Assembly: GCF_039645995.1 (NCBI RefSeq)
Contig: NZ_CP147920.1
Coordinates: 1,054,001 to 1,118,000, forward strand
Origin: Sulfurimonas sp. HSL3-1
GTDB lineage: Bacteria > Campylobacterota > Campylobacteria > Campylobacterales > Sulfurimonadaceae
Direction of reading: 5' to 3'
Length of the DNA stretch: 64,000 bases
The first letter of the stretch is position 1. Every line of letters starts with the position of its first letter. A model generated the notes under the pieces. That model did no database searches, was not told the origin of the DNA, and saw only the letters and a list, made by a program, of their open reading frames with translations. The position numbers and the translations under genes were made by a program. This document shows, piece after piece, positions 1 through 64,000 of the stretch.

Positions 1-375
1 ATCCACGCGGCGAAAACGAACATGGAGCTCAATGACGTGCACAACATCGATTTTGTGCGCATGAGCGCCGAGGAGTTCGTTCAGGCCCTCGACGGGGTGC
101 GGGAATTCAACCGAATGAAGGGGATTGACCTGCCGAGCTACCGTCTCGATACGATCTTCGTCGACCCGCCGCGTGCAGGGATGGACGAGGCCTCCTGCGA
201 TTTCGCCGCCCGGCATGAGCATATTCTCTACATCTCCTGCAATCCCGAAACGCTCAAGCGCGACCTGGAGTACCTGACGCGCACCCACCGCATCGAGGCG
301 ATGGCGATGTTCGACCAGTTCCCCTACACACACCATATGGAAATGGGCGTCAAGTTGAAAAAAGCGGCACAATAG
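1..375 (+). CDS. trmA: tRNA (uracil-5-)-methyltransferase TrmA, C-terminal part (5' end outside window)
   Basis: The reading frame is open from base 1 and ends at a TAG, so only the last 124 codons are present. The visible part holds the class I methyltransferase core of the TrmA family: DTIFVDPPRAGMD, followed by the catalytic-cysteine motif ISCNPETLKRDL, then the ending DQFPYTHHMEMGVKLKK typical of TrmA rather than RlmD. TrmA uses S-adenosylmethionine to make 5-methyluridine at position 54 of tRNA. The in-frame ATG at 22 is internal, not the start. Confidence 0.9.
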   Translation: MHAAKTNMELNDVHNIDFVRMSAEEFVQALDGVREFNRMKGIDLPSYRLDTIFVDPPRAGMDEASCDFAARHEHILYISCNPETLKRDLEYLTRTHRIEAMAMFDQFPYTHHMEMGVKLKKAAQ

Positions 376-428
376 AGGAGAGGGCAGCGCCCCCTTCCGG
401 ATAAACCATACTATTTTGGTGTGGATAC

Positions 429-458
429 TTGACAATGGCCTCCCGCCGGGAGTAAACT
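429..458 (+). promoter_or_regulatory. Promoter with internal palindrome ahead of the DUF4395-Rrf2 pair
   Basis: TTGACA (429-434) and TAAACT (453-458) are separated by 18 bases. A perfect palindrome, CTCCCG-C-CGGGAG (440-452), fills the spacer. An operator in this place would block RNA polymerase. The downstream pair encodes an Rrf2-type repressor, so autoregulation is a reasonable inference. Confidence 0.45.
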
Positions 459-506
459 GTGATACTTTTATGATGGAGCCGAAAAGGCCCCGACAAAGGT
501 TTTGCT

Positions 507-944
507 ATGGCACAGGCTTGTCCCATTAACTTCACAGCGGCTGACAACACGGTCAGCCGGATCCTTTCGCTTTTGACGACGGGAATCGTTGCACTCTTTT
601 TCCTGACGGGGGTGGCACCGCTGCTGTTCGCCCTCGGCGCGGACCTGCTGGTGCGCCTCCACGGCAACAAGCACTTCAGTCCGCTCTATCAGAGCGCTGT
701 GCTTCTCAAGCGATTGATGCGCCTGCCGGAGCAGAAGGTCGACGGCGCGGCCAAGAGCGTGGCCGGCCATTTCGGGCTGCTGTTTATCCTGCTGCTGATC
801 GTCGCGGCATCTCTGGGCCTGCAGCCGATGCTGGTGGCGGTCGCCTCTATCTACGTTCTTTGCCTGTTGATGGACGTCCTGTTCAATTTCTGCGTCGGCT
901 GCAAAGTCTATTACCTCTATCGTCTGATCGGCGGGGCGGCGTAA
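507..944 (+). CDS. DUF4395 membrane protein
   Basis: The 145-residue protein begins with the CP-containing motif MAQACPINFTAADN that marks the DUF4395 family and has about three to four hydrophobic segments (roughly residues 22-45, 88-110 and 112-130). A CVGC motif near the end may bind metal or be redox-active. The function of the family is not established. The stop codon shares one base with the ATG of the Rrf2 gene, so the two are translationally coupled. The start ATG is the first in the frame. The conserved cysteines next to an Rrf2 regulator suggest a redox or sulfur role, which is only an inference. Confidence 0.75.
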   Translation: MAQACPINFTAADNTVSRILSLLTTGIVALFFLTGVAPLLFALGADLLVRLHGNKHFSPLYQSAVLLKRLMRLPEQKVDGAAKSVAGHFGLLFILLLIVAASLGLQPMLVAVASIYVLCLLMDVLFNFCVGCKVYYLYRLIGGAA

Positions 945-1348
945 TGGCGGGGATCTCGTCAAAAGGGGTCTACGCCCTTGCCGCTATGCACGTGCTCTCC
1001 CATGCGCCGCAGCAGCGTCCGATGCAGATACGCGAGATCGCCGCGATGACATCGATCTCCCACGGCTACCTCGAGCAGATCCTCTCCGGGTTGCGGCGCG
1101 CCGGTCTCGTGACGAGCATCCGCGGCGCCGCCGGGGGGTACCAGCTCGCCGGCCGGGCGGCGGAGATCACGGTGCTGGAGATCCTGGAAGCCCTGGAAGG
1201 GCCGCTGTGCCAGACGGAGGGGAATGTCGGTTCAAGCGTCATCCTCGAGGCATTTTGGGGGAGCATGAATGAAAAAATACGGGCGATTTTCGACATGAAA
1301 CTCTCCGATATCGACCAGCTTTACCAACCCTATCACTATGCCATTTGA
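944..1348 (+). CDS. Rrf2-family transcriptional regulator
   Basis: A 134-residue protein with the Rrf2/IscR winged helix: SSKGVYALAAMHVLS, then IREIAAMTSISHGYLEQILSGLRRAGLV and the wing SIRGAAGGYQLA. The three clustered cysteines that hold the iron-sulfur cluster in IscR and NsrR are absent; only one cysteine (in GPLCQTEG) is visible, so a cluster of the IscR type is unlikely. I chose the ATG at 944, overlapping the DUF4395 stop, because the family begins directly with this helix; the frame stays open upstream, but only inside the DUF4395 gene. Confidence 0.85.
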   Translation: MAGISSKGVYALAAMHVLSHAPQQRPMQIREIAAMTSISHGYLEQILSGLRRAGLVTSIRGAAGGYQLAGRAAEITVLEILEALEGPLCQTEGNVGSSVILEAFWGSMNEKIRAIFDMKLSDIDQLYQPYHYAI

Positions 1349-1413
1349 TCACAACAACTGCGCTAACGCCCATTAATGGTTTCCGTTTAAGCAGAGGACG
1401 ACCCTGTTTATAT

Positions 1414-1419
1414 TATGAT
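1414..1419 (+). promoter_or_regulatory. Candidate -10 box for the HPt-domain gene
   Basis: TATGAT lies 48 bases before the ATG in an AT-rich gap. No good -35 is visible. A ribosome binding site AAGGA (1457-1461) stands five bases before the ATG at 1467. Confidence 0.3.
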
Positions 1420-1466
1420 AGTCTCATTGATTATTACCGCGCCTGTGTGGCCATCAAGGATGACCG

Positions 1467-2141
1467 ATGCCGTACCTCTCCATCATAGTGACCCTTCTGG
1501 TTGTAATCGTCCTGGCTGTCGTGGTTTCGGTCGTTGTGACGCGTCTGCGCAACCGCCACCATTTGGAGAACATGCGCGAAGCGGTCGAGCAGTCCAAATA
1601 CGCTGAAAAAAAGCCGTTGTCCAAACCCAAGGTAATGAAGGGTGCACAGCCGAATGTCGGCATCAAAGTGCTGCAAAGGGATGAAATCGCCGCAACCTCC
1701 GAAGCGGGCACACCTCCGGGCGCTGAAACCACGGCAGGGGAGCGCGGGGAGTTAGCGCCGCCCGAACAAGTCCCTGCCGAGGCGGCCGAACCCCTTTTTG
1801 TTCCTCGTCCCTATCCTCCTTTTAACAATGCCCGCGCCGTTGAGGAGTTCGGGCTTTCGCAGGAGGAGGCCAACAGCTTTATCGGCGAACTGGTCAGCCA
1901 GATCGAATCGGAACTTCCGGCGCTAGTGGCCGCTGTTACCGCGCTGGATATGGTCCGGGTCGAAGAGGCGATCCACAAGCTCAAAGGCTCGACGTCCAAT
2001 CTCGGGGAAGGGGGGATGACCGACCTGCTGTCTGATTTTAACGACTACGTCAAAAAGGGGCGCGACCCCGATACCCTCGATGAGTACGTGGCGAACCTGA
2101 ACTATTATCTTGCCGAACTCAAGAAGGTCGTCCCCTCTTAA
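1467..2141 (+). CDS. Membrane-anchored HPt (histidine phosphotransfer) protein
   Basis: Residues 4-26 form one transmembrane helix, followed by a basic stretch and a proline/alanine-rich linker to about residue 125. The C-terminal 95 residues look like an HPt four-helix domain, with the phospho-accepting histidine in EEAIHKLKGSTSNLG. Such domains relay phosphate between a hybrid kinase and a response regulator; no partner is adjacent. The gene ends four bases into recO, which is convergent. The family assignment rests on the HxLKG motif and the length of the domain. Confidence 0.75.
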   Translation: MPYLSIIVTLLVVIVLAVVVSVVVTRLRNRHHLENMREAVEQSKYAEKKPLSKPKVMKGAQPNVGIKVLQRDEIAATSEAGTPPGAETTAGERGELAPPEQVPAEAAEPLFVPRPYPPFNNARAVEEFGLSQEEANSFIGELVSQIESELPALVAAVTALDMVRVEEAIHKLKGSTSNLGEGGMTDLLSDFNDYVKKGRDPDTLDEYVANLNYYLAELKKVVPS

Positions 2142-2758
2142 AACCCTTCCAGGAGCGTCGCCCAGAGGAGATCGATCTCCTCGTCGCTCAGGAAGAGGGC
2201 GCTCTGATGTTTGAGCAGTTCGTCCGCGGCGTGCTTGTTGATCGGGGTACGGTGTGCACAATCGGTATGGGCGTACTGGAAAGCGCGGATCATGCAGACA
2301 GAGGCTTCGTCGATCGAGTTTTCGCAGAAAAAACAGTGCGTTCGATCCGGGCTGCGCCCCTCATAGTGCAGCAGGCGGGCATAGGCCTCGAGGGCGACGC
2401 GCTTGGGGTTCTGCGTGCCCCAGCGCTCCGCGGCGTCTTTGAGCAGGGTGAAATAGAAGCCCCCGGTCTCTTCGGATTCGCGCAGGTGGGGGTAGAAAAG
2501 CGAGACGAACGTGTGCCACAACCGTGTCCGCGCCGGATCGAGCAGCCAGGGGAAGCCGAGATGCACGACGTCGTAGAGCCGTCCGATGGAGGATTTGAGG
2601 GAGTGCTCGATCTCGAAATCGATCATATGCCCGAGGTTGATCGTCCCGTGGCGCGCCCCGTAGAAACGGTAAAGGGTCTCTAAGCGTTCCTGTGTCAAAA
2701 TGGCTAAAATAAGATCTTCGTCTTTGACCCGTTGGAGTCGAATGATGAACCCTTGCAC
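2138..2758 (-). CDS. recO: Recombination/repair protein RecO (short epsilonproteobacterial form)
   Basis: A 206-residue protein that begins MQGFIIRLQRVKDEDLILAIL, the N-terminal OB-fold start of RecO, and carries a CFFC...C...C set in the C-terminal half where many RecO proteins bind zinc. RecO helps RecR load RecA onto SSB-coated DNA in the RecFOR pathway. Campylobacterota RecO proteins are shorter and more diverged than the E. coli one, as here. It is transcribed away from gltB and its 3' end overlaps the HPt gene by four bases. Confidence 0.8.
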   Translation of the reverse strand: MQGFIIRLQRVKDEDLILAILTQERLETLYRFYGARHGTINLGHMIDFEIEHSLKSSIGRLYDVVHLGFPWLLDPARTRLWHTFVSLFYPHLRESEETGGFYFTLLKDAAERWGTQNPKRVALEAYARLLHYEGRSPDRTHCFFCENSIDEASVCMIRAFQYAHTDCAHRTPINKHAADELLKHQSALFLSDEEIDLLWATLLEGF

Positions 2759-2840
2759 TCTGCGTTTCTTCCTGTATCATTTATCATCACTAGTGTATAA
2801 AAAATCGGCTTTCAAAATAGAGCTTTAAAGCGTTTTGTAG

Positions 2841-2846
2841 TACAAT
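2841..2846 (+). promoter_or_regulatory. Candidate -10 box of gltBD
   Basis: TACAAT sits in the AT-rich gap between recO and gltB, 69 bases before the preferred gltB start. The -35 region is not recognisable. Confidence 0.3.
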
Positions 2847-2914
2847 ATTAGCAATCGGCACTTTTCTAAATACGGGAAATGTGCTTAATATATGCTTAAA
2901 TAAAGGTGAACCGA

Positions 2915-5900
2915 GTGGAATATTCTGACCTGTTACGTTCTTTTAAAGACAACTGCGGTTTCGGCCTGATTGCCAATATCGACAACCGGGCGTCCCATGA
3001 GACGCTCGAACGTGCCATCACGGCACTTGAGCGGATGATGCACCGCGGTGCGATCGCCGCAGACGGAAAAACCGGGGACGGGAGCGGACTGCTGCTCTCC
3101 ATGCCGACGGCGTTCATGCGCAAGATCGCGCAGGCCGAGGGTGTGGAGCTCCCGGAGATGTATGCGGTCGCGACCGTATTTACCCGCGTTAAAAAGCACC
3201 TCGAAGTGCTCAGCGACACCTGTACGCAAAACGACCTGAAAGTCATCCTCAAGCGTGAGGTCCCGGTCGACGACAACGCGCTCGGTCAGCAGGCGCTGGA
3301 TACGAAGCCGTACATCTACCACGTCTTCATCGTACCCAACTCCATCATGGCGACACAGCGCTTCGATGCGCTGCTCTACCTGAGCCGCAAAGAGACGGAA
3401 CACGCCCTGGAGCACGACGAGGATTTCTACATCCCCTCCATGTCGTCGCGGGTCATCTCTTTCAAGGGCCTGGTGATGCCGACGCACATCAAGGAGTTCT
3501 ACAAGGATTTTCAAGATCCCGATTTCAAGATCTCCTTCTCCCTGTTCCACCAGCGTTTCTCCACCAATACGCTGCCCAAATGGCGCCTGGCCCAGCCCTT
3601 CCGCGCCGTCGCCCACAACGGCGAGATCAACTCCGTCGAGGCGAACCGTTTCAACGTCCGCGTCAAATCCGAGTCGATCAAGAGTGAGATCTTCACGAAA
3701 AAAGAGCTTGAGCGTCTACTGCCGATCCTGCAGCCGGGCGCATCCGACAGCGCGAGTGCGGACAACTTCTTCGAGTTCCTCATCGCCAACGGCATGGATT
3801 TCTTCAAAGCGGCCCGCGCCGTCATCCCGGCACCGTGGCAGAACGCGCCGCACATGGACCCGGACCTGCGCGCCTTCTACGAGTACCACTCCACCGTCTT
3901 CGAAGCGTGGGACGGTCCGGCGGCCTTCTCGCTGACCGACGGCCGCTACATCGGCTGTGTCCTCGACCGTAACGGTCTGCGCCCCTCCAAGTACATCATC
4001 ACCCACGACGACACCCTCCTCATCACGAGCGAGTACGGGGTCATCGACCTGGATGAAGACAACATCAAAGAGCGCGGCCGCCTGCAGTCGGGCGAGATGA
4101 TCGGTCTCGACCTTAAATTCGGCAAGGTCCTCAAAAACGGGGAGATCAACGACTACCTTAAGGCGTCACAGCCCTATATGAAGTGGCTCAACGAACATAT
4201 GGTCTACCTCCAGGAGCACGTCGAAGAGCAGTACAGCGGGCACTGTATCCTTGACAAGGATGACCTCGTCCGCCGCCAGCGCTACTTCAACATCACCGAA
4301 GAGGTGATCGAGCAGGTCATCGAGCCGATGATCCGCGACGGCAAGGAAGCGGTCGGTTCCATGGGAGACGACACCCCGATGGCGGCGTTCAGTTCCAAAC
4401 AGCGCCACTTCAGCGACTTCTTCAAGCAGAAGTTTGCCCAGGTCACGAACCCGCCGATCGACCCGATCCGCGAGAAGGTGGTTATGAGCCTCAACACCGG
4501 TTTCGGCGAGACACACAACATCCTCGACGAACTGCCGTCGCATGCGCACCGACTCAAGGCGATCTCGCCGATCGTCACCTACGAGAAACTCGAAGTCCTG
4601 AAGTCCTACGGCGACGAGAATTCGCCGCGGTTCCAGCCTTTTTACAAGAATGCCACCTTCTCTACGGCCTTCGAAGGCGAGTTGAAGCCGGCCCTCGATG
4701 CCCTGGTGAAAACCGTGACCAAAGCGGTCAAGAAAGACGGCGTACGGATCGTCGTCCTTGAAGACAGCGGGCTGGATGCCACCCACCGTACCATCCCGAT
4801 GCTGATGGCGGTCGGACGCCTCAACAGCGCTCTGCTCGACGCCGGAGTGCGCCACCTGGTCTCCCTCGTCGCCGTCTCCTCCGAAGTGATCGACTCCCAC
4901 GGTGCGGCGACACTGATCGCCTACGGAGCGAGCGCGGTCTTCCCGGAGCTGCTCTTCTCCACTGCCGTCAATATGGTCGAGACGAGCAAGCCGCTGGAGG
5001 ATATCCCCTGCAGCGAAGCGCTTAAATCCGTTCACGGCGCCCTGAACGCCGGTCTGCTCAAGATCATGTCCAAAATGGGGATCTCCACGATCGCGTCGTA
5101 CCGCAACTCGGGTCTCTTCGACGTCCTGGGGCTGAGCCGCGAGATCGTCGACGACTGTTTCGGCGATTCGCACTGCCACATCCCGGGACTGGGCTACGAG
5201 GATATCGACGCCCGCCTGCAAAAAGCGCATGAAGAGGCCTATGACAATCTCGGCTTCAACAGCATCTTCCCGCTCAAGATCGGGGGCTTTTACAAGTTCT
5301 ACAACGGCCAGGAGTACCACGACTTCGGTCCGCAGGTCATCCACGCCATCCATGCGCTCAGCAAGTCGGGCGATCCGAAGGATTTCGAACGCCTCAAAGC
5401 GGTCGTCAATAACCGCGGACAGAAGTTCATCCGCGACTTCTTCGAACTCAAGTCCGATCGGGCGGCGATCGATATCAGCGAAGTTGAACCGGTCGAAGCG
5501 ATCACGAAACGCTTCAGCTCCGCGGCGATGAGCCTCGGCTCCATCTCGCCCGAGGCGCACCAGTGCATCGCCGAGGCAATGAACACCATCGGCGGCCAGT
5601 CCAACTCCGGTGAGGGTGGGGAAGATGCCGCGCGCTTCAAAACCGTGCTTAACTCCAAGATCAAGCAGGTCGCTTCGGGCCGCTTCGGCGTCACTCCGGC
5701 CTACCTGCGTTCGGCCGAGGAGATCCAGATCAAAGTCGCCCAGGGCGCGAAACCGGGCGAGGGCGGCCAGCTGCCGGGCCACAAGGTCTCGGCACTCATC
5801 GCGCGCCTGCGCCACACCGTGCCGGGCGTTACCCTGATCTCGCCGCCGCCGCACCACGACATCTACTCCATCGAGGACCTGGCACAGCTCATCTACGACC

Positions 5901-7354
5901 TCAAGCAGGTCAACCCGGACGCGAAGATCTCCGTCAAGCTCGTCTCCACGGCGGGCGTCGGTACGATCGCCGCGGGGGTCGCGAAGGCCTATGCGGACAA
6001 GATCATCATCTCCGGCGGCGACGGCGGTACCGGTGCGGCACCGCTCACCTCCATCAAGTTTGCCGGTAACCCGTGGGAACTGGGACTCTCCGAGGCGCAC
6101 AACGCGCTCAAAGCCAACGACCTGCGCAAGATGGTCCACGTCCAGACCGACGGCGGGCTCAAGACCGGGCTTGACGTTATCAAGGCGGCACTGCTCGGCG
6201 CGGAAAGCTACGCCTTCGGTACGGGTGTCCTCGCCATCGTCGGTTGTAAGATGCTGCGGATCTGCCACGTCAACAAATGTTCCGTCGGGATCGCAACGCA
6301 GAACGAAAAGCTGCGCAAAGAGTACTACAAAGGTACCGTGGCGCAGATCGTCAACTACTTCAAACTGCTCGCCGAGGATATCCGCGGCTACATGGCGCAG
6401 CTGGGTTACAAAACGCTTGACGAACTGATCGGCCGCAGCGACCTGCTCAAAGTCATCGACGACGAACTCGCGAAGAAGTTCGACTTCGGCAACGTCCTGC
6501 ACCGCGAACCGGGCGTCGATACCTGCCAGGTGGAGTCCAACGAACCGTTTGACGACAACGCCTTTGAAAAAGAGGTCCTCGAAGAGGTCCGCAGCGCGAT
6601 CAAGCACCCGGAGCACCCGGTCCGCATCACCCGCGACATCTGCAACCTCAACCGCAGCTTCGGTGCCCGCGTTTCCGGCGAAGTCGCCCGTTATTACGGC
6701 GATGCCGGACTCGCAGACGGTACGATCGACATCCGCCTCAAAGGGGTGGCGGGACAGGCCTTCGGTGCCTTCCTGATCAACGGGGTCAACCTGAGCCTCG
6801 AGGGCGTCGCGAACGACTACATCGGTAAAGGGATGCATGGCGGCAAGATCGTCATCAAGTCGGTGCATGAAGGCGGCAGTTTCAGCGGCGGGGGGAACAC
6901 CTGTCTGTACGGTGCGACGGGCGGTAAGCTCTATGTCAACGCCGCCGTCGGCGAACGCTTCGCCGTTCGTAACTCCGGTGCGCTCGCCATCGTCGAAGGC
7001 ACCGGCGACAGCCCGTGCGAATACATGACCGGCGGTATCGTCGTCATTCTCGGCAAGACCGGCGTCAACTTCGGTGCGGGGATGACGGGCGGGATCGCCT
7101 TCGTCTTCGACGAGGACCACAACTTCATCGAGAACGTTAACCGCGAACTGGTCGAAGCGGTCCGCATCGATACGGATGACGGCGACGAGGCGCGCCACTA
7201 TCTGAAGCGCCTGCTTAAAGACTATATCAATGAAACGGGCAGCTCGAAGGGGCGCATGATCCTTGACAATTTCCGTACGGAGATCCGCAACTTCTGGCTT
7301 GTCCGTCCTAAAAACCTGACCAAACTTCCGCTCAACCAGGAAAAGGGAGACTAA
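2915..7354 (+). CDS. gltB: Glutamate synthase, large (alpha) subunit
   Basis: GltB hydrolyses glutamine and passes the ammonia to 2-oxoglutarate to make glutamate. The nucleophile cysteine of the class II amidotransferase domain is in KDNCGFGLIANID close to the N terminus, so any propeptide is very short. The FMN-binding synthase domain contains GEGGEDAARF, GAKPGEGGQLPG and SGGDGGTGAAPL. The 3Fe-4S ligands are in CKMLRICHVNKC (Cx5Cx4C), followed by the glycine-rich GXGXG beta-helix domain. Length (about 1,480 residues) is normal. The GTG at 2915 fits best because AAGGTGA (2903-2909) is spaced for it; an in-frame GTG at 2906 would add three residues. gltD follows after two bases. Confidence 0.97.
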   Translation: MEYSDLLRSFKDNCGFGLIANIDNRASHETLERAITALERMMHRGAIAADGKTGDGSGLLLSMPTAFMRKIAQAEGVELPEMYAVATVFTRVKKHLEVLSDTCTQNDLKVILKREVPVDDNALGQQALDTKPYIYHVFIVPNSIMATQRFDALLYLSRKETEHALEHDEDFYIPSMSSRVISFKGLVMPTHIKEFYKDFQDPDFKISFSLFHQRFSTNTLPKWRLAQPFRAVAHNGEINSVEANRFNVRVKSESIKSEIFTKKELERLLPILQPGASDSASADNFFEFLIANGMDFFKAARAVIPAPWQNAPHMDPDLRAFYEYHSTVFEAWDGPAAFSLTDGRYIGCVLDRNGLRPSKYIITHDDTLLITSEYGVIDLDEDNIKERGRLQSGEMIGLDLKFGKVLKNGEINDYLKASQPYMKWLNEHMVYLQEHVEEQYSGHCILDKDDLVRRQRYFNITEEVIEQVIEPMIRDGKEAVGSMGDDTPMAAFSSKQRHFSDFFKQKFAQVTNPPIDPIREKVVMSLNTGFGETHNILDELPSHAHRLKAISPIVTYEKLEVLKSYGDENSPRFQPFYKNATFSTAFEGELKPALDALVKTVTKAVKKDGVRIVVLEDSGLDATHRTIPMLMAVGRLNSALLDAGVRHLVSLVAVSSEVIDSHGAATLIAYGASAVFPELLFSTAVNMVETSKPLEDIPCSEALKSVHGALNAGLLKIMSKMGISTIASYRNSGLFDVLGLSREIVDDCFGDSHCHIPGLGYEDIDARLQKAHEEAYDNLGFNSIFPLKIGGFYKFYNGQEYHDFGPQVIHAIHALSKSGDPKDFERLKAVVNNRGQKFIRDFFELKSDRAAIDISEVEPVEAITKRFSSAAMSLGSISPEAHQCIAEAMNTIGGQSNSGEGGEDAARFKTVLNSKIKQVASGRFGVTPAYLRSAEEIQIKVAQGAKPGEGGQLPGHKVSALIARLRHTVPGVTLISPPPHHDIYSIEDLAQLIYDLKQVNPDAKISVKLVSTAGVGTIAAGVAKAYADKIIISGGDGGTGAAPLTSIKFAGNPWELGLSEAHNALKANDLRKMVHVQTDGGLKTGLDVIKAALLGAESYAFGTGVLAIVGCKMLRICHVNKCSVGIATQNEKLRKEYYKGTVAQIVNYFKLLAEDIRGYMAQLGYKTLDELIGRSDLLKVIDDELAKKFDFGNVLHREPGVDTCQVESNEPFDDNAFEKEVLEEVRSAIKHPEHPVRITRDICNLNRSFGARVSGEVARYYGDAGLADGTIDIRLKGVAGQAFGAFLINGVNLSLEGVANDYIGKGMHGGKIVIKSVHEGGSFSGGGNTCLYGATGGKLYVNAAVGERFAVRNSGALAIVEGTGDSPCEYMTGGIVVILGKTGVNFGAGMTGGIAFVFDEDHNFIENVNRELVEAVRIDTDDGDEARHYLKRLLKDYINETGSSKGRMILDNFRTEIRNFWLVRPKNLTKLPLNQEKGD

Positions 7355-7356
7355 GA

Positions 7357-8739
7357 ATGAGAGAATTTTTAACGATTGGACGTATCGATCCCGCGAAACG
7401 CCTGGTGGTCGACCGCGTCAAAGACTTTAAAGAGATCTACGAAGTATTCAACAAGAACGAAGCCGGCGCGCAGAGCGACCGTTGTGTCCAGTGCGGCGAT
7501 CCCTACTGTCTGAACAAGTGTCCGCTGCACAACTACATCCCGCAGTGGCTCAAAGCCGTCGCCGAAAGCGACCTGGAGTTCGCCTTCAAGCTCTCCAACG
7601 AGCCGTCGCCTTTCCCGGAGGTCATGGGGCGGGTCTGCCCGCAGGACCGTCTGTGCGAAGGGGACTGTACCCTCAATGACGGCCACGGCGCCATCACGAT
7701 CGGTGCGGTCGAGGCGTTCATCAACGAGGAGGGGTTCAAAGCGGGCCTGAAACCGGAGTTCCCGGGGATCACGACGGACAAGAAGGTCGCGATCATCGGT
7801 TCCGGCCCGGCGGGCCTCTCCGCCGCCACCTACCTGCTGCGTTCGGGGATCGCCGTTACGATGTACGAGCGTGCCGACCGCGCCGGCGGGCTGATGACCT
7901 ACGGCATCCCGAACTTCAAGCTCGACAAGAAGATCGTCGACCGCCGCGTCAAACTGCTCGAAGAGGCGGGGATGGAACTGGTCCTGGAGTGCGAAGTCGG
8001 CAAAGACATCACCTTCGAGGAGATCGTCAACGGTCACGACGCCATCTTTATCGGGATCGGTGCGACCAAGGGTAAGACGGCTCGCATCACCGGTGAAAAG
8101 GCGCCGAACGTCTACATGGCGATGGAGTACCTTACCGCGATCCAGAAGAAGAACTTCAAACGCGCCTACGACAAGCAGTTTGAGTTCAAAGACCTTGACG
8201 TTGTTGTCATCGGGGGCGGGGATACGGCGATGGACTGTGTCCGTACCGCCAAGCGCGAAGGCGCGCGCAGCGTCAAGTGTCTCTACCGCCGCGACGCCTA
8301 CAATATGCCGGGCAGCCAGAAAGAGTACAAAAATGCGATGGAAGAGGGCGTGGATTTCCAATTCCAAGCCTCGCCGAAGCAGATCCTTCTGGACGAGAAC
8401 GGCCGCGCCGTCGGCGTCGAGATGGTCAAAACCGTCCTGGGTGCCAAAGACGAGAGCGGACGCCAGCGGATGGAAGAGGTCAAAGGGAGCGACTTTACGG
8501 TCAATGCCGACGTCGTCATCCTCGCCCTCGGTTTCGATCCGTCCGTTCCCTCGTTCCTGGCGGAGAACGGCATCGAGACAAACGCCTGGGGCGGGATCGT
8601 CATCGACGATAACAACCAGACCTCCACGGCGGGCATCTATGCCGGCGGCGACTGCTACCGGGGTGCGGACCTCGTTGTCAACGCCGTCTACGACGGCCGC
8701 GAAGCGGCGCGCTCCATCGTCAGAAGCCTGCTGAAATAA
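7357..8739 (+). CDS. gltD: Glutamate synthase, small (beta) subunit
   Basis: GltD takes electrons from NADPH through FAD and low-potential 4Fe-4S clusters and delivers them to GltB. Cysteine motifs CVQCGDPYCLNKCP and CPQDRLCEGDC form the N-terminal cluster domain; GSGPAGLSAA (about residue 147) is the FAD fold and GGGDTAMD (about residue 288) the NADPH fold. At 460 residues it is a typical GltD. Coupling to gltB by a two-base gap keeps the subunits in proportion. Confidence 0.97.
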   Translation: MREFLTIGRIDPAKRLVVDRVKDFKEIYEVFNKNEAGAQSDRCVQCGDPYCLNKCPLHNYIPQWLKAVAESDLEFAFKLSNEPSPFPEVMGRVCPQDRLCEGDCTLNDGHGAITIGAVEAFINEEGFKAGLKPEFPGITTDKKVAIIGSGPAGLSAATYLLRSGIAVTMYERADRAGGLMTYGIPNFKLDKKIVDRRVKLLEEAGMELVLECEVGKDITFEEIVNGHDAIFIGIGATKGKTARITGEKAPNVYMAMEYLTAIQKKNFKRAYDKQFEFKDLDVVVIGGGDTAMDCVRTAKREGARSVKCLYRRDAYNMPGSQKEYKNAMEEGVDFQFQASPKQILLDENGRAVGVEMVKTVLGAKDESGRQRMEEVKGSDFTVNADVVILALGFDPSVPSFLAENGIETNAWGGIVIDDNNQTSTAGIYAGGDCYRGADLVVNAVYDGREAARSIVRSLLK

Positions 8740-8740
8740 T

Positions 8741-8792
8741 GGCGCTTTTCAGCGCCGTTTCTATGCCGCTTCCCCTGAGCTTTTAGGGGAAG
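8741..8792 (+). terminator. Two tandem hairpins after gltD
   Basis: Stem 1 is GGCGCT/AGCGCC (8741-8746 with 8751-8756) followed by GTTTC. Stem 2 is CTTCCCCT/AGGGGAAG (8769-8776 with 8785-8792), followed after nine bases by CTTTTTC. Together they probably end gltBD transcription; the U-tracts are weak. Confidence 0.5.
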
Positions 8793-8860
8793 TCTGGGCA
8801 CTTTTTCGCTACAATTCCCCCAATCAATCAAAACTATTTCCGAACCCCGAAGGATACGTG

Positions 8861-9724
8861 ATGAACCTTTTCAACCTTTTCGGCGGCACGTCCCGACAGC
8901 AGCCTACCAAGAGCGAGGCGCCGGCACACTGGGTCAAATGTCCCTCATGCAACTCCCTGATGTACTACAAAGAGGTTGAAAACCAGAACTATGTCTGTCC
9001 CAAATGCGGCCACCATATGCGTATCAACGTTGACAAACGCATCGAACTGCTCGCGGACGAGGGGAGCTTCGTCGAGTTCGACGCAAACCTCGCGCCGGTC
9101 GATCCGCTGAAGTTCGTGGACAAGAAAAGCTACGTCAAACGCCTCGAAGAGGGGGAAAAGAAGACGGGACGCCGCTCCTCCGTCGTCAGCGGCGAGTGTA
9201 CGATGAACGGCGTGAACGTGCAGCTCTGTGTCTTCGACTTCGCCTTTATGGGGGGCTCGCTGGGCTCCGTCGAAGGGGAGAAGATCACCCGCGCCATCCA
9301 CCGCGCCATCGAGAAAAAACAGGGTGTCGTCATCATCAGTGCTTCGGGCGGGGCGCGGATGCAGGAGAGTACCTATTCCTTGATGCAGATGAGCAAGACC
9401 TCCGCCGCCCTGGCGCGTCTGGGTGAGCACCAGCTCCCCTTTATCTCCGTCCTGACCGACCCGACGATGGGCGGGGTCAGCGCCTCATTCGCGACCCTGG
9501 GCGACATCATCATCGCCGAGCCGGGGTCGCTTATCGGTTTCGCCGGCCAGCGCGTTATCAAGCAGACGATCGGTTCGGACCTCCCCGAAGGGTTCCAGCG
9601 TTCGGAGTTTCTGCTGGAGCACGGCTCCATCGATATGGTCGTCAACCGGAACGAACTCAAAGGGACCATTGCGGACCTGATCCGTATGATGCTGCCCGCT
9701 TCGGCCGACCATGACGCGCAGTGA
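8861..9724 (+). CDS. accD: Acetyl-CoA carboxylase carboxyltransferase subunit beta
   Basis: AccD with AccA transfers the carboxyl group from carboxybiotin to acetyl-CoA, the first step of fatty acid synthesis. The N-terminal zinc ribbon is visible as CPSCNSLMYY...CPKCGHH (residues about 27-50), followed by the crotonase-like carboxyltransferase core with GGSLGSVEGEKI, ISASGGARMQE and PTMGGVSASFA. The ATG at 8861 has AGGA six bases upstream; the overlapping GTG at 8858 is less well placed. It overlaps the next gene by 14 bases. Confidence 0.96.
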   Translation: MNLFNLFGGTSRQQPTKSEAPAHWVKCPSCNSLMYYKEVENQNYVCPKCGHHMRINVDKRIELLADEGSFVEFDANLAPVDPLKFVDKKSYVKRLEEGEKKTGRRSSVVSGECTMNGVNVQLCVFDFAFMGGSLGSVEGEKITRAIHRAIEKKQGVVIISASGGARMQESTYSLMQMSKTSAALARLGEHQLPFISVLTDPTMGGVSASFATLGDIIIAEPGSLIGFAGQRVIKQTIGSDLPEGFQRSEFLLEHGSIDMVVNRNELKGTIADLIRMMLPASADHDAQ

Positions 9725-10334
9725 GATAGACGCCTTCTTCACCTCCCTTCCATCCAACGCCCTCTACGCCCTCTGCGACCAGGCGTTGCTCGATTCCCAT
9801 GCCCTTGAACTCGAACCCTATGTCGAAGCCTGCCGCAGGCTGGACGTCTCGCTGATCCAGTACCGCAACAAAGCTGCGGAGACCGATGCCGTCACAGCAG
9901 CACTGGAGCGCCTTCGGGGGCTGTGGGACGGGATGCTGATCATCAACGACCGCTGGCAGCTTCACGCGCTGTGCGACGGCGTGCACGTGGGCCAGGATGA
10001 TCTGCTAGGATTCGGTGCAGATGCCGCCGCCGCGGCGCAATCCCTGCGAGGGGAAGTGGGCGGCGATTGCGTCATCGGCCTCTCCACCCATAATGCCACG
10101 GAGATCGCGACGGCCAACACGCTCGGGATCGATTACATCGGGCTGGGAGCCTTCCGGGCGACGGGGACCAAAACCGATGCGGCGGTCCTGGGCGAAGACC
10201 TGGACACCCTGGCGGCCGCTTCCGTCCACCCGGTGGCGGCCATCGGCGGAGTCGGGTTTGAGGACCGTTTCACTCATGCGCGGATGCGGGTGATGGGAAG
10301 CGCGATCATCGCGGAGGCGCAGCGATGGAAGTGA
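9711..10334 (+). CDS. thiE: Thiamine-phosphate synthase
   Basis: ThiE joins hydroxymethylpyrimidine diphosphate to the thiazole phosphate to form thiamine phosphate. Its TIM-barrel signatures are all present: [52 protein letters not shown] and AAIGGV. TenI-like paralogs are an alternative, and the substitution of A for P in GLGAF is slightly unusual for true ThiE. The start lies inside accD and the end overlaps rlmH by ten bases, which points to one operon. Confidence 0.85.
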
Positions 10335-10783
10335 CCCTTTACTCCATCGCGAAAAAGGAGCGGTCGATCTACGATCCGTTATACAAAGAACTTATAAAGA
10401 TGAGTTCGCGCTTCGCCAAGGTCAATGACGTTGAAATTTTCGGCAAAAACGTCACCAAAGCACACACAATAGGCGAAGAGGCCGCAAAACAGGCCTATAC
10501 GGAGAGTCTTGAGCCCTATTTGAACCGTGGATATTCGATTGCGTTGCATCCTGATGGAAAATTAATCGACAGTTTCGAATTCAGTAAGCTCCTTAGTGAT
10601 AAAATGTCGGTGCAATTTTATATCGGAGGGGCGTTCGGATTCGAAGACGCGTTTCTTCGGCGCTGCGACAAGGTGATCAGCCTGTCGCCGCTGACGATGA
10701 GCCACAAGATCGCCAAGGCGGTCCTGCTGGAACAGATCTACCGCGGATTCACGATCCTGAACAACCACCCCTACCACAAATAA
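10325..10783 (+). CDS. rlmH: 23S rRNA (pseudouridine-1915-N3)-methyltransferase
   Basis: This small SPOUT-fold methyltransferase modifies helix 69 of 23S rRNA on the assembled 70S ribosome. The GGAFGFED loop and the C-terminal knot [22 protein letters not shown] followed by the invariant ending HPYHK identify it. The length of 152 residues is normal. It lies between thiE and dksA in the accD operon, overlapping the former. Confidence 0.95.
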
Positions 10784-10791
10784 GGACACCC

Positions 10792-11148
10792 GTGCAAAAC
10801 AGCGAACTGTCATATTTCGAGGAGATTCTGCGCGCTCGCAAAGCGCAGATCATGAAGAACATTTCCGGCGTCGAGGCGGAACTGGACGGTCTGAGCGACG
10901 TTGAAATGAACGATGAAGGCGATTACGCCGCCATCAGCAACGACAATATGGTTGATACCGCGATCGGGACACAGCAGGGGACCGAACTGCTCGAGATCGA
11001 ACTGGCGCTGAGCAAGATCAGCGCGGGCACCTACGGCATCTGCGAGATGTGCGAGGAGCCGATCAGTTTTGCGCGTCTCAAAGTGAAACCGCATGCGCGT
11101 TTTTGCATTGACTGCAGGGAGATTGCCGAGAAGAACAGCGCCAAGTAA
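10792..11148 (+). CDS. dksA: DksA/TraR-type zinc-finger transcription factor
   Basis: DksA binds in the secondary channel of RNA polymerase and, with ppGpp, adjusts rRNA and amino-acid promoters. The protein has an N-terminal coiled coil (about residues 5-75) with acidic tip residues (DVEMNDEGDYA) and a C4 zinc finger CEMC...CIDC near the end. At 118 residues it is the short form usual in Campylobacterota. It uses GTG as start, eight bases after the rlmH stop, with AAGGA just upstream. Confidence 0.9.
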   Translation: MQNSELSYFEEILRARKAQIMKNISGVEAELDGLSDVEMNDEGDYAAISNDNMVDTAIGTQQGTELLEIELALSKISAGTYGICEMCEEPISFARLKVKPHARFCIDCREIAEKNSAK

Positions 11149-11157
11149 GGGGGACGC

Positions 11158-12207
11158 ATGTATATCAAACGCTACAGTATCGCCGCACTACTGCTGATCT
11201 TTATGCTCGGATGGTTCGTCTACGGTTTCGTATCGAAAGAGAGCATCCACATCGACCTGCTGGGCATTATGCTCCCGTCACTGCCGGTCGCCGTGTGGGT
11301 CGCCCTGGCGATGCTGCTGCTCTATGCCGGGACCCTTGTCCATATGCTTTTCTACTCCGTCGTCGGCAGCGTACGCCTGCGCAAGTATGAAAAGGATTAC
11401 GCCCACCTGCTCGACGCCGTCGCCGACGCCTTCTTGCAAAAAGAGGACCGACGGCACGCCTTTAAGACGGAGCGCTACGCACTGATGGGCGAGATCGCCG
11501 ACCACTCACGGATGCTGCCGGAGGAGAACCTCGAAGGGGTCGAGCATCCCAAACTCGGGGCGATCATTCAGGCGATCCAGCTGATCGAGAAGGGCGAAAG
11601 CGCCGACCTCAAGCGGTTTAACCTGCCCAGCAACAACCCCCTGGTGCGCCAGAACCATATCAATCAGCTGAGCGAAGGCAAGCTCGATGCCGAAACGGTC
11701 CTTTCGAAACCGGAGCGGTTCGATTCGGAGATCCACGCACTGGCCTTCGAGCAGCTCAGTGTCTTCGCGCCGCTGCATATCCTGGAGAAGTACCGCCCCT
11801 ATATGACCTTCAAGGCGGCCCTCTCCATCGTGAACCGCATCAACGCCGAGGAGAGCACCCTCTCCGTGCCGAATGCGACGGTGGTGGACTTTGTCACCCG
11901 CATCGAGGGACTCTCCTCGCTGGATTACCTCTACCTCGGCGTCGTGATGGGCGAGCATATGCTCCCGGAGCAGCGCATCGCCGTCTTCGAGATGCTCTCG
12001 GACAACGACGACAAGGCCTTGGATGGCTACCTCTTTACGCTCTTCGACCTCGAGATGGTCGACCGGGCCAAAGAGCTGCTGCACATCACGGCGGAGAACG
12101 AATACGTTCTGTTCAAAGCCTACGCCGATCTCAAGGCGTGCAACAAGCATTATGACGTCAAGCGTTTTGCGAACATGATGCTGCAGAACTATTCTCCGAA
12201 GGCCTGA
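11158..12207 (+). CDS. Membrane protein of unknown function, 349 residues
   Basis: Two N-terminal transmembrane helices (about residues 8-25 and 42-70) are followed by a long, charged, helix-rich cytoplasmic part with no motif I recognise. It follows dksA by nine bases with GGGGG upstream of the ATG and closes the accD-thiE-rlmH-dksA operon. The arrangement suggests a conserved Campylobacterota protein, but I cannot name its role. Confidence 0.75.
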   Translation: MYIKRYSIAALLLIFMLGWFVYGFVSKESIHIDLLGIMLPSLPVAVWVALAMLLLYAGTLVHMLFYSVVGSVRLRKYEKDYAHLLDAVADAFLQKEDRRHAFKTERYALMGEIADHSRMLPEENLEGVEHPKLGAIIQAIQLIEKGESADLKRFNLPSNNPLVRQNHINQLSEGKLDAETVLSKPERFDSEIHALAFEQLSVFAPLHILEKYRPYMTFKAALSIVNRINAEESTLSVPNATVVDFVTRIEGLSSLDYLYLGVVMGEHMLPEQRIAVFEMLSDNDDKALDGYLFTLFDLEMVDRAKELLHITAENEYVLFKAYADLKACNKHYDVKRFANMMLQNYSPKA

Positions 12208-12218
12208 CAGGCCTTCGG
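12196..12218 (+). terminator. Strong hairpin spanning the stop codon of the dksA-operon membrane protein
   Basis: CCGAAGGCC-TGACA-GGCCTTCGG gives a perfect nine-base-pair stem; the stop codon TGA is the loop. No U-tract follows, so it may act as an RNA end-protecting structure rather than as an intrinsic terminator. Confidence 0.5.
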
Positions 12219-12362
12219 AACTTGTACGGCAGCCGAGCAAAACAAGGGTACCGCTCGCGTAGCGATGTTTCCTTGAAAGCCCGGCTACCTACGTTAACAC
12301 TGGGTTTGGCGTTGTCCTCACTACGTTGCGGAATTCCGCTACGCTACATCGGCAGCAGGCCC

Positions 12363-12410
12363 GCACCCCAAGGGCACTTCTTCCAGGGCGCACCCCAAGG
12401 GCACTTCTTC
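12363..12410. repeat. Short tandem direct repeat in the gap before dus
   Basis: A 21-base unit (gcaccccaagggcacttctt plus c) occurs at 12363-12383 and exactly again at 12390-12410, separated by cagggc. Part of a third unit (cagggcgcac) follows. The rest of the 255-base gap holds a palindrome GCGGAATTCCGC and no convincing gene. Confidence 0.7.
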
Positions 12411-12450
12411 GCTTCGCTCAGGGCGCACACTTTCTCACCCCGTTTTTTGC

Positions 12451-12456
12451 TAAAAT
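12451..12456 (+). promoter_or_regulatory. -10 box placed for a leaderless dus transcript
   Basis: TAAAAT ends six bases before the ATG of dus at 12463, so transcription would start at or next to the start codon. No Shine-Dalgarno sequence is present. Confidence 0.45.
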
Positions 12457-12462
12457 ACGCGC

Positions 12463-13461
12463 ATGATTCTAAAAGACATCCTTGATTTCTCCAAACCTTT
12501 ATATGTCCTCGCACCCCTGGCGGGCTATACGGACCTGCCGTTTCGCAGCGTCGTGAAAAAGTTCGGTGCGGACCTCACCGTCAGCGAGATGCTCAGCTCC
12601 AACGCGTTGGCCTACGGCTCGCAGAAGACCCTCAAGATGCTCGAGCGCAGCCCCAACGAGGATCCCTATTCGGTCCAGATCGCCGGGGCCGACACGGAGA
12701 TCGTCCGCCGTGCCGTCGAGATCCTGAACGAACAGGATGATATCGACATCATCGACCTTAACTGCGGCTGCCCCGTTCCCAAGGTCGTCAGCCACGGTTC
12801 GGGCAGCTCCCTGCTCAAGGACCTGCCGCAGATGGGCCGCATCATCGAGACGATCAAGCAGACGTCGAACAAACCGCTCACTTCCGTCAAAATCCGCCTG
12901 GGCTTTGCGGAGAAGAACCACCTCGAGATCGCAAAGATCGTCGAGGAGAGCGGGGCGGACTTCCTCGCCGTGCACGGCCGTACAAGGGCGGGCAAGTTCA
13001 AGGCCGAGGTCGACTACGATGCCATCGCCGAGATCAAGCAGGCGGTCTCCATCCCTGTTATCGCCAACGGCGACATCGACAGCTATGAGAAGGCGCAGTG
13101 GGTGCTGGAGCACACCAAGGCCGACGGCGTCATGATCGGCCGCGGCGCCGTCGGCGCGCCGTGGATCTTCCACCAGCTCAAAACGGGCAGCGCGACTATC
13201 GACCCGATGATCCGCTACGAGATCATCATGGAGCACTACGACCGCATGATCGAGTTTTACGGGGCGCGCGGGGTCCCGATGTTTCGAAAGCATATCCACA
13301 CCTACTCCAAGGGGTACGCCGGCGCCTCCGCCCTGCGCAACGACGTCAACCGCATCGACGACGTGGCGACATTTAGGAGCCTTATCGACGGCTTTTTCAA
13401 AGAGAGCCGCTACGTCGGTGAGACGACGGAGGCGTCGTCGATCGCCTGCGCTTACGAATAG
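12463..13461 (+). CDS. dus: tRNA-dihydrouridine synthase (DusB-like)
   Basis: Dus enzymes use FMN and NADPH to reduce uridines in the tRNA D-loop. The family motifs APLAGYTDLPFR, NCGCPVPKV (with the catalytic cysteine), HGRTRAGKF, PVIANGDI and MIGRGAVGAPWIF are in order along a 332-residue protein. It most resembles the DusB branch, the usual single Dus of Campylobacterota; the exact uridine cannot be read from the sequence. The promoter is so close that the message may lack a leader. Confidence 0.93.
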   Translation: MILKDILDFSKPLYVLAPLAGYTDLPFRSVVKKFGADLTVSEMLSSNALAYGSQKTLKMLERSPNEDPYSVQIAGADTEIVRRAVEILNEQDDIDIIDLNCGCPVPKVVSHGSGSSLLKDLPQMGRIIETIKQTSNKPLTSVKIRLGFAEKNHLEIAKIVEESGADFLAVHGRTRAGKFKAEVDYDAIAEIKQAVSIPVIANGDIDSYEKAQWVLEHTKADGVMIGRGAVGAPWIFHQLKTGSATIDPMIRYEIIMEHYDRMIEFYGARGVPMFRKHIHTYSKGYAGASALRNDVNRIDDVATFRSLIDGFFKESRYVGETTEASSIACAYE

Positions 13462-13475
13462 GCTGAGGGGCTTTT

Positions 13476-13508
13476 CCTAACACTCCCCTAACACTGGCGT
13501 GCTACACT
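13476..13508 (+). promoter_or_regulatory. Phased direct repeat and -10 box ahead of the response regulator
   Basis: CCTAACACT occurs at 13476-13484 and 13487-13495, exactly 11 bases apart, followed by a -10-like TACACT at 13503-13508. OmpR/PhoB-family regulators bind such one-turn direct repeats in place of a -35. The downstream gene is of that family, so autoregulation is likely. Confidence 0.55.
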
Positions 13509-13532
13509 CACTGCAAAGGGGAGGAGAAACGC

Positions 13533-14186
13533 ATGCGAATCCTGATGCTGGAGGACGATACCGTCCTCGCCGAACTGGTCGGCGGCTACCTCTCCCGCCA
13601 TTTCCGTGTCGATATCGTCTCCGAACTGGGCGATGCGCTGGCGTATATCGAGCGCTACCGCTACAGTGTCGTGCTGCTGGACCGCAATATCAACGGGGTC
13701 GACGTAGGCATGTCGCTGATCGAGAAGATCAAGCAGCGCAGCAGCGAAACGGGAGTGATTATTATCAGCGCCTACGATGCCATCGCGGAGAAGATCGCCG
13801 GGCTGAACCTCGGGGCGGACGACTACCTCGACAAACCCTTTGACAACGCGGAGCTGCTGGCGAGGGTCCATGCGCTGGCGCGCCGGAACCAGGGAACGCC
13901 CCATGTCGAGGTAGGCGGCCTGACCTGCGATATGCTGGGCCGCTCCATCCGCAGCGCGGAGGAGGAGATCGTGCTCAGCCGCAAGGAGAACGACCTCTTC
14001 TTCTACCTTCTTTCGAAACAGGGGCAGATCATCTCCAAAGACGAACTGCTTGACGCTCTCTATGTCAATCCGCAGAATATCGCCTCCAATACCATCGACG
14101 CAACGGTCAAGAACGTTCGCAAAAAACTGCCCAAAGGGATCATCAAGACCGTCAAGACGCGGGGGTACGTGATTGAAAGGGGGTAG
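13533..14186 (+). CDS. OmpR/PhoB-family response regulator
   Basis: A receiver domain (residues 1-115) has the acidic pair LEDD, the phospho-accepting aspartate in VVLLDRNIN, a serine in the switch position (IIISAYD) and the lysine in DDYLDKPF. A winged-helix DNA-binding domain follows, with LSRKENDLFFYLLSKQG and TIDATVKNVRKKL and the wing TVKTRGYVI. The ATG follows GGGGAGGAG. The 3' end overlaps the kinase gene by 14 bases. The signal is unknown. Confidence 0.92.
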   Translation: MRILMLEDDTVLAELVGGYLSRHFRVDIVSELGDALAYIERYRYSVVLLDRNINGVDVGMSLIEKIKQRSSETGVIIISAYDAIAEKIAGLNLGADDYLDKPFDNAELLARVHALARRNQGTPHVEVGGLTCDMLGRSIRSAEEEIVLSRKENDLFFYLLSKQGQIISKDELLDALYVNPQNIASNTIDATVKNVRKKLPKGIIKTVKTRGYVIERG

Positions 14187-15423
14187 AAGTCTTCAGCGGA
14201 TGGTCATTTCGTACTTTCTGCTCAGCAGCGTCATCACCTTCGCACTGCTCGGGAGCTATGTCGTCTACCGCTATCACGCCGAGCTCAAACGCAACCTGCG
14301 GCAGTCGCTGATCGTCTTGTCCGAGGACGTGGTCCGCCATAAATTCTACCTGAACGATGTCCGGACGATCCGACAGAACTTCCATCTGCTCGAAGCCTAC
14401 CACAGCGCGCCCTTTGTCGACCACTTTGACGATCTGACCTTCGCCATGACCAAGACTCCGCCGCCGGAAGCGGACGAGGTCGCCGTCATCTCCGTTCTGC
14501 CCGACGGCCGCTACCTGACGGTGCGTTCAAATACGCTGCGGATCGAACAGAAGAGTCGCGGGCTCGCCCTGCACCTGGCGGCCGTATTCGGGCTATTCCT
14601 GCTGCTGTTCGTCCTGCTTTTCTGGTTTTTTCTGGCGCGGCTGCTTCACCCGCTGCAGTGCCTGGTCCGTTACTGCCGCTCCGGAGCCGAGGCTGAAAAA
14701 GCGGTGCCGGCATGCAGCGGTTCGGCGGAAGTGAATGAACTGAAACATGCCATCATCGCCCTGCAGCAGGCAAACCGGTCGCTCTGCCGGGAGAAACAGA
14801 ACATCTTCAAGGAGGCGGCGCACGAGATCAAGGCCCCCATTGCCGTACTCAAAGCGCGGCTGTCGCTCTTCGCGGAGGATGACGCCTTTGAAAAAACGCG
14901 TTTCGTCTCCGAGAGCGAAGCGGACATCGCGACGGTCAGCAGTAAGCTGCGGGAACTGATTTTCCTCAAAGAGATCGAGTGGGATATGCGCAAGGGGAGG
15001 GAAGAGGTGGCGATGCAGGAGCAGTGCCGTCTGATGCAGCAGGTCTTCCAGCCGATCCTGGAGAAAAAAGGGCTGACGATCGTCTCGAACTTCGAAGAGG
15101 ACTTCACCCTCCGCATCCACAAGGCGGCGATACTGAAGGTGATGCAGGCCGTTTTCGAGAACATTTTCATGCATACGAAGAACGACACCGTCATCCGGAC
15201 GATTGTCGATCCGGGGAAAAAGCGGCTGGAGATCGTCAACGAGATCGGCAGCAAAAGCGACGAGACCCTCTTTAGTTCCCGCATCGGCTCCCGGATGATC
15301 AACCGTCTCGCCGACAAACTGGGGTACCGTTACGAGACCCGGCAGCATGAGGGCCGCTTCAGCACGGTGATCACCTTCGATGCGGCCGTACCGGAGGGTG
15401 ATCTGCACCTGAGCGTGCAGTAA
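14173..15423 (+). CDS. Sensor histidine kinase with a divergent ATP-binding domain
   Basis: Two transmembrane segments (about residues 12-35 and 135-160) enclose a roughly 100-residue periplasmic sensor region. The dimerisation domain holds the phosphorylated histidine in KEAAHEIKAPIAVLKARL. In the catalytic domain an N-box-like FENIFMHT is present, but the usual DxGxG loop is missing and the second glycine box is reduced to IGSRMINRLADKLG. I keep TTG at 14173, which couples it to the regulator; ATG at 14200 is the alternative. It is the partner of the preceding regulator. Confidence 0.85.
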   Translation: MKGGRSLQRMVISYFLLSSVITFALLGSYVVYRYHAELKRNLRQSLIVLSEDVVRHKFYLNDVRTIRQNFHLLEAYHSAPFVDHFDDLTFAMTKTPPPEADEVAVISVLPDGRYLTVRSNTLRIEQKSRGLALHLAAVFGLFLLLFVLLFWFFLARLLHPLQCLVRYCRSGAEAEKAVPACSGSAEVNELKHAIIALQQANRSLCREKQNIFKEAAHEIKAPIAVLKARLSLFAEDDAFEKTRFVSESEADIATVSSKLRELIFLKEIEWDMRKGREEVAMQEQCRLMQQVFQPILEKKGLTIVSNFEEDFTLRIHKAAILKVMQAVFENIFMHTKNDTVIRTIVDPGKKRLEIVNEIGSKSDETLFSSRIGSRMINRLADKLGYRYETRQHEGRFSTVITFDAAVPEGDLHLSVQ

Positions 15424-15459
15424 CGTCTCCTTACCGGCGGCATGCTGCCGTCGCTTCAC

Positions 15460-15476
15460 CGCAGATTGACTCTGCG
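15460..15476 (+). terminator. Hairpin after the two-component operon
   Basis: CGCAGA-TTGAC-TCTGCG forms a perfect six-base-pair stem 37 bases after the kinase stop; there is no U-tract, so termination strength is uncertain. Confidence 0.35.
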
Positions 15477-15518
15477 AACTCCTTTACAGACGTAACCCCC
15501 ACTTTACCGTGCCTCCTG

Positions 15519-15524
15519 TATAAT
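15519..15524 (+). promoter_or_regulatory. -10 box of the TauE/SafE-uvrA unit
   Basis: A perfect TATAAT in gTATAATcgcgcg lies 28 bases before the ATG at 15552. The -35 is not clear. Confidence 0.45.
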
Positions 15525-15551
15525 CGCGCGAATCAACACACGGGGCGGCAG

Positions 15552-16304
15552 ATGGCAGAGATTATCGAACTGATCTTTTTGGGAATTGGCGTCGGTGCGC
15601 TTTCGGGCTTTTTCGGCATCGGCGGCGGGACGATCCTGGTCCCTGCGCTGCTCTTTATCGGTTTCGATATGAAGAGCGCCGTCGGTATCTCCGTCGTGCA
15701 GATGGTCTTCAGCTCCATCTACGGCAGCTACCTGAACCTGAAAAAGGGGACCCTCGATGTGCGGATGGTCCTGGCAATAGGTGTCGGGGGTGCCGTCGGG
15801 GCGCTGGGCAGCAGCTTCATCGTCAGCGCCCTTTCGGGGCGGACGCTCGAGTGGATCTTCATGGGCTTCGTCCTCTTTGCCCTGGGGCGGCTCTTTTTCA
15901 AGACCGTCGATCATGACCAGGAGGTCAAAAAAGTCCATCCGGCGCTGCTCTTCGTCATCGGCCTGCTGCTGGGGGCCTTCTCCATCTCCATCGGCGTCGG
16001 GGGCTCCATCCTGCTTGTGCCGATCCTGGCAGGCTTCTTGCACGTGCCGCTCAAGAACGCCATCTCCGCCGGCCTCTTCTTTGTCGTCTTCTCCTCCATC
16101 TCCGGGCTCGTGAGCCTCTCGGCGGGCGGCTACGTTGATTATTACCACGGCGTCATCATCGGGATCGCGTCGATGGCGGGGGTCTTCGGCGGGATCTGGC
16201 TCAAGCACGTGGTGCCGGTCAAGCAGCACAAACTCCTGATGATCGCCTTCTACCTGGTGGTCATCGGCTATTTCTTCTACAGATTGGTGGTAAAGCATGG
16301 ATAA
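15552..16304 (+). CDS. TauE/SafE-family membrane exporter
   Basis: A 250-residue protein with about seven to eight transmembrane helices and the two glycine-rich repeats typical of the family: GALSGFFGIGGGTILVPALL near the N terminus and AFSISIGVGGSILLVPIL in the middle. Members move sulfite, sulfonates or related organic anions out of the cell; the substrate here cannot be told. The 3' end overlaps uvrA by eight bases, so the two are cotranscribed although not functionally linked in an obvious way. Confidence 0.88.
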   Translation: MAEIIELIFLGIGVGALSGFFGIGGGTILVPALLFIGFDMKSAVGISVVQMVFSSIYGSYLNLKKGTLDVRMVLAIGVGGAVGALGSSFIVSALSGRTLEWIFMGFVLFALGRLFFKTVDHDQEVKKVHPALLFVIGLLLGAFSISIGVGGSILLVPILAGFLHVPLKNAISAGLFFVVFSSISGLVSLSAGGYVDYYHGVIIGIASMAGVFGGIWLKHVVPVKQHKLLMIAFYLVVIGYFFYRLVVKHG

Positions 16305-19113
16305 GATCACGATTACGGGCGCGCGGGAGCATAACCTCAAGGATATCTCCCTCGAGGTGCCCAAAAACAAGCTGGTCGTCTGTACGGGACTCTCCGGCTC
16401 GGGAAAATCGACCCTCGCTTTTGACACCCTCTATGCCGAGGGGCAGCGCCGTTATATCGAGAGCCTCTCCAGCTACGCCCGCCAGTTCCTCGACCGCATC
16501 GGCAAGCCCGACGTCGACAAGATCGACGGCCTCACCCCCGCCATCGCCATCGACCAGAAGACAACCTCCAAGAACCCCCGCTCGACCGTCGGGACCATCA
16601 CCGAGATCTACGACTACCTCCGCCTGCTCTTCGCCCGTATCGGGGTGCAGCACTGCCACCTCTGCGGCAAGGAGATCTCGCAGATGTCCGCCGCGGATAT
16701 CATCGACCAGGTTCAGAAACTCCCCGAAGGCTCCAAGGCCGTCATCCTCGCCCCGCTGATCCGCGAGAAGAAAGGGACCTTCGCCGACCTGATCGAGGGG
16801 CTGCGCCACAAAGGCTTCGTACGGGCGATGGTTGACGGCGTCATGGTGCGCCTGGACGAGGAGATCGAACTCTCCAAGACGAAGAAGCACACCATCAAGG
16901 TCGTCATCGACCGCGTCGTCATCAAAGAAGAGAACCGCGACCGCATCGCCCAGGACGTCGAAAAGGCCCTCAAGGAGAGCTACGGCGAGGTCGAGGTCGA
17001 GATCATGAACCATACCGAGATGGACCTGACCGCGAACATCATCCACTACAGCGAGCACAACGCCTGTTTCGACTGCAAGGTGAGCTTCGAACCCCTCGAG
17101 CCGCTCAGCTTCTCCTTCAACTCCCCCAAGGGCGCCTGCCCCGAGTGCGACGGGCTCGGCATTCGCTACGCCCTGGACCATGACAAGATCATCGACGGGG
17201 ACCTTTCCATCGAGAAGGGGGCCGTCAAGATCGTCTACGGCTTCAACAAGGGGTACTACTTCACCTTCCTCAAAGGCTTCTGCGAGACCGAGGGGATCGA
17301 TATCACCGTTCCGTTCCGCGAGCTGGAGGAACACCAGAAAAAGGCGATCTTGCACGGCAGCATCAACGAGGTGACCTTCAAGTGGAAGAACCACCCGGTG
17401 AAAAGGATTTGGCCGGGGATCATCCGCATCGCCTACGACATGTTCAAAGACGAGAAGGATATCCAGGACTACATGAGCGAGAAGGTGTGCAACGTCTGCG
17501 GCGGCCACCGTCTGCGCCGCGAGAGTCTCGCCGTCGACGTGGCGGGCCAGAAGATCAGCGGCGTCATCTCCCAGCCCATCGAGGATACCTACCGCTGGTT
17601 CACGGCAGAGGATACCTTCGCCTTCCTCGGCGAGCAGGACCGCATGGTCGCCGCGCCCATTCTCAACGAGATCCGCGAACGCCTCTTCTTCCTCTTCGAC
17701 GTCGGCCTGGGCTACCTCACCCTCAGCCGCGACGCCCGGACCATCAGCGGGGGCGAGGCGCAGCGCATCCGCATCGCCAGCCAGATCGGCAGCGGCCTGA
17801 CGGGCGTCATGTACGTTCTCGATGAACCCTCCATCGGCCTGCACGAGCGCGATACCCTCAAGCTCATCCGTACCCTGCGCTCTTTGCAGGAGAAGGGGAA
17901 CACCGTCATCGTCGTCGAGCATGACAAAGAGACGATCGAACACGCCGACCACATCATCGACATCGGTCCCGGGGCGGGGCAGTTCGGCGGTGAGGTCGTC
18001 TTCTCGGGCTCCCTCAAGCAGCTGATGAAGGCGAAGACGGAGACGGCGGCCTATATGACGGGCAAAAAGAAGATCGAGTACTTCTACCGCCGCGAGCAGA
18101 CGGAGTGGATCGAGATCAAGAACGTCACCATCAACAACATCGAGGACCTCTCCGCCCGCATCCCGCTGCAGAACCTCGTCTGTGTCACCGGGGTGAGCGG
18201 CAGCGGCAAGAGCTCGCTCATCCTGCAGACCCTGCTGCCGACGGCAAGGGAACTGCTTAACCGCGCGCGCAAGGTCCACACCGTCGCCGGCGTCGAGATT
18301 ACGGGTCTGGAGCAGCTTGACAAGGTAATCTACCTCGACCAGAGTCCCATCGGCCGCACCCCGCGCTCGAACCCGGCGACCTATACGGGGCTGATGGACG
18401 AGATCCGCAACCTCTTTGCGAAAACGAAGCTCTCCCAGATCCGCGGCTACACGGCCAGCCGCTACAGCTTCAACGTCAAAGGAGGCCGCTGCGAGAAGTG
18501 CCAGGGGGAAGGGGAGCTCAAGATCGAGATGCACTTCCTCCCCGACATCATGGTCAAGTGCGACGCCTGCGGCGGCAGCCGCTACAACCCGCAGACCCTG
18601 GAAATAGAGTACAAGGGCAAGTCGATCGCCGACGTGCTTTCGATGAGCGTCGAGGAGGCACTGAAGTTCTTCGACGCCATCCCGAAGATCAAGGCGATCC
18701 TCAAGACACTGCACGACGTCGGCCTGGGCTACATCACCCTGGGGCAGAACGCCGTCACCCTCTCGGGCGGGGAGGCGCAGCGCATCAAGCTCTCCAAGGA
18801 GCTCAGCCGCAAAGATACGGGCAATACCCTCTATATCCTCGACGAGCCGACGACGGGACTCCACTTCGCTGACGTCGACCGCCTGACCCAGGTACTGCAC
18901 CACCTCGTCGAACTGGGCAACTCCGTCCTCGTCATCGAGCACAACCTCGACATGGTCAAGAACGCCGACTACATTCTCGACATGGGCCCCGAGGGGGGCA
19001 GCAAAGGCGGCCGCATCATCGCCGTCGGCGACCCGGAAACGGTGGCAGCGCAGGCCGACGACACCGGCAGCTACACCGGCGAATACCTGAAGAAGGAACT
19101 CCCAGCGCAGTAA
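16297..19113 (+). CDS. uvrA: Excinuclease ABC subunit A
   Basis: UvrA finds bulky DNA lesions and loads UvrB in nucleotide-excision repair. Both ABC ATPase modules are intact: Walker A GLSGSGKSTLAF (about residue 32) and GVSGSGKSSLIL (about 630), signatures LSRDARTISGGEAQRIR and TLSGGEAQRIKL, and Walker B MYVLDEPSIGLH and LYILDEPTTGLH. Zinc-finger cysteines CPECDGLG and CEKCQGEGELKIEMHF...CDACGG are present. The length of 938 residues is standard. A long antisense open frame covers it but has no support as a gene. Confidence 0.98.
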   Translation: MDKITITGAREHNLKDISLEVPKNKLVVCTGLSGSGKSTLAFDTLYAEGQRRYIESLSSYARQFLDRIGKPDVDKIDGLTPAIAIDQKTTSKNPRSTVGTITEIYDYLRLLFARIGVQHCHLCGKEISQMSAADIIDQVQKLPEGSKAVILAPLIREKKGTFADLIEGLRHKGFVRAMVDGVMVRLDEEIELSKTKKHTIKVVIDRVVIKEENRDRIAQDVEKALKESYGEVEVEIMNHTEMDLTANIIHYSEHNACFDCKVSFEPLEPLSFSFNSPKGACPECDGLGIRYALDHDKIIDGDLSIEKGAVKIVYGFNKGYYFTFLKGFCETEGIDITVPFRELEEHQKKAILHGSINEVTFKWKNHPVKRIWPGIIRIAYDMFKDEKDIQDYMSEKVCNVCGGHRLRRESLAVDVAGQKISGVISQPIEDTYRWFTAEDTFAFLGEQDRMVAAPILNEIRERLFFLFDVGLGYLTLSRDARTISGGEAQRIRIASQIGSGLTGVMYVLDEPSIGLHERDTLKLIRTLRSLQEKGNTVIVVEHDKETIEHADHIIDIGPGAGQFGGEVVFSGSLKQLMKAKTETAAYMTGKKKIEYFYRREQTEWIEIKNVTINNIEDLSARIPLQNLVCVTGVSGSGKSSLILQTLLPTARELLNRARKVHTVAGVEITGLEQLDKVIYLDQSPIGRTPRSNPATYTGLMDEIRNLFAKTKLSQIRGYTASRYSFNVKGGRCEKCQGEGELKIEMHFLPDIMVKCDACGGSRYNPQTLEIEYKGKSIADVLSMSVEEALKFFDAIPKIKAILKTLHDVGLGYITLGQNAVTLSGGEAQRIKLSKELSRKDTGNTLYILDEPTTGLHFADVDRLTQVLHHLVELGNSVLVIEHNLDMVKNADYILDMGPEGGSKGGRIIAVGDPETVAAQADDTGSYTGEYLKKELPAQ

Positions 19114-19185
19114 GCGCCAAGTTGTAAGTGTTTCCATGAAGATGGCATGATTGCCTTAACGCTACACAGCGAATGGAGGTGAGTA

Positions 19186-19959
19186 ATGGCAACGGAGAAA
19201 GCGCCGAAAAAGATTTCACTTGCTTTATCGGGCGGCGGCGTACGCGCCGTAGCCCATTTGGGGGTCGTCGAGGTCCTGCAGCAGCAGGGCTACGATATTG
19301 CCGCCATCGCCGGCAGCAGCGGCGGGGCCCTGGCCGGGGTGCTGCTCTGCGACGGCTACACGCCCCGGGAGGTCCTGGAGATCTACCGTGAGCTCCGGCG
19401 CATCGACCTCGTGCGCCATTTCCGCCAGGGCGGGGTCTTCGCTCTCAAGGGGATCGAACGGCTGCTTTCCCACCACCTCACTGCCACTCATATCGAGGAG
19501 CTCCGGACCCCCTGTATTATCACCGCGACGGACCTGACGGCGGGGACGATCCGCTACTTTGACCGCGGCCCCATCGCCAAACTGGCCGCGGCCTCCTCGT
19601 CGCTCATTCCCTTCTTCGCCCCTGTATCTTACGAGGGGATGCGCCTGGGCGACGGCGGCTTTATGGACAATATGCCGGTGCGGGCCCTCAAAGCGCAGGG
19701 AGTCCCCATCCTCGGCATCAACGTCAACGCCATACTGCCGCAGGAACCGAAGAACGTTATGCAGACGACCTACCGCGCCCTCATATTGATGATGGCGGCC
19801 AACGTCGAGGCGTCGAAGCACTTTGCGGATGCCTATTTGGAGATTCAGGGGTGTGCGGAGATGAACATCTTCGACACCTCCAAATTGGACAGCGCCTTTG
19901 ACGCGGGGCGGCGCGAAGCGGAGGCGGCGCTTAAAAAGGGGTTACTGGATCTTGCGTAG
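19186..19959 (+). CDS. Patatin-like phospholipase
   Basis: The patatin fold is shown by the oxyanion loop SGGGVRAVAHLG, the nucleophile elbow AGSSGGALAG (GxSxG) and the catalytic aspartate in LGDGGFMDNMP, giving a Ser-Asp dyad. Such enzymes (RssA/YchK-like, about 260 residues) hydrolyse acyl esters of lipids in the cytoplasm. No signal peptide is present. GGAGGTGAG precedes the ATG. The last 18 bases overlap the convergent SDR gene. Confidence 0.9.
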   Translation: MATEKAPKKISLALSGGGVRAVAHLGVVEVLQQQGYDIAAIAGSSGGALAGVLLCDGYTPREVLEIYRELRRIDLVRHFRQGGVFALKGIERLLSHHLTATHIEELRTPCIITATDLTAGTIRYFDRGPIAKLAAASSSLIPFFAPVSYEGMRLGDGGFMDNMPVRALKAQGVPILGINVNAILPQEPKNVMQTTYRALILMMAANVEASKHFADAYLEIQGCAEMNIFDTSKLDSAFDAGRREAEAALKKGLLDLA

Positions 19960-20772
19960 CAGGGCGTCGAGCCCCCGGGTGGGCAGCAGGCGTTTGAAAA
20001 GCGCGAGCAAGGTGGTCGCCCCGGTGATGTGGTAGCGCGGGGCCGGGCGCTCCGCCTCCAGGGCCCTGATAACTTTGTCTATCACGGCGTCCGCATCGCG
20101 GGTAAAGCGGTCCTTCTCCTCCTTGTTCGCTTTACGCTTGTAGACCTCTTCTTCGTACATGTCGGCAAAACGGCTTTTCTCAACTTCGACATTCTTTTCA
20201 AACATTTTGATGGCGTTGTCGCGGAACTTGGAGCGGATCGGGCCCGTGTTGAGGGTGATAACGTGGACCCCCGTGCCCTCGAGCTCCAGGCGCAGGGTGT
20301 CGCAGAGCCCTTCGATGGCGTACTTGCTGGCGTTGTAGGCGCCGCGGAAGCGCAGCGAGACGAGTCCCAGCACCGAGCTGTGCTGCAGGATGCGCCCGTA
20401 GCCCTGCGCGAGCATAAGGGGCAGGACGCGGCGGGTGAGCTCGTGCAGTCCAAGGACGTTCGTTTCGAACTGTTCGCGCAGGGCGAAGGTCGGGACGTCT
20501 TCGAGGGCACCGGGCTGGCCGTAGCCTGCGTTGTTAAAGAGGGCGTAGAGAGTGCCGCCCGTCTGCTCAAGCACCCACTGCAGGGCCGCATCGATACTGT
20601 CGGGGTCGGTGACGTCGAGCTGATGGGCATTAAGCCCCTCATTGATGAGCCTGAAGACATCTTCGGGGTCACGGGCCGTGGCAAAGACGTCGTAGCCCTG
20701 TCTGAAAAGGGCCAGGGCCGTCTCGTAGCCGATGCCGCTGGAACAGCCGGTAATAAGGATCGATTTTTTCAT
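19942..20772 (-). CDS. Short-chain dehydrogenase/reductase
   Basis: A classical SDR of 276 residues: cofactor motif TGCSSGIGYE near the N terminus, NNAGYG in the middle, catalytic serine region SSVLGLVS and YNASKYAIEG (YxxxK). The preference for NADPH or NADH and the substrate are unknown. The frame is open 57 codons further upstream, but the cofactor motif and a reasonable leader place the start at the ATG at 20772. Confidence 0.88.
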   Translation of the reverse strand: MKKSILITGCSSGIGYETALALFRQGYDVFATARDPEDVFRLINEGLNAHQLDVTDPDSIDAALQWVLEQTGGTLYALFNNAGYGQPGALEDVPTFALREQFETNVLGLHELTRRVLPLMLAQGYGRILQHSSVLGLVSLRFRGAYNASKYAIEGLCDTLRLELEGTGVHVITLNTGPIRSKFRDNAIKMFEKNVEVEKSRFADMYEEEVYKRKANKEEKDRFTRDADAVIDKVIRALEAERPAPRYHITGATTLLALFKRLLPTRGLDALLRKIQ

Positions 20773-20836
20773 GGCGCCATTATAGCCTGCCTCCGTGAAA
20801 GGGGGCGAATGGCGCTCTGGGGGGAATGGTGGAGAA

Positions 20837-20980
20837 TCAGCCGTGGTAGATGTGGTGGCAGTTATGGCACTTATATTTTCTTTTTCTGAACAGCAGATAC
20901 TTTTCAACGAACGTACGCTTGAGCCGTAACGCCTGTCCCGCACCGCAGACGGGGCAAACCTTCTGTGTAAACGCTTTCAT
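20837..20980 (-). CDS. Small zinc-ribbon protein, 47 residues
   Basis: A short gene with its own ribosome binding site (AGAGGT before the ATG). The product starts MKAFTQKVCPVCGAG and ends with YKCHNCHHIYHG, so CxxC and CxxCH pairs flank a basic middle region and probably hold one zinc ion. The ending CHNCH could formally also be a heme-binding CxxCH, but there is no signal peptide, so zinc is favoured. It lies divergently to the DUF503 gene. No function can be given. Confidence 0.65.
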   Translation of the reverse strand: MKAFTQKVCPVCGAGQALRLKRTFVEKYLLFRKRKYKCHNCHHIYHG

Positions 20981-21091
20981 AATTTTGACCTCTAGAAAAA
21001 TTCATTCTCTCTTTTTCGCTTCAAGACGGCAATTATATCAGACAAATCTATGATATTCTTATTATAAAATAACAAAAAGCTAAAGGCTTTC

Positions 21092-21367
21092 ATGATTATC
21101 TGCCACTGTGATCTTCACTTCGAACTCCCCTACGCGCACTCGCTCAAGGGACGGCGCAGCATCGTGAACAGCATCAGGGAGCGGCTGAAAAGCTTCAACG
21201 TCTCCGTCATGGACATCAGCGGCGAATACCCAAAAGAGGCCGACATCGCCGTCGTCTTCCTCTCGCCGACTGCCCGGGCTGCGGCGCAGTACCGCGACGC
21301 CATCGAACAGATGCTGGAGCGCCACTTTCCCGAGCTGCAGTACACTATGGCGTATGAAGAGCTGTAG
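21092..21367 (+). CDS. DUF503 family protein
   Basis: A 91-residue ferredoxin-fold-like protein with the family start CHCDLHFELPYAHSLKGRRS, the usual LKGKR signature being LKGRR here. Members occur next to ribosome-binding factor genes in many bacteria; no reaction is known. AAGG lies five bases before the ATG, and a TATAAA -10-like box stands at 21063-21068. Confidence 0.8.
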   Translation: MIICHCDLHFELPYAHSLKGRRSIVNSIRERLKSFNVSVMDISGEYPKEADIAVVFLSPTARAAAQYRDAIEQMLERHFPELQYTMAYEEL

Positions 21368-21373
21368 TCGCGC

Positions 21374-21379
21374 TATAAT
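21374..21379 (+). promoter_or_regulatory. -10 box before the small membrane protein and arfB
   Basis: A perfect TATAAT in cgcTATAATg just after the DUF503 stop, 31 bases before the next ATG. Confidence 0.45.
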
Positions 21380-21410
21380 GGGAGGTAAAAGTTCACCAAA
21401 GGAAAAGACC

Positions 21411-21578
21411 ATGGCAGACAAACCGCTCTCCGAACTCGACGAACGCGAACCGGAGCTGGATGAATCCAGCGACTATGAAAAACCGCTCTCTTCCAATAAA
21501 CGCACCTGGATTCTCAGCGCCTTCGCTATTGCGATCATCGTCTACCTGCTCTACAACATCCTGATGTCTTCTTTTTAG
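21411..21578 (+). CDS. Small single-pass membrane protein, 55 residues
   Basis: The first 33 residues are very acidic, then one hydrophobic helix (WILSAFAIAIIVYLLYNIL) runs nearly to the C terminus, giving a tail-anchored topology. GGAAAAG stands before the ATG. The open frame reaches back to 21354, but this ATG has the ribosome binding site. It precedes arfB by six bases. Family not recognised. Confidence 0.6.
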   Translation: MADKPLSELDEREPELDESSDYEKPLSSNKRTWILSAFAIAIIVYLLYNILMSSF

Positions 21579-21584
21579 GGAATC

Positions 21585-21998
21585 ATGCTGACCATTTCCA
21601 ACAACGTAAGCCTCAGCGAGGATGAGATCGAGATCGAGGCCATAAGGGCCCAGGGCTCCGGCGGGCAGAAGGTCAACAAGACCTCCGCGGCCATCCACCT
21701 GCGCTTTGACATCGCCGCCTCTTCACTGCCGCCTTTTTACAAAGAGCGCCTGCTCGCCCTCAAAGACAGCCGCATTACCAAAGAGGGGATCGTCGTCATC
21801 AAGTCCCAGCAGCACCGCAGCCGCGAACAGAACAAAGAAGAGGCGTTGGAGCGGCTCGTCGAGCTGATCAAAAGCGTCAACGTCTCCAAAAAGAAGCGCA
21901 TTGCGACCAAACCGACGAAGGGTTCCGTCAAAAAAAGATTGCAGTCGAAAAAGAAACAGGGAGAGAAAAAAAAGCTGCGCGGCAAAGTCGCCGACTGA
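21585..21998 (+). CDS. arfB: Peptidyl-tRNA hydrolase ArfB (ribosome rescue)
   Basis: ArfB enters the empty A site of ribosomes stalled at the end of an mRNA and releases the peptide. The GGQ motif is present in IRAQGSGGQKVNKTSAAIHLRF, and the C terminus is the required lysine/arginine-rich tail that reaches into the mRNA channel. The length of 137 residues agrees. A stand-alone class-I release-factor-like protein lacking the codon-recognition domain is thereby identified. Confidence 0.92.
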   Translation: MLTISNNVSLSEDEIEIEAIRAQGSGGQKVNKTSAAIHLRFDIAASSLPPFYKERLLALKDSRITKEGIVVIKSQQHRSREQNKEEALERLVELIKSVNVSKKKRIATKPTKGSVKKRLQSKKKQGEKKKLRGKVAD

Positions 21999-22077
21999 AC
22001 TGCTGAAAGCGCGCCAATCGCATTCTAATAAAAGCGCGGGAACAGGGAGTCTTTTCATTTGAAGTGCCGCTCCCGTT

Positions 22078-22490
22078 TCACGCGGCAGCGGTGGGAGCCT
22101 CTGTGCTCCCATGGGCGGTATGTTTGGCCCAGGCGGTGCATACGGCGCACCCTTTAGTAAGATGCCGAACTCCCGAAGGGGCATATGACCTCTCTAAGTG
22201 TCGCGAGCCCGATTTAAGCGGCGCGACGTTTCCAATCTCTGGAACGAGGTTGCCCGGCATCTTGTCTGTGAAAGGCGAAGTGACCGCGGTCGCATCTGGT
22301 GGCGCTGCACTGTCATGCGCGCCGAGCTCTATTGGCTGCTTCGACCCGGCTTCACCTTGACTCAGAAAAGCATCTTACTTCGCTTACCCGATCCTTCGTC
22401 GCGTTTCAGCCCATACCCCAACTCTCTATTAGGGGCGGCATCCTCTTGCAACGAGGGACCCAAAACCGCCAATAAATTCGTTTGATTCAT
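22078..22490 (-). pseudogene. Broken reading frame in a 650-base gap, origin unknown
   Basis: A minus-strand frame begins at an ATG (22490) with AAGGAAG well placed before it and runs 42 codons to a TGA at 22362. From about 22375 the next frame continues protein-like for almost 100 codons (DAFLSQGEAGSKQPIELG... to a TGA at 22078). One single-base shift would join them. I do not recognise the product; the composition recalls low-complexity FliK-type sequence, which is a guess. A 7-bp hairpin (22092-22098 with 22105-22111) overlaps its end. I see no other gene in 21999-22649. Confidence 0.35.
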
Positions 22491-22623
22491 TGGCTTCCTT
22501 TGCGGTACCTTGTTAAAGATCTCTAGTACGTACTAAGCTCATGATAACTCCTAAAAAATAAAAGCAAAATAAAATGGAGAAGGTCGTTTCGGGAGGAGAT
22601 AAAAAGGTGATACGGGGGAGGGT

Positions 22624-22642
22624 GCGGGCACAATGTGCCCGC
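22624..22642 (-). terminator. Hairpin downstream of the OmpA-type lipoprotein gene
   Basis: GCGGGCAC-AAT-GTGCCCGC is a perfect eight-base-pair stem starting eight bases after the stop codon on the minus strand; a run of five T follows about 20 bases later. Confidence 0.55.
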
Positions 22643-22649
22643 GTAGGCG

Positions 22650-23495
22650 TTACTCGGCGAGCTTAGGAAGCTCGTTCGAGAGGATCTCCAGGTTTGGCAG
22701 CATGATGATCTCGATGCGGCGGTTGAGCGCGCGCCCCTCCGGCGTCTCGTTGGTCGCGCGGGGGTGGAACTCGCCGAAGCCGGCGGCGGAGACGTTGTCG
22801 GCGGAGACGCCCTCGTCGATCATGAGGTGCACGACGCTGAGTGCGCGCGCCGTGGAGAGCTCCCAGTTGCTCGGGAAGCGCGCGCTCTTGATGGGGACGT
22901 TGTCCGTGTGCCCCTCGACCTGGAAGCGGCGGTCGGGGAAGGCGGCGAGGGCCTTGGCGATCTGCGCAAGCGCCTCCTGGCCCGCTTTGTTCACCGTCGC
23001 GCTGCCGCTGGCAAAGAGGACTTCATCGGGGAGGTTGATAACGATGCGCCCCTTCTCGATGGAGACGGTCAGCTGCCCGCCGTCGATCATCTTCTGCAGC
23101 TCTTTGACGAACTGCGCGTAGATCTCGTTGCGTTTCTGCGTCTCGGCCTCAATCTGCTTCATGGTCTCAAGCTGCTCCTGGGAAGCCCCCAGCTCTTTGC
23201 GGGCCGCCTCGAGGTCCTGCTGGAGCTGCAGCTTGCGCATCTCCATCTCGCTCAGCTCGACGTTGTTGAACTCGATCTGCGACTTGCCCTTGGCGATCTC
23301 CTCGCGGTCCTTGGCGATCTGCGCCTGGTTGCGCTCAATCTCGTCGCGCTGCTCCTTGATGGTCTGCTGCGCGGAACCGAGCTGCGCGCGGGTCTGGTTC
23401 AGCTCCTGCAGCGTCGCCTCGTGCGTACTCTTCATAACACAGCCGGAACTGAGCAACATCACTGCCGCCATCGCGGCCACCGGAATCAGTTTCAT
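22650..23495 (-). CDS. OmpA-family peptidoglycan-binding lipoprotein with coiled coil
   Basis: The N terminus is a lipoprotein signal (hydrophobic core, then LLSSGC). Residues about 28-135 form an uninterrupted coiled coil rich in Q, E and K. The C-terminal OmpA domain (about 150-270) keeps the diaminopimelate-binding residues in GHTDNVPI and NRRIEIIM, plus SNWELSTARA. The protein therefore spans from a membrane anchor to the cell wall. It is similar in build to MotB-like or YiaD-like proteins, but no transmembrane proton channel is present. Confidence 0.85.
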   Translation of the reverse strand: MKLIPVAAMAAVMLLSSGCVMKSTHEATLQELNQTRAQLGSAQQTIKEQRDEIERNQAQIAKDREEIAKGKSQIEFNNVELSEMEMRKLQLQQDLEAARKELGASQEQLETMKQIEAETQKRNEIYAQFVKELQKMIDGGQLTVSIEKGRIVINLPDEVLFASGSATVNKAGQEALAQIAKALAAFPDRRFQVEGHTDNVPIKSARFPSNWELSTARALSVVHLMIDEGVSADNVSAAGFGEFHPRATNETPEGRALNRRIEIIMLPNLEILSNELPKLAE

Positions 23496-23659
23496 AATGG
23501 GGACTCCTTTTGATTGGTCGAGGCATTATAACCGAAGAGGAGAAATAGCACCCGCACATGGAAACGTCCCCTTCCTACGCTGTTCTAGGGTGCGAAATGC
23601 TGTAAAAAAGGCGAAAAACAGTGCGCAAAAGCGACCTTTGATGAAGAGAATACGAATAA

Positions 23660-24440
23660 TGCAGCGTCATGCGGCGGCTTTCAAAGAGCGCTCAGTGCCA
23701 ATTTCCGATTTTATTGAATGCGCTTCGACGAGTCGAAGCTCTTTTTTTGACGCTAGCTTCGGTTTGCCGAAGCGCATTAATCAATAGGCTCAGTGTCGTT
23801 AAGCATGCCGTGAAAGTCGCCCTGAAGGCATAAAGCCGAGAAAGGGCGAGCGATTCGCGCAACGACGATTTTCTTTTGGTTCTTTTCTTATGAAAAAGAA
23901 AAGAATGAATAGAGTGTATTCCTTTGCCACTTTTTTAGAAAAAGTAGCGCAAAAAGCGGCCTTTCGCGAATCGCTCATCCCTCCCGGCTTTATGCCTCCG
24001 GGATGGCTTATAAGGAGCGTTCAAGGCCAATGCTTGATTTATTTGAACGCGCTTCGACGTGTCGAAGCTCAATATTTTTCAGTTAGCTTTGGTTCCCGAA
24101 GCGTATTTAAATCAATAGGCAGAAGGTCGGGATGTGTGCTTTATAAGCCGTTCCGGAGGCCATACGACGGGAGGAACGTGCGATTCACATCACGACGATT
24201 TTCTTTGGGTTCGTTTCTTTGTAAAAAGAAAGGAATGAAGGGAATATTTTCTTGCCACTTTTTTAGAAAAAGTAGCGCAAAAAGCGGCCTTTCGCAAATC
24301 GCTCATCCCTCCCGGCTTTGGGCCTCCGGGATGGCTTATAAGGAATGCTCAAGGCCAAGCCCCAATTGATTGGATGCGCTTCGGCGTGCCGAAGCTCTAT
24401 ATTTCCATTAGCTTCAGTCCCTGAAGCGCGTTAATCAATG
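23660..24440. repeat. Array 1 of a palindromic intergenic repeat, three units
   Basis: Units with a period of 325-330 bases fill the gap between the divergent lipoprotein and radC genes. Marks: hairpin H1 (GCTTCGAC/GTCGAAGC) at 23722, 24051 and, as GCTTCGGC/GCCGAAGC, 24378; hairpin H2 at 23756, 24086 and 24411; inverted 36-base arms at about 23824-23859 with 23965-24000 and 24154-24188 with 24293-24328; a core with ACTTTTTTAGAAAAAGT and CTTTTCTT...AAAAGAAAAG. The same unit is found at 45.35-45.85 kb. Short open frames inside it are not genes. Confidence 0.85.
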
Positions 24441-24472
24441 GGCAGAAGCTCGGTTTGGTTTTTCTAAAACTT

Positions 24473-24495
24473 AATATAACATATATAGTTATATT
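24473..24495 (+). promoter_or_regulatory. AT-rich dyad upstream of radC
   Basis: AATATAAC-ATATATA-GTTATATT is a perfect inverted repeat with eight-base arms, ending 16 bases before the radC ATG. It may be an operator overlapping the promoter. Confidence 0.4.
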
Positions 24496-24511
24496 ACGAT
24501 AGAATTATTGC

Positions 24512-25171
24512 ATGAAAAAGCTCCAGGAACTCTACAAAGGCGACAAGCCCCGCGAAAAACTGCTGGCAAAAGGTCCCGCTACCCTTAAGGCGTATGAGCT
24601 GATGGCAGTGTTGCTCGGCAGCGGGGTTCCGGGCAAGGATGTGCTGCAGCTCTCCAAGGAGATCGTAGGGCTCTTTGATGCCTCTTTCGAATCCCTGACG
24701 CTCGATGACCTTACTTCCATCCATGGCATGGGCGAGGCAAAAGCCGCGCAGATCCTCGCCGCCGTCGAGCTCTCCCGGCGTTATCTCATCAAGCAGCATG
24801 TCAAAATTACCTCAGCTGCGGATGTCTACGAACTGCTACGCGAATACGGGGCCAAAAAGCAGGAGTATTTCATTGCCCTGGCTCTGGATGGAGCCTCGCA
24901 CCTTATCGAGAAGCGCGTCGTCTCCATCGGGACCCTCAACCAGTCCCTCGTGCACCCCCGTGAAGTCTTTGCCGATGCCGTTGCGGACAGGGCGGCGGGG
25001 ATCATCGTTGCCCACAACCACCCCGGCGGCCAGCTCGCCCCGAGCCGGGAGGACGCCGCGGTTACCCGGCGCCTCAGGGAGGCGGGGATATTGTTGGGGA
25101 TAGAGCTGCTCGATCATGTTATTTTGACCAAAGAGGGGTTCTTGAGTCTGCGGGAAGAGGGGATGTTGTGA
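24512..25171 (+). CDS. radC: RadC family JAMM/MPN+ protein
   Basis: A helix-hairpin-helix-like N-terminal region (SIHGMGEAKAAQILAAVEL) is followed by the JAMM metalloprotease-like domain with its zinc ligands in HNHPGGQLAPSRED. At 219 residues it is a full-length RadC. Despite its name the family has no proven role in repair, and members are frequent on mobile elements and defence islands; here it marks the edge of one. Codon use resembles the surrounding chromosome, so it may be ancestral. Confidence 0.92.
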   Translation: MKKLQELYKGDKPREKLLAKGPATLKAYELMAVLLGSGVPGKDVLQLSKEIVGLFDASFESLTLDDLTSIHGMGEAKAAQILAAVELSRRYLIKQHVKITSAADVYELLREYGAKKQEYFIALALDGASHLIEKRVVSIGTLNQSLVHPREVFADAVADRAAGIIVAHNHPGGQLAPSREDAAVTRRLREAGILLGIELLDHVILTKEGFLSLREEGML

Positions 25172-25182
25172 TCAATCTAAAT

Positions 25183-25198
25183 ATATCTAATAAGATAT
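25183..25198 (+). promoter_or_regulatory. Palindromic operator candidate of the toxin-antitoxin operon
   Basis: ATATCT-AATA-AGATAT lies 26 bases before the original toxin ATG in a very AT-rich stretch. Antitoxins with an XRE domain usually repress their own operon through such a site. Confidence 0.45.
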
Positions 25199-25235
25199 TA
25201 TTTATATCCTATGAGGCATAATCATGAAATGAGAA

Positions 25236-25562
25236 GTGGTGTTTTTTACAGATGAGAACGGCTCAAAACCGGTTTATGAGTGGATTCTCTCTCTGGAAGA
25301 AAAGACCAAGACAGTTGTATTGAGAAATTTGGATCTCTTGGAGCAGTTAGGTACAGGTATCCGAGAGCCATATGTAAAACACCTGGAAGAGAAACTGTAC
25401 GAAGTCAGGGCGAAAGATCATAAAGGTATCTACCGGATTATCTATTTTGCACACACCGGTAGACGATTTGTCTTACTACATGGTTTTGTGAAAAAGACGC
25501 AGAAGACACCCAGAAAAGAGATTGATATTGCCAAACAGCGCATGAAGGAGATGAAAACATGA
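25236..25562 (+). CDS. RelE/HigB-like (Gp49 family) toxin, start damaged
   Basis: The product contains the family core VYEWILSLEEKTK, LEEKLYEVRAKDHKGIYRIIYF and LLHGFVKKTQKTPRKEIDIAKQRM, that is, a ribosome-dependent mRNA interferase fold. The ATG at 25224, with GAGG eight bases before it, is in the same frame but meets TGA at codon 3 (M-K-stop-E-V-V-F-F). Relatives begin MKWE, so a Trp-to-stop change is likely. Translation could still start at GTG 25236 or 25239, but there is no good ribosome binding site. The stop overlaps the antitoxin ATG by four bases. Confidence 0.8.
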   Translation: MVFFTDENGSKPVYEWILSLEEKTKTVVLRNLDLLEQLGTGIREPYVKHLEEKLYEVRAKDHKGIYRIIYFAHTGRRFVLLHGFVKKTQKTPRKEIDIAKQRMKEMKT

Positions 25563-25831
25563 GTGAACTCCAGAGATTGATAAAAGAACAATTGAAAAAT
25601 GAAGAGTTTAAACGCGAATGGGATCGTCTTGAACCCCGTTATCAAGTCATAACACAGCTGTTGAAACTCCGCATCAAGTATGACCTGACGCAGAAGCAGT
25701 TCGCGGAAAAGGTTGGAACGACACAGGCCGTCATTTCACGCATCGAAAATGGCAATGTTAACATCGGGATTGATTTTCTTGAACGTGTGGCCAAGGCGTT
25801 TGGGAAAAAAGTCGAAGTGAAGCTGATATGA
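25559..25831 (+). CDS. HigA-like XRE-family antitoxin
   Basis: A 90-residue protein with a central Cro/CI helix-turn-helix: KYDLTQKQFAEKVGTTQAVISRIENGN. The order toxin then antitoxin with an ATGA overlap is typical of HigBA-type modules. It should bind the toxin and, through the helix-turn-helix, the palindrome upstream. It ends four bases into the ywbE gene, so that gene shares the transcript. Confidence 0.88.
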   Translation: MSELQRLIKEQLKNEEFKREWDRLEPRYQVITQLLKLRIKYDLTQKQFAEKVGTTQAVISRIENGNVNIGIDFLERVAKAFGKKVEVKLI

Positions 25832-26031
25832 GCACCATGCCGGATCCCAGACAAAGAAAGAACATACGCTTCGGATTGAGCGTTGCCATCGTGTTGAAAC
25901 AGGACCAGGACACCGGCCGACTGACAGACGGCATCGTCCGCGACATTCTCACCAAAAGCGCCACGCATCCGCACGGTATCAAGGTGAGGCTGATGAGCGG
26001 CGAAGTAGGGCGGGTGAAGGAGATACACTAG
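25828..26031 (+). CDS. YwbE family protein (DUF2196)
   Basis: A 67-residue basic protein with the family pattern RKNIRFGLSVAIVLKQDQDTGRLTDGIVRDILT...HPHGIKVRL..GEVGRVKEI, which is nearly the whole YwbE domain. The family is widespread and of unknown role; the KOW-like pattern suggests nucleic-acid binding. It overlaps the antitoxin gene by four bases and ends seven bases before the convergent hsdR. Confidence 0.85.
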   Translation: MSTMPDPRQRKNIRFGLSVAIVLKQDQDTGRLTDGIVRDILTKSATHPHGIKVRLMSGEVGRVKEIH

Positions 26032-26038
26032 CAGATTA

Positions 26039-29008
26039 CTATTTTGGTGCTTTCTCCATATACTCTTCGCTTTCTTCCGCCGCCATCATGGCGTTGCCGG
26101 AAATAGCATTGGCATAATTCGAAGAATTAGCCGCTTTCTCCGTAGAAGAACCGAGACTCCCTCCGCCATCATAGAACTTCTCTATAAAGCCCATAATCTT
26201 ATCGAGTACTCTCGGAACGATTTTTTTGCGTTCAAGCAGTTTCGGTTTGACGTTGAGCGTATTGGCGATGTCGTCTTTTAGCGGAGGCCTGCCGTCGTAG
26301 AGGTAGGTGTCGATAACCCTGTTGACTTCTGCTTTGTTGAGATCCTCTTCTTCGCAAAGTTCGTCAAAAGCTTTGACCTGCTCTTCGTCCCAGAATTTCT
26401 CGAACGCATCATCGATGAGATCGTCGTCTTCGATGTGCATCAGGTGGTCGTCGATGAACTTCTCGATCAGCTCGCGCTTGCTGCGGAGGCCGGGCTGAGC
26501 GTTGATGATGCTGACGATGGTGTCACGCTGCTTCTGCTGCTCTTCTGTTTTGGCCTTTCTATATTTGGCCAGGAGTTTGAGGATATAGGCAACATTGATC
26601 TCGTCCTTGTGGATGAGCTCCAGCTCAAAGTCGATCTCCTGCAGGACAGAGACCTTTTCCGTTTCATTGCGGCTTTTGGTCCGCTCGTAAAGGTCGAGGT
26701 ATTTGGACTTGTAGTCTTCGAAGAGTTGCTCCGCCATGGAGAGGTTGTTCCAGTCGAAGTCGGCGAATCCCTCCAGAATATTCCTCACCCGCATCAGTTC
26801 CCGGAATGCCTTGATGAATTCCAGCTGTTTCTCTTCGTCGATGATAGCATCGACGCTGTTGATGCTCGGGGCGATAGCAATGAGCTTCGCGAAAGCCTCG
26901 TTGAACTTTTCGACATACTCTTCGTAAGGCCCCATGAGAATCTTGTCTTTTTTATCCAGATCAGAGAAGAGGGCAATGGCGTCGTCGGTCGCTGTTTTTA
27001 GGTTGCGGAAGCAGACAATATTCCCCTGCGATTTCGTCTCGCCCAGAATGCGGTTGGTGCGCGAGAAGGCCTGGATAAGGCCGTGGTACTTCAGGTTCTT
27101 GTCGACGTAGAGAGTGTTGAGGGACTTGGAGTCGAAGCCCGTCAGGAACATGTTGACGACGAGGAGGATGTCGACTTCACGCTGTTTCACCCGTTTGGAG
27201 ATGTCGTTGTAGTAGTTGTAGAAGCTCTGGCTGTCTTTGGTGCTGAACTTCGTGCCGAACATAGCGTTGTAGTCGTTGATGTACTCGTCGAGCTTCTCGC
27301 GGCTGTGCTTGTTGATGTGCTCTTCGTCCACTTTCGTCTCGTCGAAGTCGATCAGCCCGTTGGCGTCTTTGTCCTCCTCATTGGCGGTGTAGGAGAAGAT
27401 CGTAGCGATCTTGAGGTCGTGCTTTCTACTCTTAAAGGTCTCGTAGTACTTGGTGAGCATGTCCACGCTGCCGACGCACATCATCGCCGTGAACTCTTTG
27501 GAATGGGTTTTACGAGGATGGACAGAGAGGATGTAGTCGACGATCTTTTCGATTCTGTAGGGACTTTCCAGCACTTCCTGGGTGTTGATGGCCTCCACTT
27601 CGATATCGAGCTCGTTGGCGCTCTCTTTCTCCTTGTATCGCCCGACGTACTCCACGGAGAACTTCAGGACGTTGTCGTCGCTGATGGCATCGGTGATGAC
27701 GTAGCGGTGCAGGCGGTCGCCGAATAGGTCGGCGGTCGTGCGTTTGCCCAGCTTGTTCCCGACGGCGTTCTCTTCGAAAATAGGCGTCCCCGTAAAGCCG
27801 ATCATCTGCGCCTTTTCAAAGAAGCGGGTGATGTTGCGGTGGGTCTCACCGAACTGGCTGCGGTGGCACTCGTCGAAGATGAAGACGATGTGCTCATCGC
27901 GTAGCTGCTCCATCTCATTTAGGTAGCGCTTTTTGCTGATAGCGGTGTTGAGCTTTTGGATCGTCGTGATGATGAGGTCTGTCTGGACGCTTTGGCCTTT
28001 TTTGTCTTTGTAGCGACCTAGGAACTGGTCGACGAGGATCTTCGTATTGTCCGTACCGTCGACGCTTCCTTCGGCAAAGCTGTTGAACTCCTTGGTCGTC
28101 TGGAAGTCGAGGTCCTTGCGGTCGACGACGAAGACGACCTTGTGCACATGCGGGAGCTTGACGAGGATCTGCGAGGCCTTGAAGGAGGTGAGGGTCTTGC
28201 CCGAGCCAGTCGTGTGCCAGATGTAGCCGTTTTTATTCGTATTTTGCACCCGGTCGATGATTGATTCGACGGCATGGTACTGGTAGGGGCGCAGCACCAT
28301 CAAAATCTTCGGCACCTCCGCCAGGACGATGTACTTGCAGATCATCTTGGAGATGTGGCAGCGCTCCAGGAAGACCGAGGTGAAAGCTTCGAGGTTGTGG
28401 ATGTTTTTGTTTTCTTTGTCTGCCCAGAAGAAGGTTTGTTTGAAGGTTTGCTTTTTGTTGTTGGCGTAATACTTGGTGTTGACGCCGTTGGAGATGACGA
28501 AGAGCTGCACGTAGTTGAAGAGGGCGCTGTTGTAGCCGTAGGAGTGGCGCTGGTAGCGGTTGATCTGGTTGAAGGCCTCCTTGAGCTCCACACCCCGGCG
28601 TTTGAGCTCGATCTGCACGAGAGGCAGGCCGTTGATGAGCAGGGTGACATCGTAGCGGTTCTTATACTTACCTTCGATGGTTACCTGCTGGGTGACCTGG
28701 AAGAGGTTCTGGCACCAATGCTCCGAGTCCAGGAACTCGATGTAAGAAGTCGTGCCGTCGTCCTTGGGGAGGGCGAACTTGTCGCGGAGGATCTTCGCTT
28801 TTTCGAAGACGTTGCCCTTGTTAAGGTGATTAAGAATGCGGGCGAACTCGGTGTCGCTCAGCGTGGTCTTGTTGTGCTTTTCGAGCTGGTGTTTGAGGTT
28901 TGCTTTGAGGGCCGCTTCATCTGTGATGAGGACTTTTTCGTAGCCCAGTTCTTCGCTGAGCTGTTTGACCAGGTTGGCTTCGAGGACGGCTTCGGGTTGG
29001 GTGCTCAT
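26039..29008 (-). CDS. hsdR: Type I restriction enzyme, R (restriction and translocation) subunit
   Basis: HsdR pumps DNA past the methyltransferase and cuts it. The nuclease domain has D and ExK in RYDVTLL...PLVQIELKRRG (about residues 118-140). The SF2 motor has Walker A TTGSGKT, VVDRKDL, FDECHRSQFG, MIGFTGTP and the late motif FSRTNRILG. A helical C-terminal segment (about 888-947, EVNRVIDTYLYDGRPPLKDD... to FIEKFYDG) is the EcoR124-type C-terminal region that contacts the methyltransferase; a tail of about 40 small and acidic residues follows. The start overlaps the upstream HEPN/Abi-like gene by four bases (ATGA). Confidence 0.96.
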   Translation of the reverse strand: MSTQPEAVLEANLVKQLSEELGYEKVLITDEAALKANLKHQLEKHNKTTLSDTEFARILNHLNKGNVFEKAKILRDKFALPKDDGTTSYIEFLDSEHWCQNLFQVTQQVTIEGKYKNRYDVTLLINGLPLVQIELKRRGVELKEAFNQINRYQRHSYGYNSALFNYVQLFVISNGVNTKYYANNKKQTFKQTFFWADKENKNIHNLEAFTSVFLERCHISKMICKYIVLAEVPKILMVLRPYQYHAVESIIDRVQNTNKNGYIWHTTGSGKTLTSFKASQILVKLPHVHKVVFVVDRKDLDFQTTKEFNSFAEGSVDGTDNTKILVDQFLGRYKDKKGQSVQTDLIITTIQKLNTAISKKRYLNEMEQLRDEHIVFIFDECHRSQFGETHRNITRFFEKAQMIGFTGTPIFEENAVGNKLGKRTTADLFGDRLHRYVITDAISDDNVLKFSVEYVGRYKEKESANELDIEVEAINTQEVLESPYRIEKIVDYILSVHPRKTHSKEFTAMMCVGSVDMLTKYYETFKSRKHDLKIATIFSYTANEEDKDANGLIDFDETKVDEEHINKHSREKLDEYINDYNAMFGTKFSTKDSQSFYNYYNDISKRVKQREVDILLVVNMFLTGFDSKSLNTLYVDKNLKYHGLIQAFSRTNRILGETKSQGNIVCFRNLKTATDDAIALFSDLDKKDKILMGPYEEYVEKFNEAFAKLIAIAPSINSVDAIIDEEKQLEFIKAFRELMRVRNILEGFADFDWNNLSMAEQLFEDYKSKYLDLYERTKSRNETEKVSVLQEIDFELELIHKDEINVAYILKLLAKYRKAKTEEQQKQRDTIVSIINAQPGLRSKRELIEKFIDDHLMHIEDDDLIDDAFEKFWDEEQVKAFDELCEEEDLNKAEVNRVIDTYLYDGRPPLKDDIANTLNVKPKLLERKKIVPRVLDKIMGFIEKFYDGGGSLGSSTEKAANSSNYANAISGNAMMAAEESEEYMEKAPK

Positions 29009-29811
29009 TTATCCTCTTTACTCTCAGTATAGGTCTTATATAAAAAGATTGCCATAGAACCTGCCATATTAACTGCTAACTCACCATGGCGCTCCAGAGG
29101 TTTTACTTTTGTCTTAGTGCTTCCATGGGCATCCCCTAGTTTATTTCTCAAAGTTCCTAGACCATTAATAATGCCGCTGGCTCCACCAAGAATTTGTTTG
29201 AAAATCGCTTCTTGATGTTGTTCTGGAGCAAGATTTAAATGTTTTTGCACCTTTTTATATAATTCAGATAGATCCATATTGACATCATACTCTATGTCTT
29301 GCTCATCTAGAATATGTTTTAAAACACTTTCGATGAGAGTCCTTGCCATGGTAATAGCACCCTCGGGGTCATTACCTTTGCGTTCTATTGCTTTGATCCA
29401 ATATTCATGGATATGCTTTTCATCAAAAGTTATTGTTTCTTCTATTGGGGCAAGTGTTTGGAATTCTAATTTATCAAGTAGTGGTAAAAACTCATTTTTT
29501 ATAAATATTCTTCTTTCTTCGTAAGTCGGAAATTTATTTTTAATAAAATCCCAAAACTGTCTTACATCTCTATTTTGTTTTAGCCAGATTGGTAAATGCT
29601 GTTCAAAGCTTTTGTTTTGTACAAGCCGGTTTCTGAGTATTGTGTATATTTCGTCATCACGATTAGCACCTGCAGCCATATCACTAAATTTATCATGTGC
29701 AAAACTAACAAGCTCATAGCCAGTGATTGTATTAACTTTGTGAAGTAATGCTTCCCTTTGTTTTTGAATTAGTTGTTGAGTACTTTCAAAAAATTTTAGA
29801 AGATTTTCCAT
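29005..29811 (-). CDS. Abi-C/HEPN-like protein embedded in the hsd locus
   Basis: A 268-residue protein whose C-terminal half matches the abortive-infection C-terminal (Abi_C) pattern: GNDPEGAITMARTLIESVLKHIL, a helix pair, then LGTLRNKLGDAHGS. R222-N-x5-H229 fits the Rx4-6H catalytic motif of HEPN ribonucleases. The N-terminal half is helical and unknown. The open frame extends upstream to 29952, but those codons lie in the hsdR/hsdS scar; ATG 29811 follows the scar. It is low in GC. A defence role is inferred from family and position directly before hsdR. Confidence 0.7.
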   Translation of the reverse strand: MENLLKFFESTQQLIQKQREALLHKVNTITGYELVSFAHDKFSDMAAGANRDDEIYTILRNRLVQNKSFEQHLPIWLKQNRDVRQFWDFIKNKFPTYEERRIFIKNEFLPLLDKLEFQTLAPIEETITFDEKHIHEYWIKAIERKGNDPEGAITMARTLIESVLKHILDEQDIEYDVNMDLSELYKKVQKHLNLAPEQHQEAIFKQILGGASGIINGLGTLRNKLGDAHGSTKTKVKPLERHGELAVNMAGSMAIFLYKTYTESKEDK

Positions 29812-29819
29812 GTTGCACC

Positions 29820-29891
29820 TCACACAAGCATCTGCTGGAGCAGTCTTTTTTTGGATTGATTGACGAGGCTGGCTTCGGGTTGAACACTCAT
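29820..29891 (-). pseudogene. Scar 1: first codons of a lost hsdR fused to the last codons of a lost hsdS
   Basis: A 23-codon frame begins MSVQPEASLVNQ, close to the start of the intact HsdR (MSTQPEA...NLVKQ), and ends KKRLLQQMLV-stop, close to the end of the intact HsdS (KKALLQQMFI-stop). DNA identity is partial, with silent differences, so the parts came from other hsd alleles. It lies in the spacer between the PLD and Abi-like genes. Confidence 0.7.
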
Positions 29892-29909
29892 GTTTTTCGA
29901 GCTCTAATC

Positions 29910-31091
29910 TTAATAGGTAATGATATCCAGCATTGCGGCCCGTACCTTCCAAACCTTTCGTTCTTCATCACTAGAAGGTTCCAAGCTTTTATACCAAGGA
30001 GTATCATGTATATTCACAATAACCTCGTCCCAATATCTTTCATAATCATGTTGTTTGAGCTCATCCATATTAAAATCTCTATAAACAGGATAGGTATTAT
30101 TCTTTGTTACACAATAAAAAATGTCAGGTCTTTTCATCGCTAATAGTCTACTCAAGCTTTTTACCCCAAATCCGTAAGGCACGTTTGATTGGACAAAATT
30201 AACAAACTTCATGTACATTTCTTTAGAAACCTCGCCTTCTAAAGGAATCGCATCTAATGCTTTTGAAAATTCGTCAGCTGATTCTATGATTTGCTTTTTA
30301 AAATAGGGAGAGACCATGTGACCGAAATACATCCAATTAACGTCATGCTCTCCATAGTTAATGGTGCCGGCAATTTGTCTTACGATGTCATCTGGCATTT
30401 CACTCAAACTGCTATATTTTTTAAAATACTCTTGTACATGTTCTAGTAATTTCAAACGTTCTTCCAGTGAATCGTCTAAAGCATGTTTTGCTTTGTCAAA
30501 AAAATTTTTCCAACTTAATAAGTTAATTGGAGTTTCAGTCATTAATTGTTGAGCATTTTCATTGGACTTATCTACATTGTTTCTATTATTTTCTTGTGCA
30601 TTATAGTCTTTCAAATATATTTGATATTTTTCGTGGGTCATCCGATAAGCAAGTGAAAAGTACTTGTTGATTTCATCTAAAATATTATCGATGAATGTCT
30701 TGGTGTCAGCATCTTGACTATTTAGATGAACCATCATCTCAATATTATTTGCAAGCCCTCCACGTGTGAAGTTTGCGCTGCCTATTAGACACTCCCAATC
30801 TGATTTAGAGTTCATAAACAAATAAATCTTAGGATGAAAAATAACACCTTTAGTACTAAACATATATTTGACGCTATTTACATTCAAGAAAGTTTCTATG
30901 AACTCAGGTGAAGTGTTGTAACCGGATACACCGACTATCATCATAGAGATTTTTTTTGAATAATTTAAAAGAGCTTGGGAAGAATCCGAACCTAAAGTAG
31001 CCCATGCGGTGGCGATATAAATCTCTTGATATTTTTTTATTAATGAGGTCATTTTTTTATCAATCTTCTTCGCATCACTGATAATATTCAT
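29910..31091 (-). CDS. Phospholipase D-like nuclease in the hsd locus
   Basis: The N-terminal half carries one HKD motif: IFHPKIYLF, then about 12 residues later CLIGSANFTRGG. This arrangement is typical of PLD-type nucleases (Nuc, BfiI and DISARM DrmC families). The C-terminal half is helical and contains YGFGVKSLSRLLAMKRPDIF, like a segment found in some restriction-associated proteins, but I cannot name the domain. With one HKD motif the enzyme would have to work as a dimer. GC content is well below the chromosome, which suggests transfer. AAGGAAGATC precedes the ATG. Confidence 0.8.
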   Translation of the reverse strand: MNIISDAKKIDKKMTSLIKKYQEIYIATAWATLGSDSSQALLNYSKKISMMIVGVSGYNTSPEFIETFLNVNSVKYMFSTKGVIFHPKIYLFMNSKSDWECLIGSANFTRGGLANNIEMMVHLNSQDADTKTFIDNILDEINKYFSLAYRMTHEKYQIYLKDYNAQENNRNNVDKSNENAQQLMTETPINLLSWKNFFDKAKHALDDSLEERLKLLEHVQEYFKKYSSLSEMPDDIVRQIAGTINYGEHDVNWMYFGHMVSPYFKKQIIESADEFSKALDAIPLEGEVSKEMYMKFVNFVQSNVPYGFGVKSLSRLLAMKRPDIFYCVTKNNTYPVYRDFNMDELKQHDYERYWDEVIVNIHDTPWYKSLEPSSDEERKVWKVRAAMLDIITY

Positions 31092-31114
31092 GATCTTCCT
31101 TCTTTCTTATTGCT

Positions 31115-31191
31115 TTACACAAACATCTGCTGAAGCAGTCCTTTTCCGAATTGCTTGTTTTTATCAGTAAGTGTTGATGCTCGGTACTCAT
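31115..31191 (-). pseudogene. Scar 2: lost hsdR start joined to an hsdS tail
   Basis: An ATG overlaps the stop of the upstream gene as ATGA, exactly as the real hsdR start does at 29005-29008, and opens MSTEHQHLLIK. The sequence then passes, in another frame, into TDKNKQFGKGLLQQMFV-stop, an HsdS C terminus. It fills the spacer between the HEPN-like gene and the PLD gene. Confidence 0.65.
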
Positions 31192-32201
31192 TCTTCATCT
31201 TTGGCAATGTATTGTTTCACAAATGCAAGTAGTGCCTTCGTGACTCTTTCTACTGCTTCACGTCTCTGTAATAACTTAGGCCTATGTTTCATAGTGTCTA
31301 CTATCGCATCGGGTAGAGGAACACGATGATCAAATTGATATGTCTCAACAATTTTTAGAAGCTCGTTAATATAAAGATTTTCATCCTGACAAAGTGTCGT
31401 TATTGCTTCTTCACTACCTTCTAAGCTTAATAGGTCTTTGTATCGCTCTTCAATTGTGTCACTAATATCGCGTTCTTCTTTTATTGGTTCAGCATCTTCC
31501 TTTTTATAGACTTGCTCTGTCATTTCTTCTAGTGGCTCAATCTCTTCTTCTGAGACTATTTCTGGCTCAATCTTTTCTTGATCAAGGAGATAGTCTTGAA
31601 GTTGTTCTTCGTAGGATGTGTAGTCTTGTTCATATAGCGCTTTGCTGTATTTTACATAACCACCTAGTGGGAATGAATCATCTAAAGAGCCGTTAAAGTT
31701 AGGATTTTCTTCATAGGAAATTTGCTCGATTCTCGTTATTTCTAAAGCAAAAAAATGCTTAAGCATATAGACAATGACCACTCCAGTAAATTCTTCTATA
31801 AATTTTGCAAATCCTTTAGAGCTACACAAAACTTTAGGAACTGGCTTGCCATGCGCAATATCACCTCTATGCGTACGAATTTCACCTAGCAAATGAATGG
31901 GGTGTCTAAAGTGATAAATAAACTCTGCTTCAAATTCATCACTTAGTTCGCCAAGTTTGTTCACAGTAGTGCTAAACAGTTTTTGAAATGGCCATTCTCT
32001 CATATCTTTCTCAGTAAGAGAATTGTCTAGTCTCAATAAAATCGTTTTAGAGATACCTTCGATTAATGCTTTGCAAGCTTCAATAGCAATATCAGGATGT
32101 GGAGTAAGATTTGTTTCCACTTTTTCTATGAGAAGTTCGTAGTAGCTAAACTCTCCATATTTTTCTGAGTTTTCAGCGATAAGTGTTCTTACGGAATCCA
32201 T
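31188..32201 (-). CDS. HEPN-like protein with an HsdR-like C-terminal docking segment
   Basis: The N-terminal 150 residues repeat the Abi-C pattern (HPDIAIEACKALIEGISKTIL ... LGEIRTHRGDIAHGKP); R109 or R112 with H117 fit the HEPN Rx4-7H motif. An acidic linker (about 190-260) follows. Residues about 277-330 (ELLKIVETYQFDHRVPLPDA... to FVKQYI) align without gaps to HsdR of this locus: 19 of 53 positions are identical by eye, including TY.xD.R.PL.D.I..T and PKLL.R. That HsdR segment contacts the methyltransferase in type I enzymes, so this protein may bind the M-S complex. It lies ten bases after hsdS. Confidence 0.7.
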   Translation of the reverse strand: MDSVRTLIAENSEKYGEFSYYELLIEKVETNLTPHPDIAIEACKALIEGISKTILLRLDNSLTEKDMREWPFQKLFSTTVNKLGELSDEFEAEFIYHFRHPIHLLGEIRTHRGDIAHGKPVPKVLCSSKGFAKFIEEFTGVVIVYMLKHFFALEITRIEQISYEENPNFNGSLDDSFPLGGYVKYSKALYEQDYTSYEEQLQDYLLDQEKIEPEIVSEEEIEPLEEMTEQVYKKEDAEPIKEERDISDTIEERYKDLLSLEGSEEAITTLCQDENLYINELLKIVETYQFDHRVPLPDAIVDTMKHRPKLLQRREAVERVTKALLAFVKQYIAKDEE

Positions 32202-32211
32202 TAGTGCTCTT

Positions 32212-33507
32212 TTATATAAACATCTGTTGTAGTAGTGCTTTTTTAAATTGCTTGGCGTTTTGCAGCTCTTTGGAAACGAGGTCTATCTTTGTGTCGATGG
32301 CGGAGAGAAAATCGGCTATCTTGGTTTGTTCTTCTTTTGAAGGAAGTAAAAACTTCACGTTTGACAAATTGTTTTTCGAGATTCCTAATACCGATATACC
32401 CGTTGCCGATTTCATAATCTGATTTCTAATATTGTTTGTCTGCATCAGATAGCTGGCAAACCCAAGTGCCATTACATCATTTTTGTCCCTGGCAATGTAT
32501 GTATGCAAACCCGCTAAAAGCTTTTCATTCTGCAAATCTATCAACTCAATTGTTTTACCAATATCTTTGTAGTCTTCAGAGGCGTCCGCAATAACCAAAT
32601 CTTTCACTTGACAATACTGTTCATCTTTTATCTTACTGATTTCTATATCGTCGTTGAGGAAGGGTACGTTTTCTTTGTTTATGTGGAAATTAGAACGATA
32701 TTTTGTATGGATGTCCCCATAATGAATGTTTTTGACCCTTCCTTGTACATCATTCATCAGAGCTCTTGAAAAGCTGTTCGTGTTGATGAAAGAGTAAATC
32801 TCTCCAAATAGCTTCTCTTTCCATTCCGGAAACTCACTCTTGTCATCCGCTCTGAAGCGAATCTCCTGCGAGAAGATTTTTTGCATCCCCCCTTTTTTGT
32901 ACTGCTCAAGCAGCTCCTGTTTTTTAGTGAGCTTTTCGATTTTGGTATCGACGGCGTTGAGGAAAGAGGCGATTTTTTGTTGTTCAGGTTTCGAAGGATA
33001 GTGTAAAACAAACTTTTCAACTATTGTATTATTGAAACTTTGTTGCTTCGTACCTTGTGCATACTTGTAATAAAGGGGTATGCCATATTTTAGATACCAA
33101 TAAAACAAAAACTTAGTATGTATTTCGTCTGTTTCATAAAATGCCATACATGACTGATTTGTCGTAGCTGGAATATCATTGATTGCACATTTACCTCGTG
33201 TACCAGGAGCTTCTAATCCTGTAATCGCAATAAAAAATGTACCCACTGGGTAAAGGCGTAAATTTGTATCTTTGATTGCTTGATCAGAGATTTTTTCAAT
33301 TGTGTCATTAATATGACCAAAATTTAATTCACCACTAGTTATCCAAAGATTGTTTCCTTGAAAATAGTCTTTAACAAGTCTGCTGGGAGTCGATCCAGTT
33401 TTCAGGTTTGTATATAACTCTCCAATGAAATTTTCATGCCATTCATCACTAAACTCAGGAAACCGTAACTTCGGAACTTTGCTTACCGCAGTCATGGTAA
33501 CACTCAA
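32212..33507 (-). CDS. hsdS: Type I restriction-modification specificity subunit
   Basis: HsdS reads the two halves of the target. The protein shows two target-recognition domains, each followed by a conserved helix: PSKPEQQKIASFLNAVDTKI and PSKEEQTKIADFLSAIDTKI, and it ends KQFKKALLQQMFI. The near-identical helices are the internal repeat of the family and allow exchange of half sites. GC is low, as usual for HsdS, which is under diversifying exchange. The start overlaps the end of hsdM by four bases (ATGA). Confidence 0.95.
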   Translation of the reverse strand: MSVTMTAVSKVPKLRFPEFSDEWHENFIGELYTNLKTGSTPSRLVKDYFQGNNLWITSGELNFGHINDTIEKISDQAIKDTNLRLYPVGTFFIAITGLEAPGTRGKCAINDIPATTNQSCMAFYETDEIHTKFLFYWYLKYGIPLYYKYAQGTKQQSFNNTIVEKFVLHYPSKPEQQKIASFLNAVDTKIEKLTKKQELLEQYKKGGMQKIFSQEIRFRADDKSEFPEWKEKLFGEIYSFINTNSFSRALMNDVQGRVKNIHYGDIHTKYRSNFHINKENVPFLNDDIEISKIKDEQYCQVKDLVIADASEDYKDIGKTIELIDLQNEKLLAGLHTYIARDKNDVMALGFASYLMQTNNIRNQIMKSATGISVLGISKNNLSNVKFLLPSKEEQTKIADFLSAIDTKIDLVSKELQNAKQFKKALLQQMFI

Positions 33508-35066
33508 AACGGCGTCGGGATGCCGAGTTCATTACAAAACTCGGCGATCTGAGCATCGTTGGTTTTTATATCAGCATCGAGGGCTATAAGCTCGCCGGTG
33601 ACTGCATCCAGATCGACCGGCTCCTCCTCCTCGAAAGTATCGACGTAGCGGGGAATATTGAGGTTGTAGTCATTCTCCTTGATCTCCTCCAGCGTGGCGA
33701 GGTGGGAGTACTTCTCGATCGCCTCCCGGTTGCGGTAGGTGTTAATAATTTTCTCGACGTTAGCGTTAGTAAGGATATTCTGGTTTTTCGCCTTTTCGAA
33801 CTCGTTAGAAGCGTCTATAAAGAGGACGTTGTCGCTGGCTTCGCGGCACTTCTTGAAGACCAGGATGCAGGTTGGAATAGAGGTCCCATAGAAAATATTG
33901 GCTGGCAGGCCGATGACGGCGTCAAGGTAGTTGCGGTCCTCGATGAGATAGCGGCGGATGTGCCCTTCTGCCGCGCCCCGGAAAAGCACGCCGTGGGGCA
34001 GGACGACCGCCATGATGCCATTGTCGTCGAGGTGCTAGATCATGTGCTGCACAAACGCGAAGTCCGCTTTGGAAGCGGGGGCGAGCTTGCCGTACTGGCT
34101 GAAACGGTCGTCGCTCATGTGCAGCGGGTTCGCCGACCAGTGGGCGGAGAAGGGGGGATTGGCCACGACTGCTTCAAAGCGCTTGTCCATATGTTGCGGA
34201 TGTTCGAGGGTGTCTTCCTGTTTGATATCGAACTTGCGGTAGTGGACGTCGTGCATGATCATGTTCATGCGGGCGAGGTTGTAAGTAGTACGGTTGAGCT
34301 CCTGCCCGTAGAAGTTTGAGACGTCGTCGACCTCCTTGGCGACGCGCAGCAGCAGCGAACCGGAACCGCAGGTCGGGTCGTAAACCGATTTGAGCTTCGT
34401 CTTGCCCGTAGTGACGATCTTGGCGAGGATCTTGGAAACTTGCTGCGGGGTATAGAACTCCCCCGCCTTCTTACCCGCGCCTGCTGCGAATTGGCCGATG
34501 AGGTACTCATAGGCATCGCCCAGAACGTCCCGGTCGTGGTTTTTCAACTCAAAGTTAATGGCGTCGAGGTGGGAGAGCACCTTGGCAATTAGGGTGTTCT
34601 TTGCTGCCTCGGTCCGGCCCAGTTTAGTACTGGTGAGGTCGAGGTCTTCGAAGAGATGGACGAAATCATCCTCGCTCTCGTGCCCCATCGTCGTCTGCTC
34701 AATATTGCGAAGAATCTGAGTCAGGTCTTCCAGGATAAAGTTGTCTTCTTCACCGTTACCGCGTTTTGCAATCTGGCTAAAAAGCTCAGTGGGTTTGAGG
34801 AAATATCCCAGTTTCTCGATAGCCTCTTCCTGGATGGCCTCAAGGTACTCTTTACCGTCTTCGGTTTTTTCGTCAATATCGAGATACTTTATGCCATCTT
34901 CGGCAAGGATCTCATCGGCATAATCTTCCATCTTTTCGGAAAGGTATTTGTAGAAGATAAACCCGAGAATGTAGTCGCGGAACTCATCCGCATCCATCTT
35001 CCCGCGAAGTGTATTTGCAATGTTCCAAAGCTGCTGTTCTAAAATCTTTTTGTTCTCTTCACCCAA
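33504..35066 (-). pseudogene. hsdM: Type I methyltransferase subunit gene interrupted by an in-frame amber codon
   Basis: The first 343 codons encode the helical N-terminal domain and most of the N6-adenine methyltransferase fold: AAGAGKKAGEFYTPQQVS, DPTCGSGSLLLRVAKE (AdoMet site, about 222-237) and VVANPPFSAHW (catalytic NPPF, about 303). After FAFVQHMI a TAG (34035-34037) interrupts the frame; it continues HLDDNGIMAVVLPHGVLFRGAAEGHIR to the end. Homologs have Tyr or another residue here, so one base change explains it. The TTG start at 35066 has AAGGA upstream. The internal ATG at 34013 lacks a ribosome binding site. Confidence 0.85.
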
Positions 35067-35237
35067 TGGGAGTGTCCTTTAAATGCTTAAAATCTTGTCA
35101 TCATATTATTGCAGTGTATGTTACTTTTAAGTGACTTAAATGATCAAAATCCATCCTTTACGTGAATGACAATATGCAACAAAAATCGCAAATAAAATAT
35201 TTGGATATAAAATTTAGGAAAATAAAAAGGAGTGTTT

Positions 35238-35930
35238 ATGAACGCGGAAGAAGAAAAAAAAGATAGTAAGCTGACACGTAAATGTTATATGCAAATGAAA
35301 AATGCCTATGAAAATAGTACTGTTTGGGCGCTAGCAAAAAAAGTACCGGGCCTAACAAAATGGACAGTGATTTACTTTATTAGTTTAATTGCCAGTGTAG
35401 CGTTCCCAATCATAAGTGCAGAATTCATTGATGAATCTTGGATTTATATCTTATCATTGATCATATTTACGATGTTGTTTCTTGCATGGATGATATGGAT
35501 TATTTATGGAAAGTCGATAATGTTGTTAGAAAAATATTATCACAACTCAAAAAAAATAAAGAAATATAGAAAGTATTGGCTTGGGTCAAGATATGAATAT
35601 TTTAGGGAAAGCTTGACCCCAAATGACAAATGTGACTTTGATGGGGTTCTAGCACTTCTTCAAGAAGAAAGAAAAAGAGTATATCCGTCTTTTTGGGATC
35701 ATAAATTATTTGCAACAAACTTGGCCTTTTTAATGGTTGGGTGGAGTGCGATAGCAGGTATGTTGGCAAATGGTGATGTCATCTCAAAAGCATTATTGGT
35801 ATATATCGTATTCGTATCTATCACAATTCTGCCATTAATTGGGATGCTAGTAATCACGCTACAAACTAAGGACAAAGAATTTGATGAACTTGAGAAGTTC
35901 ATATTCTGGTATGAATGCGAAAAGGGATGA
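35238..35930 (+). CDS. Low-GC four-helix membrane protein, function unknown
   Basis: A 230-residue protein with two helix pairs (about residues 39-58 and 64-86, then 160-178 and 185-208) separated by a charged cytoplasmic region rich in Lys, Arg and Tyr. It is AT-rich and codon-poor like the accessory hsd genes, and it stands divergently to hsdM, so it was probably acquired with the island. The layout with paired helices recalls membrane effectors of defence systems such as SLATT proteins, without a motif to prove it. AAGGAG (35228-35233) fixes the ATG at 35238. Confidence 0.65.
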   Translation: MNAEEEKKDSKLTRKCYMQMKNAYENSTVWALAKKVPGLTKWTVIYFISLIASVAFPIISAEFIDESWIYILSLIIFTMLFLAWMIWIIYGKSIMLLEKYYHNSKKIKKYRKYWLGSRYEYFRESLTPNDKCDFDGVLALLQEERKRVYPSFWDHKLFATNLAFLMVGWSAIAGMLANGDVISKALLVYIVFVSITILPLIGMLVITLQTKDKEFDELEKFIFWYECEKG

Positions 35931-35946
35931 ATTCCGTGGACTTCCA

Positions 35947-36351
35947 TCAAACAGTTTGGCTGTACAGGTAGTCGTGATTAAGATGGGTCAGTGCGGCATC
36001 CCAAGCGTTGATGGCTTTTGGCGGGGCTTTGCGATCCAGAACCTGTTTCATGCCTTTGAGCAGCGCTTCGAAGATGAGCTCGAACTGCTCAGGCGTTGCG
36101 GTGGGATACATGGCTTTGAATTTTTCTGCATACGTTTTCATTTTTTCGGGGCGGTCGATAAAGCTGGTCAGTGCAATGACGGCAAAGCTGAATTGCTGGG
36201 GCATGTCGGCTTTGGCTCCCTGGAACAGTACCTTCAGTTCCGGGTGCTCCGTCAGCAGGATTTTAAACGTCTGCTCGGTAATGGCATTGATGTTCTCTGC
36301 CACCTTTGGGGCGCTTTTTTGCAGGTTGTCGTAATGCTCCTCCGGGATCAT
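35947..36351 (-). CDS. Globin-like protein lacking the usual proximal histidine
   Basis: The 134-residue sequence has the bacterial globin layout: a VAENINAITEQTFKILLTEHPELKVLFQGA A-to-C helix region, and the G-H region YPTATPEQFELIFEALLKGMKQVL...INAWDAALTHL, similar to single-domain haemoglobins. At the position where these have AxKHvs, this protein has AEKFKAM, so the heme-ligating F8 histidine appears replaced by phenylalanine. It may be a heme-free sensor globin or use another ligand. AAGGAGAG places the start at 36351, not at the longer frame. Confidence 0.65.
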   Translation of the reverse strand: MIPEEHYDNLQKSAPKVAENINAITEQTFKILLTEHPELKVLFQGAKADMPQQFSFAVIALTSFIDRPEKMKTYAEKFKAMYPTATPEQFELIFEALLKGMKQVLDRKAPPKAINAWDAALTHLNHDYLYSQTV

Positions 36352-36456
36352 GACTCTCCTTTTTGCATCGGATAAGCAATTCTCATTCCAATGCCGTTTA
36401 AATGCATTTTCGGATTTATGGCATACTGCTAGACAAACGAACCCATAGGACCAACT

Positions 36457-37266
36457 ATGCATTTCTCAAAACTTTTAATGACCTCTTCTTTGGCTGTGGT
36501 ACTCACGACCCAGACCCTCAATGCCGGGCTGTTCGACTCCATCATGGAGACAGTGACAAAAACGACTTCTGGGGAGACGCAGACGAACGATGCCTCCGGG
36601 CTCTCGATCACGGATATCGACGGCGGTTTGCGCGAGGCGCTCAACAAGGGTGTCAAACAGGCCATTGAACAGTTGGGGCAGCAGGACGGTTTCCTCGGTA
36701 ACAGCCTGGTGAAGATCCCGGTGCCCGACAAGCTGATGATGGTCGAGAAGGGGTTGCGCAAGGCGGGGATGGGCAAGTATGCCGATGACTTCGTCACGGC
36801 GATGAACCGGGCGGCGGAGAAGGCCGTGCCGGAGACGGCGAAGATCTTTGCCGACACCATCTCCGCCATGAGCATCGAGGATGCGAAGAAGATCCTGACG
36901 GGTCCGGACAACGCGGCGACGGAGTATTTCCGCGAACACTCCGGCCCGGCGCTGCAGGCGGCGATCTTGCCGATTGTCCAGCAGTACACCCAGGAGACAG
37001 AGGTAACGCAGTACTACAAGACAATGGTCGATACCTACGACAGTTACGGCGCGCCGGTGCTGGAGCAGACGGGAGTCACGAAGCTGCTTGGTTCCTTGTC
37101 GGGTGAATCGAACGCGACGCAGTACGACCCGCGCGACCTCGACGGCTACATCACGGCCAAGGGGGTCGACGGCCTCTTTACGGTCATTGCCGAAGAGGAG
37201 AAGCAGATCCGTACCGACCCTGCGGCGCGTACGACGGAGCTCCTGCAGAAGGTTTTCGGCAACTGA
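36457..37266 (+). CDS. DUF4197 family exported protein
   Basis: A signal peptide (about residues 1-23, ending TLNAG) leads a helical protein with the family pattern GLSITDIDGGLREALNKGVKQAI, VKIPVPDKLMMVEKGLRKAGMGKYADDFVTAMNRAAEKAVPETAKIF and KTMVDTYDSYGAP. The family is common in Proteobacteria and Bacteroidota and has no known activity. It stands alone, divergent from the globin. Confidence 0.85.
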   Translation: MHFSKLLMTSSLAVVLTTQTLNAGLFDSIMETVTKTTSGETQTNDASGLSITDIDGGLREALNKGVKQAIEQLGQQDGFLGNSLVKIPVPDKLMMVEKGLRKAGMGKYADDFVTAMNRAAEKAVPETAKIFADTISAMSIEDAKKILTGPDNAATEYFREHSGPALQAAILPIVQQYTQETEVTQYYKTMVDTYDSYGAPVLEQTGVTKLLGSLSGESNATQYDPRDLDGYITAKGVDGLFTVIAEEEKQIRTDPAARTTELLQKVFGN

Positions 37267-37320
37267 GGGTTGGGGTAGAACGGTTTTTGTAATAGGGGAG
37301 TCAAAAAAAGGTTCTCTACA

Positions 37321-37608
37321 GTGCAAAACAAAACGCGTCCAAAAGTCGTTCTTCTCAAAGGCAACGGCCCCATCATCATCAACAGCGAAATGATGGAGCT
37401 TATTACGATCACACTGTCCCACGGTCTCGTCGGCCTTCCGCTGGAGGAGCTGCGCGCCGAGAAGGTGATCATCGTCAAAGACCTCGATGCGTTCTGGGAT
37501 ATCCACAAGACCGTCAAAGAAAAACCGGCCTGTTTCGTCTACAGCTATGACGGACTGGAGGAAGAGGACCTCAAAAAGATCCACTCGGACGACATCAGCC
37601 ACATTTAG
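37321..37608 (+). CDS. Conserved small protein of unknown function, 95 residues
   Basis: GTG start, followed by an alternating beta/alpha pattern (PKVVLLKGNGPIIIN ... EKVIIVKDLDAFWDIHKTVKEKPACFVYSYD). No family is recognised. The stop TAG is directly followed by GAGAA and the GTG start of the ComB-like gene 15 bases later, so the two share a transcript. Confidence 0.65.
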   Translation: MQNKTRPKVVLLKGNGPIIINSEMMELITITLSHGLVGLPLEELRAEKVIIVKDLDAFWDIHKTVKEKPACFVYSYDGLEEEDLKKIHSDDISHI

Positions 37609-37623
37609 GAGAATAAAGCATCA

Positions 37624-38316
37624 GTGACACCCCGGGTTGAGATTTTCCGCGGCAACGACCTTGCGCTTCCCGATGCGGAGGTCAACGTTGTCATCGATGT
37701 CGTGCGGGCTTTTACGGTGGCGCATTACGCTTTTTTGCGGGGCGCGGCGGAGATCCTCCTCGTCCCGGACGTCGCGGCGGCCTTCGCCGTGCGAGAGGAA
37801 CGGCCGGAGGTGCTGCTGGCCGGCGAAGTAGGTGGACTGCCCATCGAAGGGTTCGACCTCGACAACTCGCCGGCGCGCTTCGCCCTTGCCGAACTGGAAG
37901 GGCTTACAATCGTGCAGAAGACGACGAATGGCGTCAAGGCGGCGCTGCACTCGCTGGGCGCGCCCGCGGTGCTGCTGACGGGCTTCTCCAATGCCGAGGC
38001 GACGGCGCACTACTTGCAGGCGCGTTACGGCGGCTCCGATGCGCGGATCAACCTCGTCGCCTCCCACCCGACCGGAGACGAGGATTTCGCCTGCGCGGAG
38101 TATATACGCTCGCTGCTGCTGGGCGAGGCGATGGATACCGATGAGGTCCGGCGGCGCATCTACGGCTGCGAGACGGTCGCGAAGTTCCTCGACCCCGCCC
38201 GTCCCGACTTCAATCCCGAAGACATCGACTACTGCGCAACCTCCCTGCCGCCGGCGTTTGTCATGGCTGTTCGTCAGGACGCGCGGTGGACCAGCGTGCG
38301 GAAAGTGACACTATGA
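37624..38316 (+). CDS. comB: ComB-like 2-phosphosulfolactate phosphatase
   Basis: The ComB family removes phosphate from 2-phosphosulfolactate in coenzyme M synthesis, but many bacteria that lack this cofactor keep a homolog of unknown substrate. Motifs seen: VIDVVRAFTVAHYAF, LAGEVGGLPIEGFDLDNSP, TIVQKTTNGVKAAL, NLVASHPTGDEDFACAEYI. These are the metal-binding acidic and phosphate-binding stretches of the family. The GTG start at 37624 is preceded by TAGGAGAATAAAG at slightly long range. Confidence 0.85.
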   Translation: MTPRVEIFRGNDLALPDAEVNVVIDVVRAFTVAHYAFLRGAAEILLVPDVAAAFAVREERPEVLLAGEVGGLPIEGFDLDNSPARFALAELEGLTIVQKTTNGVKAALHSLGAPAVLLTGFSNAEATAHYLQARYGGSDARINLVASHPTGDEDFACAEYIRSLLLGEAMDTDEVRRRIYGCETVAKFLDPARPDFNPEDIDYCATSLPPAFVMAVRQDARWTSVRKVTL

Positions 38317-38370
38317 ACAGAGTCATTTCCGTGAACGCCTCGGCAGGGCCTTTGTATACCTCCCTTACGC

Positions 38371-38376
38371 TAAAAT
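38371..38376 (+). promoter_or_regulatory. -10 box of the PAS histidine kinase gene
   Basis: TAAAAT in acgcTAAAATg; CAGGAGAAG then precedes the ATG at 38394. Confidence 0.4.
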
Positions 38377-38393
38377 GAGGCAGGAGAAGACGC

Positions 38394-39920
38394 ATGTTCA
38401 GTTTTGAAGAGATTTTTGACCTTGTCGATATCGGGATCACTGTCTATGAACCGTTGGAGGAGGGCAACGATTTCAAGGTCGTCTACATCAATGACAAAGC
38501 AAAGAAGTTTTGCCGTTTTGACGTGGGAGAGTCCGTCAGCGAAGCGTTGTCTACGCTCTATCCGGTCAATGAAACCCGTCCTCTGATTGAATTCTTCCGG
38601 GAGGTGTACCGTACGGGAGAGGCGCAGGAGATCGCCCTGGTCCCCTGTTTCGGTTTCACCAATCTCTGGCAGGAGGGCTACATCTACAAACTCTCCAGCG
38701 GCCACCTCGTTTCGCGCTGTCTAGGGGTGAAGGATGAACGCGCGCGGGAGATCCTGGCCCCGGATGAGCGTCTCACCTTTCGAACGATCCTCGATACGGC
38801 GCCCATCGGGATCTGGTCCCAGGACGTCTCCGGCAGACTCCGGTTCGTCAACAAGGCCTTCTGCGATGCCACCGGCATCAGCGAGGAGCGCTTCCTCTCC
38901 GTTCCCCATTACGAACCGCTCTACTCGCCGGAAGCCGCGAAGAGCTGCATGCGTTCGGATGCCGCGGCACTGCAGCAGAGCGAACCCCACCTCTCCTATG
39001 AGAAGATCCCCTTTACCGACGGCAAAGTGCATGAGGTCCTGATCGTCAAGACGCGGGTCGAAGACGAGTCGCACGGCGTCAGCGGCCTGGTCGGTCTCAG
39101 TCTCGATATCACCGAACAGCTCGAAGCGGAGCGGAAGCTCGAGGCGATCAACCGGAACCTCGAGGAGCGGATCAGGGAGGAGATCGAAGCGAGCCGCCGG
39201 AAGGACACGATGCTCTTTCAGCAGAACAAGTTCGCCGCGATGGGGGAGATGATCAGCAACATCGCGCACCAGTGGCGGCAGCCACTTAACACCCTGGGGC
39301 TGTTGATGACGGGGATGTCGGTCAAGATGATGATGGCACAGGACGACACGCGCGAGAGCGAATTCGAAGCGTTTCAAAGCCACTGCAGCGAGATTATCCA
39401 GTACCTCTCCGACACGATCGACGATTTCCGCCTCTACTACCAGGAGGACGGGGGGCACGACAGTTTCTGCATCAGCGATATGGACAAATCGCTGCATACC
39501 CTCGTGATCAGCTCCATTATGGGCAACCGGATCCGTTACGAGAACGATCTCGAAAACGTACGGATCAGCGGTCATCTGAACAACCTAAAACAGGCGCTGA
39601 TCAACCTCTATTCGAACGCGGCCAATGCCATCAAGAGCAACGGGACCGAAGCGGGCTTTATCCAGTGCAGAGGGTTCGTCGAAGGATCGCAGTATGTCAT
39701 CAAGGTCTGCGACAACGGCGGCGGCATCGACAAGGCGATCATCGACAAGATTTTCGACCCCTATTTTACGACCAAGCACAAAAGCCAGGGCACGGGGCTG
39801 GGGCTTTACATGACCCGGCAGATCATCGAACAGAAGTTCAGCGGCACGATCACCGTGAAAAATGAGAAGGCCGGCGCCTGCTTTACGATCCGCCTTCCCT
39901 TTCCCGGGGAGGCGTGCTGA
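38394..39920 (+). CDS. Cytosolic PAS-domain sensor histidine kinase
   Basis: Two PAS-like sensor modules (about residues 1-110 and 125-245) are followed by a coiled coil and the kinase core. The second module ends in the usual PAC segment GLVGLSLDITEQLEAERKL. The H-box is GEMISNIAHQWRQPLNTLGLL, the variant with HQWRQPL frequent in Campylobacterota. N-box INLYSNAANAI, G1 CDNGGGIDK and G2 GTGLGLYMTRQIIEQ are all intact. No membrane segment is present, so the signal is probably cytoplasmic. There is no response regulator next to it (orphan kinase). Confidence 0.93.
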   Translation: MFSFEEIFDLVDIGITVYEPLEEGNDFKVVYINDKAKKFCRFDVGESVSEALSTLYPVNETRPLIEFFREVYRTGEAQEIALVPCFGFTNLWQEGYIYKLSSGHLVSRCLGVKDERAREILAPDERLTFRTILDTAPIGIWSQDVSGRLRFVNKAFCDATGISEERFLSVPHYEPLYSPEAAKSCMRSDAAALQQSEPHLSYEKIPFTDGKVHEVLIVKTRVEDESHGVSGLVGLSLDITEQLEAERKLEAINRNLEERIREEIEASRRKDTMLFQQNKFAAMGEMISNIAHQWRQPLNTLGLLMTGMSVKMMMAQDDTRESEFEAFQSHCSEIIQYLSDTIDDFRLYYQEDGGHDSFCISDMDKSLHTLVISSIMGNRIRYENDLENVRISGHLNNLKQALINLYSNAANAIKSNGTEAGFIQCRGFVEGSQYVIKVCDNGGGIDKAIIDKIFDPYFTTKHKSQGTGLGLYMTRQIIEQKFSGTITVKNEKAGACFTIRLPFPGEAC

Positions 39921-39988
39921 TCTTCCGCGCCGCCTTGGCGGTTTACATTCATTTACGCCGCAGCAACAATGGTTTGGGGAATATGGCG

Positions 39989-39994
39989 TATAAT
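39989..39994 (+). promoter_or_regulatory. -10 box of the cytochrome b561 gene
   Basis: Perfect TATAAT in ggcgTATAATatt, 28 bases before the ATG; GGGAGGGGAG forms a strong ribosome binding site. Confidence 0.45.
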
Positions 39995-40021
39995 ATTCCC
40001 AATTAACCGGGAGGGGAGATC

Positions 40022-40579
40022 ATGAAAGATTACTCGTTACAACTGCGCGTCTGGCACTGGGCCAACGCCGTCGTCGTCCTCGGTCTGCTGGGGACGTTTT
40101 TCCTGCGCAAGACCTTTCTGAGCTGGCACACCAATTCGCAGATTCTGCTGGAGAAGCTCGCATCATTCGGCATTACCGTGACGACGGAGCAGGCGGCGGC
40201 CCTGGCCAAGGCGGTGAGGGCACCGATGTGGGAGTGGCACATCATCCTGGGCTACGTCTTCGCCGTGCTCGTTCTCTGGCGGCTGGTGATGATTTTTAAA
40301 GAGGGGTTCGGCTACGCGCCGGAGAACAGCCATATGGCGTGGGTCTACAGAGGCTACAAAGTCATCTACGCCGTGATGGCGTTTATGGCCATCAGCGGGC
40401 TGCTCATCCACTTCTACAAGGAGATCGGCCTTGCCAAAGACGTCGCGGGTTCGGTCAAGGAGCTGCACGAGATTGTCGCCTGGGCCATCGTCGCCTTTGT
40501 CGCGCTGCACATTGCCGGCGTTTTCGTCGCCGACAACCGCGACCAGAAGGGGATTACCTCCAAGATGATCTCGGGCTAG
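40022..40579 (+). CDS. Prokaryotic cytochrome b561 / Ni-Fe hydrogenase b-type subunit
   Basis: Four transmembrane helices of the cytochrome b561 family, with the heme-ligating histidines visible in LRVWHWANA (helix 1), WEWHIILGY (helix 2), KELHEIVAW and ALHIAGVF (last helix). Such proteins bind two b hemes and pass electrons between quinol and a periplasmic or membrane partner. No partner gene is adjacent, so the electron donor or acceptor is not known. The last four bases overlap the convergent hydrolase gene. Confidence 0.88.
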   Translation: MKDYSLQLRVWHWANAVVVLGLLGTFFLRKTFLSWHTNSQILLEKLASFGITVTTEQAAALAKAVRAPMWEWHIILGYVFAVLVLWRLVMIFKEGFGYAPENSHMAWVYRGYKVIYAVMAFMAISGLLIHFYKEIGLAKDVAGSVKELHEIVAWAIVAFVALHIAGVFVADNRDQKGITSKMISG

Positions 40580-41382
40580 TCCCGGTGGCAGTGCCCGGAG
40601 AGAAAGGGGAGCAGGGCGGCATTGAACGCCTCGGGATTCTCGAGGTTGCTCAGGTGCCCCGCCCCTTCAATGATGACGAGCTCGGCGGCCGGGAGGGCGT
40701 TGTGCATGTAGACCGAAGCGTCCGGCGGCGCGATTTGGTCCGCCTCGCCGACGAGGATGAGCACCGGGAGGGTGAGCCGGGGGAGTAGGCTACAGGTCTC
40801 GTCGCGTTCGCGCATGGCGCGCAGGGAGTGCACGAGGGAGTGCGCGGGCGTCGAAACGATCATCTCCCTGACCGCGGCGACCGTTTCGGGGTGCTGTTCA
40901 AACGTCTGTTCCGCCAGCAGTTTGCCCAGCAGCCCCTCGGCAAAGGGTTCGACGCCGTCCGTTTCGATGGCACGGATGGCCTTGAGCCGCTTCTCGCGTC
41001 CCTCGGGCGTATCGGCGGCACACTGCGTATCGCAGAGAATGAGGGCGTTGAAGCGCTCAGGGTGTTCCTCCGCCGCCCGCAGGGCGATGTACCCGCCCAT
41101 GGAGAGGGCGCACAGCGTCGCCGTTTTGACCCGCAGGGCGTCCATCAGCGAGAGCAGGTCCTGCACAAAGAGGGGAATGGAGAAGGGTTCCTCTCCCCCC
41201 TCCGTCTCCCCGTGTCCTCTTAGGTCGTAAGCGATGACCCGGCAGTGCTTCCTGCAGGCTTCCGCCTGGCGCTGCCACATTGTCCGGTTCAGGGGAAAGC
41301 CGTGCAGAAAGATCAGTGCCGGCATGTCGACCGATCCCAGGTCGTCATAGTGTATTTCAATACCGTTGACCGTCGTTGTCAT
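40576..41382 (-). CDS. Alpha/beta-fold hydrolase
   Basis: A 268-residue hydrolase with the oxyanion HG motif FLHGFPLNRTMW, YDLRGHGETEGG, the nucleophile elbow CALSMGGYIAL (GxSxG-like SMG), an acid VGEADQIAPP and the catalytic histidine in EGAGHLSNLENPEAF. It resembles the BioH/3-oxoadipate enol-lactonase group. No pathway partner is next to it, so the substrate is open. Confidence 0.9.
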   Translation of the reverse strand: MTTTVNGIEIHYDDLGSVDMPALIFLHGFPLNRTMWQRQAEACRKHCRVIAYDLRGHGETEGGEEPFSIPLFVQDLLSLMDALRVKTATLCALSMGGYIALRAAEEHPERFNALILCDTQCAADTPEGREKRLKAIRAIETDGVEPFAEGLLGKLLAEQTFEQHPETVAAVREMIVSTPAHSLVHSLRAMRERDETCSLLPRLTLPVLILVGEADQIAPPDASVYMHNALPAAELVIIEGAGHLSNLENPEAFNAALLPFLSGHCHRD

Positions 41383-41492
41383 GCTCGCTCCTTCTATAAG
41401 TATATTTAATCAATTTTAGCGAAAAAAACATACTGTATGCATAATGAAAATCTATACGAGTCTTGCGGCGCCCCTTCTGCGGTCGGCAGTGC

Positions 41493-41498
41493 TATAAT
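41493..41498 (+). promoter_or_regulatory. -10 box of the 49-residue protein
   Basis: Perfect TATAAT in gtgcTATAATgg, 46 bases before the ATG at 41545. Confidence 0.4.
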
Positions 41499-41544
41499 GG
41501 GGAGAAAGAGCGCTTGCCAAAAAACGGGAGGGAGAGGAGCCGGG

Positions 41545-41694
41545 ATGAAAACCCTATGCAAGATGAGACTGAATACGGATGAGAAGCCGGACAAGGCGCT
41601 GCGAAAGCTGCTCTCCTTCCCGAAATACTACTGCAGAAAATGCCTGCGCACCGCAGCGGAGAAGGGCGCGCTGTGCAAGCCGGAGAAGCTATGA
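41545..41694 (+). CDS. Small cysteine-containing basic protein, 49 residues
   Basis: GGGAGAGGAG stands in front of the ATG. The product is basic with five cysteines... two of them as CRKC in PKYYCRKCLRTA and one near the end (ALCKPEKL), which could hold a metal. The total of cysteines I count is four (TLCKM, YYCRKC, ALCK). Family unknown. The last six bases overlap the convergent gene at 41689. The open frame extends upstream to 41437 but without a start signal. Confidence 0.5.
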   Translation: MKTLCKMRLNTDEKPDKALRKLLSFPKYYCRKCLRTAAEKGALCKPEKL

Positions 41695-42132
41695 ACCGTA
41701 GACTTCCATCGGCATCCCGATGGCAATGGGGTTGTGGAGCATGACGCTGCGCTTCTCCTCTCCGTCGGCGACAAAGAGGTCATAGGGGACGTAGAGCAGG
41801 CGCGCGGAGATCTTTTTGTGCGCCTGCGCCCTCTCCTCGACATGGATGCGGATCCCCTGGGGCGAGGGGGCACTGTACTGCTCGGGGATGGTGACGCGGG
41901 CCACGAGGGCGATGGCGTCGACGTCTTCCATCTTCACTTCGCCCTTGAGGCGTTCGAGAAGGTGCTCGTAGCACTGTTTCTCTTCGGCGCATTCGCAGGC
42001 GAGATCGCGTACCGTACCGTTCTGCGCCAGCAGTTTGGCAAAGGGGAGGAGGGGCCGGTCGTTCTCCAGGGCGATAACGGCGTCGGCGACGCAGCGCTCC
42101 ACCATCTCGAACAGTTTCTCTTCGTCGGTCAT
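41689..42132 (-). CDS. Conserved protein of unknown function, 147 residues
   Basis: The N-terminal half is helical with cysteines in LACECAEEKQCYEHLL; the second half is beta-rich (IRIHVEERAQAHKKISARLLYVPYDLFVADGE). I recognise no family. The ATG at 42132 has AAGGAAAACG upstream and overlaps the stop of the zinc-ribbon gene by four bases (ATGA), so the two are coupled. The longer frame starting at 42168 lies inside that gene. Confidence 0.6.
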   Translation of the reverse strand: MTDEEKLFEMVERCVADAVIALENDRPLLPFAKLLAQNGTVRDLACECAEEKQCYEHLLERLKGEVKMEDVDAIALVARVTIPEQYSAPSPQGIRIHVEERAQAHKKISARLLYVPYDLFVADGEEKRSVMLHNPIAIGMPMEVYGS

Positions 42133-42434
42133 CGTTTTCCTTTTTGGTTTGTGTGCCCCTTGTACCATTTACAGCGCTTTTTCTGCTTGATGGTGTAGAC
42201 GTTGTACTGAAACTTCTTGCCGCAGTCGGGGCAGGCGAAGATCGCACGGTTCTTTGCCTTCATATAGCGCACAAAGAGGAAGTTGCCGACCTGGTCGCCC
42301 TCGCGGTAGACGGTTTTGTCGTTGCGGGCGGCGAGCGCCTCGGCGTTTTGGGCATCTTCGCGCGCGCGGCGCTGCCAGAGCGGCTCTTCGTCCTCTTCGA
42401 ACGTGCCGGTGTCGGCGGTGTAGCGTTCGGTCAT
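42129..42434 (-). CDS. Small zinc-ribbon-like protein
   Basis: The acidic N-terminal half is followed by a region with ACPDCGKKFQYNVY and a single downstream cysteine in KKRCKWYKG, which may bind zinc with a histidine (KGHTNQ). The basic C terminus suggests nucleic-acid contact. ATG 42434 is preferred; a TTG two codons upstream is possible and neither has a clear ribosome binding site. It is coupled to the next gene by ATGA. Function unknown. Confidence 0.55.
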   Translation of the reverse strand: MTERYTADTGTFEEDEEPLWQRRAREDAQNAEALAARNDKTVYREGDQVGNFLFVRYMKAKNRAIFACPDCGKKFQYNVYTIKQKKRCKWYKGHTNQKGKR

Positions 42435-42572
42435 CGGCAACGGGCCGTCTTGCGCAGCGGAAGTCGGCAGAGAGGTAAGTAGGCAGACATGGGTGAATTA
42501 TATCCTATCCGCGCGGCGGGAAAAAACGCGATACTGTGTCGGAAACATGCCGTTCGGTTAGAGGGAATGTGC

Positions 42573-42578
42573 TATGAT
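42573..42578 (+). promoter_or_regulatory. -10 box of the HD-GYP gene
   Basis: TATGAT in gtgcTATGATctt, 36 bases before the ATG at 42615. Confidence 0.35.
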
Positions 42579-42614
42579 CTTCTTAGATAATAACGTTCAC
42601 AAAAAGTGTTAACG

Positions 42615-43850
42615 ATGGACTACGAACTCAATATTCGCGAAGTGATTTACGCCCTCACCGAAGCCCTCGACCTTGTCGGTATCGACGACACGCGCCACGG
42701 AAAACGGGTGGCATTCATCGCCGCCGAATGCGCGAGAGCCGCGGGGTTCGACGAGGCATTTATAGACGACATCATCGGTATCGGGATGCTCCACGACTGC
42801 GGCGTGTCTACGACGGACGTTCACCGCTCCCTGGTGACGCAGCTGGAGTGGAAGGATGAGCAGATCCACTGTGAACGCGGGGCGATCCTGCTGGGCAAGG
42901 TGGCACTCTTTCAGCGCTTCGCACTGCCGGTCTACTACCACTACACCCATTGGGAGCTTCTGGAGCATCTGCCCGTTGACCGGCGTGTCAAACAGCTGGC
43001 GAACCTTATCTATCTTAGCGACAGGGTCGATGCGCTCCGCTCGCAGATGGGTGGTACTGGCCTGGAGCGGAGCGCGGAGATCGAACGTATCATCGTCGAG
43101 CACAGCGGCACCTTTTTCGCGCCGGATTTCGTCGAGGCGTTCCGGACGGCTTCGGGCCGGAACTCCTTCTGGTTCTCCCTGGAGGACGAACCGCTGGAGG
43201 AGCAGCTGATGGAGTGGGTCGGCAGGGGAGAGAACAAACCCTTCTCCTTCTCGGCCGTGCGGGAGATGGCGCAGATGTTCGCCGACGTTGTCGATGCGAA
43301 GAGCCCCTTCACCTTTGAACACTCTTTCGGGGTCGCGGCGTTGGCAAATTTCCTGGCCCGGGGGTTCGGGCTGGACGAACAGCGGCGCGAGACGGTGGAG
43401 ATCGCTGCACTCCTGCACGATCTCGGCAAACTGCGGGTTGAAGACGCCATTTTGAACAAGAACGGGCGGCTCGACACCGGGGAGAAAATACTGATGAACC
43501 GGCACGGGTTCGATTCGAACATGATCCTGCGGCGCATCCACGGCTTCCGGGAGATCGCCCGGATCGCCTCTTTGCACCATGAGATGCTCGACGGAAAGGG
43601 GTACCCCTATAGCCTGGGGGAAGAGGATATCCCCCTCGAAGCGCGGATCGTGACCGTTGCCGACATCTTCCAGGCCCTGGTGCAGACGCGTCCCTACCGT
43701 GCGGCGATGGAGCCGGACGCGGCCTTCGCCATTTTGCAGGATATGGCCGATGCCGGGAAGGTCGATACGGCGGTCGTGGCGATGATCGGCACGAACCTGC
43801 AGCAGGCCTACCGCCTGGCAAAGTACAAAGAGCGAGTTAAAGCGGCATAG
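42615..43850 (+). CDS. Protein with two HD domains, the second HD-GYP
   Basis: The N-terminal HD-like domain keeps GMLHDCGVS and a CERGAILLG segment, resembling a degenerate HD-GYP domain. The C-terminal domain has the full signature: HSFGVAALANFLA, ALLHDLGKLRVEDAILNKNGRL, HHEMLDGKGYP and VADIFQALVQTRPYR, as in cyclic-di-GMP phosphodiesterases. The likely role is turnover of cyclic-di-GMP and so control of motility or attachment. There is no membrane or receiver domain; the N-terminal domain may be regulatory. ATG 42615 is chosen over GTG 42606. Confidence 0.88.
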   Translation: MDYELNIREVIYALTEALDLVGIDDTRHGKRVAFIAAECARAAGFDEAFIDDIIGIGMLHDCGVSTTDVHRSLVTQLEWKDEQIHCERGAILLGKVALFQRFALPVYYHYTHWELLEHLPVDRRVKQLANLIYLSDRVDALRSQMGGTGLERSAEIERIIVEHSGTFFAPDFVEAFRTASGRNSFWFSLEDEPLEEQLMEWVGRGENKPFSFSAVREMAQMFADVVDAKSPFTFEHSFGVAALANFLARGFGLDEQRRETVEIAALLHDLGKLRVEDAILNKNGRLDTGEKILMNRHGFDSNMILRRIHGFREIARIASLHHEMLDGKGYPYSLGEEDIPLEARIVTVADIFQALVQTRPYRAAMEPDAAFAILQDMADAGKVDTAVVAMIGTNLQQAYRLAKYKERVKAA

Positions 43851-43874
43851 GCTAGCCTCGGGAGGGCAGTCGCA

Positions 43875-44360
43875 CTACTGTTGGCTGTCAATGGCGTTCT
43901 GCAGGGCCGTTTCCAGGAGAAGAATCATGTTGCGGTAGTGGTCGCCGTTCCAGTAGACGCGGCCGCATTCGGGGCACTGCCGGAAGGTGTCAAAGGTCTT
44001 GTAGACCTTTTCGGGTACGGCCTTTTGAATCGCGGCGGGGCAGACGCGCACGAGCGGGGCATTGCAGACAAGGCAGCGCCGGTGCGCATCCTCACCTATT
44101 TCCAACCCGAAATGCGCCGCCAGTTCGTGCAGCTGCTCGTGGAGTTCGACGGCGTCAAGCAGGTAGACCGGCACGTTTTTGCGCTGCGCAAGGGCGGCAT
44201 CCCGGGTGAGAACGGTGCGTGTCTCATCCTTGGCTATCCGGAGCAGTTCCGTGTCCTGGATGGTCGGGAAGAAGAGGGTGTCGTACCCCATGAAGCGGAG
44301 GTACTTGGCAACACGGCCGAGATGGCAGTCCGCGATAAAACGGTGCTGCGCACTGCCCAT
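43875..44360 (-). CDS. Mut7-C RNase-domain protein
   Basis: The 161-residue protein has a PIN-like fold of the Mut7-C family: FIADCHLGRVAKYLRFMGYDTLFF, then acidic residues in TIQDTELLRIAKDE and VLTRDAALAQR, followed by the family's zinc ribbon CLVCNAPL...CPECGRVYWNGDHYRNM. The family is predicted to cleave RNA. The start at 44360 shares one base with the stop of the preceding small gene (TGATG). Confidence 0.88.
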   Translation of the reverse strand: MGSAQHRFIADCHLGRVAKYLRFMGYDTLFFPTIQDTELLRIAKDETRTVLTRDAALAQRKNVPVYLLDAVELHEQLHELAAHFGLEIGEDAHRRCLVCNAPLVRVCPAAIQKAVPEKVYKTFDTFRQCPECGRVYWNGDHYRNMILLLETALQNAIDSQQ

Positions 44361-44608
44361 CAGGCTTCGGGGGTCGTCTCGGTGACGCTGCTCCAGTCGT
44401 TTAGGCTGGCAGGGACGTTGCCATACTCGTTTTCCAACCGGTCCCACTCGGGATAGTCGGTATTGAAAGCGGCGACGTCCTCGGCCGCTTTTTCCGGGCT
44501 TTCATACTCCCCGAGCATCTCCTCATCGATCCAAAGCTGGTAGCGCTCGTGGCCGGCCTGTCGGATCTCGAAGGTCCCGATATCGGTGTTGAAAAGGTAG
44601 TTCCGCAT
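44360..44608 (-). CDS. Small conserved protein, paralog of the one at 47354-47665
   Basis: The 82-residue product MRNYLFNTDIGTFEIRQAG... with ERYQLWIDEEMLGEYESPEKAAEDVAAFNTDYPEWD matches the protein at 47354-47665 over nearly its whole length (YxFNTDxGTFEI, LWxxxExLGEYxxxxxAAxDVAxFNTxYxEWDxLE). No family name is known to me; predicted soluble alpha/beta. AGGAGGAG precedes the ATG. It is coupled to the Mut7-C gene by one shared base. Confidence 0.7.
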   Translation of the reverse strand: MRNYLFNTDIGTFEIRQAGHERYQLWIDEEMLGEYESPEKAAEDVAAFNTDYPEWDRLENEYGNVPASLNDWSSVTETTPEA

Positions 44609-44638
44609 CTGCTCCTCCTTGGGTGCCTATAAGGAAGA

Positions 44639-44983
44639 TTATACCGTCATTACCGCCCAGGTGTCATCTTTGAGACACTCGGTGAGCATCTCGCCGGTGT
44701 GGGTGTTCTCTATGCCTTGGGCTGCAAGCGCCTCGGTGGCGTTGTAATCGTCGGTGCAGACGATGCAGGCGCTCATGGTGACGCCGCTCTCTTGCATCTG
44801 TTTCAGGCGCGCCTGTACCTCTTCATCCGCGGCGGCCAGTTTGATGGAGGGGCCCCAGATCATCAGGTGGGCCTCCTCCCAGTAACCCCGTTCCAAAATG
44901 ACGGAGCCGTAGAGCAGCGGGAGCTTCATGGCAACCTCTTTGTCGCCGTTCGTCCAGACGATCAGGAGTTTTGTTTTCGACAT
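44639..44983 (-). CDS. DsrE-family protein
   Basis: A 114-residue DsrE-like alpha/beta protein: KLLIVWTNGDKEVAMKLPLLYG, HLMIWGPSIKLAAADEEVQARLKQMQESGVTMSACIVCTDDY. The cysteine in SACIVC is at the position that carries persulfide in sulfur-transferring DsrE/TusD proteins. A role in sulfur trafficking would fit a sulfur-oxidising Campylobacterota, which is inferred. The gene heads a unit with the small paralog and Mut7-C genes. Confidence 0.85.
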   Translation of the reverse strand: MSKTKLLIVWTNGDKEVAMKLPLLYGSVILERGYWEEAHLMIWGPSIKLAAADEEVQARLKQMQESGVTMSACIVCTDDYNATEALAAQGIENTHTGEMLTECLKDDTWAVMTV

Positions 44984-45000
44984 TGTTTTTGCCTTTTTGG

Positions 45001-45006
45001 TAAAAT
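45001..45006 (+). promoter_or_regulatory. -10 box very near the start of the 104-residue membrane protein
   Basis: TAAAAT ends nine bases before the ATG at 45016; there is no ribosome binding site, so the transcript may have almost no leader. Confidence 0.35.
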
Positions 45007-45015
45007 TCTATCCTA

Positions 45016-45330
45016 ATGATCCGAGAAAAAATCGCAACCGCCGCCTACCGCCTGAAACACAATCCCGCCCTGCGCCGCAGTCTCGCGCAGATGAAGCCGA
45101 AAAAAACGGTCTGGGGCTTTTTGGGCATCGTACTCTTCTTCTTTGTCCCAGAGATTATCGCGTTCGCCTGGGGCGCCGACATCACAGCCTACGCGCATGC
45201 GCAGATGCTCGACGTCCCCGCCGAACCGCTGGCCACTTGGTACGAGCTGCTGGTCATGCTCTTTGAAGAGGGCGGCAGCTGGCTGAATCTCGGCATCGGC
45301 TTCGCTTTTCTCCTCTGGCTTTTCCTGTAA
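45016..45330 (+). CDS. Small two-helix membrane protein of unknown function
   Basis: A basic amphipathic N terminus (residues 1-32) is followed by one helix (about 33-53) and a second at the C-terminal end (about 85-104, LGIGFAFLLWLFL). No family is recognised. It ends directly before repeat array 2, and is divergent from the DsrE gene. Confidence 0.6.
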   Translation: MIREKIATAAYRLKHNPALRRSLAQMKPKKTVWGFLGIVLFFFVPEIIAFAWGADITAYAHAQMLDVPAEPLATWYELLVMLFEEGGSWLNLGIGFAFLLWLFL

Positions 45331-45350
45331 AAAAACAGCTACCTACATTA

Positions 45351-45848
45351 GCTTCGGTTCCCGAAGCGCATACAATCAATAGGCGTAAGGTCGTTAAGCG
45401 TGCCATGAAAGCCGCTGCGGAGGCACAAAGCCGGGAGCAGCGAGCGATTCGCGCAACGACGATTTTCTTTTGGTTCTTTTCTTGGTAAAAAGAAAAGAAT
45501 GAACAGCATATCTCTTTGCCACTTTTTTAGAAAAAGTAGCACAAAAAGCGGCCTTTCGCGAATCGCTCATCCCTCCCGGCTTTATGCCTCCGGGATGGCT
45601 TACAAAGAGCGCTCAAGGCCAATTTCTAATTTTATTGGATGCGCTTCGACGGGTCGAAGCTCTTTTGCTTTTGTTAGCTTCGGTTCCCGAAGCGCATAAA
45701 ATCGATCGGCGACTTGTCGTTAAGCATGCCTTGAAAGCCGTTGCGGAGGCACAAAGCCGGGAGCAGTGTGCGATTTGCGCAACGACGATTTTCTTTGGTT
45801 TCGTTTCTTTGTAAAAAGAAAGGAAAAGGAAAAACCCTTTTCCACTTT
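45351..45848. repeat. Array 2 of the palindromic intergenic repeat, about one and a half units
   Basis: H2 hairpins (GCTTCGG/CCGAAGC) at 45351 and 45677 set a period of 326 bases. The 36-base arms at 45418-45453 and 45557-45592 are inverted copies with 31 of 36 matches, separated by a 103-base T/A-rich core. H1 is at 45643-45660. A second left arm (45744-45779) has no right arm: the next core is cut at CCACTTTTTA, where the SelO stop codon lies. A block of more than 80 bases is almost identical to array 1. Confidence 0.85.
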
Positions 45849-47300
45849 TTAGGAGGAACAGGAGAGTTTGAGGTTCTTGTGTTCGTTCGGAGTCGCCTTG
45901 GCGTAGCGTTCGAACTGCGGCAGTTCGTCGAAGGGATTGCGGGCGATGGTCAGCAGATCCTCGACCCCGCTGTTGTCAAACTTCTCCGCCTTTTTAATCG
46001 CCTCTTGCAGCATGTAGTTTTTCAGCACGTATTTCGGGTTCGTTTGCAGCATGGCGGCGTGGCGCTCCTCCGCGCTGCGCTCTTCGTGCAGCAGCCGGGC
46101 GTCGTACTCGGCCAGCCATTCGCGGACAGGTTCGCGGTCGACACAGATATCGAGCAGCGGTTTGCCGTCGCCGTCGTAACGGCTGAGGGTGCGGAAAAAG
46201 AGGGTGTAGTCCGCCTGGCTATTTTGCAACGCGGTGAGCATCTTTTTGAGCAGGATGATGTCGTCCTCCTTCACCGTCGCCAGTCCCATTTTGGCGCACA
46301 TGATCTCGACGTAGGTCTGGGTGTAGACGGAGCCGTAATCATCGAGCTTCTTCTCCATCCGCTCCTTTGAGACGATGGGGGAGAGGGCCTCGGCGAGCAT
46401 CGAGAGGTTCCAGTAGGCGACATGGGGCTGTTGCCCGAAGCCGTAGCGGCCGTGGGTGTCCGTGTGGTTGCAGATAAAGGAGATGTCGTAGTCGTCGAGC
46501 ATGGCGTAGGGGCCGTAGTCGATGGTGAGTCCGCCCATGGACATATTGTCCGTGTTCATAACCCCGTGGTTGAATCCGACGCTCTGCCACTGCGCCAGCA
46601 GACGGGCGGTGCGCTCGACGACCTCGGCAAACATCAGGAAGTAGGCATCCTCTTCGCCTTTCAGGTGCGGGTAGCTCTCGGCGATGACGTAGTCGGCGAG
46701 GGGTTCGAGTTTGTCGTGCTCCTCTTTATAGTAGAAGTACTCGAAGGTGCCGATACGGACCCAGGTCGGCGACATCCGCAGCACGACCGCCCCGCGCTCG
46801 AGGCGCTCGCGTACGACCTTCGTTTCCGAGCCGATCAGCGCAAGCGCGCGGGTCGTCGGGATGCCGAGGTGGTGCATCGCCTCGCTCATCAGGTACTCGC
46901 GCACGGAGGAGCGCAGGACGGCCCGCCCGTCGCCCATGCGCGAATAGAGGGTCTCGCCGCTCCCTTTGAGCTGCAGGTTCCACGTGCCGCTCTTGCCGAG
47001 GTTGATGGCCCGTCCGTCGCCAAGGCGCGGGACGAACATCCCGAACTGGTGCCCGGCATAGCACATGGCAAAGGGTTTGGCGCCTTCTGGGGTGAAGGTG
47101 CCGTTGAGCAGCCCGACGAGTCTGTCGTCCGTGCCGGCGTCCGAAGAGAGGCCGATCAGTTCGGCGGCGTCGGGGTTGAAACTGATAAGGTAGGGGTTTT
47201 TCAGCGGCGTCGGATCGGTCGGATCGTAAAAGAGCGGATCGAGGTCGAGATAGGGGGTGTCGAGTGTGAGTGCATCCAAAGTCATGCCGACTTTGTACAT
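45849..47300 (-). CDS. selO: Protein adenylyltransferase SelO (YdiU family)
   Basis: SelO has a pseudokinase fold that transfers AMP to Ser, Thr or Tyr of target proteins, many of them redox-related. Family motifs present: YAGHQFGMFVPRLGDGRAINLG, LQLKGSGETLYSRMGDGRAVLRSSVREYLMSEAMHHLGIPTTRAL, and NHGVMNTDNMSMGGLTIDYGPYAMLDDY (catalytic and metal-binding). The enzyme is bacterial-type, with no selenocysteine needed. Length 483 is normal. ATG 47300 or the ATG five codons later may be used; neither has a strong ribosome binding site. Confidence 0.95.
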   Translation of the reverse strand: MYKVGMTLDALTLDTPYLDLDPLFYDPTDPTPLKNPYLISFNPDAAELIGLSSDAGTDDRLVGLLNGTFTPEGAKPFAMCYAGHQFGMFVPRLGDGRAINLGKSGTWNLQLKGSGETLYSRMGDGRAVLRSSVREYLMSEAMHHLGIPTTRALALIGSETKVVRERLERGAVVLRMSPTWVRIGTFEYFYYKEEHDKLEPLADYVIAESYPHLKGEEDAYFLMFAEVVERTARLLAQWQSVGFNHGVMNTDNMSMGGLTIDYGPYAMLDDYDISFICNHTDTHGRYGFGQQPHVAYWNLSMLAEALSPIVSKERMEKKLDDYGSVYTQTYVEIMCAKMGLATVKEDDIILLKKMLTALQNSQADYTLFFRTLSRYDGDGKPLLDICVDREPVREWLAEYDARLLHEERSAEERHAAMLQTNPKYVLKNYMLQEAIKKAEKFDNSGVEDLLTIARNPFDELPQFERYAKATPNEHKNLKLSCSS

Positions 47301-47353
47301 TTACTGTTCTAAAAGCGCAAGGACGCGCGGCGATGCGTGCTCGCCGCCTGGTT

Positions 47354-47665
47354 TCACCCCTCCGTCTTGACAAGGTAGGGGTTGTCGTCGATATGCCGGC
47401 GGCGAAGGTTGACGGCGCTCTCAAGCGTCTGCTCCTTTACCTCGCGCCACGCTTCGATTCCCGCAGGCACACGGATGGCTTCGCTCTCAAGGTCGTCCCA
47501 TTCGATGTAGCCCGTGTTGAATGTCGCGACGTCATCGGCAGCTTCGGCAGCCGTGGCGTACTCGCCGAGTTTCTCGTTTTCCAGCCAGAGTTCGTACATC
47601 CGGTGGTGGCGGCCGTTCGTAATCTCGAACGTGCCCAGGTCGGTATTGAAAATATAGCTGTGCAT
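47354..47665 (-). CDS. Small conserved protein, paralog of the one at 44360-44608
   Basis: MHSYIFNTDLGTFEITNG and LWLENEKLGEYATAAEAAD match the protein at 44360-44608; this copy has an extra C-terminal tail (about 20 residues). GAGGAGAG stands before ATG 47665; the open frame continues upstream without a start signal. It precedes selO by 53 bases on the same strand. Function unknown. Confidence 0.7.
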   Translation of the reverse strand: MHSYIFNTDLGTFEITNGRHHRMYELWLENEKLGEYATAAEAADDVATFNTGYIEWDDLESEAIRVPAGIEAWREVKEQTLESAVNLRRRHIDDNPYLVKTEG

Positions 47666-47688
47666 CCTCTCTCCTCTTGATGAATGCA

Positions 47689-47835
47689 TCAGCCCTTGCG
47701 TTTCGCTTTCTTTTCGACACGCTCTTTGACTTTGTAGTCTTTGATGTGCTTCTTGACCTCCTGCTTGAGCTCTTTCTTCAGTATGTTCTTGAGCTCTTTT
47801 TTGACGTATTTGCTGACTTTTTTCTTGTCGATCAT
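47689..47835 (-). CDS. Lysine-rich small protein, 48 residues
   Basis: A strong ribosome binding site AAAGGAGAT precedes the ATG. The product (MIDKKKVSKYVKKELKNILK..., ending KKAKRKG) is about 40 percent lysine or arginine, has no cysteine, and should form one long amphipathic helix, as in nucleic-acid or ribosome-binding peptides. The function is unknown. It lies 23 bases upstream of the small paralog gene and selO. Confidence 0.6.
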   Translation of the reverse strand: MIDKKKVSKYVKKELKNILKKELKQEVKKHIKDYKVKERVEKKAKRKG

Positions 47836-47957
47836 CGCATCTCCTTTGCAACGGTATGGTTACATCATAAAACAGGAAGGCTTAAATGTCAACGTTGCGG
47901 CAGCCGGTTTGTCGTGCTGTCGGAAGAGGGCGGGCGATGGGATCGTGCGTAGGCCGC

Positions 47958-49400
47958 TTACGCGGCGGGGCTGCCTTCGCGCACCGTTCGGCGGGAGAGG
48001 CAGGTCGGGTAGGAGCGCGCTTCGGCGATGGAGGAGGCTTCGGTCTCGATCAGCTGCTCCGGTGGGACGGCCGGCACGTCGAAGGTGCGGGTCCCCTGCA
48101 CGGCAGCGTCGGCGTAGCCGAGGTTCACAAGGCGTTCGACGATGGCGTCGGTCATGCTCAGCACCGAGGAGGCTTTGACGACTTCGCAGCGGGCGTAGCG
48201 CTCCCCCACGAAGGAGACGTCGGCCGCGCGCAGGGTCGGGTCGTCGCCGGGGATCTGCTGGGCGCCGAAGAGGGGCTTGGAGGCAACCTCGGCGTCGATG
48301 AAGGCGGGGATATAGCGCGCCATATGCTCGATGGCACGGCGGCTGCGGCGTTCGACGCAGGACCACTCCCACTCCCGGTCGATCATCTCGATAAAGCGTT
48401 CGTCGAGATTGGGCTGGGCGCTGGCGGGGGTGCTGCCGACCAGCCCTTCATCGAAGAGGGTGATGTCGTTGGTCATGCCGTGCAGCTGCACGAAACCGCA
48501 GGGGTAGGGGGTGAACTGCGCCATCCCGTTGGGGGTGCCGCGCTCGCCGTGGAAGATCACCTCCGGCCAGACGGCGCTCTCCTGCCATTTGGTGACGTAG
48601 GCGGCCTTGAACTCGACCATCCGCTCGCGTTGGAACCCGAGCATGTCGTCGATCTCCCCGGTGCGGAAGCCCGCGGCGTTGATCAGGTAGTCGAAGCGCT
48701 GCTGCGTCGTATGTTCTCCGTCGGTCGCGGTGACAGTGAAACCGTTACCGTCATCACTCCGGGTCGCGGCGGTGACCGCCGTGCCGAGCTGCAGGTCGCA
48801 GCCGTCGAGTTTTTGGAGCGAGAGAGCAGCGCCCGCGCCGAGTCGGAAGAGGTTCAGGCCGTACTCCTGGACCATGATGAGCGGAAATTTGACGGTGGAG
48901 AGGTCGACCTCGCGGGCGACGGGGATCATCCACTCGTCGGGGGTCTGCGGCATCGCGACCGGTTCGCGTTCGCGGAGCGCTTCGACGCTTTCGCGGTCGT
49001 AGAGGCGGAAGTAGGTTTCCGGGTCGCCCAAAACCTGGTTGCGTTCGTCCTCAGCGATAAAGCGCTGGTATTCGCGGCGCAGCATCTCCAGCCGGGGGTA
49101 GAGGTCTCCGGGTTCGCCCGTGTCGGTCAGGGGAACGGCGATGACTGTCGGTCGGAAATCGACGGCGTAGGGGTAAAAACGCAGCAGGTCGATGGACTGG
49201 CGCAGCAGGGTAACGCACTGTTCGTCGGAGATCTCGCGGTAGAGGTTCCCGCCGGCATGCAGGTGGCAAAACGGGGGACCGGAGACGAGGCTCTCGCCCT
49301 TTTCGAAGAGGGTGACCCGCATTCCGATGCGGCTCAGGTAGAGCGCCGCCGTCGCTCCCGCGACCCCGCCGCCGACAATGGCGATGTTAGCCGACACCAT
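47958..49400 (-). CDS. FAD-dependent oxidoreductase (DAO type)
   Basis: The N-terminal Rossmann motif IAIVGGGVAGATAALYLSRIGMRVTLFEK binds FAD; the later NAAGFRTGEIDDMLGF is the second dinucleotide-contact region of D-amino-acid-oxidase-like enzymes. The 480 residues carry no membrane segment. Substrate unknown. The open frame begins 63 codons further upstream inside gph, but the flavin motif fixes ATG 49400, which overlaps gph by 14 bases. Confidence 0.85.
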   Translation of the reverse strand: MVSANIAIVGGGVAGATAALYLSRIGMRVTLFEKGESLVSGPPFCHLHAGGNLYREISDEQCVTLLRQSIDLLRFYPYAVDFRPTVIAVPLTDTGEPGDLYPRLEMLRREYQRFIAEDERNQVLGDPETYFRLYDRESVEALREREPVAMPQTPDEWMIPVAREVDLSTVKFPLIMVQEYGLNLFRLGAGAALSLQKLDGCDLQLGTAVTAATRSDDGNGFTVTATDGEHTTQQRFDYLINAAGFRTGEIDDMLGFQRERMVEFKAAYVTKWQESAVWPEVIFHGERGTPNGMAQFTPYPCGFVQLHGMTNDITLFDEGLVGSTPASAQPNLDERFIEMIDREWEWSCVERRSRRAIEHMARYIPAFIDAEVASKPLFGAQQIPGDDPTLRAADVSFVGERYARCEVVKASSVLSMTDAIVERLVNLGYADAAVQGTRTFDVPAVPPEQLIETEASSIAEARSYPTCLSRRTVREGSPAA

Positions 49401-50073
49401 GGGAGACTCCGAAGGGGACAGCGACCTCGGCGAAGGTGTCGCAGACAAGATTGGGGGTATACGAGGCGATCGCCTCCCCGTAGTTGTAGCCGTAGCCGAG
49501 GCCGATGGCATCCATCCCGGCGGCTTTGGCCGCGAGAATATCGTTTTTGGAGTCGCCGACCATGACGCAGCGTTCCTTGTCGACGCCAAGGGTTTCGCAG
49601 ACGTGCAGCAAAGGCCGGGGGTCCGGTTTCCGTTGGGGCAGCGAATCGCCGCCGAGGGTATATTCGAACAGTTCAGACATCCCCAGGCTGTGCAAGATGG
49701 GTTCTATAAAGGCGTAGGGCTTGTTGGTCACGATGGCCAGGCGGTAGCCCTCTTGGTGGAGTTGTTGCAGGACTTCGGGGACCTGCGGATAGGGACGCGT
49801 CAGCACGGCGAGGTTGCCGGCATAGAACTCCAAAAAGATCGCGAGGGCGCGGTCGACCGTTTCGGCGGCGTCCTCCGTGTCGCTGCTCGCGCGCAGGGCC
49901 CGCTCGACAAGGGTGCGCGCGCCGTTACCGACCCAGCCGCGGACCGTCGTCTCTTCGAAGGGGGGACGCCCGAGCTGTTCAAGCATATGGTTGACCGCCA
50001 GCGCCAGATCGGGGGCGCTGTCGATGAGGGTACCGTCAAAGTCGAATAAAATCAGCTCTTTATGCTTGAACAC
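49387..50073 (-). CDS. gph: Phosphoglycolate phosphatase (HAD superfamily)
   Basis: HAD motifs are complete: ILFDFDGTLIDSAPDL (motif I, nucleophile and acid Asp), IVTNKP (II), the lysine in PQRKPDPRPLL (III) and MVGDSKNDILAAKAAGM (IV). Gph removes phosphate from 2-phosphoglycolate, formed by repair of oxidised DNA ends. Similar HADs (beta-phosphoglucomutase-like) are an alternative, but the motif IV context VGDSxNDILAAKAAGM is the Gph type. It is divergent from polA. Confidence 0.88.
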   Translation of the reverse strand: MFKHKELILFDFDGTLIDSAPDLALAVNHMLEQLGRPPFEETTVRGWVGNGARTLVERALRASSDTEDAAETVDRALAIFLEFYAGNLAVLTRPYPQVPEVLQQLHQEGYRLAIVTNKPYAFIEPILHSLGMSELFEYTLGGDSLPQRKPDPRPLLHVCETLGVDKERCVMVGDSKNDILAAKAAGMDAIGLGYGYNYGEAIASYTPNLVCDTFAEVAVPFGVSHGVG

Positions 50074-50138
50074 CAGTCAGTTCCTTATGTAAATTTTTCG
50101 TCGGGATTATAGCGCAGCCCGATTAATCCCGTTTTCGT

Positions 50139-50144
50139 TAAAAT
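50139..50144 (+). promoter_or_regulatory. -10 box of polA
   Basis: TAAAAT in ttcgTTAAAATgg, 49 bases before the ATG at 50194. Confidence 0.35.
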
Positions 50145-50193
50145 GGCTTCCGTTTTTATCTAAGTGCAACTTTAAGACCAAAAGAGACCTGTT

Positions 50194-52908
50194 ATGCCCA
50201 AAACCATTACCGTCATCGATACCTTCGGTTTCTTCTTCCGCAGTTTTTACGCCCTGCCGCCGCTCACGAACAAAGAGGGTTTCCCGACCGGACTGCTCAC
50301 CGGGTTCATCAACTTCATTGACCGTCTTCACCAGGACCACGCCAGCGACTACATCGTCTTCGCCCTCGATGCCAAGGGGCCGACCTTCAGGAACGAGATC
50401 GACCCCGAGTACAAGGCGCACCGCCCGCCGCCGCCCGACGAGCTCAAGGCGCAGCTGCCCATCGCCATCGAGTGGATCGAAAAGATGGGGTTCAAGACCC
50501 TGATGCAGAGCGGCTTCGAGGCCGATGACATGATCGCTTCCATTACGAAAAAGGCGGTCGAGGCGGGGATGGTCGTGCGGATCGTCTCCCACGACAAGGA
50601 CCTTTACCAGCTCATTGACGACGACAAGGTCGTGCTCGTCGACGCCATCAAGCGCAAGGACGTCAACGAGACGGAGTGCCTGGAGAAATACGGCATCCGC
50701 CCCGAACAGTTCACCGACTACCAGGCGCTGCTCGGCGACAGCGCGGATAACGTGCCGGGGGTCAAGGGGATCGGAAAGGTGACGGCGCAGAAGCTGCTCA
50801 ACGCGTATGAGACCCTCGATAACGTCTACGCAAACATCGACGAAGTGAAGCCGGCCGGGGTACAGAAGAAGCTGCGCGAAGGGGAGGAGAACGCCTGGAT
50901 GTCGCGGAAACTCGTTACCCTGCGCGACGACCTTTTCGAGACGGTGGCGTGGGACGAGTACGATATGGATGATCGCAACCCCTTCTTGCCGATCGTGCCG
51001 GAGCTGATACGCTATGAAATGAACGGAATCATCCGCAAGCTCAAGGCGAAGAAGCTCATCAGTGAGGAGGAGATCAGTCAGGAGAACGCCGTGCAGGAAG
51101 CGGAGTGCCCGCTGCCTGCGAACGCCGGTTTCACCGCGAAACTGATCACCGACGAATCGGAGCTCGCCGCGCTCACCGGCGCAATTACCCCGGAGACCCT
51201 TGTCGCTTTCGATACGGAGACGACGGGGCTGGATTACCTGGAAGACACGATGGTCGGGTTCAGCTTCTGTCTGAGCGCAGAGGAGGCCTACTACGTCCCC
51301 GTCGCGCACAGTTACCTCGGCGTTCCGGAGCAGGTCGGTAAAGCAGCCGCCTCGGCGGCGCTGCGGCAGATCTTTACCGGGCGGGTCGTCGGGCATAACC
51401 TCAAATTCGACCTCCACTTCGTCAACCACTATATGGAAGGGTTCGAACCCTCTCTCTATGCCGACACAATGATCATGGCATGGCTCGCCGCGCCCGAGAG
51501 CGCGCTCTCCCTTGACAAACTCGCGCTGCTGCACCTGAATCACACGATGATCAGCTTCAAGGAGACGGTCAAGAAGGGGGAAGACTTCTCCGGCGTCGAT
51601 CTGGCCGATGCCTGCGGCTACGCCGCCGAGGATGCCTGGGCGACATGGAGGCTCTATGAGAAACTGACGGCGCTGCTTGGCCTGCAGGGCGAGCATCTTC
51701 TCGAAGAGGCCGCGGCAGTCGAGTTTCCCTTCTCGCTGACGCTCGGCGCGATGGAAGAAGCGGGCATCCGGGTCGATACGAAGGTGCTTGCGGTCTTCCT
51801 GGAGGAGGCGAAGGAGCGTTTGGCGGCGCTGACGCAAAACATCTATGAGCTCACCGGCAGTGAATTCAACATCAACTCCACGAAGCAGCTAGGGGAGGTG
51901 CTCTTCGAGAAGCTGGAGCTGCCCGTGGTCAAGAAGACGAAGACGGGCTATTCGACGGACGAGAAGGTTCTGAACGCTCTGATGGAAGAGCACCCGGTGA
52001 TCGAAAAGCTGCTTGAATACCGTGAACTGCACAAGCTCGTCTCTACCTACCTCGACCCGCTCTTGCAGCTGGGGCAGCAGCGTCCCGACGGTCGCATCCA
52101 CACCTCCTACGTGCAGACGGGGACGGCGACGGGGCGGCTCAGTTCGAAAAACCCGAACCTGCAGAACATCCCGACCCGCACCCCGTTGGGGGCGCGTATC
52201 CGCGAGGCCTTCGTGGCCGGTAAGGGCAAAAAGCTTATCGGCATCGACTATTCGCAGATCGAACTGCGGCTGCTGGCGCACTTCAGCGATGACCCGACCC
52301 TCGTCGACGCCTTCAAGCATGACAAAGATATCCACCTGAGCACCGCGATCGCGCTCTTTGGCGAGGAGGAGGCCCCGAAGAAGCGCAGCATCGCCAAAAC
52401 CGTCAACTTCGGCCTGCTTTACGGCATGGGGCAGAAGAAGCTCTCCGATACCCTGGGCATTACGACGAAGGAGGCGCGCGAGATCATCACCCGCTACTTC
52501 GAGACCTTCCCGACGGTCAAATCCTACTTCGCCTCCATCGTCGAGCGCTCCAAAGAGCAGGGGTACGTCGAGACCCTGCTGGGGCGCCGCCGCTATTTCG
52601 ACTATGACAAGGCGACGCCGATGCTCAAAGCCGCGTACGAGCGCGAATCGGTCAACACCGTCTTCCAGGGCAGCGCGGCCGACCTGATCAAAATGGCGAT
52701 GAATCGCATCGATGATGTGATAAAAAAAGAACGCCTCCCTGCTACCATGCTGCTGCAGATTCACGACGAACTGATCTTCGAGGCGGATGCGGCCCAGGCC
52801 GATGCGCTGGGGCAGCGTTTCCAATCTATTATGGAAGAGATCCATCCCCTGCATATCCCGCTGCGGGCGTCGCTGAACATCGGGGCGCACTGGGGCGAAC
52901 TGAAATAG
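50194..52908 (+). CDS. polA: DNA polymerase I
   Basis: All three domains are present. The 5'-3' exonuclease (1 to about 290) has GFEADDMIASI, SHDKDLYQLI and GDSADNVPGVKGIGKVTA. The 3'-5' exonuclease (about 320-500) keeps its acidic residues in AFDTETTGLD, NLKFDLHF and YAAEDAWATW, so proofreading should work. The polymerase domain has SSKNPNLQNIPTR, IDYSQIELRLLAH, KTVNFGLLYGMG and QIHDELIFE. It removes RNA primers and fills repair gaps, linking with the uvrA repair gene elsewhere in this window. Confidence 0.98.
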   Translation: MPKTITVIDTFGFFFRSFYALPPLTNKEGFPTGLLTGFINFIDRLHQDHASDYIVFALDAKGPTFRNEIDPEYKAHRPPPPDELKAQLPIAIEWIEKMGFKTLMQSGFEADDMIASITKKAVEAGMVVRIVSHDKDLYQLIDDDKVVLVDAIKRKDVNETECLEKYGIRPEQFTDYQALLGDSADNVPGVKGIGKVTAQKLLNAYETLDNVYANIDEVKPAGVQKKLREGEENAWMSRKLVTLRDDLFETVAWDEYDMDDRNPFLPIVPELIRYEMNGIIRKLKAKKLISEEEISQENAVQEAECPLPANAGFTAKLITDESELAALTGAITPETLVAFDTETTGLDYLEDTMVGFSFCLSAEEAYYVPVAHSYLGVPEQVGKAAASAALRQIFTGRVVGHNLKFDLHFVNHYMEGFEPSLYADTMIMAWLAAPESALSLDKLALLHLNHTMISFKETVKKGEDFSGVDLADACGYAAEDAWATWRLYEKLTALLGLQGEHLLEEAAAVEFPFSLTLGAMEEAGIRVDTKVLAVFLEEAKERLAALTQNIYELTGSEFNINSTKQLGEVLFEKLELPVVKKTKTGYSTDEKVLNALMEEHPVIEKLLEYRELHKLVSTYLDPLLQLGQQRPDGRIHTSYVQTGTATGRLSSKNPNLQNIPTRTPLGARIREAFVAGKGKKLIGIDYSQIELRLLAHFSDDPTLVDAFKHDKDIHLSTAIALFGEEEAPKKRSIAKTVNFGLLYGMGQKKLSDTLGITTKEAREIITRYFETFPTVKSYFASIVERSKEQGYVETLLGRRRYFDYDKATPMLKAAYERESVNTVFQGSAADLIKMAMNRIDDVIKKERLPATMLLQIHDELIFEADAAQADALGQRFQSIMEEIHPLHIPLRASLNIGAHWGELK

Positions 52909-52911
52909 GCT

Positions 52912-52934
52912 CTGAATAAGCAACGCTTATTCAG
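52912..52934 (+). terminator. Hairpin after polA
   Basis: CTGAATAAGC-AAC-GCTTATTCAG forms a perfect ten-base-pair stem three bases after the polA stop; C/T-rich sequence follows without a true U-tract. Confidence 0.6.
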
Positions 52935-53031
52935 CCTCTCCCGCCGATTGAAAGACTCCGTTAACCGAAAATGACTACAATTACGCACTTTGGGGGCCGC
53001 ACAGCCCTCTGACTGCATGAAAAGGAATGAG

Positions 53032-56000
53032 ATGAAGTACCTCCTCTCTGTGATCAGCTCCATGAAAACCATGGCCACGTTAATGCTGGTGTTTGCCGTC
53101 TCCGTCGGATACGCGACTTTTGTCGAAAACGATTTCGGCACGCCGACGGCCAAGGCCATGATCTACAACGCCCGATGGTTCGAGGTGCTGCTGGGTATTC
53201 TGGCGTTCAACCTCGTACTCAATATCGTACGATTCAAGATGTGGAAGAAGGGGAAGGGGCTTGTCTTCCTCTTTCACTTCGCTTTCCTCGTCATCCTGTT
53301 CGGCGCGGCGGTGACCCGCTATGTCGGTTATGAAGGGATGATGCACATCCGCGAAGGGCAGACGGAGGACAAGATCACCAGCTCCACGAGCTACCTCAAA
53401 ATCGTCTATGACGACAACGGCAAGGTCGGCGAGTACAAGCAGAGTCTCTATCTTTCCAAGCTCGGCGGCAACGACGTCGACACGACCTTCGATGTCGCCG
53501 GCAAAACGGTCAGCGTCAAACTGCTTGAATACATCCCCGATGCCGTCTACAGCGTTGTGGAAGCCGCGGACGGCAAGCCGATTGTCAACATGATGATCAC
53601 CGGCGGCGGCGCCCCCGACCAGATGCAGCTCTCGCAGGGCGAACAGTATGAAAACGAGAAACTCATTATCGACTTCGACTCCGGCAAGCCGGTGCACGAC
53701 GGCAAACCGGTCGTCCGCCTGTTTATGGAAGGCGACAGCCTGAAGATGGCCAACGGTTTCCCGATGACCTACCTCAAGATGGATGACCAGAGCAGCGGCG
53801 CCGTTGCACCTTCCCTGGAGAATAACGCGTCGACACGGACGCTCTATACAACGGAGAACGGCGCGAACTTCGTCATCCGCAGCTTCTTCGCCAAGGGGAA
53901 AAAGACGGTTGTCTCCCAGGAAACGAAAAAGAAGGGGCCGATGATGCGCAGTGCCTCGCAGGACGCAATGCGCCTGCAGTTCAGCGACGGCAGCGAGACC
54001 CAGGAGGTCGTCGTCATGGGCACCTCCGGCAAAGTCGGCGTGCCGGAACCGGTGACGCTCTCGGGCATCCCGATGTCGGTCAGCTACGGCGCCGATCTCA
54101 TCCGCCTGCCGTTCGCCCTGAAGCTGACGGATTTCGAGCTCGACCGCTACCCGGGATCACAGTCACCGATGTCCTATGCGAGCGACGTCGTCCTGATAGA
54201 CAAGGAACAGAACATCGAAATGCCTTACCGTATCTTTATGAACCACGTTCTTGACCACCGTAACTACCGTTTCTTCCAGTCCTCCTACGACCGTGACGAG
54301 AAGGGGACGGTCCTCTCCGTCAACCACGACCCGGGGACCCTGCCGACCTACATCGGCTACCTGCTGCTGGCCATCGGGATGTTCGGTTCACTCTTCGTCA
54401 AGGGCGGACGCTTCCGCCAGCTGGGCAAGATCGCCAAGCGTGCGGCCGAAGAGAAAGAGAAACTGGCCGCAGGGCTTATTGCAGCACTGTTGCTGACGTT
54501 CGCGCCGCAAAGCGCCAAAGCCGATACGAATCCGATGATCAAGGAGATCACCTCCTTTGACCGGACCCACGCCGATATGTTCGGAGAGCTGATCGTCCAG
54601 GACAGCAACGGCCGTATGAAACCGGTCGATACCCTCAGCACGGAGATCCTGCACAAGATCAACCGCGGCGATACTATCCTCGGTCTCAATGCAAATCAGA
54701 TCCTGCTCTCGATGATGCTGATGCCCGAAGCGTGGCGCGACATCAAGATGATCAGTTCGGACAAGCTGGTCAACAAGGAGCTGGGATTCGACGCCGGTGA
54801 GAAAACCCTCGCCTTCAACCAGTTCTTTGAATACCCCGATGAGATGGCCGGCTACAAACTTAACAAGTATGTCGAAGAGGCGATCCGCAAGGCGCCGGGC
54901 AAACGTGACAAGTTCGACAAAGCCGTCATCAAAGTAGACGAACGCGTCAACGTCGCCTACATGGTCTACACGGGTGCGCTGCTGCGCCTCTGGCCGGATG
55001 CGGGGGATGCGAACCACAAATGGGTGGCGACGATTGAGGCGATCAACGGCTTTACCCCACAGGAGAGCATGCTCGTACGCTACCTCGCCGCCCAGTACTT
55101 CTCCTCCATCGACGACGCGGTTAAGAGCGGCGACTGGAGCAAGGCGGATGCCGCGCTGGAGCAGATCGCCGAGCATCAGAAAAAGGCGGGATCTACCGTC
55201 TATCCCGACGAGAACAAGGTGAAACTGGAGATCTGGTACAACCACGCCAACATCTTCGAGCGCCTCTGGCCGCTCTATTTCCTCGTCGGTTTCGTCCTGC
55301 TGGTCTTCGCCTTCGCGCACATCATCAACCCGCGCGTCAAGCTGGGGCTCTTCGCCAAGGGAGCCTACGGTCTGCTCGTGCTCTTCTTCATCGCCCACAC
55401 GGTCGGCCTGGCGATCCGCTGGTACATCTCCGGCCACGCCCCGTGGTCGAACGGGTACGAGTCGATGATCTATATCGGCTGGGCGTCTGTGCTGGCGGGC
55501 TTCATCTTCTCGAAGAATTCGCCGATTACCCTTGCGGCCACCTCCATCCTTGCCGGGCTGATCCTCTTTGTCGCCCACCTCAACTGGATGGACCCGCAGG
55601 TGACGAACCTCGTGCCGGTCCTGCAGTCGTACTGGCTCAGTATCCACGTCTCTATGATCACCGGCAGCTACGGCTTCCTGGGACTGGGGGCGCTGCTGGG
55701 TTTCATTACGCTGATCCTGTTCATGTTCAATTCGGGCAAGCGTGCGCACAGCATCTCGCTCTCCATCAAGGAGCTCAACGCCATTAACGAAATGAGCCTG
55801 ATGGTCGGGCTGGCGACGCTGACGGTGGGGAACTTCCTCGGCGGGGTCTGGGCCAACGAGAGCTGGGGCCGCTACTGGGGCTGGGACCCGAAAGAGACCT
55901 GGGCACTGGTGACGATCCTCGTCTATGCCGTCGTCATCCACCTGCGTTTTATCAAGAAGATCTATACGCCGTACCTCTTCAGCGTCATCTCCCTGCTCGC

Positions 56001-56181
56001 CTTTACGTCGGTGCTGATGACCTACTTCGGCGTCAACTACTACTTGGCGGGGATGCACTCCTACGCCAAGGGCGATCCGGTACCGATCCCGGATTTCGTC
56101 CCGGTCACCTACGCGATCGTCTTCGCGGTCATCGCGCTGGCTTCGCGCCACCGCAAACTCGCACCGCTGTGCAAGGAGTAG
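53032..56181 (+). CDS. ccsBA: Fused cytochrome c maturation protein CcsBA (system II synthase)
   Basis: This membrane protein carries heme out and joins it to CXXCH of apocytochromes. The N-terminal half is ResB/CcsB-like (four helices plus a large periplasmic domain); the C-terminal half is CcsA-like with the heme-binding WWD segment GGVWANESWGRYWGWDPKETWALV and flanking histidines (LNWMDPQ region, SIHVSMITGSYG, VIHLRFI). Campylobacterota typically use this one-piece form of about 1,000 residues. AAAGGA (53021-53026) fixes the ATG at 53032; the frame opens 14 codons earlier. Confidence 0.95.
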   Translation: MKYLLSVISSMKTMATLMLVFAVSVGYATFVENDFGTPTAKAMIYNARWFEVLLGILAFNLVLNIVRFKMWKKGKGLVFLFHFAFLVILFGAAVTRYVGYEGMMHIREGQTEDKITSSTSYLKIVYDDNGKVGEYKQSLYLSKLGGNDVDTTFDVAGKTVSVKLLEYIPDAVYSVVEAADGKPIVNMMITGGGAPDQMQLSQGEQYENEKLIIDFDSGKPVHDGKPVVRLFMEGDSLKMANGFPMTYLKMDDQSSGAVAPSLENNASTRTLYTTENGANFVIRSFFAKGKKTVVSQETKKKGPMMRSASQDAMRLQFSDGSETQEVVVMGTSGKVGVPEPVTLSGIPMSVSYGADLIRLPFALKLTDFELDRYPGSQSPMSYASDVVLIDKEQNIEMPYRIFMNHVLDHRNYRFFQSSYDRDEKGTVLSVNHDPGTLPTYIGYLLLAIGMFGSLFVKGGRFRQLGKIAKRAAEEKEKLAAGLIAALLLTFAPQSAKADTNPMIKEITSFDRTHADMFGELIVQDSNGRMKPVDTLSTEILHKINRGDTILGLNANQILLSMMLMPEAWRDIKMISSDKLVNKELGFDAGEKTLAFNQFFEYPDEMAGYKLNKYVEEAIRKAPGKRDKFDKAVIKVDERVNVAYMVYTGALLRLWPDAGDANHKWVATIEAINGFTPQESMLVRYLAAQYFSSIDDAVKSGDWSKADAALEQIAEHQKKAGSTVYPDENKVKLEIWYNHANIFERLWPLYFLVGFVLLVFAFAHIINPRVKLGLFAKGAYGLLVLFFIAHTVGLAIRWYISGHAPWSNGYESMIYIGWASVLAGFIFSKNSPITLAATSILAGLILFVAHLNWMDPQVTNLVPVLQSYWLSIHVSMITGSYGFLGLGALLGFITLILFMFNSGKRAHSISLSIKELNAINEMSLMVGLATLTVGNFLGGVWANESWGRYWGWDPKETWALVTILVYAVVIHLRFIKKIYTPYLFSVISLLAFTSVLMTYFGVNYYLAGMHSYAKGDPVPIPDFVPVTYAIVFAVIALASRHRKLAPLCKE

Positions 56182-56224
56182 GGGCTCCTTTCTAACCCCC
56201 GATAACCTGTACCCTTACACTTCC

Positions 56225-56240
56225 GGTGCCCCTCGGCACC
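56225..56240 (+). terminator. Hairpin after ccsBA
   Basis: GGTGCC-CCTC-GGCACC is a perfect six-base-pair stem; CTGTTTTTC follows 16 bases later, so it is a weak terminator candidate. Confidence 0.35.
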
Positions 56241-56352
56241 GTCACGCTTCCCACCTGTTTTTCTCTAATTTACAGCTCCCCAATACCCATTGAAATGGTC
56301 GGAATTATTTAATTTCAACCCACAGTTATTTTATGGGATAAAATAATTTGGA

Positions 56353-56358
56353 TATAAT
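56353..56358 (+). promoter_or_regulatory. -10 box of the small cytochrome c gene
   Basis: Perfect TATAAT in an AT-rich stretch, 31 bases before the ATG at 56390, which has GGAGAGAGG upstream. Confidence 0.5.
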
Positions 56359-56389
56359 TTTTTCTGAATCAAAATGAGAGGAGAGAGGT

Positions 56390-56821
56390 ATGGTAAAAAT
56401 CGTCCTGATGGCACTGATCGCATTCGGTGTCCAGCTGCATGCGGCGGATCAAAAATTCAACCTGAAGTTCAATATGCTGAAGCTCAATGCGGAGATGGGT
56501 TCGGCCCGGGAGTCTATGATCCGGAACGACAGGGCGGAAGCGCTGAAAGTGTTCAAGCGTCTCAAAACGGAGGTGCATGATCTCCTGAGCAACAAGGAGA
56601 AGATCGAATCCATGCTCCCCTCGGAGAAGAAGCAGAAATCGAGCATTGCCCTCGAGTCGGCAAAGCTGATCGCGGAGAACATCGAGCTGATCGAAGACGC
56701 TTACGGAGAGAACACGCGGGACCTGACGCCGCGCAAGCGGCAGATCAAAGCTCAAAGAGCCTATACCTCCATCGAACTGGCCTGTTTCCACTGCCACAAC
56801 CTGGTGCGCGACGAACTGTAA
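56390..56821 (+). CDS. Small periplasmic cytochrome c with C-terminal CXXCH
   Basis: A signal peptide (about residues 1-19, ending VQLHA) is followed by a 100-residue all-helical domain and one heme-binding motif at the very end: ELACFHCHNLVRDEL. The location of CXXCH near the C terminus on a four-helix bundle resembles class II cytochromes (c' and c556). The c-heme would be attached by the CcsBA encoded just upstream. The partner is unknown. Confidence 0.8.
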   Translation: MVKIVLMALIAFGVQLHAADQKFNLKFNMLKLNAEMGSARESMIRNDRAEALKVFKRLKTEVHDLLSNKEKIESMLPSEKKQKSSIALESAKLIAENIELIEDAYGENTRDLTPRKRQIKAQRAYTSIELACFHCHNLVRDEL

Positions 56822-56855
56822 ACATTTTCGATGACGACACGCCCGCCCGGGCGTG

Positions 56856-57299
56856 TCAGGGTGCCGCGGTCGGGATGACCTCCCACGCCTCCACATCCCC
56901 CGCAATCGCTTTAAAGAGCGGATGCGTTTCAATCTCCTGTAACGATTCTAGTACTTTGTAACGGTCCGGGGCCCGGTGTTTCAGTTTGCCCAGCAGATGG
57001 GTGAATTCGTATGAGAGCTGACCCGTATGGACAGGCATCAGGGCGCATGCTCCGTGCATCACAATTTTTTCCCTGTTGAACCTATAGCCTCTCCTGTCCG
57101 CCTCGTCCGCCACGAAACCGAGATAGCAGCCAATGGCAGTCGCAGGCGCTTCACACTGTTGGAAACGGAGCAGCTGAGGGTGGTGCTTATACCCCTTCGT
57201 TCTGTCGAGCAACACGTTCTGTGCCAGCAGTGCCTCGCGCCACAGGGCGACCAACCCTTTGGCGTCCAGGTATTTCGGGTGGATGGACCAGAGTCGCAT
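56856..57299 (-). CDS. Pyrimidine dimer DNA glycosylase (endonuclease V family)
   Basis: The 147-residue protein begins MRLWSIHPKYLDAKGLVALWREALLAQ, the signature of the Pyr_excise family; GYKHHPQLLRF and YEFTHLLGKLKHR follow. T4 endonuclease V-type enzymes cut the glycosidic bond of the 5' base in UV-induced cyclobutane dimers and then the strand. The close family branch of small bacterial members may have changed specificity. GGAGGAGACTCCG precedes the ATG. It is convergent with the cytochrome gene. Confidence 0.85.
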   Translation of the reverse strand: MRLWSIHPKYLDAKGLVALWREALLAQNVLLDRTKGYKHHPQLLRFQQCEAPATAIGCYLGFVADEADRRGYRFNREKIVMHGACALMPVHTGQLSYEFTHLLGKLKHRAPDRYKVLESLQEIETHPLFKAIAGDVEAWEVIPTAAP

Positions 57300-57375
57300 C
57301 GGAGTCTCCTCCTTTTGCCCACATTGTGAGCGGTGTAGCATATCCCACTATACTACAGCTTTGCCAAGAGCGCCG

Positions 57376-57714
57376 TCACGCCTTCACCAGGTCGATGACC
57401 CGTTTAAGCGCGTCGCCTTTTGAAAGCGTCAGCCGGATAACGCTCTTCGTACGGCCTTCGAGGGAGTGGGGGACGTGTGCATCGAAACAGACCATCTCTC
57501 CGCATTCAAGGTCGGCCGCATCACCATTGGAGGTGAGTGTAACACAGCCTTCGAGAACCATGATGGTAATCGGTCCGGGCGCGGTGTGCTCGCGCATGAT
57601 GCTGCCTTTGGTCATACAGATGCGGATCTCCTTGGAAAAAGGGGTCTCCAGCATCTTTTCGACGACGACCCGTTCTCCGAAACGCGGCGCTTCCAGAAAC
57701 GTGTACGTTTTCAT
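57376..57714 (-). CDS. Cupin-domain protein
   Basis: A single cupin barrel of 112 residues with the motif 1 MREHTAPGPITIMVLEGCVTLT and motif 2 GEMVCFDAHVPHSLEG. Two histidines (H of REHTAP, H of DAHVPH) and a glutamate would bind one metal. The last base before the start is one base away from the hemerythrin stop, so both genes form one operon. It may be a small metal- or nitrosative-stress protein; substrate unknown. Confidence 0.82.
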   Translation of the reverse strand: MKTYTFLEAPRFGERVVVEKMLETPFSKEIRICMTKGSIMREHTAPGPITIMVLEGCVTLTSNGDAADLECGEMVCFDAHVPHSLEGRTKSVIRLTLSKGDALKRVIDLVKA

Positions 57715-57715
57715 T

Positions 57716-58123
57716 TCAACTCCCCTTCACCATCGCGATGAAGTTTGCCGTGACGGTGTCCATGGTCGCGATGTGCTGTTGCAGCCACTGTGGCGTATCG
57801 GTGCAGATGTAGTCGCGGATGATCTCATCGTCGTTGCGGTTGCGCCACTCCATCATCACCAGCTGGAATGCATTGAGGGCGCGGTCATGCTCGGCTTTGT
57901 GCATCTCGAACGCGGGAAAGCCGACCTCTCGCATGAGGTGCTCCTCGTTCGCGAAGTGCTCGCGGGTATGGAAAAAAAGTGCCTCGAGTGCCTGAGAGAG
58001 GGCCGTTTCGGGCGCACCGGTGTCGAGGAGCGTCTCAATATGGTTGAGCTGTTCCACCTCTTCGGCATGAACGGTGTTCATCTCGTTAAAAGCGACTTTG
58101 GGGAGTTCGGCGAAAGCGATCAT
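57716..58123 (-). CDS. Bacteriohemerythrin-like diiron protein
   Basis: A four-helix bundle with the hemerythrin iron ligands in order: H in MNTVHAEEV, H in QLNHIETLL, HTREHFANEEHLM, EMHKAEHDRAL and WLQQHIATMD. Such proteins reversibly bind O2 or sense/reduce NO. The presence of a perfect FNR/NNR-type box at the promoter supports control by oxygen or NO. It is 135 residues long and cotranscribed with the cupin gene. Confidence 0.88.
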   Translation of the reverse strand: MIAFAELPKVAFNEMNTVHAEEVEQLNHIETLLDTGAPETALSQALEALFFHTREHFANEEHLMREVGFPAFEMHKAEHDRALNAFQLVMMEWRNRNDDEIIRDYICTDTPQWLQQHIATMDTVTANFIAMVKGS

Positions 58124-58145
58124 CTGATGATTCCTTTTTTGCGCC

Positions 58146-58188
58146 AGTATAGGTTATGATAGGGGGGTGTGACATTGATATAGATCAA
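58146..58188 (-). promoter_or_regulatory. Class II FNR-type promoter of the hemerythrin-cupin operon
   Basis: The palindrome TTGAT-ATAG-ATCAA (58175-58188) is a perfect match to the FNR/DNR/NnrR consensus. On the minus strand TATACT (58151 to 58146) forms a -10, giving a transcript start near 58139 and placing the box centre about 42 bases upstream, the class II activator position. The box also lies just before the Crp/Fnr gene, so it may mediate autoregulation. Confidence 0.6.
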
Positions 58189-58200
58189 GTTGGAGGGGGC

Positions 58201-58845
58201 ATGGGACTGGAACACTGCTATCTGTTTAACCGGCTGGAAGGGGATGACCTGGCACAGTTGCGGGAGATCACCCGGGTGAAATCGTACAGCGCGGGGAGCA
58301 CGCTTTTTTATGCCGGGGAACACCCGGGAAAACTCCGCCTCATCGTATCGGGAGTCGTCAAGGTCGTCAAGCACGACACGGCAGGCAACGAGATCGTCCT
58401 GGCCCATTTCCGTGCCGACGACCTGGTCGCCGAGGCGGCACATTTCGAAAACATCCCCTATCCGGCGACGGCGCGCTGCGAAACAGACGTGACGCTCTAC
58501 GAGATCGATTTCGGGGCTTTCAAAAGCCGTTTTCTGAACCGACCGGATGTGGCGCTGGGCATCATCCGGTCGCTGACGCGCAAGATCAAGCAGCTCGAAG
58601 CGGTGATCCGGCGTACCACGGTCGACGATGCGCAGACCCGCCTGGCACGCTACCTGCTGGAACATGCCGACGTGCTCGCCGCGACGACCCAGAAGCAGAT
58701 CGCGTCACAGATCGGCCTGACGCCTGAAACGGTTTCGCGCATCGTGCGGCGTTTCAAAGCACGGGGATGGGTCGAGGTGCGCGCGCGGAAGATCGTTATC
58801 GTCGATGCAGAGGGCCTGAGAAGCCTGTTGGATGAGTCGGTTTAG
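58201..58845 (+). CDS. Crp/Fnr-family transcriptional regulator
   Basis: The N-terminal cyclic-nucleotide-like barrel (about residues 15-120) lacks the cysteine cluster of true FNR; only C6 is near the N terminus. The C-terminal helix-turn-helix TQKQIASQIGLTPETVSRIVRRF has E-x-x-S-R in the recognition helix, as in FNR, which reads TTGAT. This agrees with the box upstream. A heme or NO-sensing DNR/NnrR-like role is likely. ATG 58201 with GGAGGG is chosen; an ATG at 58156 would put the box inside the gene. Confidence 0.88.
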   Translation: MGLEHCYLFNRLEGDDLAQLREITRVKSYSAGSTLFYAGEHPGKLRLIVSGVVKVVKHDTAGNEIVLAHFRADDLVAEAAHFENIPYPATARCETDVTLYEIDFGAFKSRFLNRPDVALGIIRSLTRKIKQLEAVIRRTTVDDAQTRLARYLLEHADVLAATTQKQIASQIGLTPETVSRIVRRFKARGWVEVRARKIVIVDAEGLRSLLDESV

Positions 58846-59000
58846 CGTTTAAACAAGTCATCAAAAGCCCGGGGAGGCTTATAGATTGGCTCCCTTTGAT
58901 TTGTGAGGCATATACTTTGTCTTCTTCTTTATCAGCAGTGGATGTAGGATACCTACGAGCTTCGCAACCGGGCGTTGCTTGCATAGTCCGTGAGTGTCGT

Positions 59001-60584
59001 TTAGCTTGAAACATTGGCTGCTGCGGGGATTTGGTAGCTTGCCAGTAGGATGTTTTCGACCATGGTTTTGAAAATGTATTTATGTATAAAGTAGAGGCTG
59101 TACCAGTAAAGGTATCCTCCGATGCCGTTGGGCTCGAAATAGGCGGTCAGCGTTAATCGGGCTTTTCCCTCCTCTTCCTGGACCGGCTGCAGGATGAACT
59201 GCAGCCAGGCATTGCCTGGGGTGAGCATCTCCGCTTTGAGCCTCAGCACTTTGTTGCCGGGCTTGTTCTTATAAAACGTGACGACCCAAAAGTCGATCCG
59301 GTCACCGACCCTGATGAACTTTGGTGCCCTTTTGGTATCGCGGAGGCCTCTGCCGCCGAGCAGAACATCGATAAACCCGCGGACCTGCCAGAGCCATCTC
59401 GGCGAGTAATAGCCCGTTGTTCCCCCGATGTCCTTAACCCGGTAGAAGACATCCTCTATCTTTTCTGCGGGGAAAGTCGCGCTGTATGCTTCAAAAAGCA
59501 TCCCCTCTTTGAGTTCCGACGTAAAGCGCAAAAACTGCTTTTTCTTTTCGGGATTGAGTACGGACTCTTCATATGGCGTGGACCAGACGCTCAGGTAGGT
59601 CAGCTCTTCGCATCTTTGGCCGGCGATTCTCAGTGCCTCCGTAAAAGGTTTCGGTTTAACGGGACAGTGCGGATCGACTTTGGAGACGGGGTGATTGCCG
59701 ATAATCGCGGCCGAATTCATGCCCTCCAAAAGCCGTTCAACTAGAATGGCGCGCATCCCGGACATCCGCGAGATGATTTTGCTTAACACATAGGGGGTGA
59801 AGATCTTGTTAAACAGCGGCAGGGGGGCCACATGCAGTTTTTTATCGACGACGATATCTGCGTAGGTCTGCACGATAGCGGAGTAGGTGAGGACTTCATT
59901 CGAACCGATCTCGACGATTTGGTCATAATATTTCTCGTTCAAAAGTGCGTGGGTGAGGTAGGCAACGAGGTCTTCGACGGCAATCGTCTGGCACAACCCC
60001 TCTTTGCCTAAAGCTTTGGGTACTAAAGGGAGTTTGGTCGCCAGGCTGCGGATGATTTCGAAACTTGAATTTCCCGCGCCGATGATAACGCCGGCGCGGA
60101 ATTCGGTCACACCGTCATGCTCTTTGCACAAAAATTCTGCCGTTTGCTGCCTGCTTCTGAGGTGCATTGAAAGCGGATAGCCCTCCGTCTCGACCCCAAG
60201 CCCACCCAGATAGATGATCTGTTTGACTCCGGCTTTGGTACAGGCCTTGCCCACGAGCCCTGCCAGCCGGTTGTCCTTGAGCGAAAAATCATAGTCCCCT
60301 TTGACATAAAGCGAGTGGACGAGGTAATAGACGGCATCCACTCCTTGAAGTGTCGTGACGATATCGTCAAAGCCGCGCACTTCAAGACGCTGTTCCGCTA
60401 TGCAGATGTCTGGGCTGGTCCGTTCAAGAAAGTAGCACTCGTCGTTTAAAAACTCAAACTTGCGCGTGGTCCGTGTAAAGAGGGTGATTTTGTAACCGGC
60501 GTTGTAGAGCTTGGCAATGAGGTGCGTTCCGATGTAACTGGTCGATCCGAAAATAGCGATATGGTGATTCGTACTGTTTTGCAT
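59001..60584 (-). CDS. NAD(P)-binding protein with C-terminal DUF2867 domain
   Basis: The N-terminal 300 residues are an atypical SDR/NmrA-like Rossmann fold: IAIFGSTSYIGTHLIAKL, YYLVHSLY and YLGGLGVETEGYPLS. The C-terminal part (about 320-515) is the DUF2867 domain (SYSATFPAEKIEDVF-type region, YYSPRWLWQVRGFIDVLLGGRGL, GDRIDFWVV, GNAWLQFILQ). This two-domain arrangement is conserved in many bacteria and has no proven function; a link with lipid or quinone metabolism is possible. It is 527 residues and lies alone. Confidence 0.85.
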   Translation of the reverse strand: MQNSTNHHIAIFGSTSYIGTHLIAKLYNAGYKITLFTRTTRKFEFLNDECYFLERTSPDICIAEQRLEVRGFDDIVTTLQGVDAVYYLVHSLYVKGDYDFSLKDNRLAGLVGKACTKAGVKQIIYLGGLGVETEGYPLSMHLRSRQQTAEFLCKEHDGVTEFRAGVIIGAGNSSFEIIRSLATKLPLVPKALGKEGLCQTIAVEDLVAYLTHALLNEKYYDQIVEIGSNEVLTYSAIVQTYADIVVDKKLHVAPLPLFNKIFTPYVLSKIISRMSGMRAILVERLLEGMNSAAIIGNHPVSKVDPHCPVKPKPFTEALRIAGQRCEELTYLSVWSTPYEESVLNPEKKKQFLRFTSELKEGMLFEAYSATFPAEKIEDVFYRVKDIGGTTGYYSPRWLWQVRGFIDVLLGGRGLRDTKRAPKFIRVGDRIDFWVVTFYKNKPGNKVLRLKAEMLTPGNAWLQFILQPVQEEEGKARLTLTAYFEPNGIGGYLYWYSLYFIHKYIFKTMVENILLASYQIPAAANVSS

Positions 60585-60889
60585 CCCGGTATCATATGAA
60601 AATTAGGCAAATAGTGTTAGGAATAGATTTTTTGTGATGATCTAAACTAGTTGTAAGCTGCCCGTCCTCCCGGAACACCATGCGGAGCAATGGACGTAAC
60701 GCTTCCTGCTTCCTAATCCGATTAACCTGTAAAGAAACGTCTTTTTCATCCGCGGCTTTTTTACGTGCAACGTTTAGTTTGATAATGGGATGATGGCTAT
60801 TCAAAGACTCTCAGCGTAATCTGTCAAAAATGCGGGATATTGTCATGTTCAGCTTCTATGGTGTCAGCGGAACCGTTATAATTCCAACC
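60585..60889. other. Intergenic region before hrpB
   Basis: About 300 bases between divergent genes. A 70-codon frame from a TTG (60804 to 60592, minus) has no good ribosome binding site and I do not call it. The block TATAAT at 60877-60882 is the only promoter-like element I see. Confidence 0.4.
60877..60882 (+). promoter_or_regulatory. -10 box placed for a leaderless hrpB transcript
   Basis: Perfect TATAAT ends seven bases before the preferred ATG at 60890; no Shine-Dalgarno sequence is present there. Confidence 0.4.
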
Positions 60890-63364
60890 ATGTTACCCGA
60901 ACTTCCCATCCAAGCCGTCCTGCCCGAAATAGGGCAGGCGCTTTCCGGCAATCATCAGCTTATTCTGCAGGCCCCTCCGGGTGCGGGGAAAACGACCGTC
61001 GTCCCGCTGGAACTGCTTAAAGCGGCCTGGCTGGAAGGCAAAAAGATCGTCATGCTCGAGCCGCGGCGGCTCGCGGCGCGTAATGCGGCGCTGCGGATGG
61101 CGGAGCTGCTGGGCGAAGCGGTCGGACAGCGGGTGGGGTACCGCATCCGGCAGGAGACGAAGGTCTCGGCAGCCACGCGGATAGAGGTCGTCACCGAAGG
61201 GATCCTGACGCGGATGCTGCAGCGCGACCCGTCACTGGAGGAGGTGGGGGTGCTCCTCTTCGACGAATTCCATGAGCGCTCCATCCATGCCGACCTGGGA
61301 TTGTCGCTCGCGCTGCAGTCGCAGTCCCTGCTGCGCGATGACCTGAAGCTCGTGGTGATGTCGGCGACGCTGAACGCCGAAGCGCTGAAAGGTGTATTGC
61401 CCGACGCCGCCGTCGTGACCAGTGAAGGACGCTGCTATCCCGTAGCGTACCGTTACCTCGATATCCGCCGCAAACCGCCCGAGGCGAAGAGCATAGCATC
61501 ACTGATCGCGGAAACGATCCTAAGCGCATTGACAGAGGAGCAGGGCAGTATGCTCGTCTTTCTGCCCGGCGTCAAAGAGATCAACGCCGTCGAGCGTGCG
61601 CTGCAGGGGAGTACGTCGAGCGACATCGTTATCGCGCCCCTGTACGGCGATCTCTCCAAAGCGGCGCAGCAGCACGCCATCGCCCCCGCTGCTGAGGGCA
61701 AACGCAAGATCGTCCTGGCGACGAACATCGCCGAAACCTCGCTGACGATCGACGGTGTTCGGATCGTCGTCGACAGCGGGCTGGAACGTTTCGTGGAGTA
61801 CGACGCCGCCTCTGGGATGAACCGGATGCGAACCCGCATGATCACGCAGGACTCCGCCGTGCAGCGTGCCGGGCGTGCCGGACGGACGCAAGAAGGGGTC
61901 TGCTACCGCCTTTGGCATGAAAACAAGCCGCTGGTACCGCATGCACGGCCCGAAATACTGCAGTCAGACCTGGCACCTCTGATGCTGGAACTCGCCAACT
62001 GGGGGGCCGGCGTCGATGAACTGACCTGGGTCGATAGGCCGCCCGTGCATGCGGTGGAAGAGGCCTCTATGATATTAATATCACTTAATATGGTAGATGT
62101 TTCCGGCCGCATAACGCCGCACGGCGAAGCGGCGCTGGCGCTTGGGCTGCATCCGCGCCTGGCCCATATGCTGCTGCGGGCCAAGGCGGAGGGGCTCGGG
62201 TACGAAGCGGTACTGCTGGCGACGCTGCTGCAGGAGCGGACGGGCTTCAGCGGGACGGATCTTGCCGAAGGCGTGAGGTGGCTGGACCGTGCGCTGCAGA
62301 CGGGCGAGAGCGGCCACCTGCTGCGCCATGCCGTCAACCTTCTCAAAAAGCGTACGGGCTGCGAGCGGGGCAGCAGGGTGCAAACCGGTGCGGCCGGGGT
62401 GCTTGCGGCACTGGCGTATCCCGACCGCATCGCCAAGCGTCGCATGAGAGGGTCGGAGCGCTTTTTGCTGGCCAACGGCAAAGGGGCGGTGCTCGGCGAT
62501 GCGACTATGTTCCTGCACGACGACTACCTAGCCGTCGCCGAAGCGGGCGGACAGGGGGAGACGCTGCGCATCTTCCACGCCGCCGCTTTATCGCAGTCTG
62601 AACTGGAAGCGTGGTTCGGCGATGCCATTGTGACGGAGGAGCAAGTCGCGTGGAACGACGATTCGGGTCGCGTCGAAGCACTTCGGCTTCTGCGCCTCGG
62701 TGCCTTGACACTGGAGCAGTCGCGCATCGAGAACCCTTCGCCGGCACTGGTCGCGAAGGGTGTGCTGGAAGGCATACGGCGAAGCGGACTTTCCGTCTTG
62801 CCGTGGGAGAAGAAGAGCCTGTCGCTCCGCGAGCGGGTCAATTTCGTCAACCGGCATCTGCCGGGAACCTTCGAATTGATGGATGACGACACTCTGCCGA
62901 AGACGCTGGAACACTGGTTGCTGCCCTACCTGGACGGGGTCCGCGACCTCAAGGGGTTGCAGAAGCTCGATATGCATTCGATCCTCTCCGCGCTGCTGGG
63001 CTGGGACGCATTGCAGAAGCTGGATGCGCTGGCACCGGAGACGGTGACGGTACCCAGCGGTTCAACCATCCGTATCGACTACGCAGACCCTGAGCAGCCC
63101 GTGCTCGCCGTGCGACTGCAGGAGGTCTTCGGCTGGGAGCGCACGCCGGCGGTGCTGGCAGGGAAAATGCCGCTGATGCTCCACCTGCTCAGCCCCGCCC
63201 AGCGTCCGGTACAGGTGACAAAGGATCTGGCGTCGTTCTGGCGGGAGGGGTATGCCGAGGTACGCAAGGAGCTGCGGGGCCGGTACAAGAAACACTACTG
63301 GCCCGAAGACCCCTACGAGGCGGTCGCGACTGCTAAGACAAAGAAGGGGATGGCGCGGGGATGA
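60890..63364 (+). CDS. hrpB: ATP-dependent helicase HrpB
   Basis: A DEAH-family helicase with Walker A QAPPGAGKTTVVPLEL, motif Ia ARNAALRMA, DEFHERS (motif II), SATL (III), LATNIAETSLTIDGV (V) and QRAGRAGRTQEGVCYRLW (VI), followed by the HrpB-specific C-terminal region (LPWEKKSLSLRERVNFVNRH, YKKHYWPEDPY). The function in bacteria is unclear (RNA remodelling). ATG 60890 matches the usual start of the family (LPELPIQAVLPEI); in-frame ATGs at 60830 and 60845 would add 20 or 15 residues unlike the family. Confidence 0.93.
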   Translation: MLPELPIQAVLPEIGQALSGNHQLILQAPPGAGKTTVVPLELLKAAWLEGKKIVMLEPRRLAARNAALRMAELLGEAVGQRVGYRIRQETKVSAATRIEVVTEGILTRMLQRDPSLEEVGVLLFDEFHERSIHADLGLSLALQSQSLLRDDLKLVVMSATLNAEALKGVLPDAAVVTSEGRCYPVAYRYLDIRRKPPEAKSIASLIAETILSALTEEQGSMLVFLPGVKEINAVERALQGSTSSDIVIAPLYGDLSKAAQQHAIAPAAEGKRKIVLATNIAETSLTIDGVRIVVDSGLERFVEYDAASGMNRMRTRMITQDSAVQRAGRAGRTQEGVCYRLWHENKPLVPHARPEILQSDLAPLMLELANWGAGVDELTWVDRPPVHAVEEASMILISLNMVDVSGRITPHGEAALALGLHPRLAHMLLRAKAEGLGYEAVLLATLLQERTGFSGTDLAEGVRWLDRALQTGESGHLLRHAVNLLKKRTGCERGSRVQTGAAGVLAALAYPDRIAKRRMRGSERFLLANGKGAVLGDATMFLHDDYLAVAEAGGQGETLRIFHAAALSQSELEAWFGDAIVTEEQVAWNDDSGRVEALRLLRLGALTLEQSRIENPSPALVAKGVLEGIRRSGLSVLPWEKKSLSLRERVNFVNRHLPGTFELMDDDTLPKTLEHWLLPYLDGVRDLKGLQKLDMHSILSALLGWDALQKLDALAPETVTVPSGSTIRIDYADPEQPVLAVRLQEVFGWERTPAVLAGKMPLMLHLLSPAQRPVQVTKDLASFWREGYAEVRKELRGRYKKHYWPEDPYEAVATAKTKKGMARG

Positions 63365-63418
63365 CGTGAGCGTATTTGTGTTAGCATAGCAGCATAAAAT
63401 AATAAATAGGAATAGTTG

Positions 63419-64000
63419 ATGTTGACACTGCTTGCCATCCTGATCATCTTTTTCCTCATCCTTGATCTCTACAAGAAGAACAGAGAGCTGCGCGAACGCC
63501 TGGATGCCCTGGGGGATGAGGAGCAGTCCGCGAAGCGCGAGAAACGGGAGCGACCGCGCTCCCCGCTGGAAGAGGTGAAGAAAACGCTGGTCCCTCCTGC
63601 CATGAAAACGGTGGTACCACCGGAACAGAATGCCAAAACGGTCACCCGGCCGGAAGCGGCGCAACGCCCGGTTCGGAAGACGCCGGAAGCGGCAGGCCCG
63701 GATACCGTTCGGACCGGGGCTGCGGAACCGTCGCCGCTTGCCCAGATGATTAACCGCTTCCTCACCGGCGGCAATATGCTGGTGAAGGTCGGCGGCATCA
63801 TCTTTTTCCTGGGGCTTGTTTTCCTTGTCAAGTACGCTGCCGAGCACAACATGATCAGTATCGAAATGCGTCTGATCGGCATTGCGCTCGGTGCGCTGGG
63901 CATGACCGCTTTGGGGTGGCGGCTGCGGGAGCGGGAAGGGTATTACGGACTGGTCCTGCAGGCGCTGGGGGTCGCTTCGTTCTATCTTGTCGTCTACGCT
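63419..64000 (+). CDS. DUF2339 membrane protein, N-terminal part (3' end outside window)
   Basis: The frame is open to the last base. An N-terminal helix (about residues 3-20) is followed by a coiled and proline-rich linker to about residue 115, then the start of the multi-helix DUF2339 region: INRFLTGGNMLVKVGGIIFFLGLVFLVKYAAEH...MRLIGIALGALGM. The family consists of large polytopic membrane proteins of unknown function. TAGGAATAG precedes the ATG. Confidence 0.82.
   Translation, partial: MLTLLAILIIFFLILDLYKKNRELRERLDALGDEEQSAKREKRERPRSPLEEVKKTLVPPAMKTVVPPEQNAKTVTRPEAAQRPVRKTPEAAGPDTVRTGAAEPSPLAQMINRFLTGGNMLVKVGGIIFFLGLVFLVKYAAEHNMISIEMRLIGIALGALGMTALGWRLREREGYYGLVLQALGVASFYLVVYA

Follow-up and report, generated by a model that had tools for sequence, protein, structure and literature searches.

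Two short spacers that separate the accessory genes of a type IC-like restriction-modification operon in Sulfurimonas sp. HSL3-1 are probably recombination fossils, left behind as recombination between hsd operons stacked cargo genes in the slot between hsdS and hsdR. The spacers, referred to below as scar 1 and scar 2, lie in a 64,000-nucleotide stretch of a complete genome of 2.5 Mb (NZ_CP147920.1, positions 1,054,001 to 1,118,000; hereafter the window). Support for such stacking, as shown by comparison of sequences, may be read from the identity of the pieces that make up the scars, from an hsdS allele resembling that of a sister species, from the presence of similar fossils in 12 loci, from the constant order of hsdR and hsdS pieces, and from the enrichment of fossils in loci with several cargo genes.

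On the minus strand of the window the locus runs hsdM-hsdS-A-scar 2-B-scar 1-C-hsdR, where A, B and C are cargo genes. The type IC-like hsdM (33504..35066) is split by an in-frame TAG at 34035-34037 (codon 344), with Pfam N6_Mtase and HsdM_N matches on its two halves, and codon 344 is not a stop in the orthologue of the sister species G304. The true copy of hsdS (32212..33507; Methylase_S, E=2.4e-26) ends in the family-conserved KQFKKALLQQMFI followed by a stop. The type IC, EcoR124-like hsdR (26039..29008; EcoR124_C, E=1.3e-72) begins in an ATGA overlap with the stop of C; its product matches PDB 2w00 (EcoR124 HsdR) over most of its length (E=2.9e-180) and is 39% identical to plasmid-borne R of the EcoR124II type. 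By their Pfam, PADLOC and PDB matches the genes are identified as hsdM, hsdS and an EcoR124-type hsdR, and the locus is type IC by descent; because of the stop codon in hsdM, the methyltransferase or the whole restriction operon may be dead in this genome, and the operon is possibly inactive, unless the TAG is a sequencing error. The three cargo genes are embedded between hsdS and hsdR on the same strand (29005-32201), an arrangement of the darTG type, and are AT-rich, with a GC content of 33-36% as against 52-53% for hsdM and hsdR. To the left of the locus, window positions 23900-24400 hold a sequence that recurs at over 30 sites in every sister genome. The same chromosomal slot is differently occupied in sister species: G304 has hsdM-hsdS-one different cargo-hsdR, with an hsdR 95% identical to that of the window; G191 has a different type I system and other genes, together with a 3' stub of window-type hsdR (L198 2124-2431) that can be taken as a sign of system replacement; and G359 has unrelated genes.

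Scar 1 (29820-29891, minus strand) translates as MSVQPEASLVNQSKKRLLQQMLV followed by a stop, that is, as an hsdR start joined in frame to an hsdS end. Its hsdS part (29820..29866), which closes with NQSKKRLLQQMLV and the stop, is identical to the hsdS 3' end of G304 at 40/44 nt, and its hsdR part (29865..29891, encoding MSVQPEASL), running from CAACCCGAAGCC to CCTCG, agrees over a core of 17/19 nt with the 5' end of both the window's own hsdR and that of G304. When the scar was shuffled, 0/300 versions reached the score of the hsdS part and 0/300 that of the hsdR part. In an nhmmer search of about 2.9 Mb the hsdS part was recovered at E=5e-4. By itself the hsdR part gave E=42, or about 0.002 when limited to the ~100 nt where it is expected, and it is weak by protein profile, its support being the nucleotide match. 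Blastn of the locus against G304 aligned 29822-29865 with the hsdS 3' end at 91% and 31114-31157, in scar 2, with the same end at 93%, with E values of about 1e-11 and 1e-12 for the hsdS parts of the two scars. Homology at the scar junctions is short, and in scar 1 it permits two alternative alignments. An 8-bp microhomology (GTCAAGCA) was considered there and dropped, as it demands an extra 12-bp deletion; a direct join that shares 2 bp (CG) offers the simpler account, and no microhomology is claimed.

Scar 2 (31115..31191, minus strand) begins with an ATGA that overlaps the stop of gene A and passes through an intervening stretch into an hsdS 3' end at 31115-31157, which is identical to that of G304 at 40/43 nt (0/300 shuffles equal its score; nhmmer E=1e-8). 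The scar is open in the hsdS reading frame from an ATG within the end of gene A (MKNEYRASTLTDKNKQFGKGLLQQMFV and stop). The sole pointers to an hsdR start in this scar are ATGAGTACC and the overlapping ATGA at the end of gene A: the best hsdR match was reached by 75-208 of 300 shuffles, which is no better than chance, and nhmmer gave no match to the hsdR part up to E=50. The original prediction, that both spacers consist of an hsdR start running into an hsdS end, is accordingly upheld for scar 1 and for the hsdS end of scar 2, which is the only demonstrable part of that scar; the hsdR-type overlap that it had emphasized is present in scar 2, but as evidence for an hsdR start it does not exceed chance. 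The alignment with hsdR 5' and hsdS 3' ends of relatives that it had proposed gave nucleotide matches to G304 alleles, for hsdS in both scars and for hsdR in scar 1. The scars share only 30/42 and 34/43 nt with the window's own hsdS, so their hsdS ends derive from a different, G304-like allele. The statement that the copies differ from the intact genes mainly by silent changes was not borne out by codon-by-codon comparison with G304 and with the window's own hsdS, and it is rejected for scar 1: relative to the G304 allele, the hsdS part of scar 1 carries four amino-acid changes and no silent one in its coding part, and scar 2 differs by a single altered codon (two bases) and a single synonymous substitution.

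For a survey of further hsd loci, hsdR relatives were gathered from 101/397 genomes of the class, 65 named loci, further members of family f7, and plasmids. A total of 95 loci were surveyed, of which 88 with both gene ends remained after removal of duplicates, 69 of these having an hsdS-hsdR gap of at least 200 nt; L125-L136 and L171-L185, members of HsdR subfamilies whose gene ends differ, do not figure in the final survey of scars. The hsdS ends of the family are very uniform ((E/Q)FKK(A/G)LLQQMFV and stop), so that extra copies are readily recognised. Extra hsdS ends and/or hsdR starts occur within the gap in 12/69 loci, namely the window and 11 others; ten were found by profile score (L037, L056, L069, L070, L079, L110, L113, L117, L217 and the window), and nhmmer together with a DNA pattern brought in L101 and L072. 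No hsdS-end match above the threshold was found in 1.22 Mb of forward-strand DNA beyond the gap or in 1.43 Mb of reverse strand; the best score in this control of ~2.6 Mb was 16, for an hsdR-start match, and the hsdR-start matches in the control were much weaker. The idea that non-coding spacer resembles conserved gene ends by chance would suit the hsdR part of scar 2; given the lack of comparable hsdS ends in the control and the outcome of the shuffles, it can be ruled out for the hsdS ends and for scar 1, and as a general account it is next to inconceivable. Fossils are present in 10/37 loci with at least two cargo ORFs and in 2/32 with at most one (Fisher p=0.028), and in 0/19 loci without cargo.

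The hsdS end is the commonest fossil, and direct fusions of an hsdR start (R') to an hsdS end (S') occur in four genera. In L217 (family f7), the stop of a RhuM gene overlaps ATGAG, from which the frame continues into MSIQSEATLEYKRQFYDKTKQFKKGLLQNMFV and a stop ahead of a PIN gene; the R' piece matches the resident hsdR at only 18/30 nt, which would fit a downstream module acquired from another operon. L069, from a Verrucomicrobiaceae MAG, has a kinase-like gene followed by hsdR codons 1-36 (ending in PTQPEQALENELVAQLGGLGVAEVVVADEA) joined to EQAWKKGLL-stop-QLFV-stop and then Fic, while in L101 (family f2) a Fic/Doc gene is followed by an hsdR start joined to an hsdS end, TTGAGCACCCAATCCGAAG through to AACTTTAAAAAAGGTCTGCTTGGGCAGATGTTTGTGT, and a second Fic gene. 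Both R' and S' are retained with cargo pieces between them in L037, L056 and L117, the order in L056 being hsdS-hsdR' (67 aa)-Fic-hsdS' end-hsdR. R' precedes S' in 7/7 loci that retain both pieces, as insertion of an hsdS'-cargo-hsdR module behind the start of an earlier hsdR would predict. Half-fossils, R' or S' only, are found in L070, L072, L079, L110 and L113; the hsdR start forms the in-frame N-terminus of a RhuM-like gene in L110 (9967), the hsdS end forms the in-frame C-terminus of a PIN gene in L113 (8929), and the duplicated hsdS end of L070 sits among local repeats, where slippage could have produced it. An 11-mer, TGTGTGAGGTG, follows the hsdS stop in 3/8 scars and in 1/88 true hsdS ends; its sites are window 29826 (minus), L037 9131 and two places in L113.

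In type IC-like operons the hsdS-hsdR interval is a slot for defence-type cargo. According to the proposed mechanism, a second operon of the same family (hsdS'-cargo-hsdR') would recombine at the locus, bringing new cargo beside the old. The redundant inner hsd copies would be trimmed or lost, or would never enter, and the remnant would pair the opening codons of the earlier hsdR with the closing ~15 codons of the incoming hsdS. The recombination between operons could take the form either of deletion within a tandem array, or of one homologous and one illegitimate crossover upon uptake of linear DNA. These two routes lead to the same junction, carry about equal weight and cannot be separated. 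The second, in which a linear hsdS'-cargo-hsdR' fragment is anchored by homology in hsdR and its other end is joined illegitimately just inside the resident hsdR, dispenses with a tandem array, yields the observed order and leaves one hsdR intact, and it fits the foreign scar alleles, namely the G304-like S' in the window and the R' of L217 and L037 that are unlike the resident hsdR. Recombination of this homology-facilitated illegitimate kind has been described in naturally competent bacteria and in E. coli conjugation (PMC3240628). By itself, however, the one-step route does not predict S' pieces that are always ~40-50 nt (up to ~110 in L037), and the extra cargo pieces between R' and S' in L037, L056 and L117 require more than one event there; we regard it as a serious candidate that falls somewhat short of an even chance. 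Collapse of tandem hsd operons by deletion from the first hsdR to the second hsdS is a candidate of much the same standing, and L056 and L037 resemble partly eroded tandem units. Against it, no tandem pair or intact tandem array was found in the loci examined, and in at least three scars the alleles differ from the resident genes (S' in the window, R' in L217 and L037), for which purely local duplication is insufficient and by which import is favoured. Of the original prediction, which had proposed just such a collapse, stacking of cargo by recombination between loci is sustained by the nucleotide matches to hsd alleles and by the same fusions in unrelated genomes, and passage through an intact tandem is one candidate route. 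The search for donor loci that it had suggested revealed no hsdS-PLD-hsdR among the loci examined, and did reveal relatives of other cargo genes directly after a true hsdS elsewhere, those of A in L048, L050, L072 and L107 and a C-like gene in L114.

Other readings of the scars concern how they were formed or why they were kept. The hsdS 3' end might be the attachment site of a site-specific recombinase, each cargo gene being a cassette that brings its own copy, a reading in line with the high conservation of hsdS 3' ends and their place as the commonest fossil. Seven loci, however, contain hsdR starts besides hsdS ends, the junction points differ in every case, the window locus is devoid of a recombinase gene, and protein constraint accounts for the conservation of the hsdS end; the variable junctions and included hsdR starts led to rejection of a cassette array, which is very unlikely. 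A different proposal, compatible with an origin by recombination, is that the scars were retained as short coupling reading frames that pass translation between cargo genes, entered through a stop-start overlap and left through the hsdS stop and a ribosome-binding site. Scar 1, L217 and L069 are in-frame fusions, the upstream stop codon is overlapped in scar 2, L217 and L101, and TGAGG follows the stop in 4/8 scars as against 4/88 true hsdS stops. The TGAGG contrast was, however, spotted post hoc, in-frame fusion is not significant (3/4), since L101 does not keep the frame and the fusion in L069 is interrupted by a stop, and the differences in scar 1 are all amino-acid-changing; retention for coupling is possible but improbable, and statistics lend it no support. 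Recombinational stacking of cargo is thus retained as the preferred reading, and on it a cargo gene with an hsdS end on one side and an hsdR start on the other might become singly exchangeable through homologous recombination. A further step, which we put forward tentatively, is that the hsdS-hsdR interval of type I operons behaves as a self-feeding array, in which the short hsd flanks would let later operons deliver or swap single defence genes without a transposase or integrase, the restriction operon itself then serving as the device of gene capture.

The cargo genes themselves are of defence type. Cargo C (29005..29811) is an AbiJ-like protein with an Abi_C (HEPN) C-terminus (Abi_C, E=3.7e-21; AbiJ, E=2.8e-24), and has a relative of 45-47% identity directly after hsdS in G106/L114. 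Cargo B (29910..31091) is a PLD-family nuclease-like protein (RE_NgoFVII, E=4.9e-10; PLDc_2), whose relatives among the 397 genomes of the class occur only in G248 and G359, neither within an hsdS-hsdR gap; in G359 (L167 6001-10381), which belongs to the same genus, a 517-aa PLD relative of B directly precedes the hsdM and hsdS of an unrelated type I system. Cargo A (31188..32201) has no Pfam match of its own, Abi_C included, while its homologues in L050 (E=3.8e-7) and L072 (1.8e-5) match Abi_C, and the motif R111-GDIA-H116 (R-GD-[IV]-[AS]-H-G, of the HEPN RxxxxH type) is invariant in five homologues. Its structural model is of low confidence (mean pLDDT 59), with weak HEPN matches such as 1ufb, 4nqf and 1wol. 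The N-terminal domain of A may be described as HEPN/Abi_C-like. Its last ~90 residues (~242-331) are homologous to the C-terminus of HsdR, with BLASTP E=3e-13 to the window's own HsdR and E values down to 5e-14 to HsdRs of other genomes; homologues in L072 and L107 carry the tail, those in L048 and L050 are tail-less, and no HsdR-like tail was found in other cargo families. We infer that the tail docks on the methyltransferase. The probable role of the HEPN, PLD and AbiJ-like cargo is that of an abortive back-up tied to the restriction enzyme. No ABC ATPase match was found in A, B or C, by which mark none of them is a PrrC anticodon nuclease. In EcoprrI, PrrC is encoded inside the operon, kept silent by the restriction enzyme and released when phage block restriction (PMC3874165), and by analogy a similar logic would suit cargo A.

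Defence genes gather in islands and nest within each other, and the route by which they arrive is, to our knowledge, mostly unknown. The scars offer a readable record of stacking within restriction operons, and are carried by the window genome, by other members of its class and by named Verrucomicrobiaceae and Desulfobulbaceae records. An hsdR start joined to an hsdS end provides a simple search signal for more captured defence genes, and the route of capture becomes testable in a transformable strain.

No literature report of hsdR-start/hsdS-end scars was found in a search that covered sources other than subscription papers and preprints (e.g., Miller et al. 2005 on Campylobacter hsd loci and Payne et al. 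2024 on embedded defences), where prior mention is possible. Cargo in the hsdS-hsdR slot is already known, and the scars there may be new. Defence-type cargo lies inside a type I operon, as in the window, in EcoprrI, which contains prrC, and in EPEC, where darTG2 is placed exactly between hsdS and hsdR at a site termed a potential recombination hotspot; the accessible parts of these accounts describe usually one cargo system, and neither scars of this type nor a stacking mechanism (PMC3874165, PMC12255303). The EcoR124I family (type IC) has a similar HsdR, while the window locus is loaded with cargo and its hsdM is interrupted by a stop. Homology-facilitated illegitimate recombination, with one homologous and one illegitimate joint, would give exactly the junction of hsdR start and hsdS end; it is known from experiments, whereas the case in the window is read from natural sequence (PMC3240628). 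In Geobacillus kaustophilus, an hsdR relic beside rloC has been taken as evidence of a lost hsd operon, and like the scars it is an hsdR leftover adjoining a defence gene; that relic, however, is large (568 aa), C-terminal and set in a transposon context (PMC2610378), whereas the window presents a fusion of gene start and gene end between stacked cargo genes.

Follow-up and report, generated by a model that had tools for sequence, protein, structure and literature searches.

The hsd Locus and Its Accessory Genes

The analysed DNA, a stretch of 64,000 nucleotides from Sulfurimonas sp. HSL3-1 (contig NZ_CP147920.1, positions 1,054,001 to 1,118,000; hereafter the window, to which all coordinates refer), contains a type I restriction-modification (R-M) operon that runs on the minus strand in the order hsdM, hsdS, HEPN/tail gene, PLD gene, AbiJ-like gene and hsdR (M-S-X-PLD-AbiJ-R). 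The HEPN/tail gene encodes a 337-residue protein in which a predicted HEPN domain, an adaptor segment and an acidic linker precede a tail homologous to the C-terminus of HsdR; this open reading frame is real on the minus strand, and the plus strand at 31188-32201 is riddled with stops. The features of the locus are as follows.

33504..35066, minus strand: hsdM, N6 methylase, type IC-like (Pfam HsdM_N and N6_Mtase on both halves)
32212..33507, minus strand: hsdS specificity subunit, GC 0.37 (Pfam Methylase_S, 2.4e-26)
31188..32201, minus strand: HEPN + adaptor + HsdR-tail protein, 337 aa (start 10 bp behind hsdS)
31737..32201, minus strand: putative HEPN/Abi_C-type domain, aa 1-155, all-helical (Abi_C matches of relatives, model helices, Foldseek)
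31848..31886, minus strand: HEPN motif GEIRTHRGDIAHG, aa 106-118 (R109, G113, H117 and G118 invariant in an 11-member alignment)
31581..31730, minus strand: adaptor segment, aa 158-207 (conserved family-wide; type YEDNPEFNExLD...YSKALFxQDxxAYxxxLxDY)
31452..31574, minus strand: acidic disordered linker, aa 210-250 (pLDDT <50 at 210-251)
31209..31478, minus strand: HsdR-type C-terminal tail, aa 242-331 (homology to own HsdR and to the HsdR C-terminal domain profile)
31115..31153, minus strand: hsdS 3'-end relic, KQFGKGLLQQMFV followed by a stop (between the stop of the HEPN gene and the PLD gene)
29910..31091, minus strand: PLD-type nuclease-like gene with RE_NgoFVII N-terminal domain, 393 aa (Pfam PF09565, 4.9e-10; PLDc_2, 2e-6)
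29820..29858, minus strand: weaker second hsdS 3'-end relic, QSKKRLLQQMLV followed by a stop (just upstream of the AbiJ-like gene)
29005..29811, minus strand: AbiJ-like HEPN gene, Abi_C (Pfam Abi_C, 5.5e-21; PADLOC AbiJ, 3.7e-24)
26039..29008, minus strand: hsdR, EcoR124-type (Pfam HSDR_N, SWI2_SNF2 and EcoR124_C, PF12008, 1.3e-72)
26174..26431, minus strand: HsdR segment aa 860-945, relative of the tail (blastp, whole-genome search)

The hsdM gene is split into two open reading frames by an in-frame TAG (amber) stop at codon 344 (34035-34037, minus strand), despite which the HEPN-tail, PLD, AbiJ, hsdS and hsdR frames are all intact. The hsdM gene of the congener G304 is open at this codon and 92% identical over its length; in G395, the second genome with the tailed architecture, hsdM is a single frame of 518 aa and the operon is wholly intact. 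The AbiJ-like frame as called from TTG 29952 (29005-29952, minus strand) is probably overlong; the ATG at 29811, 8 bp behind an hsdS relic, is likely the better-fitting start. At the edge of the locus, a low-GC gene (0.34) on the plus strand (35232-35930) encodes a 232-aa protein that belongs to no family and has hydrophobic stretches visible by eye. A radC-like gene (24512-25171) lies near the hsd locus, as it does in four related loci (L031, L096, L097, and L103), and in the congener G191 a remnant of hsdR alone is left at the radC-side site; the radC-like neighbourhood is perhaps a preferred integration site of the hsd locus.

Homology and Origin of the HsdR-Type Tail

The tail (aa 242-331) aligned with aa 860-945 of the HsdR encoded in the same locus at 33% identity (blastp, E = 3e-13), with a Smith-Waterman score of 160, whereas 1000 shuffles reached 82 at most; in a search of the whole genome, a single 2.5-Mb contig, this HsdR was the sole other match to the protein (E = 5e-11). 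When the two known tails were compared by hhalign to 36 HsdR C-termini, the probability was 99.2 and the P-value 8.5e-20. The homology to the own-locus HsdR that the original prediction had proposed is borne out by the blastp, shuffle and hhalign results, and its PKLL.R block was found as described; the homologous stretch that it had placed at about residues 277-330 is real but too short, as it reaches back to residue ~242. A HEPN-type domain joined to a C-terminal HsdR segment inside a type I locus is supported. The original prediction named no strand for the gene, and it did not include the adaptor, the cassette structure or the interrupted hsdM.

A profile built from the tails and HsdR C-termini matched residues 938-1031 of EcoR124I HsdR, including 5j3n, a crystallised fusion of GFP with a C-terminal portion of HsdR that contains the segment equivalent to the tail. 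This structure presumably belongs to Grinkevich et al., who are said to have studied the HsdR C-terminal domain. By general agreement, this domain is in contact with the methyltransferase (PMC5248579; PMC2878639). Within the EcoR124_C region of HsdR (PF12008), the tail corresponds to the last ~90 residues; in contrast to EcoR124_C and HsdR, the tail protein lacks the nuclease, the motor and the upstream RSKRELIEKFI part of the C-terminal domain, and the PF12008 model itself reported no match on the 337-aa protein. The tail modelled on its own (pLDDT 65) had no HsdR among its Foldseek matches; this structure comparison neither confirms nor refutes the relationship, which is confirmed by sequence.

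Among 397 genomes of the phylum, the N-terminal domain and the tail co-occurred in one more, G395 (full-length identity 46%, E = 1.3e-79), so that the same architecture in other hsd loci, suggested as a check with the original prediction, turned up once more. The tailed architecture was found in these two Campylobacterota genomes only; the tail alone matched the C-termini of many HsdRs in the 397 genomes, and tail matches in short frames were identified as truncated pieces of HsdR. A search of the loci of nine relatives for other tailed cargo with an HMM of the HsdR C-terminal domain returned HsdR only; marginal matches outside hsd cargo (E = 0.01 and 0.0017) were taken as chance. On a Thauera plasmid (L046, 9001-9294), a tail-only match lies in a gap downstream of hsdS where no gene is annotated.

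When 38 C-termini were placed in a tree, both tails grouped in one clade (97/95) outside the HsdRs, on long branches that make its exact placement uncertain. Within the tail region, the tails share 38% identity with each other and 29% with the own-locus HsdR, and HsdRs share 55% among themselves. At the 21 positions with a conservation of 80% or more among HsdRs, the tails agree with the HsdR consensus in 13 and 12 cases, compared to roughly 24-36% elsewhere. A recent copy from the own-locus hsdR was rejected on the grounds of the shared clade, the higher identity between the tails (38% vs. 29%) and the GC content (0.37 vs. 0.52); the simplest reading of these data is that the tail was a single old acquisition, kept under continued selection.

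The Putative HEPN Domain

The 337-aa protein itself had no match among the Pfam, PADLOC (AbiJ included) or NCBIfam models. Its relatives matched the Abi_C family (PF14355) with E-values of 3.9e-9 (L050, 36.9 bits), 1.2e-7 (L048, 32.1 bits) and ~1e-6 (L026 and L027, 26-29 bits), and matched the PADLOC AbiJ profile weakly; with close relatives passing the curated Abi_C cut-off of 24 bits, the proposal of an Abi_C/HEPN-like N-terminal part holds up. In an alignment of 11 family members, R109, G113, H117 and G118 are invariant (11/11); of the residues named beforehand, R109 and H117 stand, but R112 is variable. The spacing of the motif can be read as R109-x7-H117, one residue beyond the textbook R-x4-6-H, or as R112-x4-H117. 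The residue that follows R109 is asparagine in most relatives and threonine in both tailed proteins, and for this reason catalysis by the tailed proteins is uncertain.

The AF2 model is all-helical with a mean pLDDT of 73 (HEPN helices mostly 72-91, tail helices 80-89, catalytic loop 111-119 below 50). The top-probability Foldseek matches of the HEPN model include the HEPN domains 2q00, 3o10 and 4nqf, all at E >1; a sequence search of the PDB with the HEPN family gave no match. Taken together, the N-terminal ~155 residues fall into an Abi_C/HEPN-type family and are predicted to cut RNA. This family has the motif region in common with Abi_C (PF14355) and AbiJ-type HEPNs; it differs from them by a conserved adaptor after the HEPN domain and by a constant position between hsdS and hsdR.

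Tail-less Relatives and the Adaptor Segment

Tail-less relatives of 208-259 aa occupy the same slot between hsdS and hsdR on Acinetobacter plasmids and on a Sinorhizobium megaplasmid (annotated as "abortive infection protein"), as well as in Ruegeria, Maribacter, another flavobacterial MAG, a Blastocatellia MAG and further genomes. Every full-length member whose surroundings were read follows hsdS and precedes hsdR, in most cases as the immediate neighbour; extra open reading frames separate the HEPN gene from hsdR in the loci L032 and L033, and some members stand beside a distant type of HsdR. This placement extends over at least four phyla (Pseudomonadota, Bacteroidota, Acidobacteriota, and Campylobacterota), and members of the standalone HEPN family were seen in roughly 1-2% of sampled genomes. 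The plasmid relatives (Acinetobacter, Sinorhizobium, possibly Picosynechococcus) are all tail-less; no relatives were found in the viral contigs and phages searched, and a BFVD search gave no match. Partial-coverage family matches at E ≤ 1e-3 in five genomes (G364, G492, G409, G106, and G357) were AbiJ-type genes like the one at 29005-29811 and do not belong to this family. Since tail-less relatives recur at the slot between hsdS and hsdR, the association of the HEPN family with type I systems is independent of the tail, and since most relatives are tail-less, the tail is unnecessary for the family. The tail is thus a local add-on that does not underlie the family's association with Hsd, which weakens the interpretation given with the original prediction.

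The segment that is conserved throughout the family is the adaptor of ~50 residues (aa 158-207) that follows the HEPN domain. In the genome G1020, the slot between hsdS and hsdR is occupied by an otherwise different protein of 334 aa (L088, 8445-9449, plus strand) that carries the adaptor at its N-terminus (HMM E = 7e-8 in the set of open reading frames; E = 2.4e-7 per genome with a profile that lacks the L088 protein); a HEPN-like motif, RNGFEH, is found downstream of the adaptor, the protein belongs to no Pfam family, and a search for further relatives of it found none. The possibility that the adaptor is another piece of HsdR was rejected (hhalign probability 4.5%, a mere 11-residue resemblance); it is also non-homologous to the tail. 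Since distinct HEPN-like proteins of this slot carry the segment at opposite ends, it is best read, on one example of such a transfer, as a portable segment that may dock proteins to Hsd.

Cargo Genes and hsdS Relics

The GC content of hsdS, the HEPN/tail gene, and the PLD and AbiJ genes is 0.33-0.37, as against 0.52-0.53 for hsdM and hsdR and 0.56 for the window. Besides true hsdS ends, the two relics were the sole matches in 613 kb of loci, and a reversed null gave none; as the relics precede the PLD and AbiJ genes, the start of each cargo gene lies 8-23 bp downstream of an hsdS 3' end. This arrangement suggests that the three cargo genes may have arrived serially by recombination, as units of an hsdS end plus cargo. 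The gene immediately after hsdS in G106 is AbiJ-like. An unrelated HTH_73 protein occupies the slot in the congener G304 (HsdM 92% and HsdR 95% identical), and the slots of related loci (L031, L096, and L098-L102) hold DUF4917, Fic/DOC and HTH_73 proteins and RhuM; given these varied contents, the module is exchangeable and dispensable for the R-M backbone.

A Possible Tethered RNase and Its Alternatives

We propose, with a probability of about 45%, that the 337-aa protein serves a type IC R-M operon as an accessory RNase effector, tethered to the M2S methyltransferase and acting by a logic like that of PrrC. The HEPN (Abi_C-type) domain would cut RNA as a dimer; the family-wide adaptor of ~50 residues would tie HEPN proteins to Hsd systems, and in this Campylobacterota lineage the gene has, in addition, gained the ~90 C-terminal residues of HsdR. 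This tail would occupy the HsdR site on M2S, or DNA beside that site, so that the RNase would be assembled with the restriction enzyme and might fire when restriction fails or when the engagement of HsdR and DNA changes; the outcome would be a halt of translation in the infected cell, which is PrrC logic with another anchor. A tethered effector gains support from the fact that the tail is intact in two distant genomes whose proteins are 46% identical. That the protein docks on M2S and acts as a guard RNase is plausible. The homologies, the invariant R109 and H117, the operon position, the recurrence and the single origin of the tail are observed, and we infer the RNase activity, the M2S binding and the trigger.

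The interrupted hsdM is awkward for the version of this proposal in which, as for PrrC, the Hsd complex keeps the toxin silent until anti-restriction releases it. If the stop is real, a normal M2S would not form, and a toxin silenced solely by M2S should be free; a stop in hsdM beside an intact HEPN gene is at odds with silencing by an intact M2S alone. Three readings follow: the stop is erroneous or bypassed, the RNase is activated (not released) by the complex, or the guard model is wrong here.

The intact HEPN gene beside an interrupted hsdM is in line with an independent abortive-infection RNase that senses phage alone, with the tail as a by-product of fusion or a DNA-binding module that does not dock on M2S. 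As the Hsd slot is a hot spot that collects unrelated genes (Fic, RhuM, DUF4917, PLD, and AbiJ), co-location alone need not mean co-function; the TgvAB genes embedded in a Vibrio cholerae type I locus defend without the restriction activity of HsdR (PMC11411939), and the homologous EcoR124 domain reportedly has a DNA-binding role as well. Against this stand the consistent position of the HEPN family behind hsdS in four phyla and the retention of conserved HsdR positions by the tail in two divergent loci, and we consider an independent RNase a minority possibility that deserves to be taken seriously. The interrupted hsdM, the two hsdS relics and the locus remnants at the same site in the congener G191 might also point to a decaying locus in which the protein is a leftover that has no present function; with the HEPN-tail, PLD, AbiJ, hsdS and hsdR frames intact, and a copy in the wholly intact operon of G395, decay appears quite improbable.

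In place of an effector, the protein could be a regulator or decoy of restriction: a tail on the HsdR site of M2S would limit the loading of HsdR (as in R1M2S1) and lessen self-restriction after acquisition of a new hsdS, and the HEPN fold would serve for dimerisation. The gene lies directly behind a newly acquired, low-GC hsdS, where self-restriction would endanger the cell, and it is established for EcoR124I that assembly-competent mutants of HsdR are trans-dominant (PMC5248579); yet the arginine and histidine of the HEPN motif are invariant in 11 of 11 family members, which speaks for catalysis, and the tail-less relatives could not work in this way, so that a decoy function seems unlikely. 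A chance resemblance or an annotation artefact, such as a frameshifted or chimeric frame, has nothing more in its favour than the low complexity of the linker; the hhalign P-value of 8.5e-20 and the shuffle test speak against it, the homologue of the same architecture in the independent genome G395 refutes it, and its likelihood is negligible.

Relation to Known Systems and Significance

The tethered RNase outlined here has precedents in PrrC, encoded inside EcoprrI, and in a general proposal that links HEPN proteins to R-M systems (PMC3710099; PMC3874165). Anantharaman et al. (2013) described HEPN genes in R-M loci, drew the analogy to PrrC and reported fusions to R-M helicases and nucleases (PMC3710099); a HEPN protein in an R-M locus as a second-line RNase is thus an existing proposal (PMC3710099). 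The HEPN/tail protein resembles these R-M-associated HEPNs in the linkage of HEPN to R-M subunits, which in that survey includes restriction endonuclease and helicase fusions and AbiJ solos in R-M operons (PMC3710099). The fusions of that survey join HEPN to catalytic modules, whereas the HEPN/tail protein has taken from HsdR no more than the C-terminal assembly/DNA-binding segment, and a full HsdR is still encoded. PrrC, like the protein described here, is a HEPN RNase encoded within a type IC hsd operon (EcoprrI) and is proposed to act as a second line when restriction is blocked. It belongs to a different HEPN family and fuses an N-terminal ABC-type ATPase to HEPN; the 337-aa protein has no ABC ATPase (no Pfam match), its order is HEPN-adaptor-linker-tail, and its anchor, if any, would be the HsdR-derived tail together with the small adaptor. 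TgvAB of V. cholerae are likewise additional defence genes that lie within an hsd operon; unlike the HEPN/tail protein, they constitute a type IV restriction system that acts without HsdR activity, and no HsdR-derived segment has been reported for them (PMC11411939). The searchable literature, outside of which lie most subscription papers and preprints, contained no HEPN joined to an HsdR C-terminus only, no description of the present hsdS-hsdR slot family as such, and none of the adaptor. HEPN genes in R-M loci are known; their fusion to an HsdR tail appears to be undescribed in this literature, and the novelty originally attributed to the fusion met with no contrary report there.

To our knowledge, PrrC is nearly the only accessory toxin whose coupling to a restriction enzyme is understood. 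A HEPN protein with an assembly segment of HsdR would provide a direct and testable physical link between toxin and restriction, and the standalone family with its adaptor would amount to a more general link between HEPN proteins and type I enzymes. A broader and doubtful extension is that type I enzymes have an exchangeable "third partner": HEPN RNases would dock on M2S through a portable adaptor, in one lineage also through a copied HsdR docking domain, the hybrid enzyme would monitor the seating of HsdR, and genes would be added serially as cassettes through recombination at the conserved 3' end of hsdS. The relics of hsdS 3' ends at this locus suggest a simple route by which cargo may build up in type I operons.
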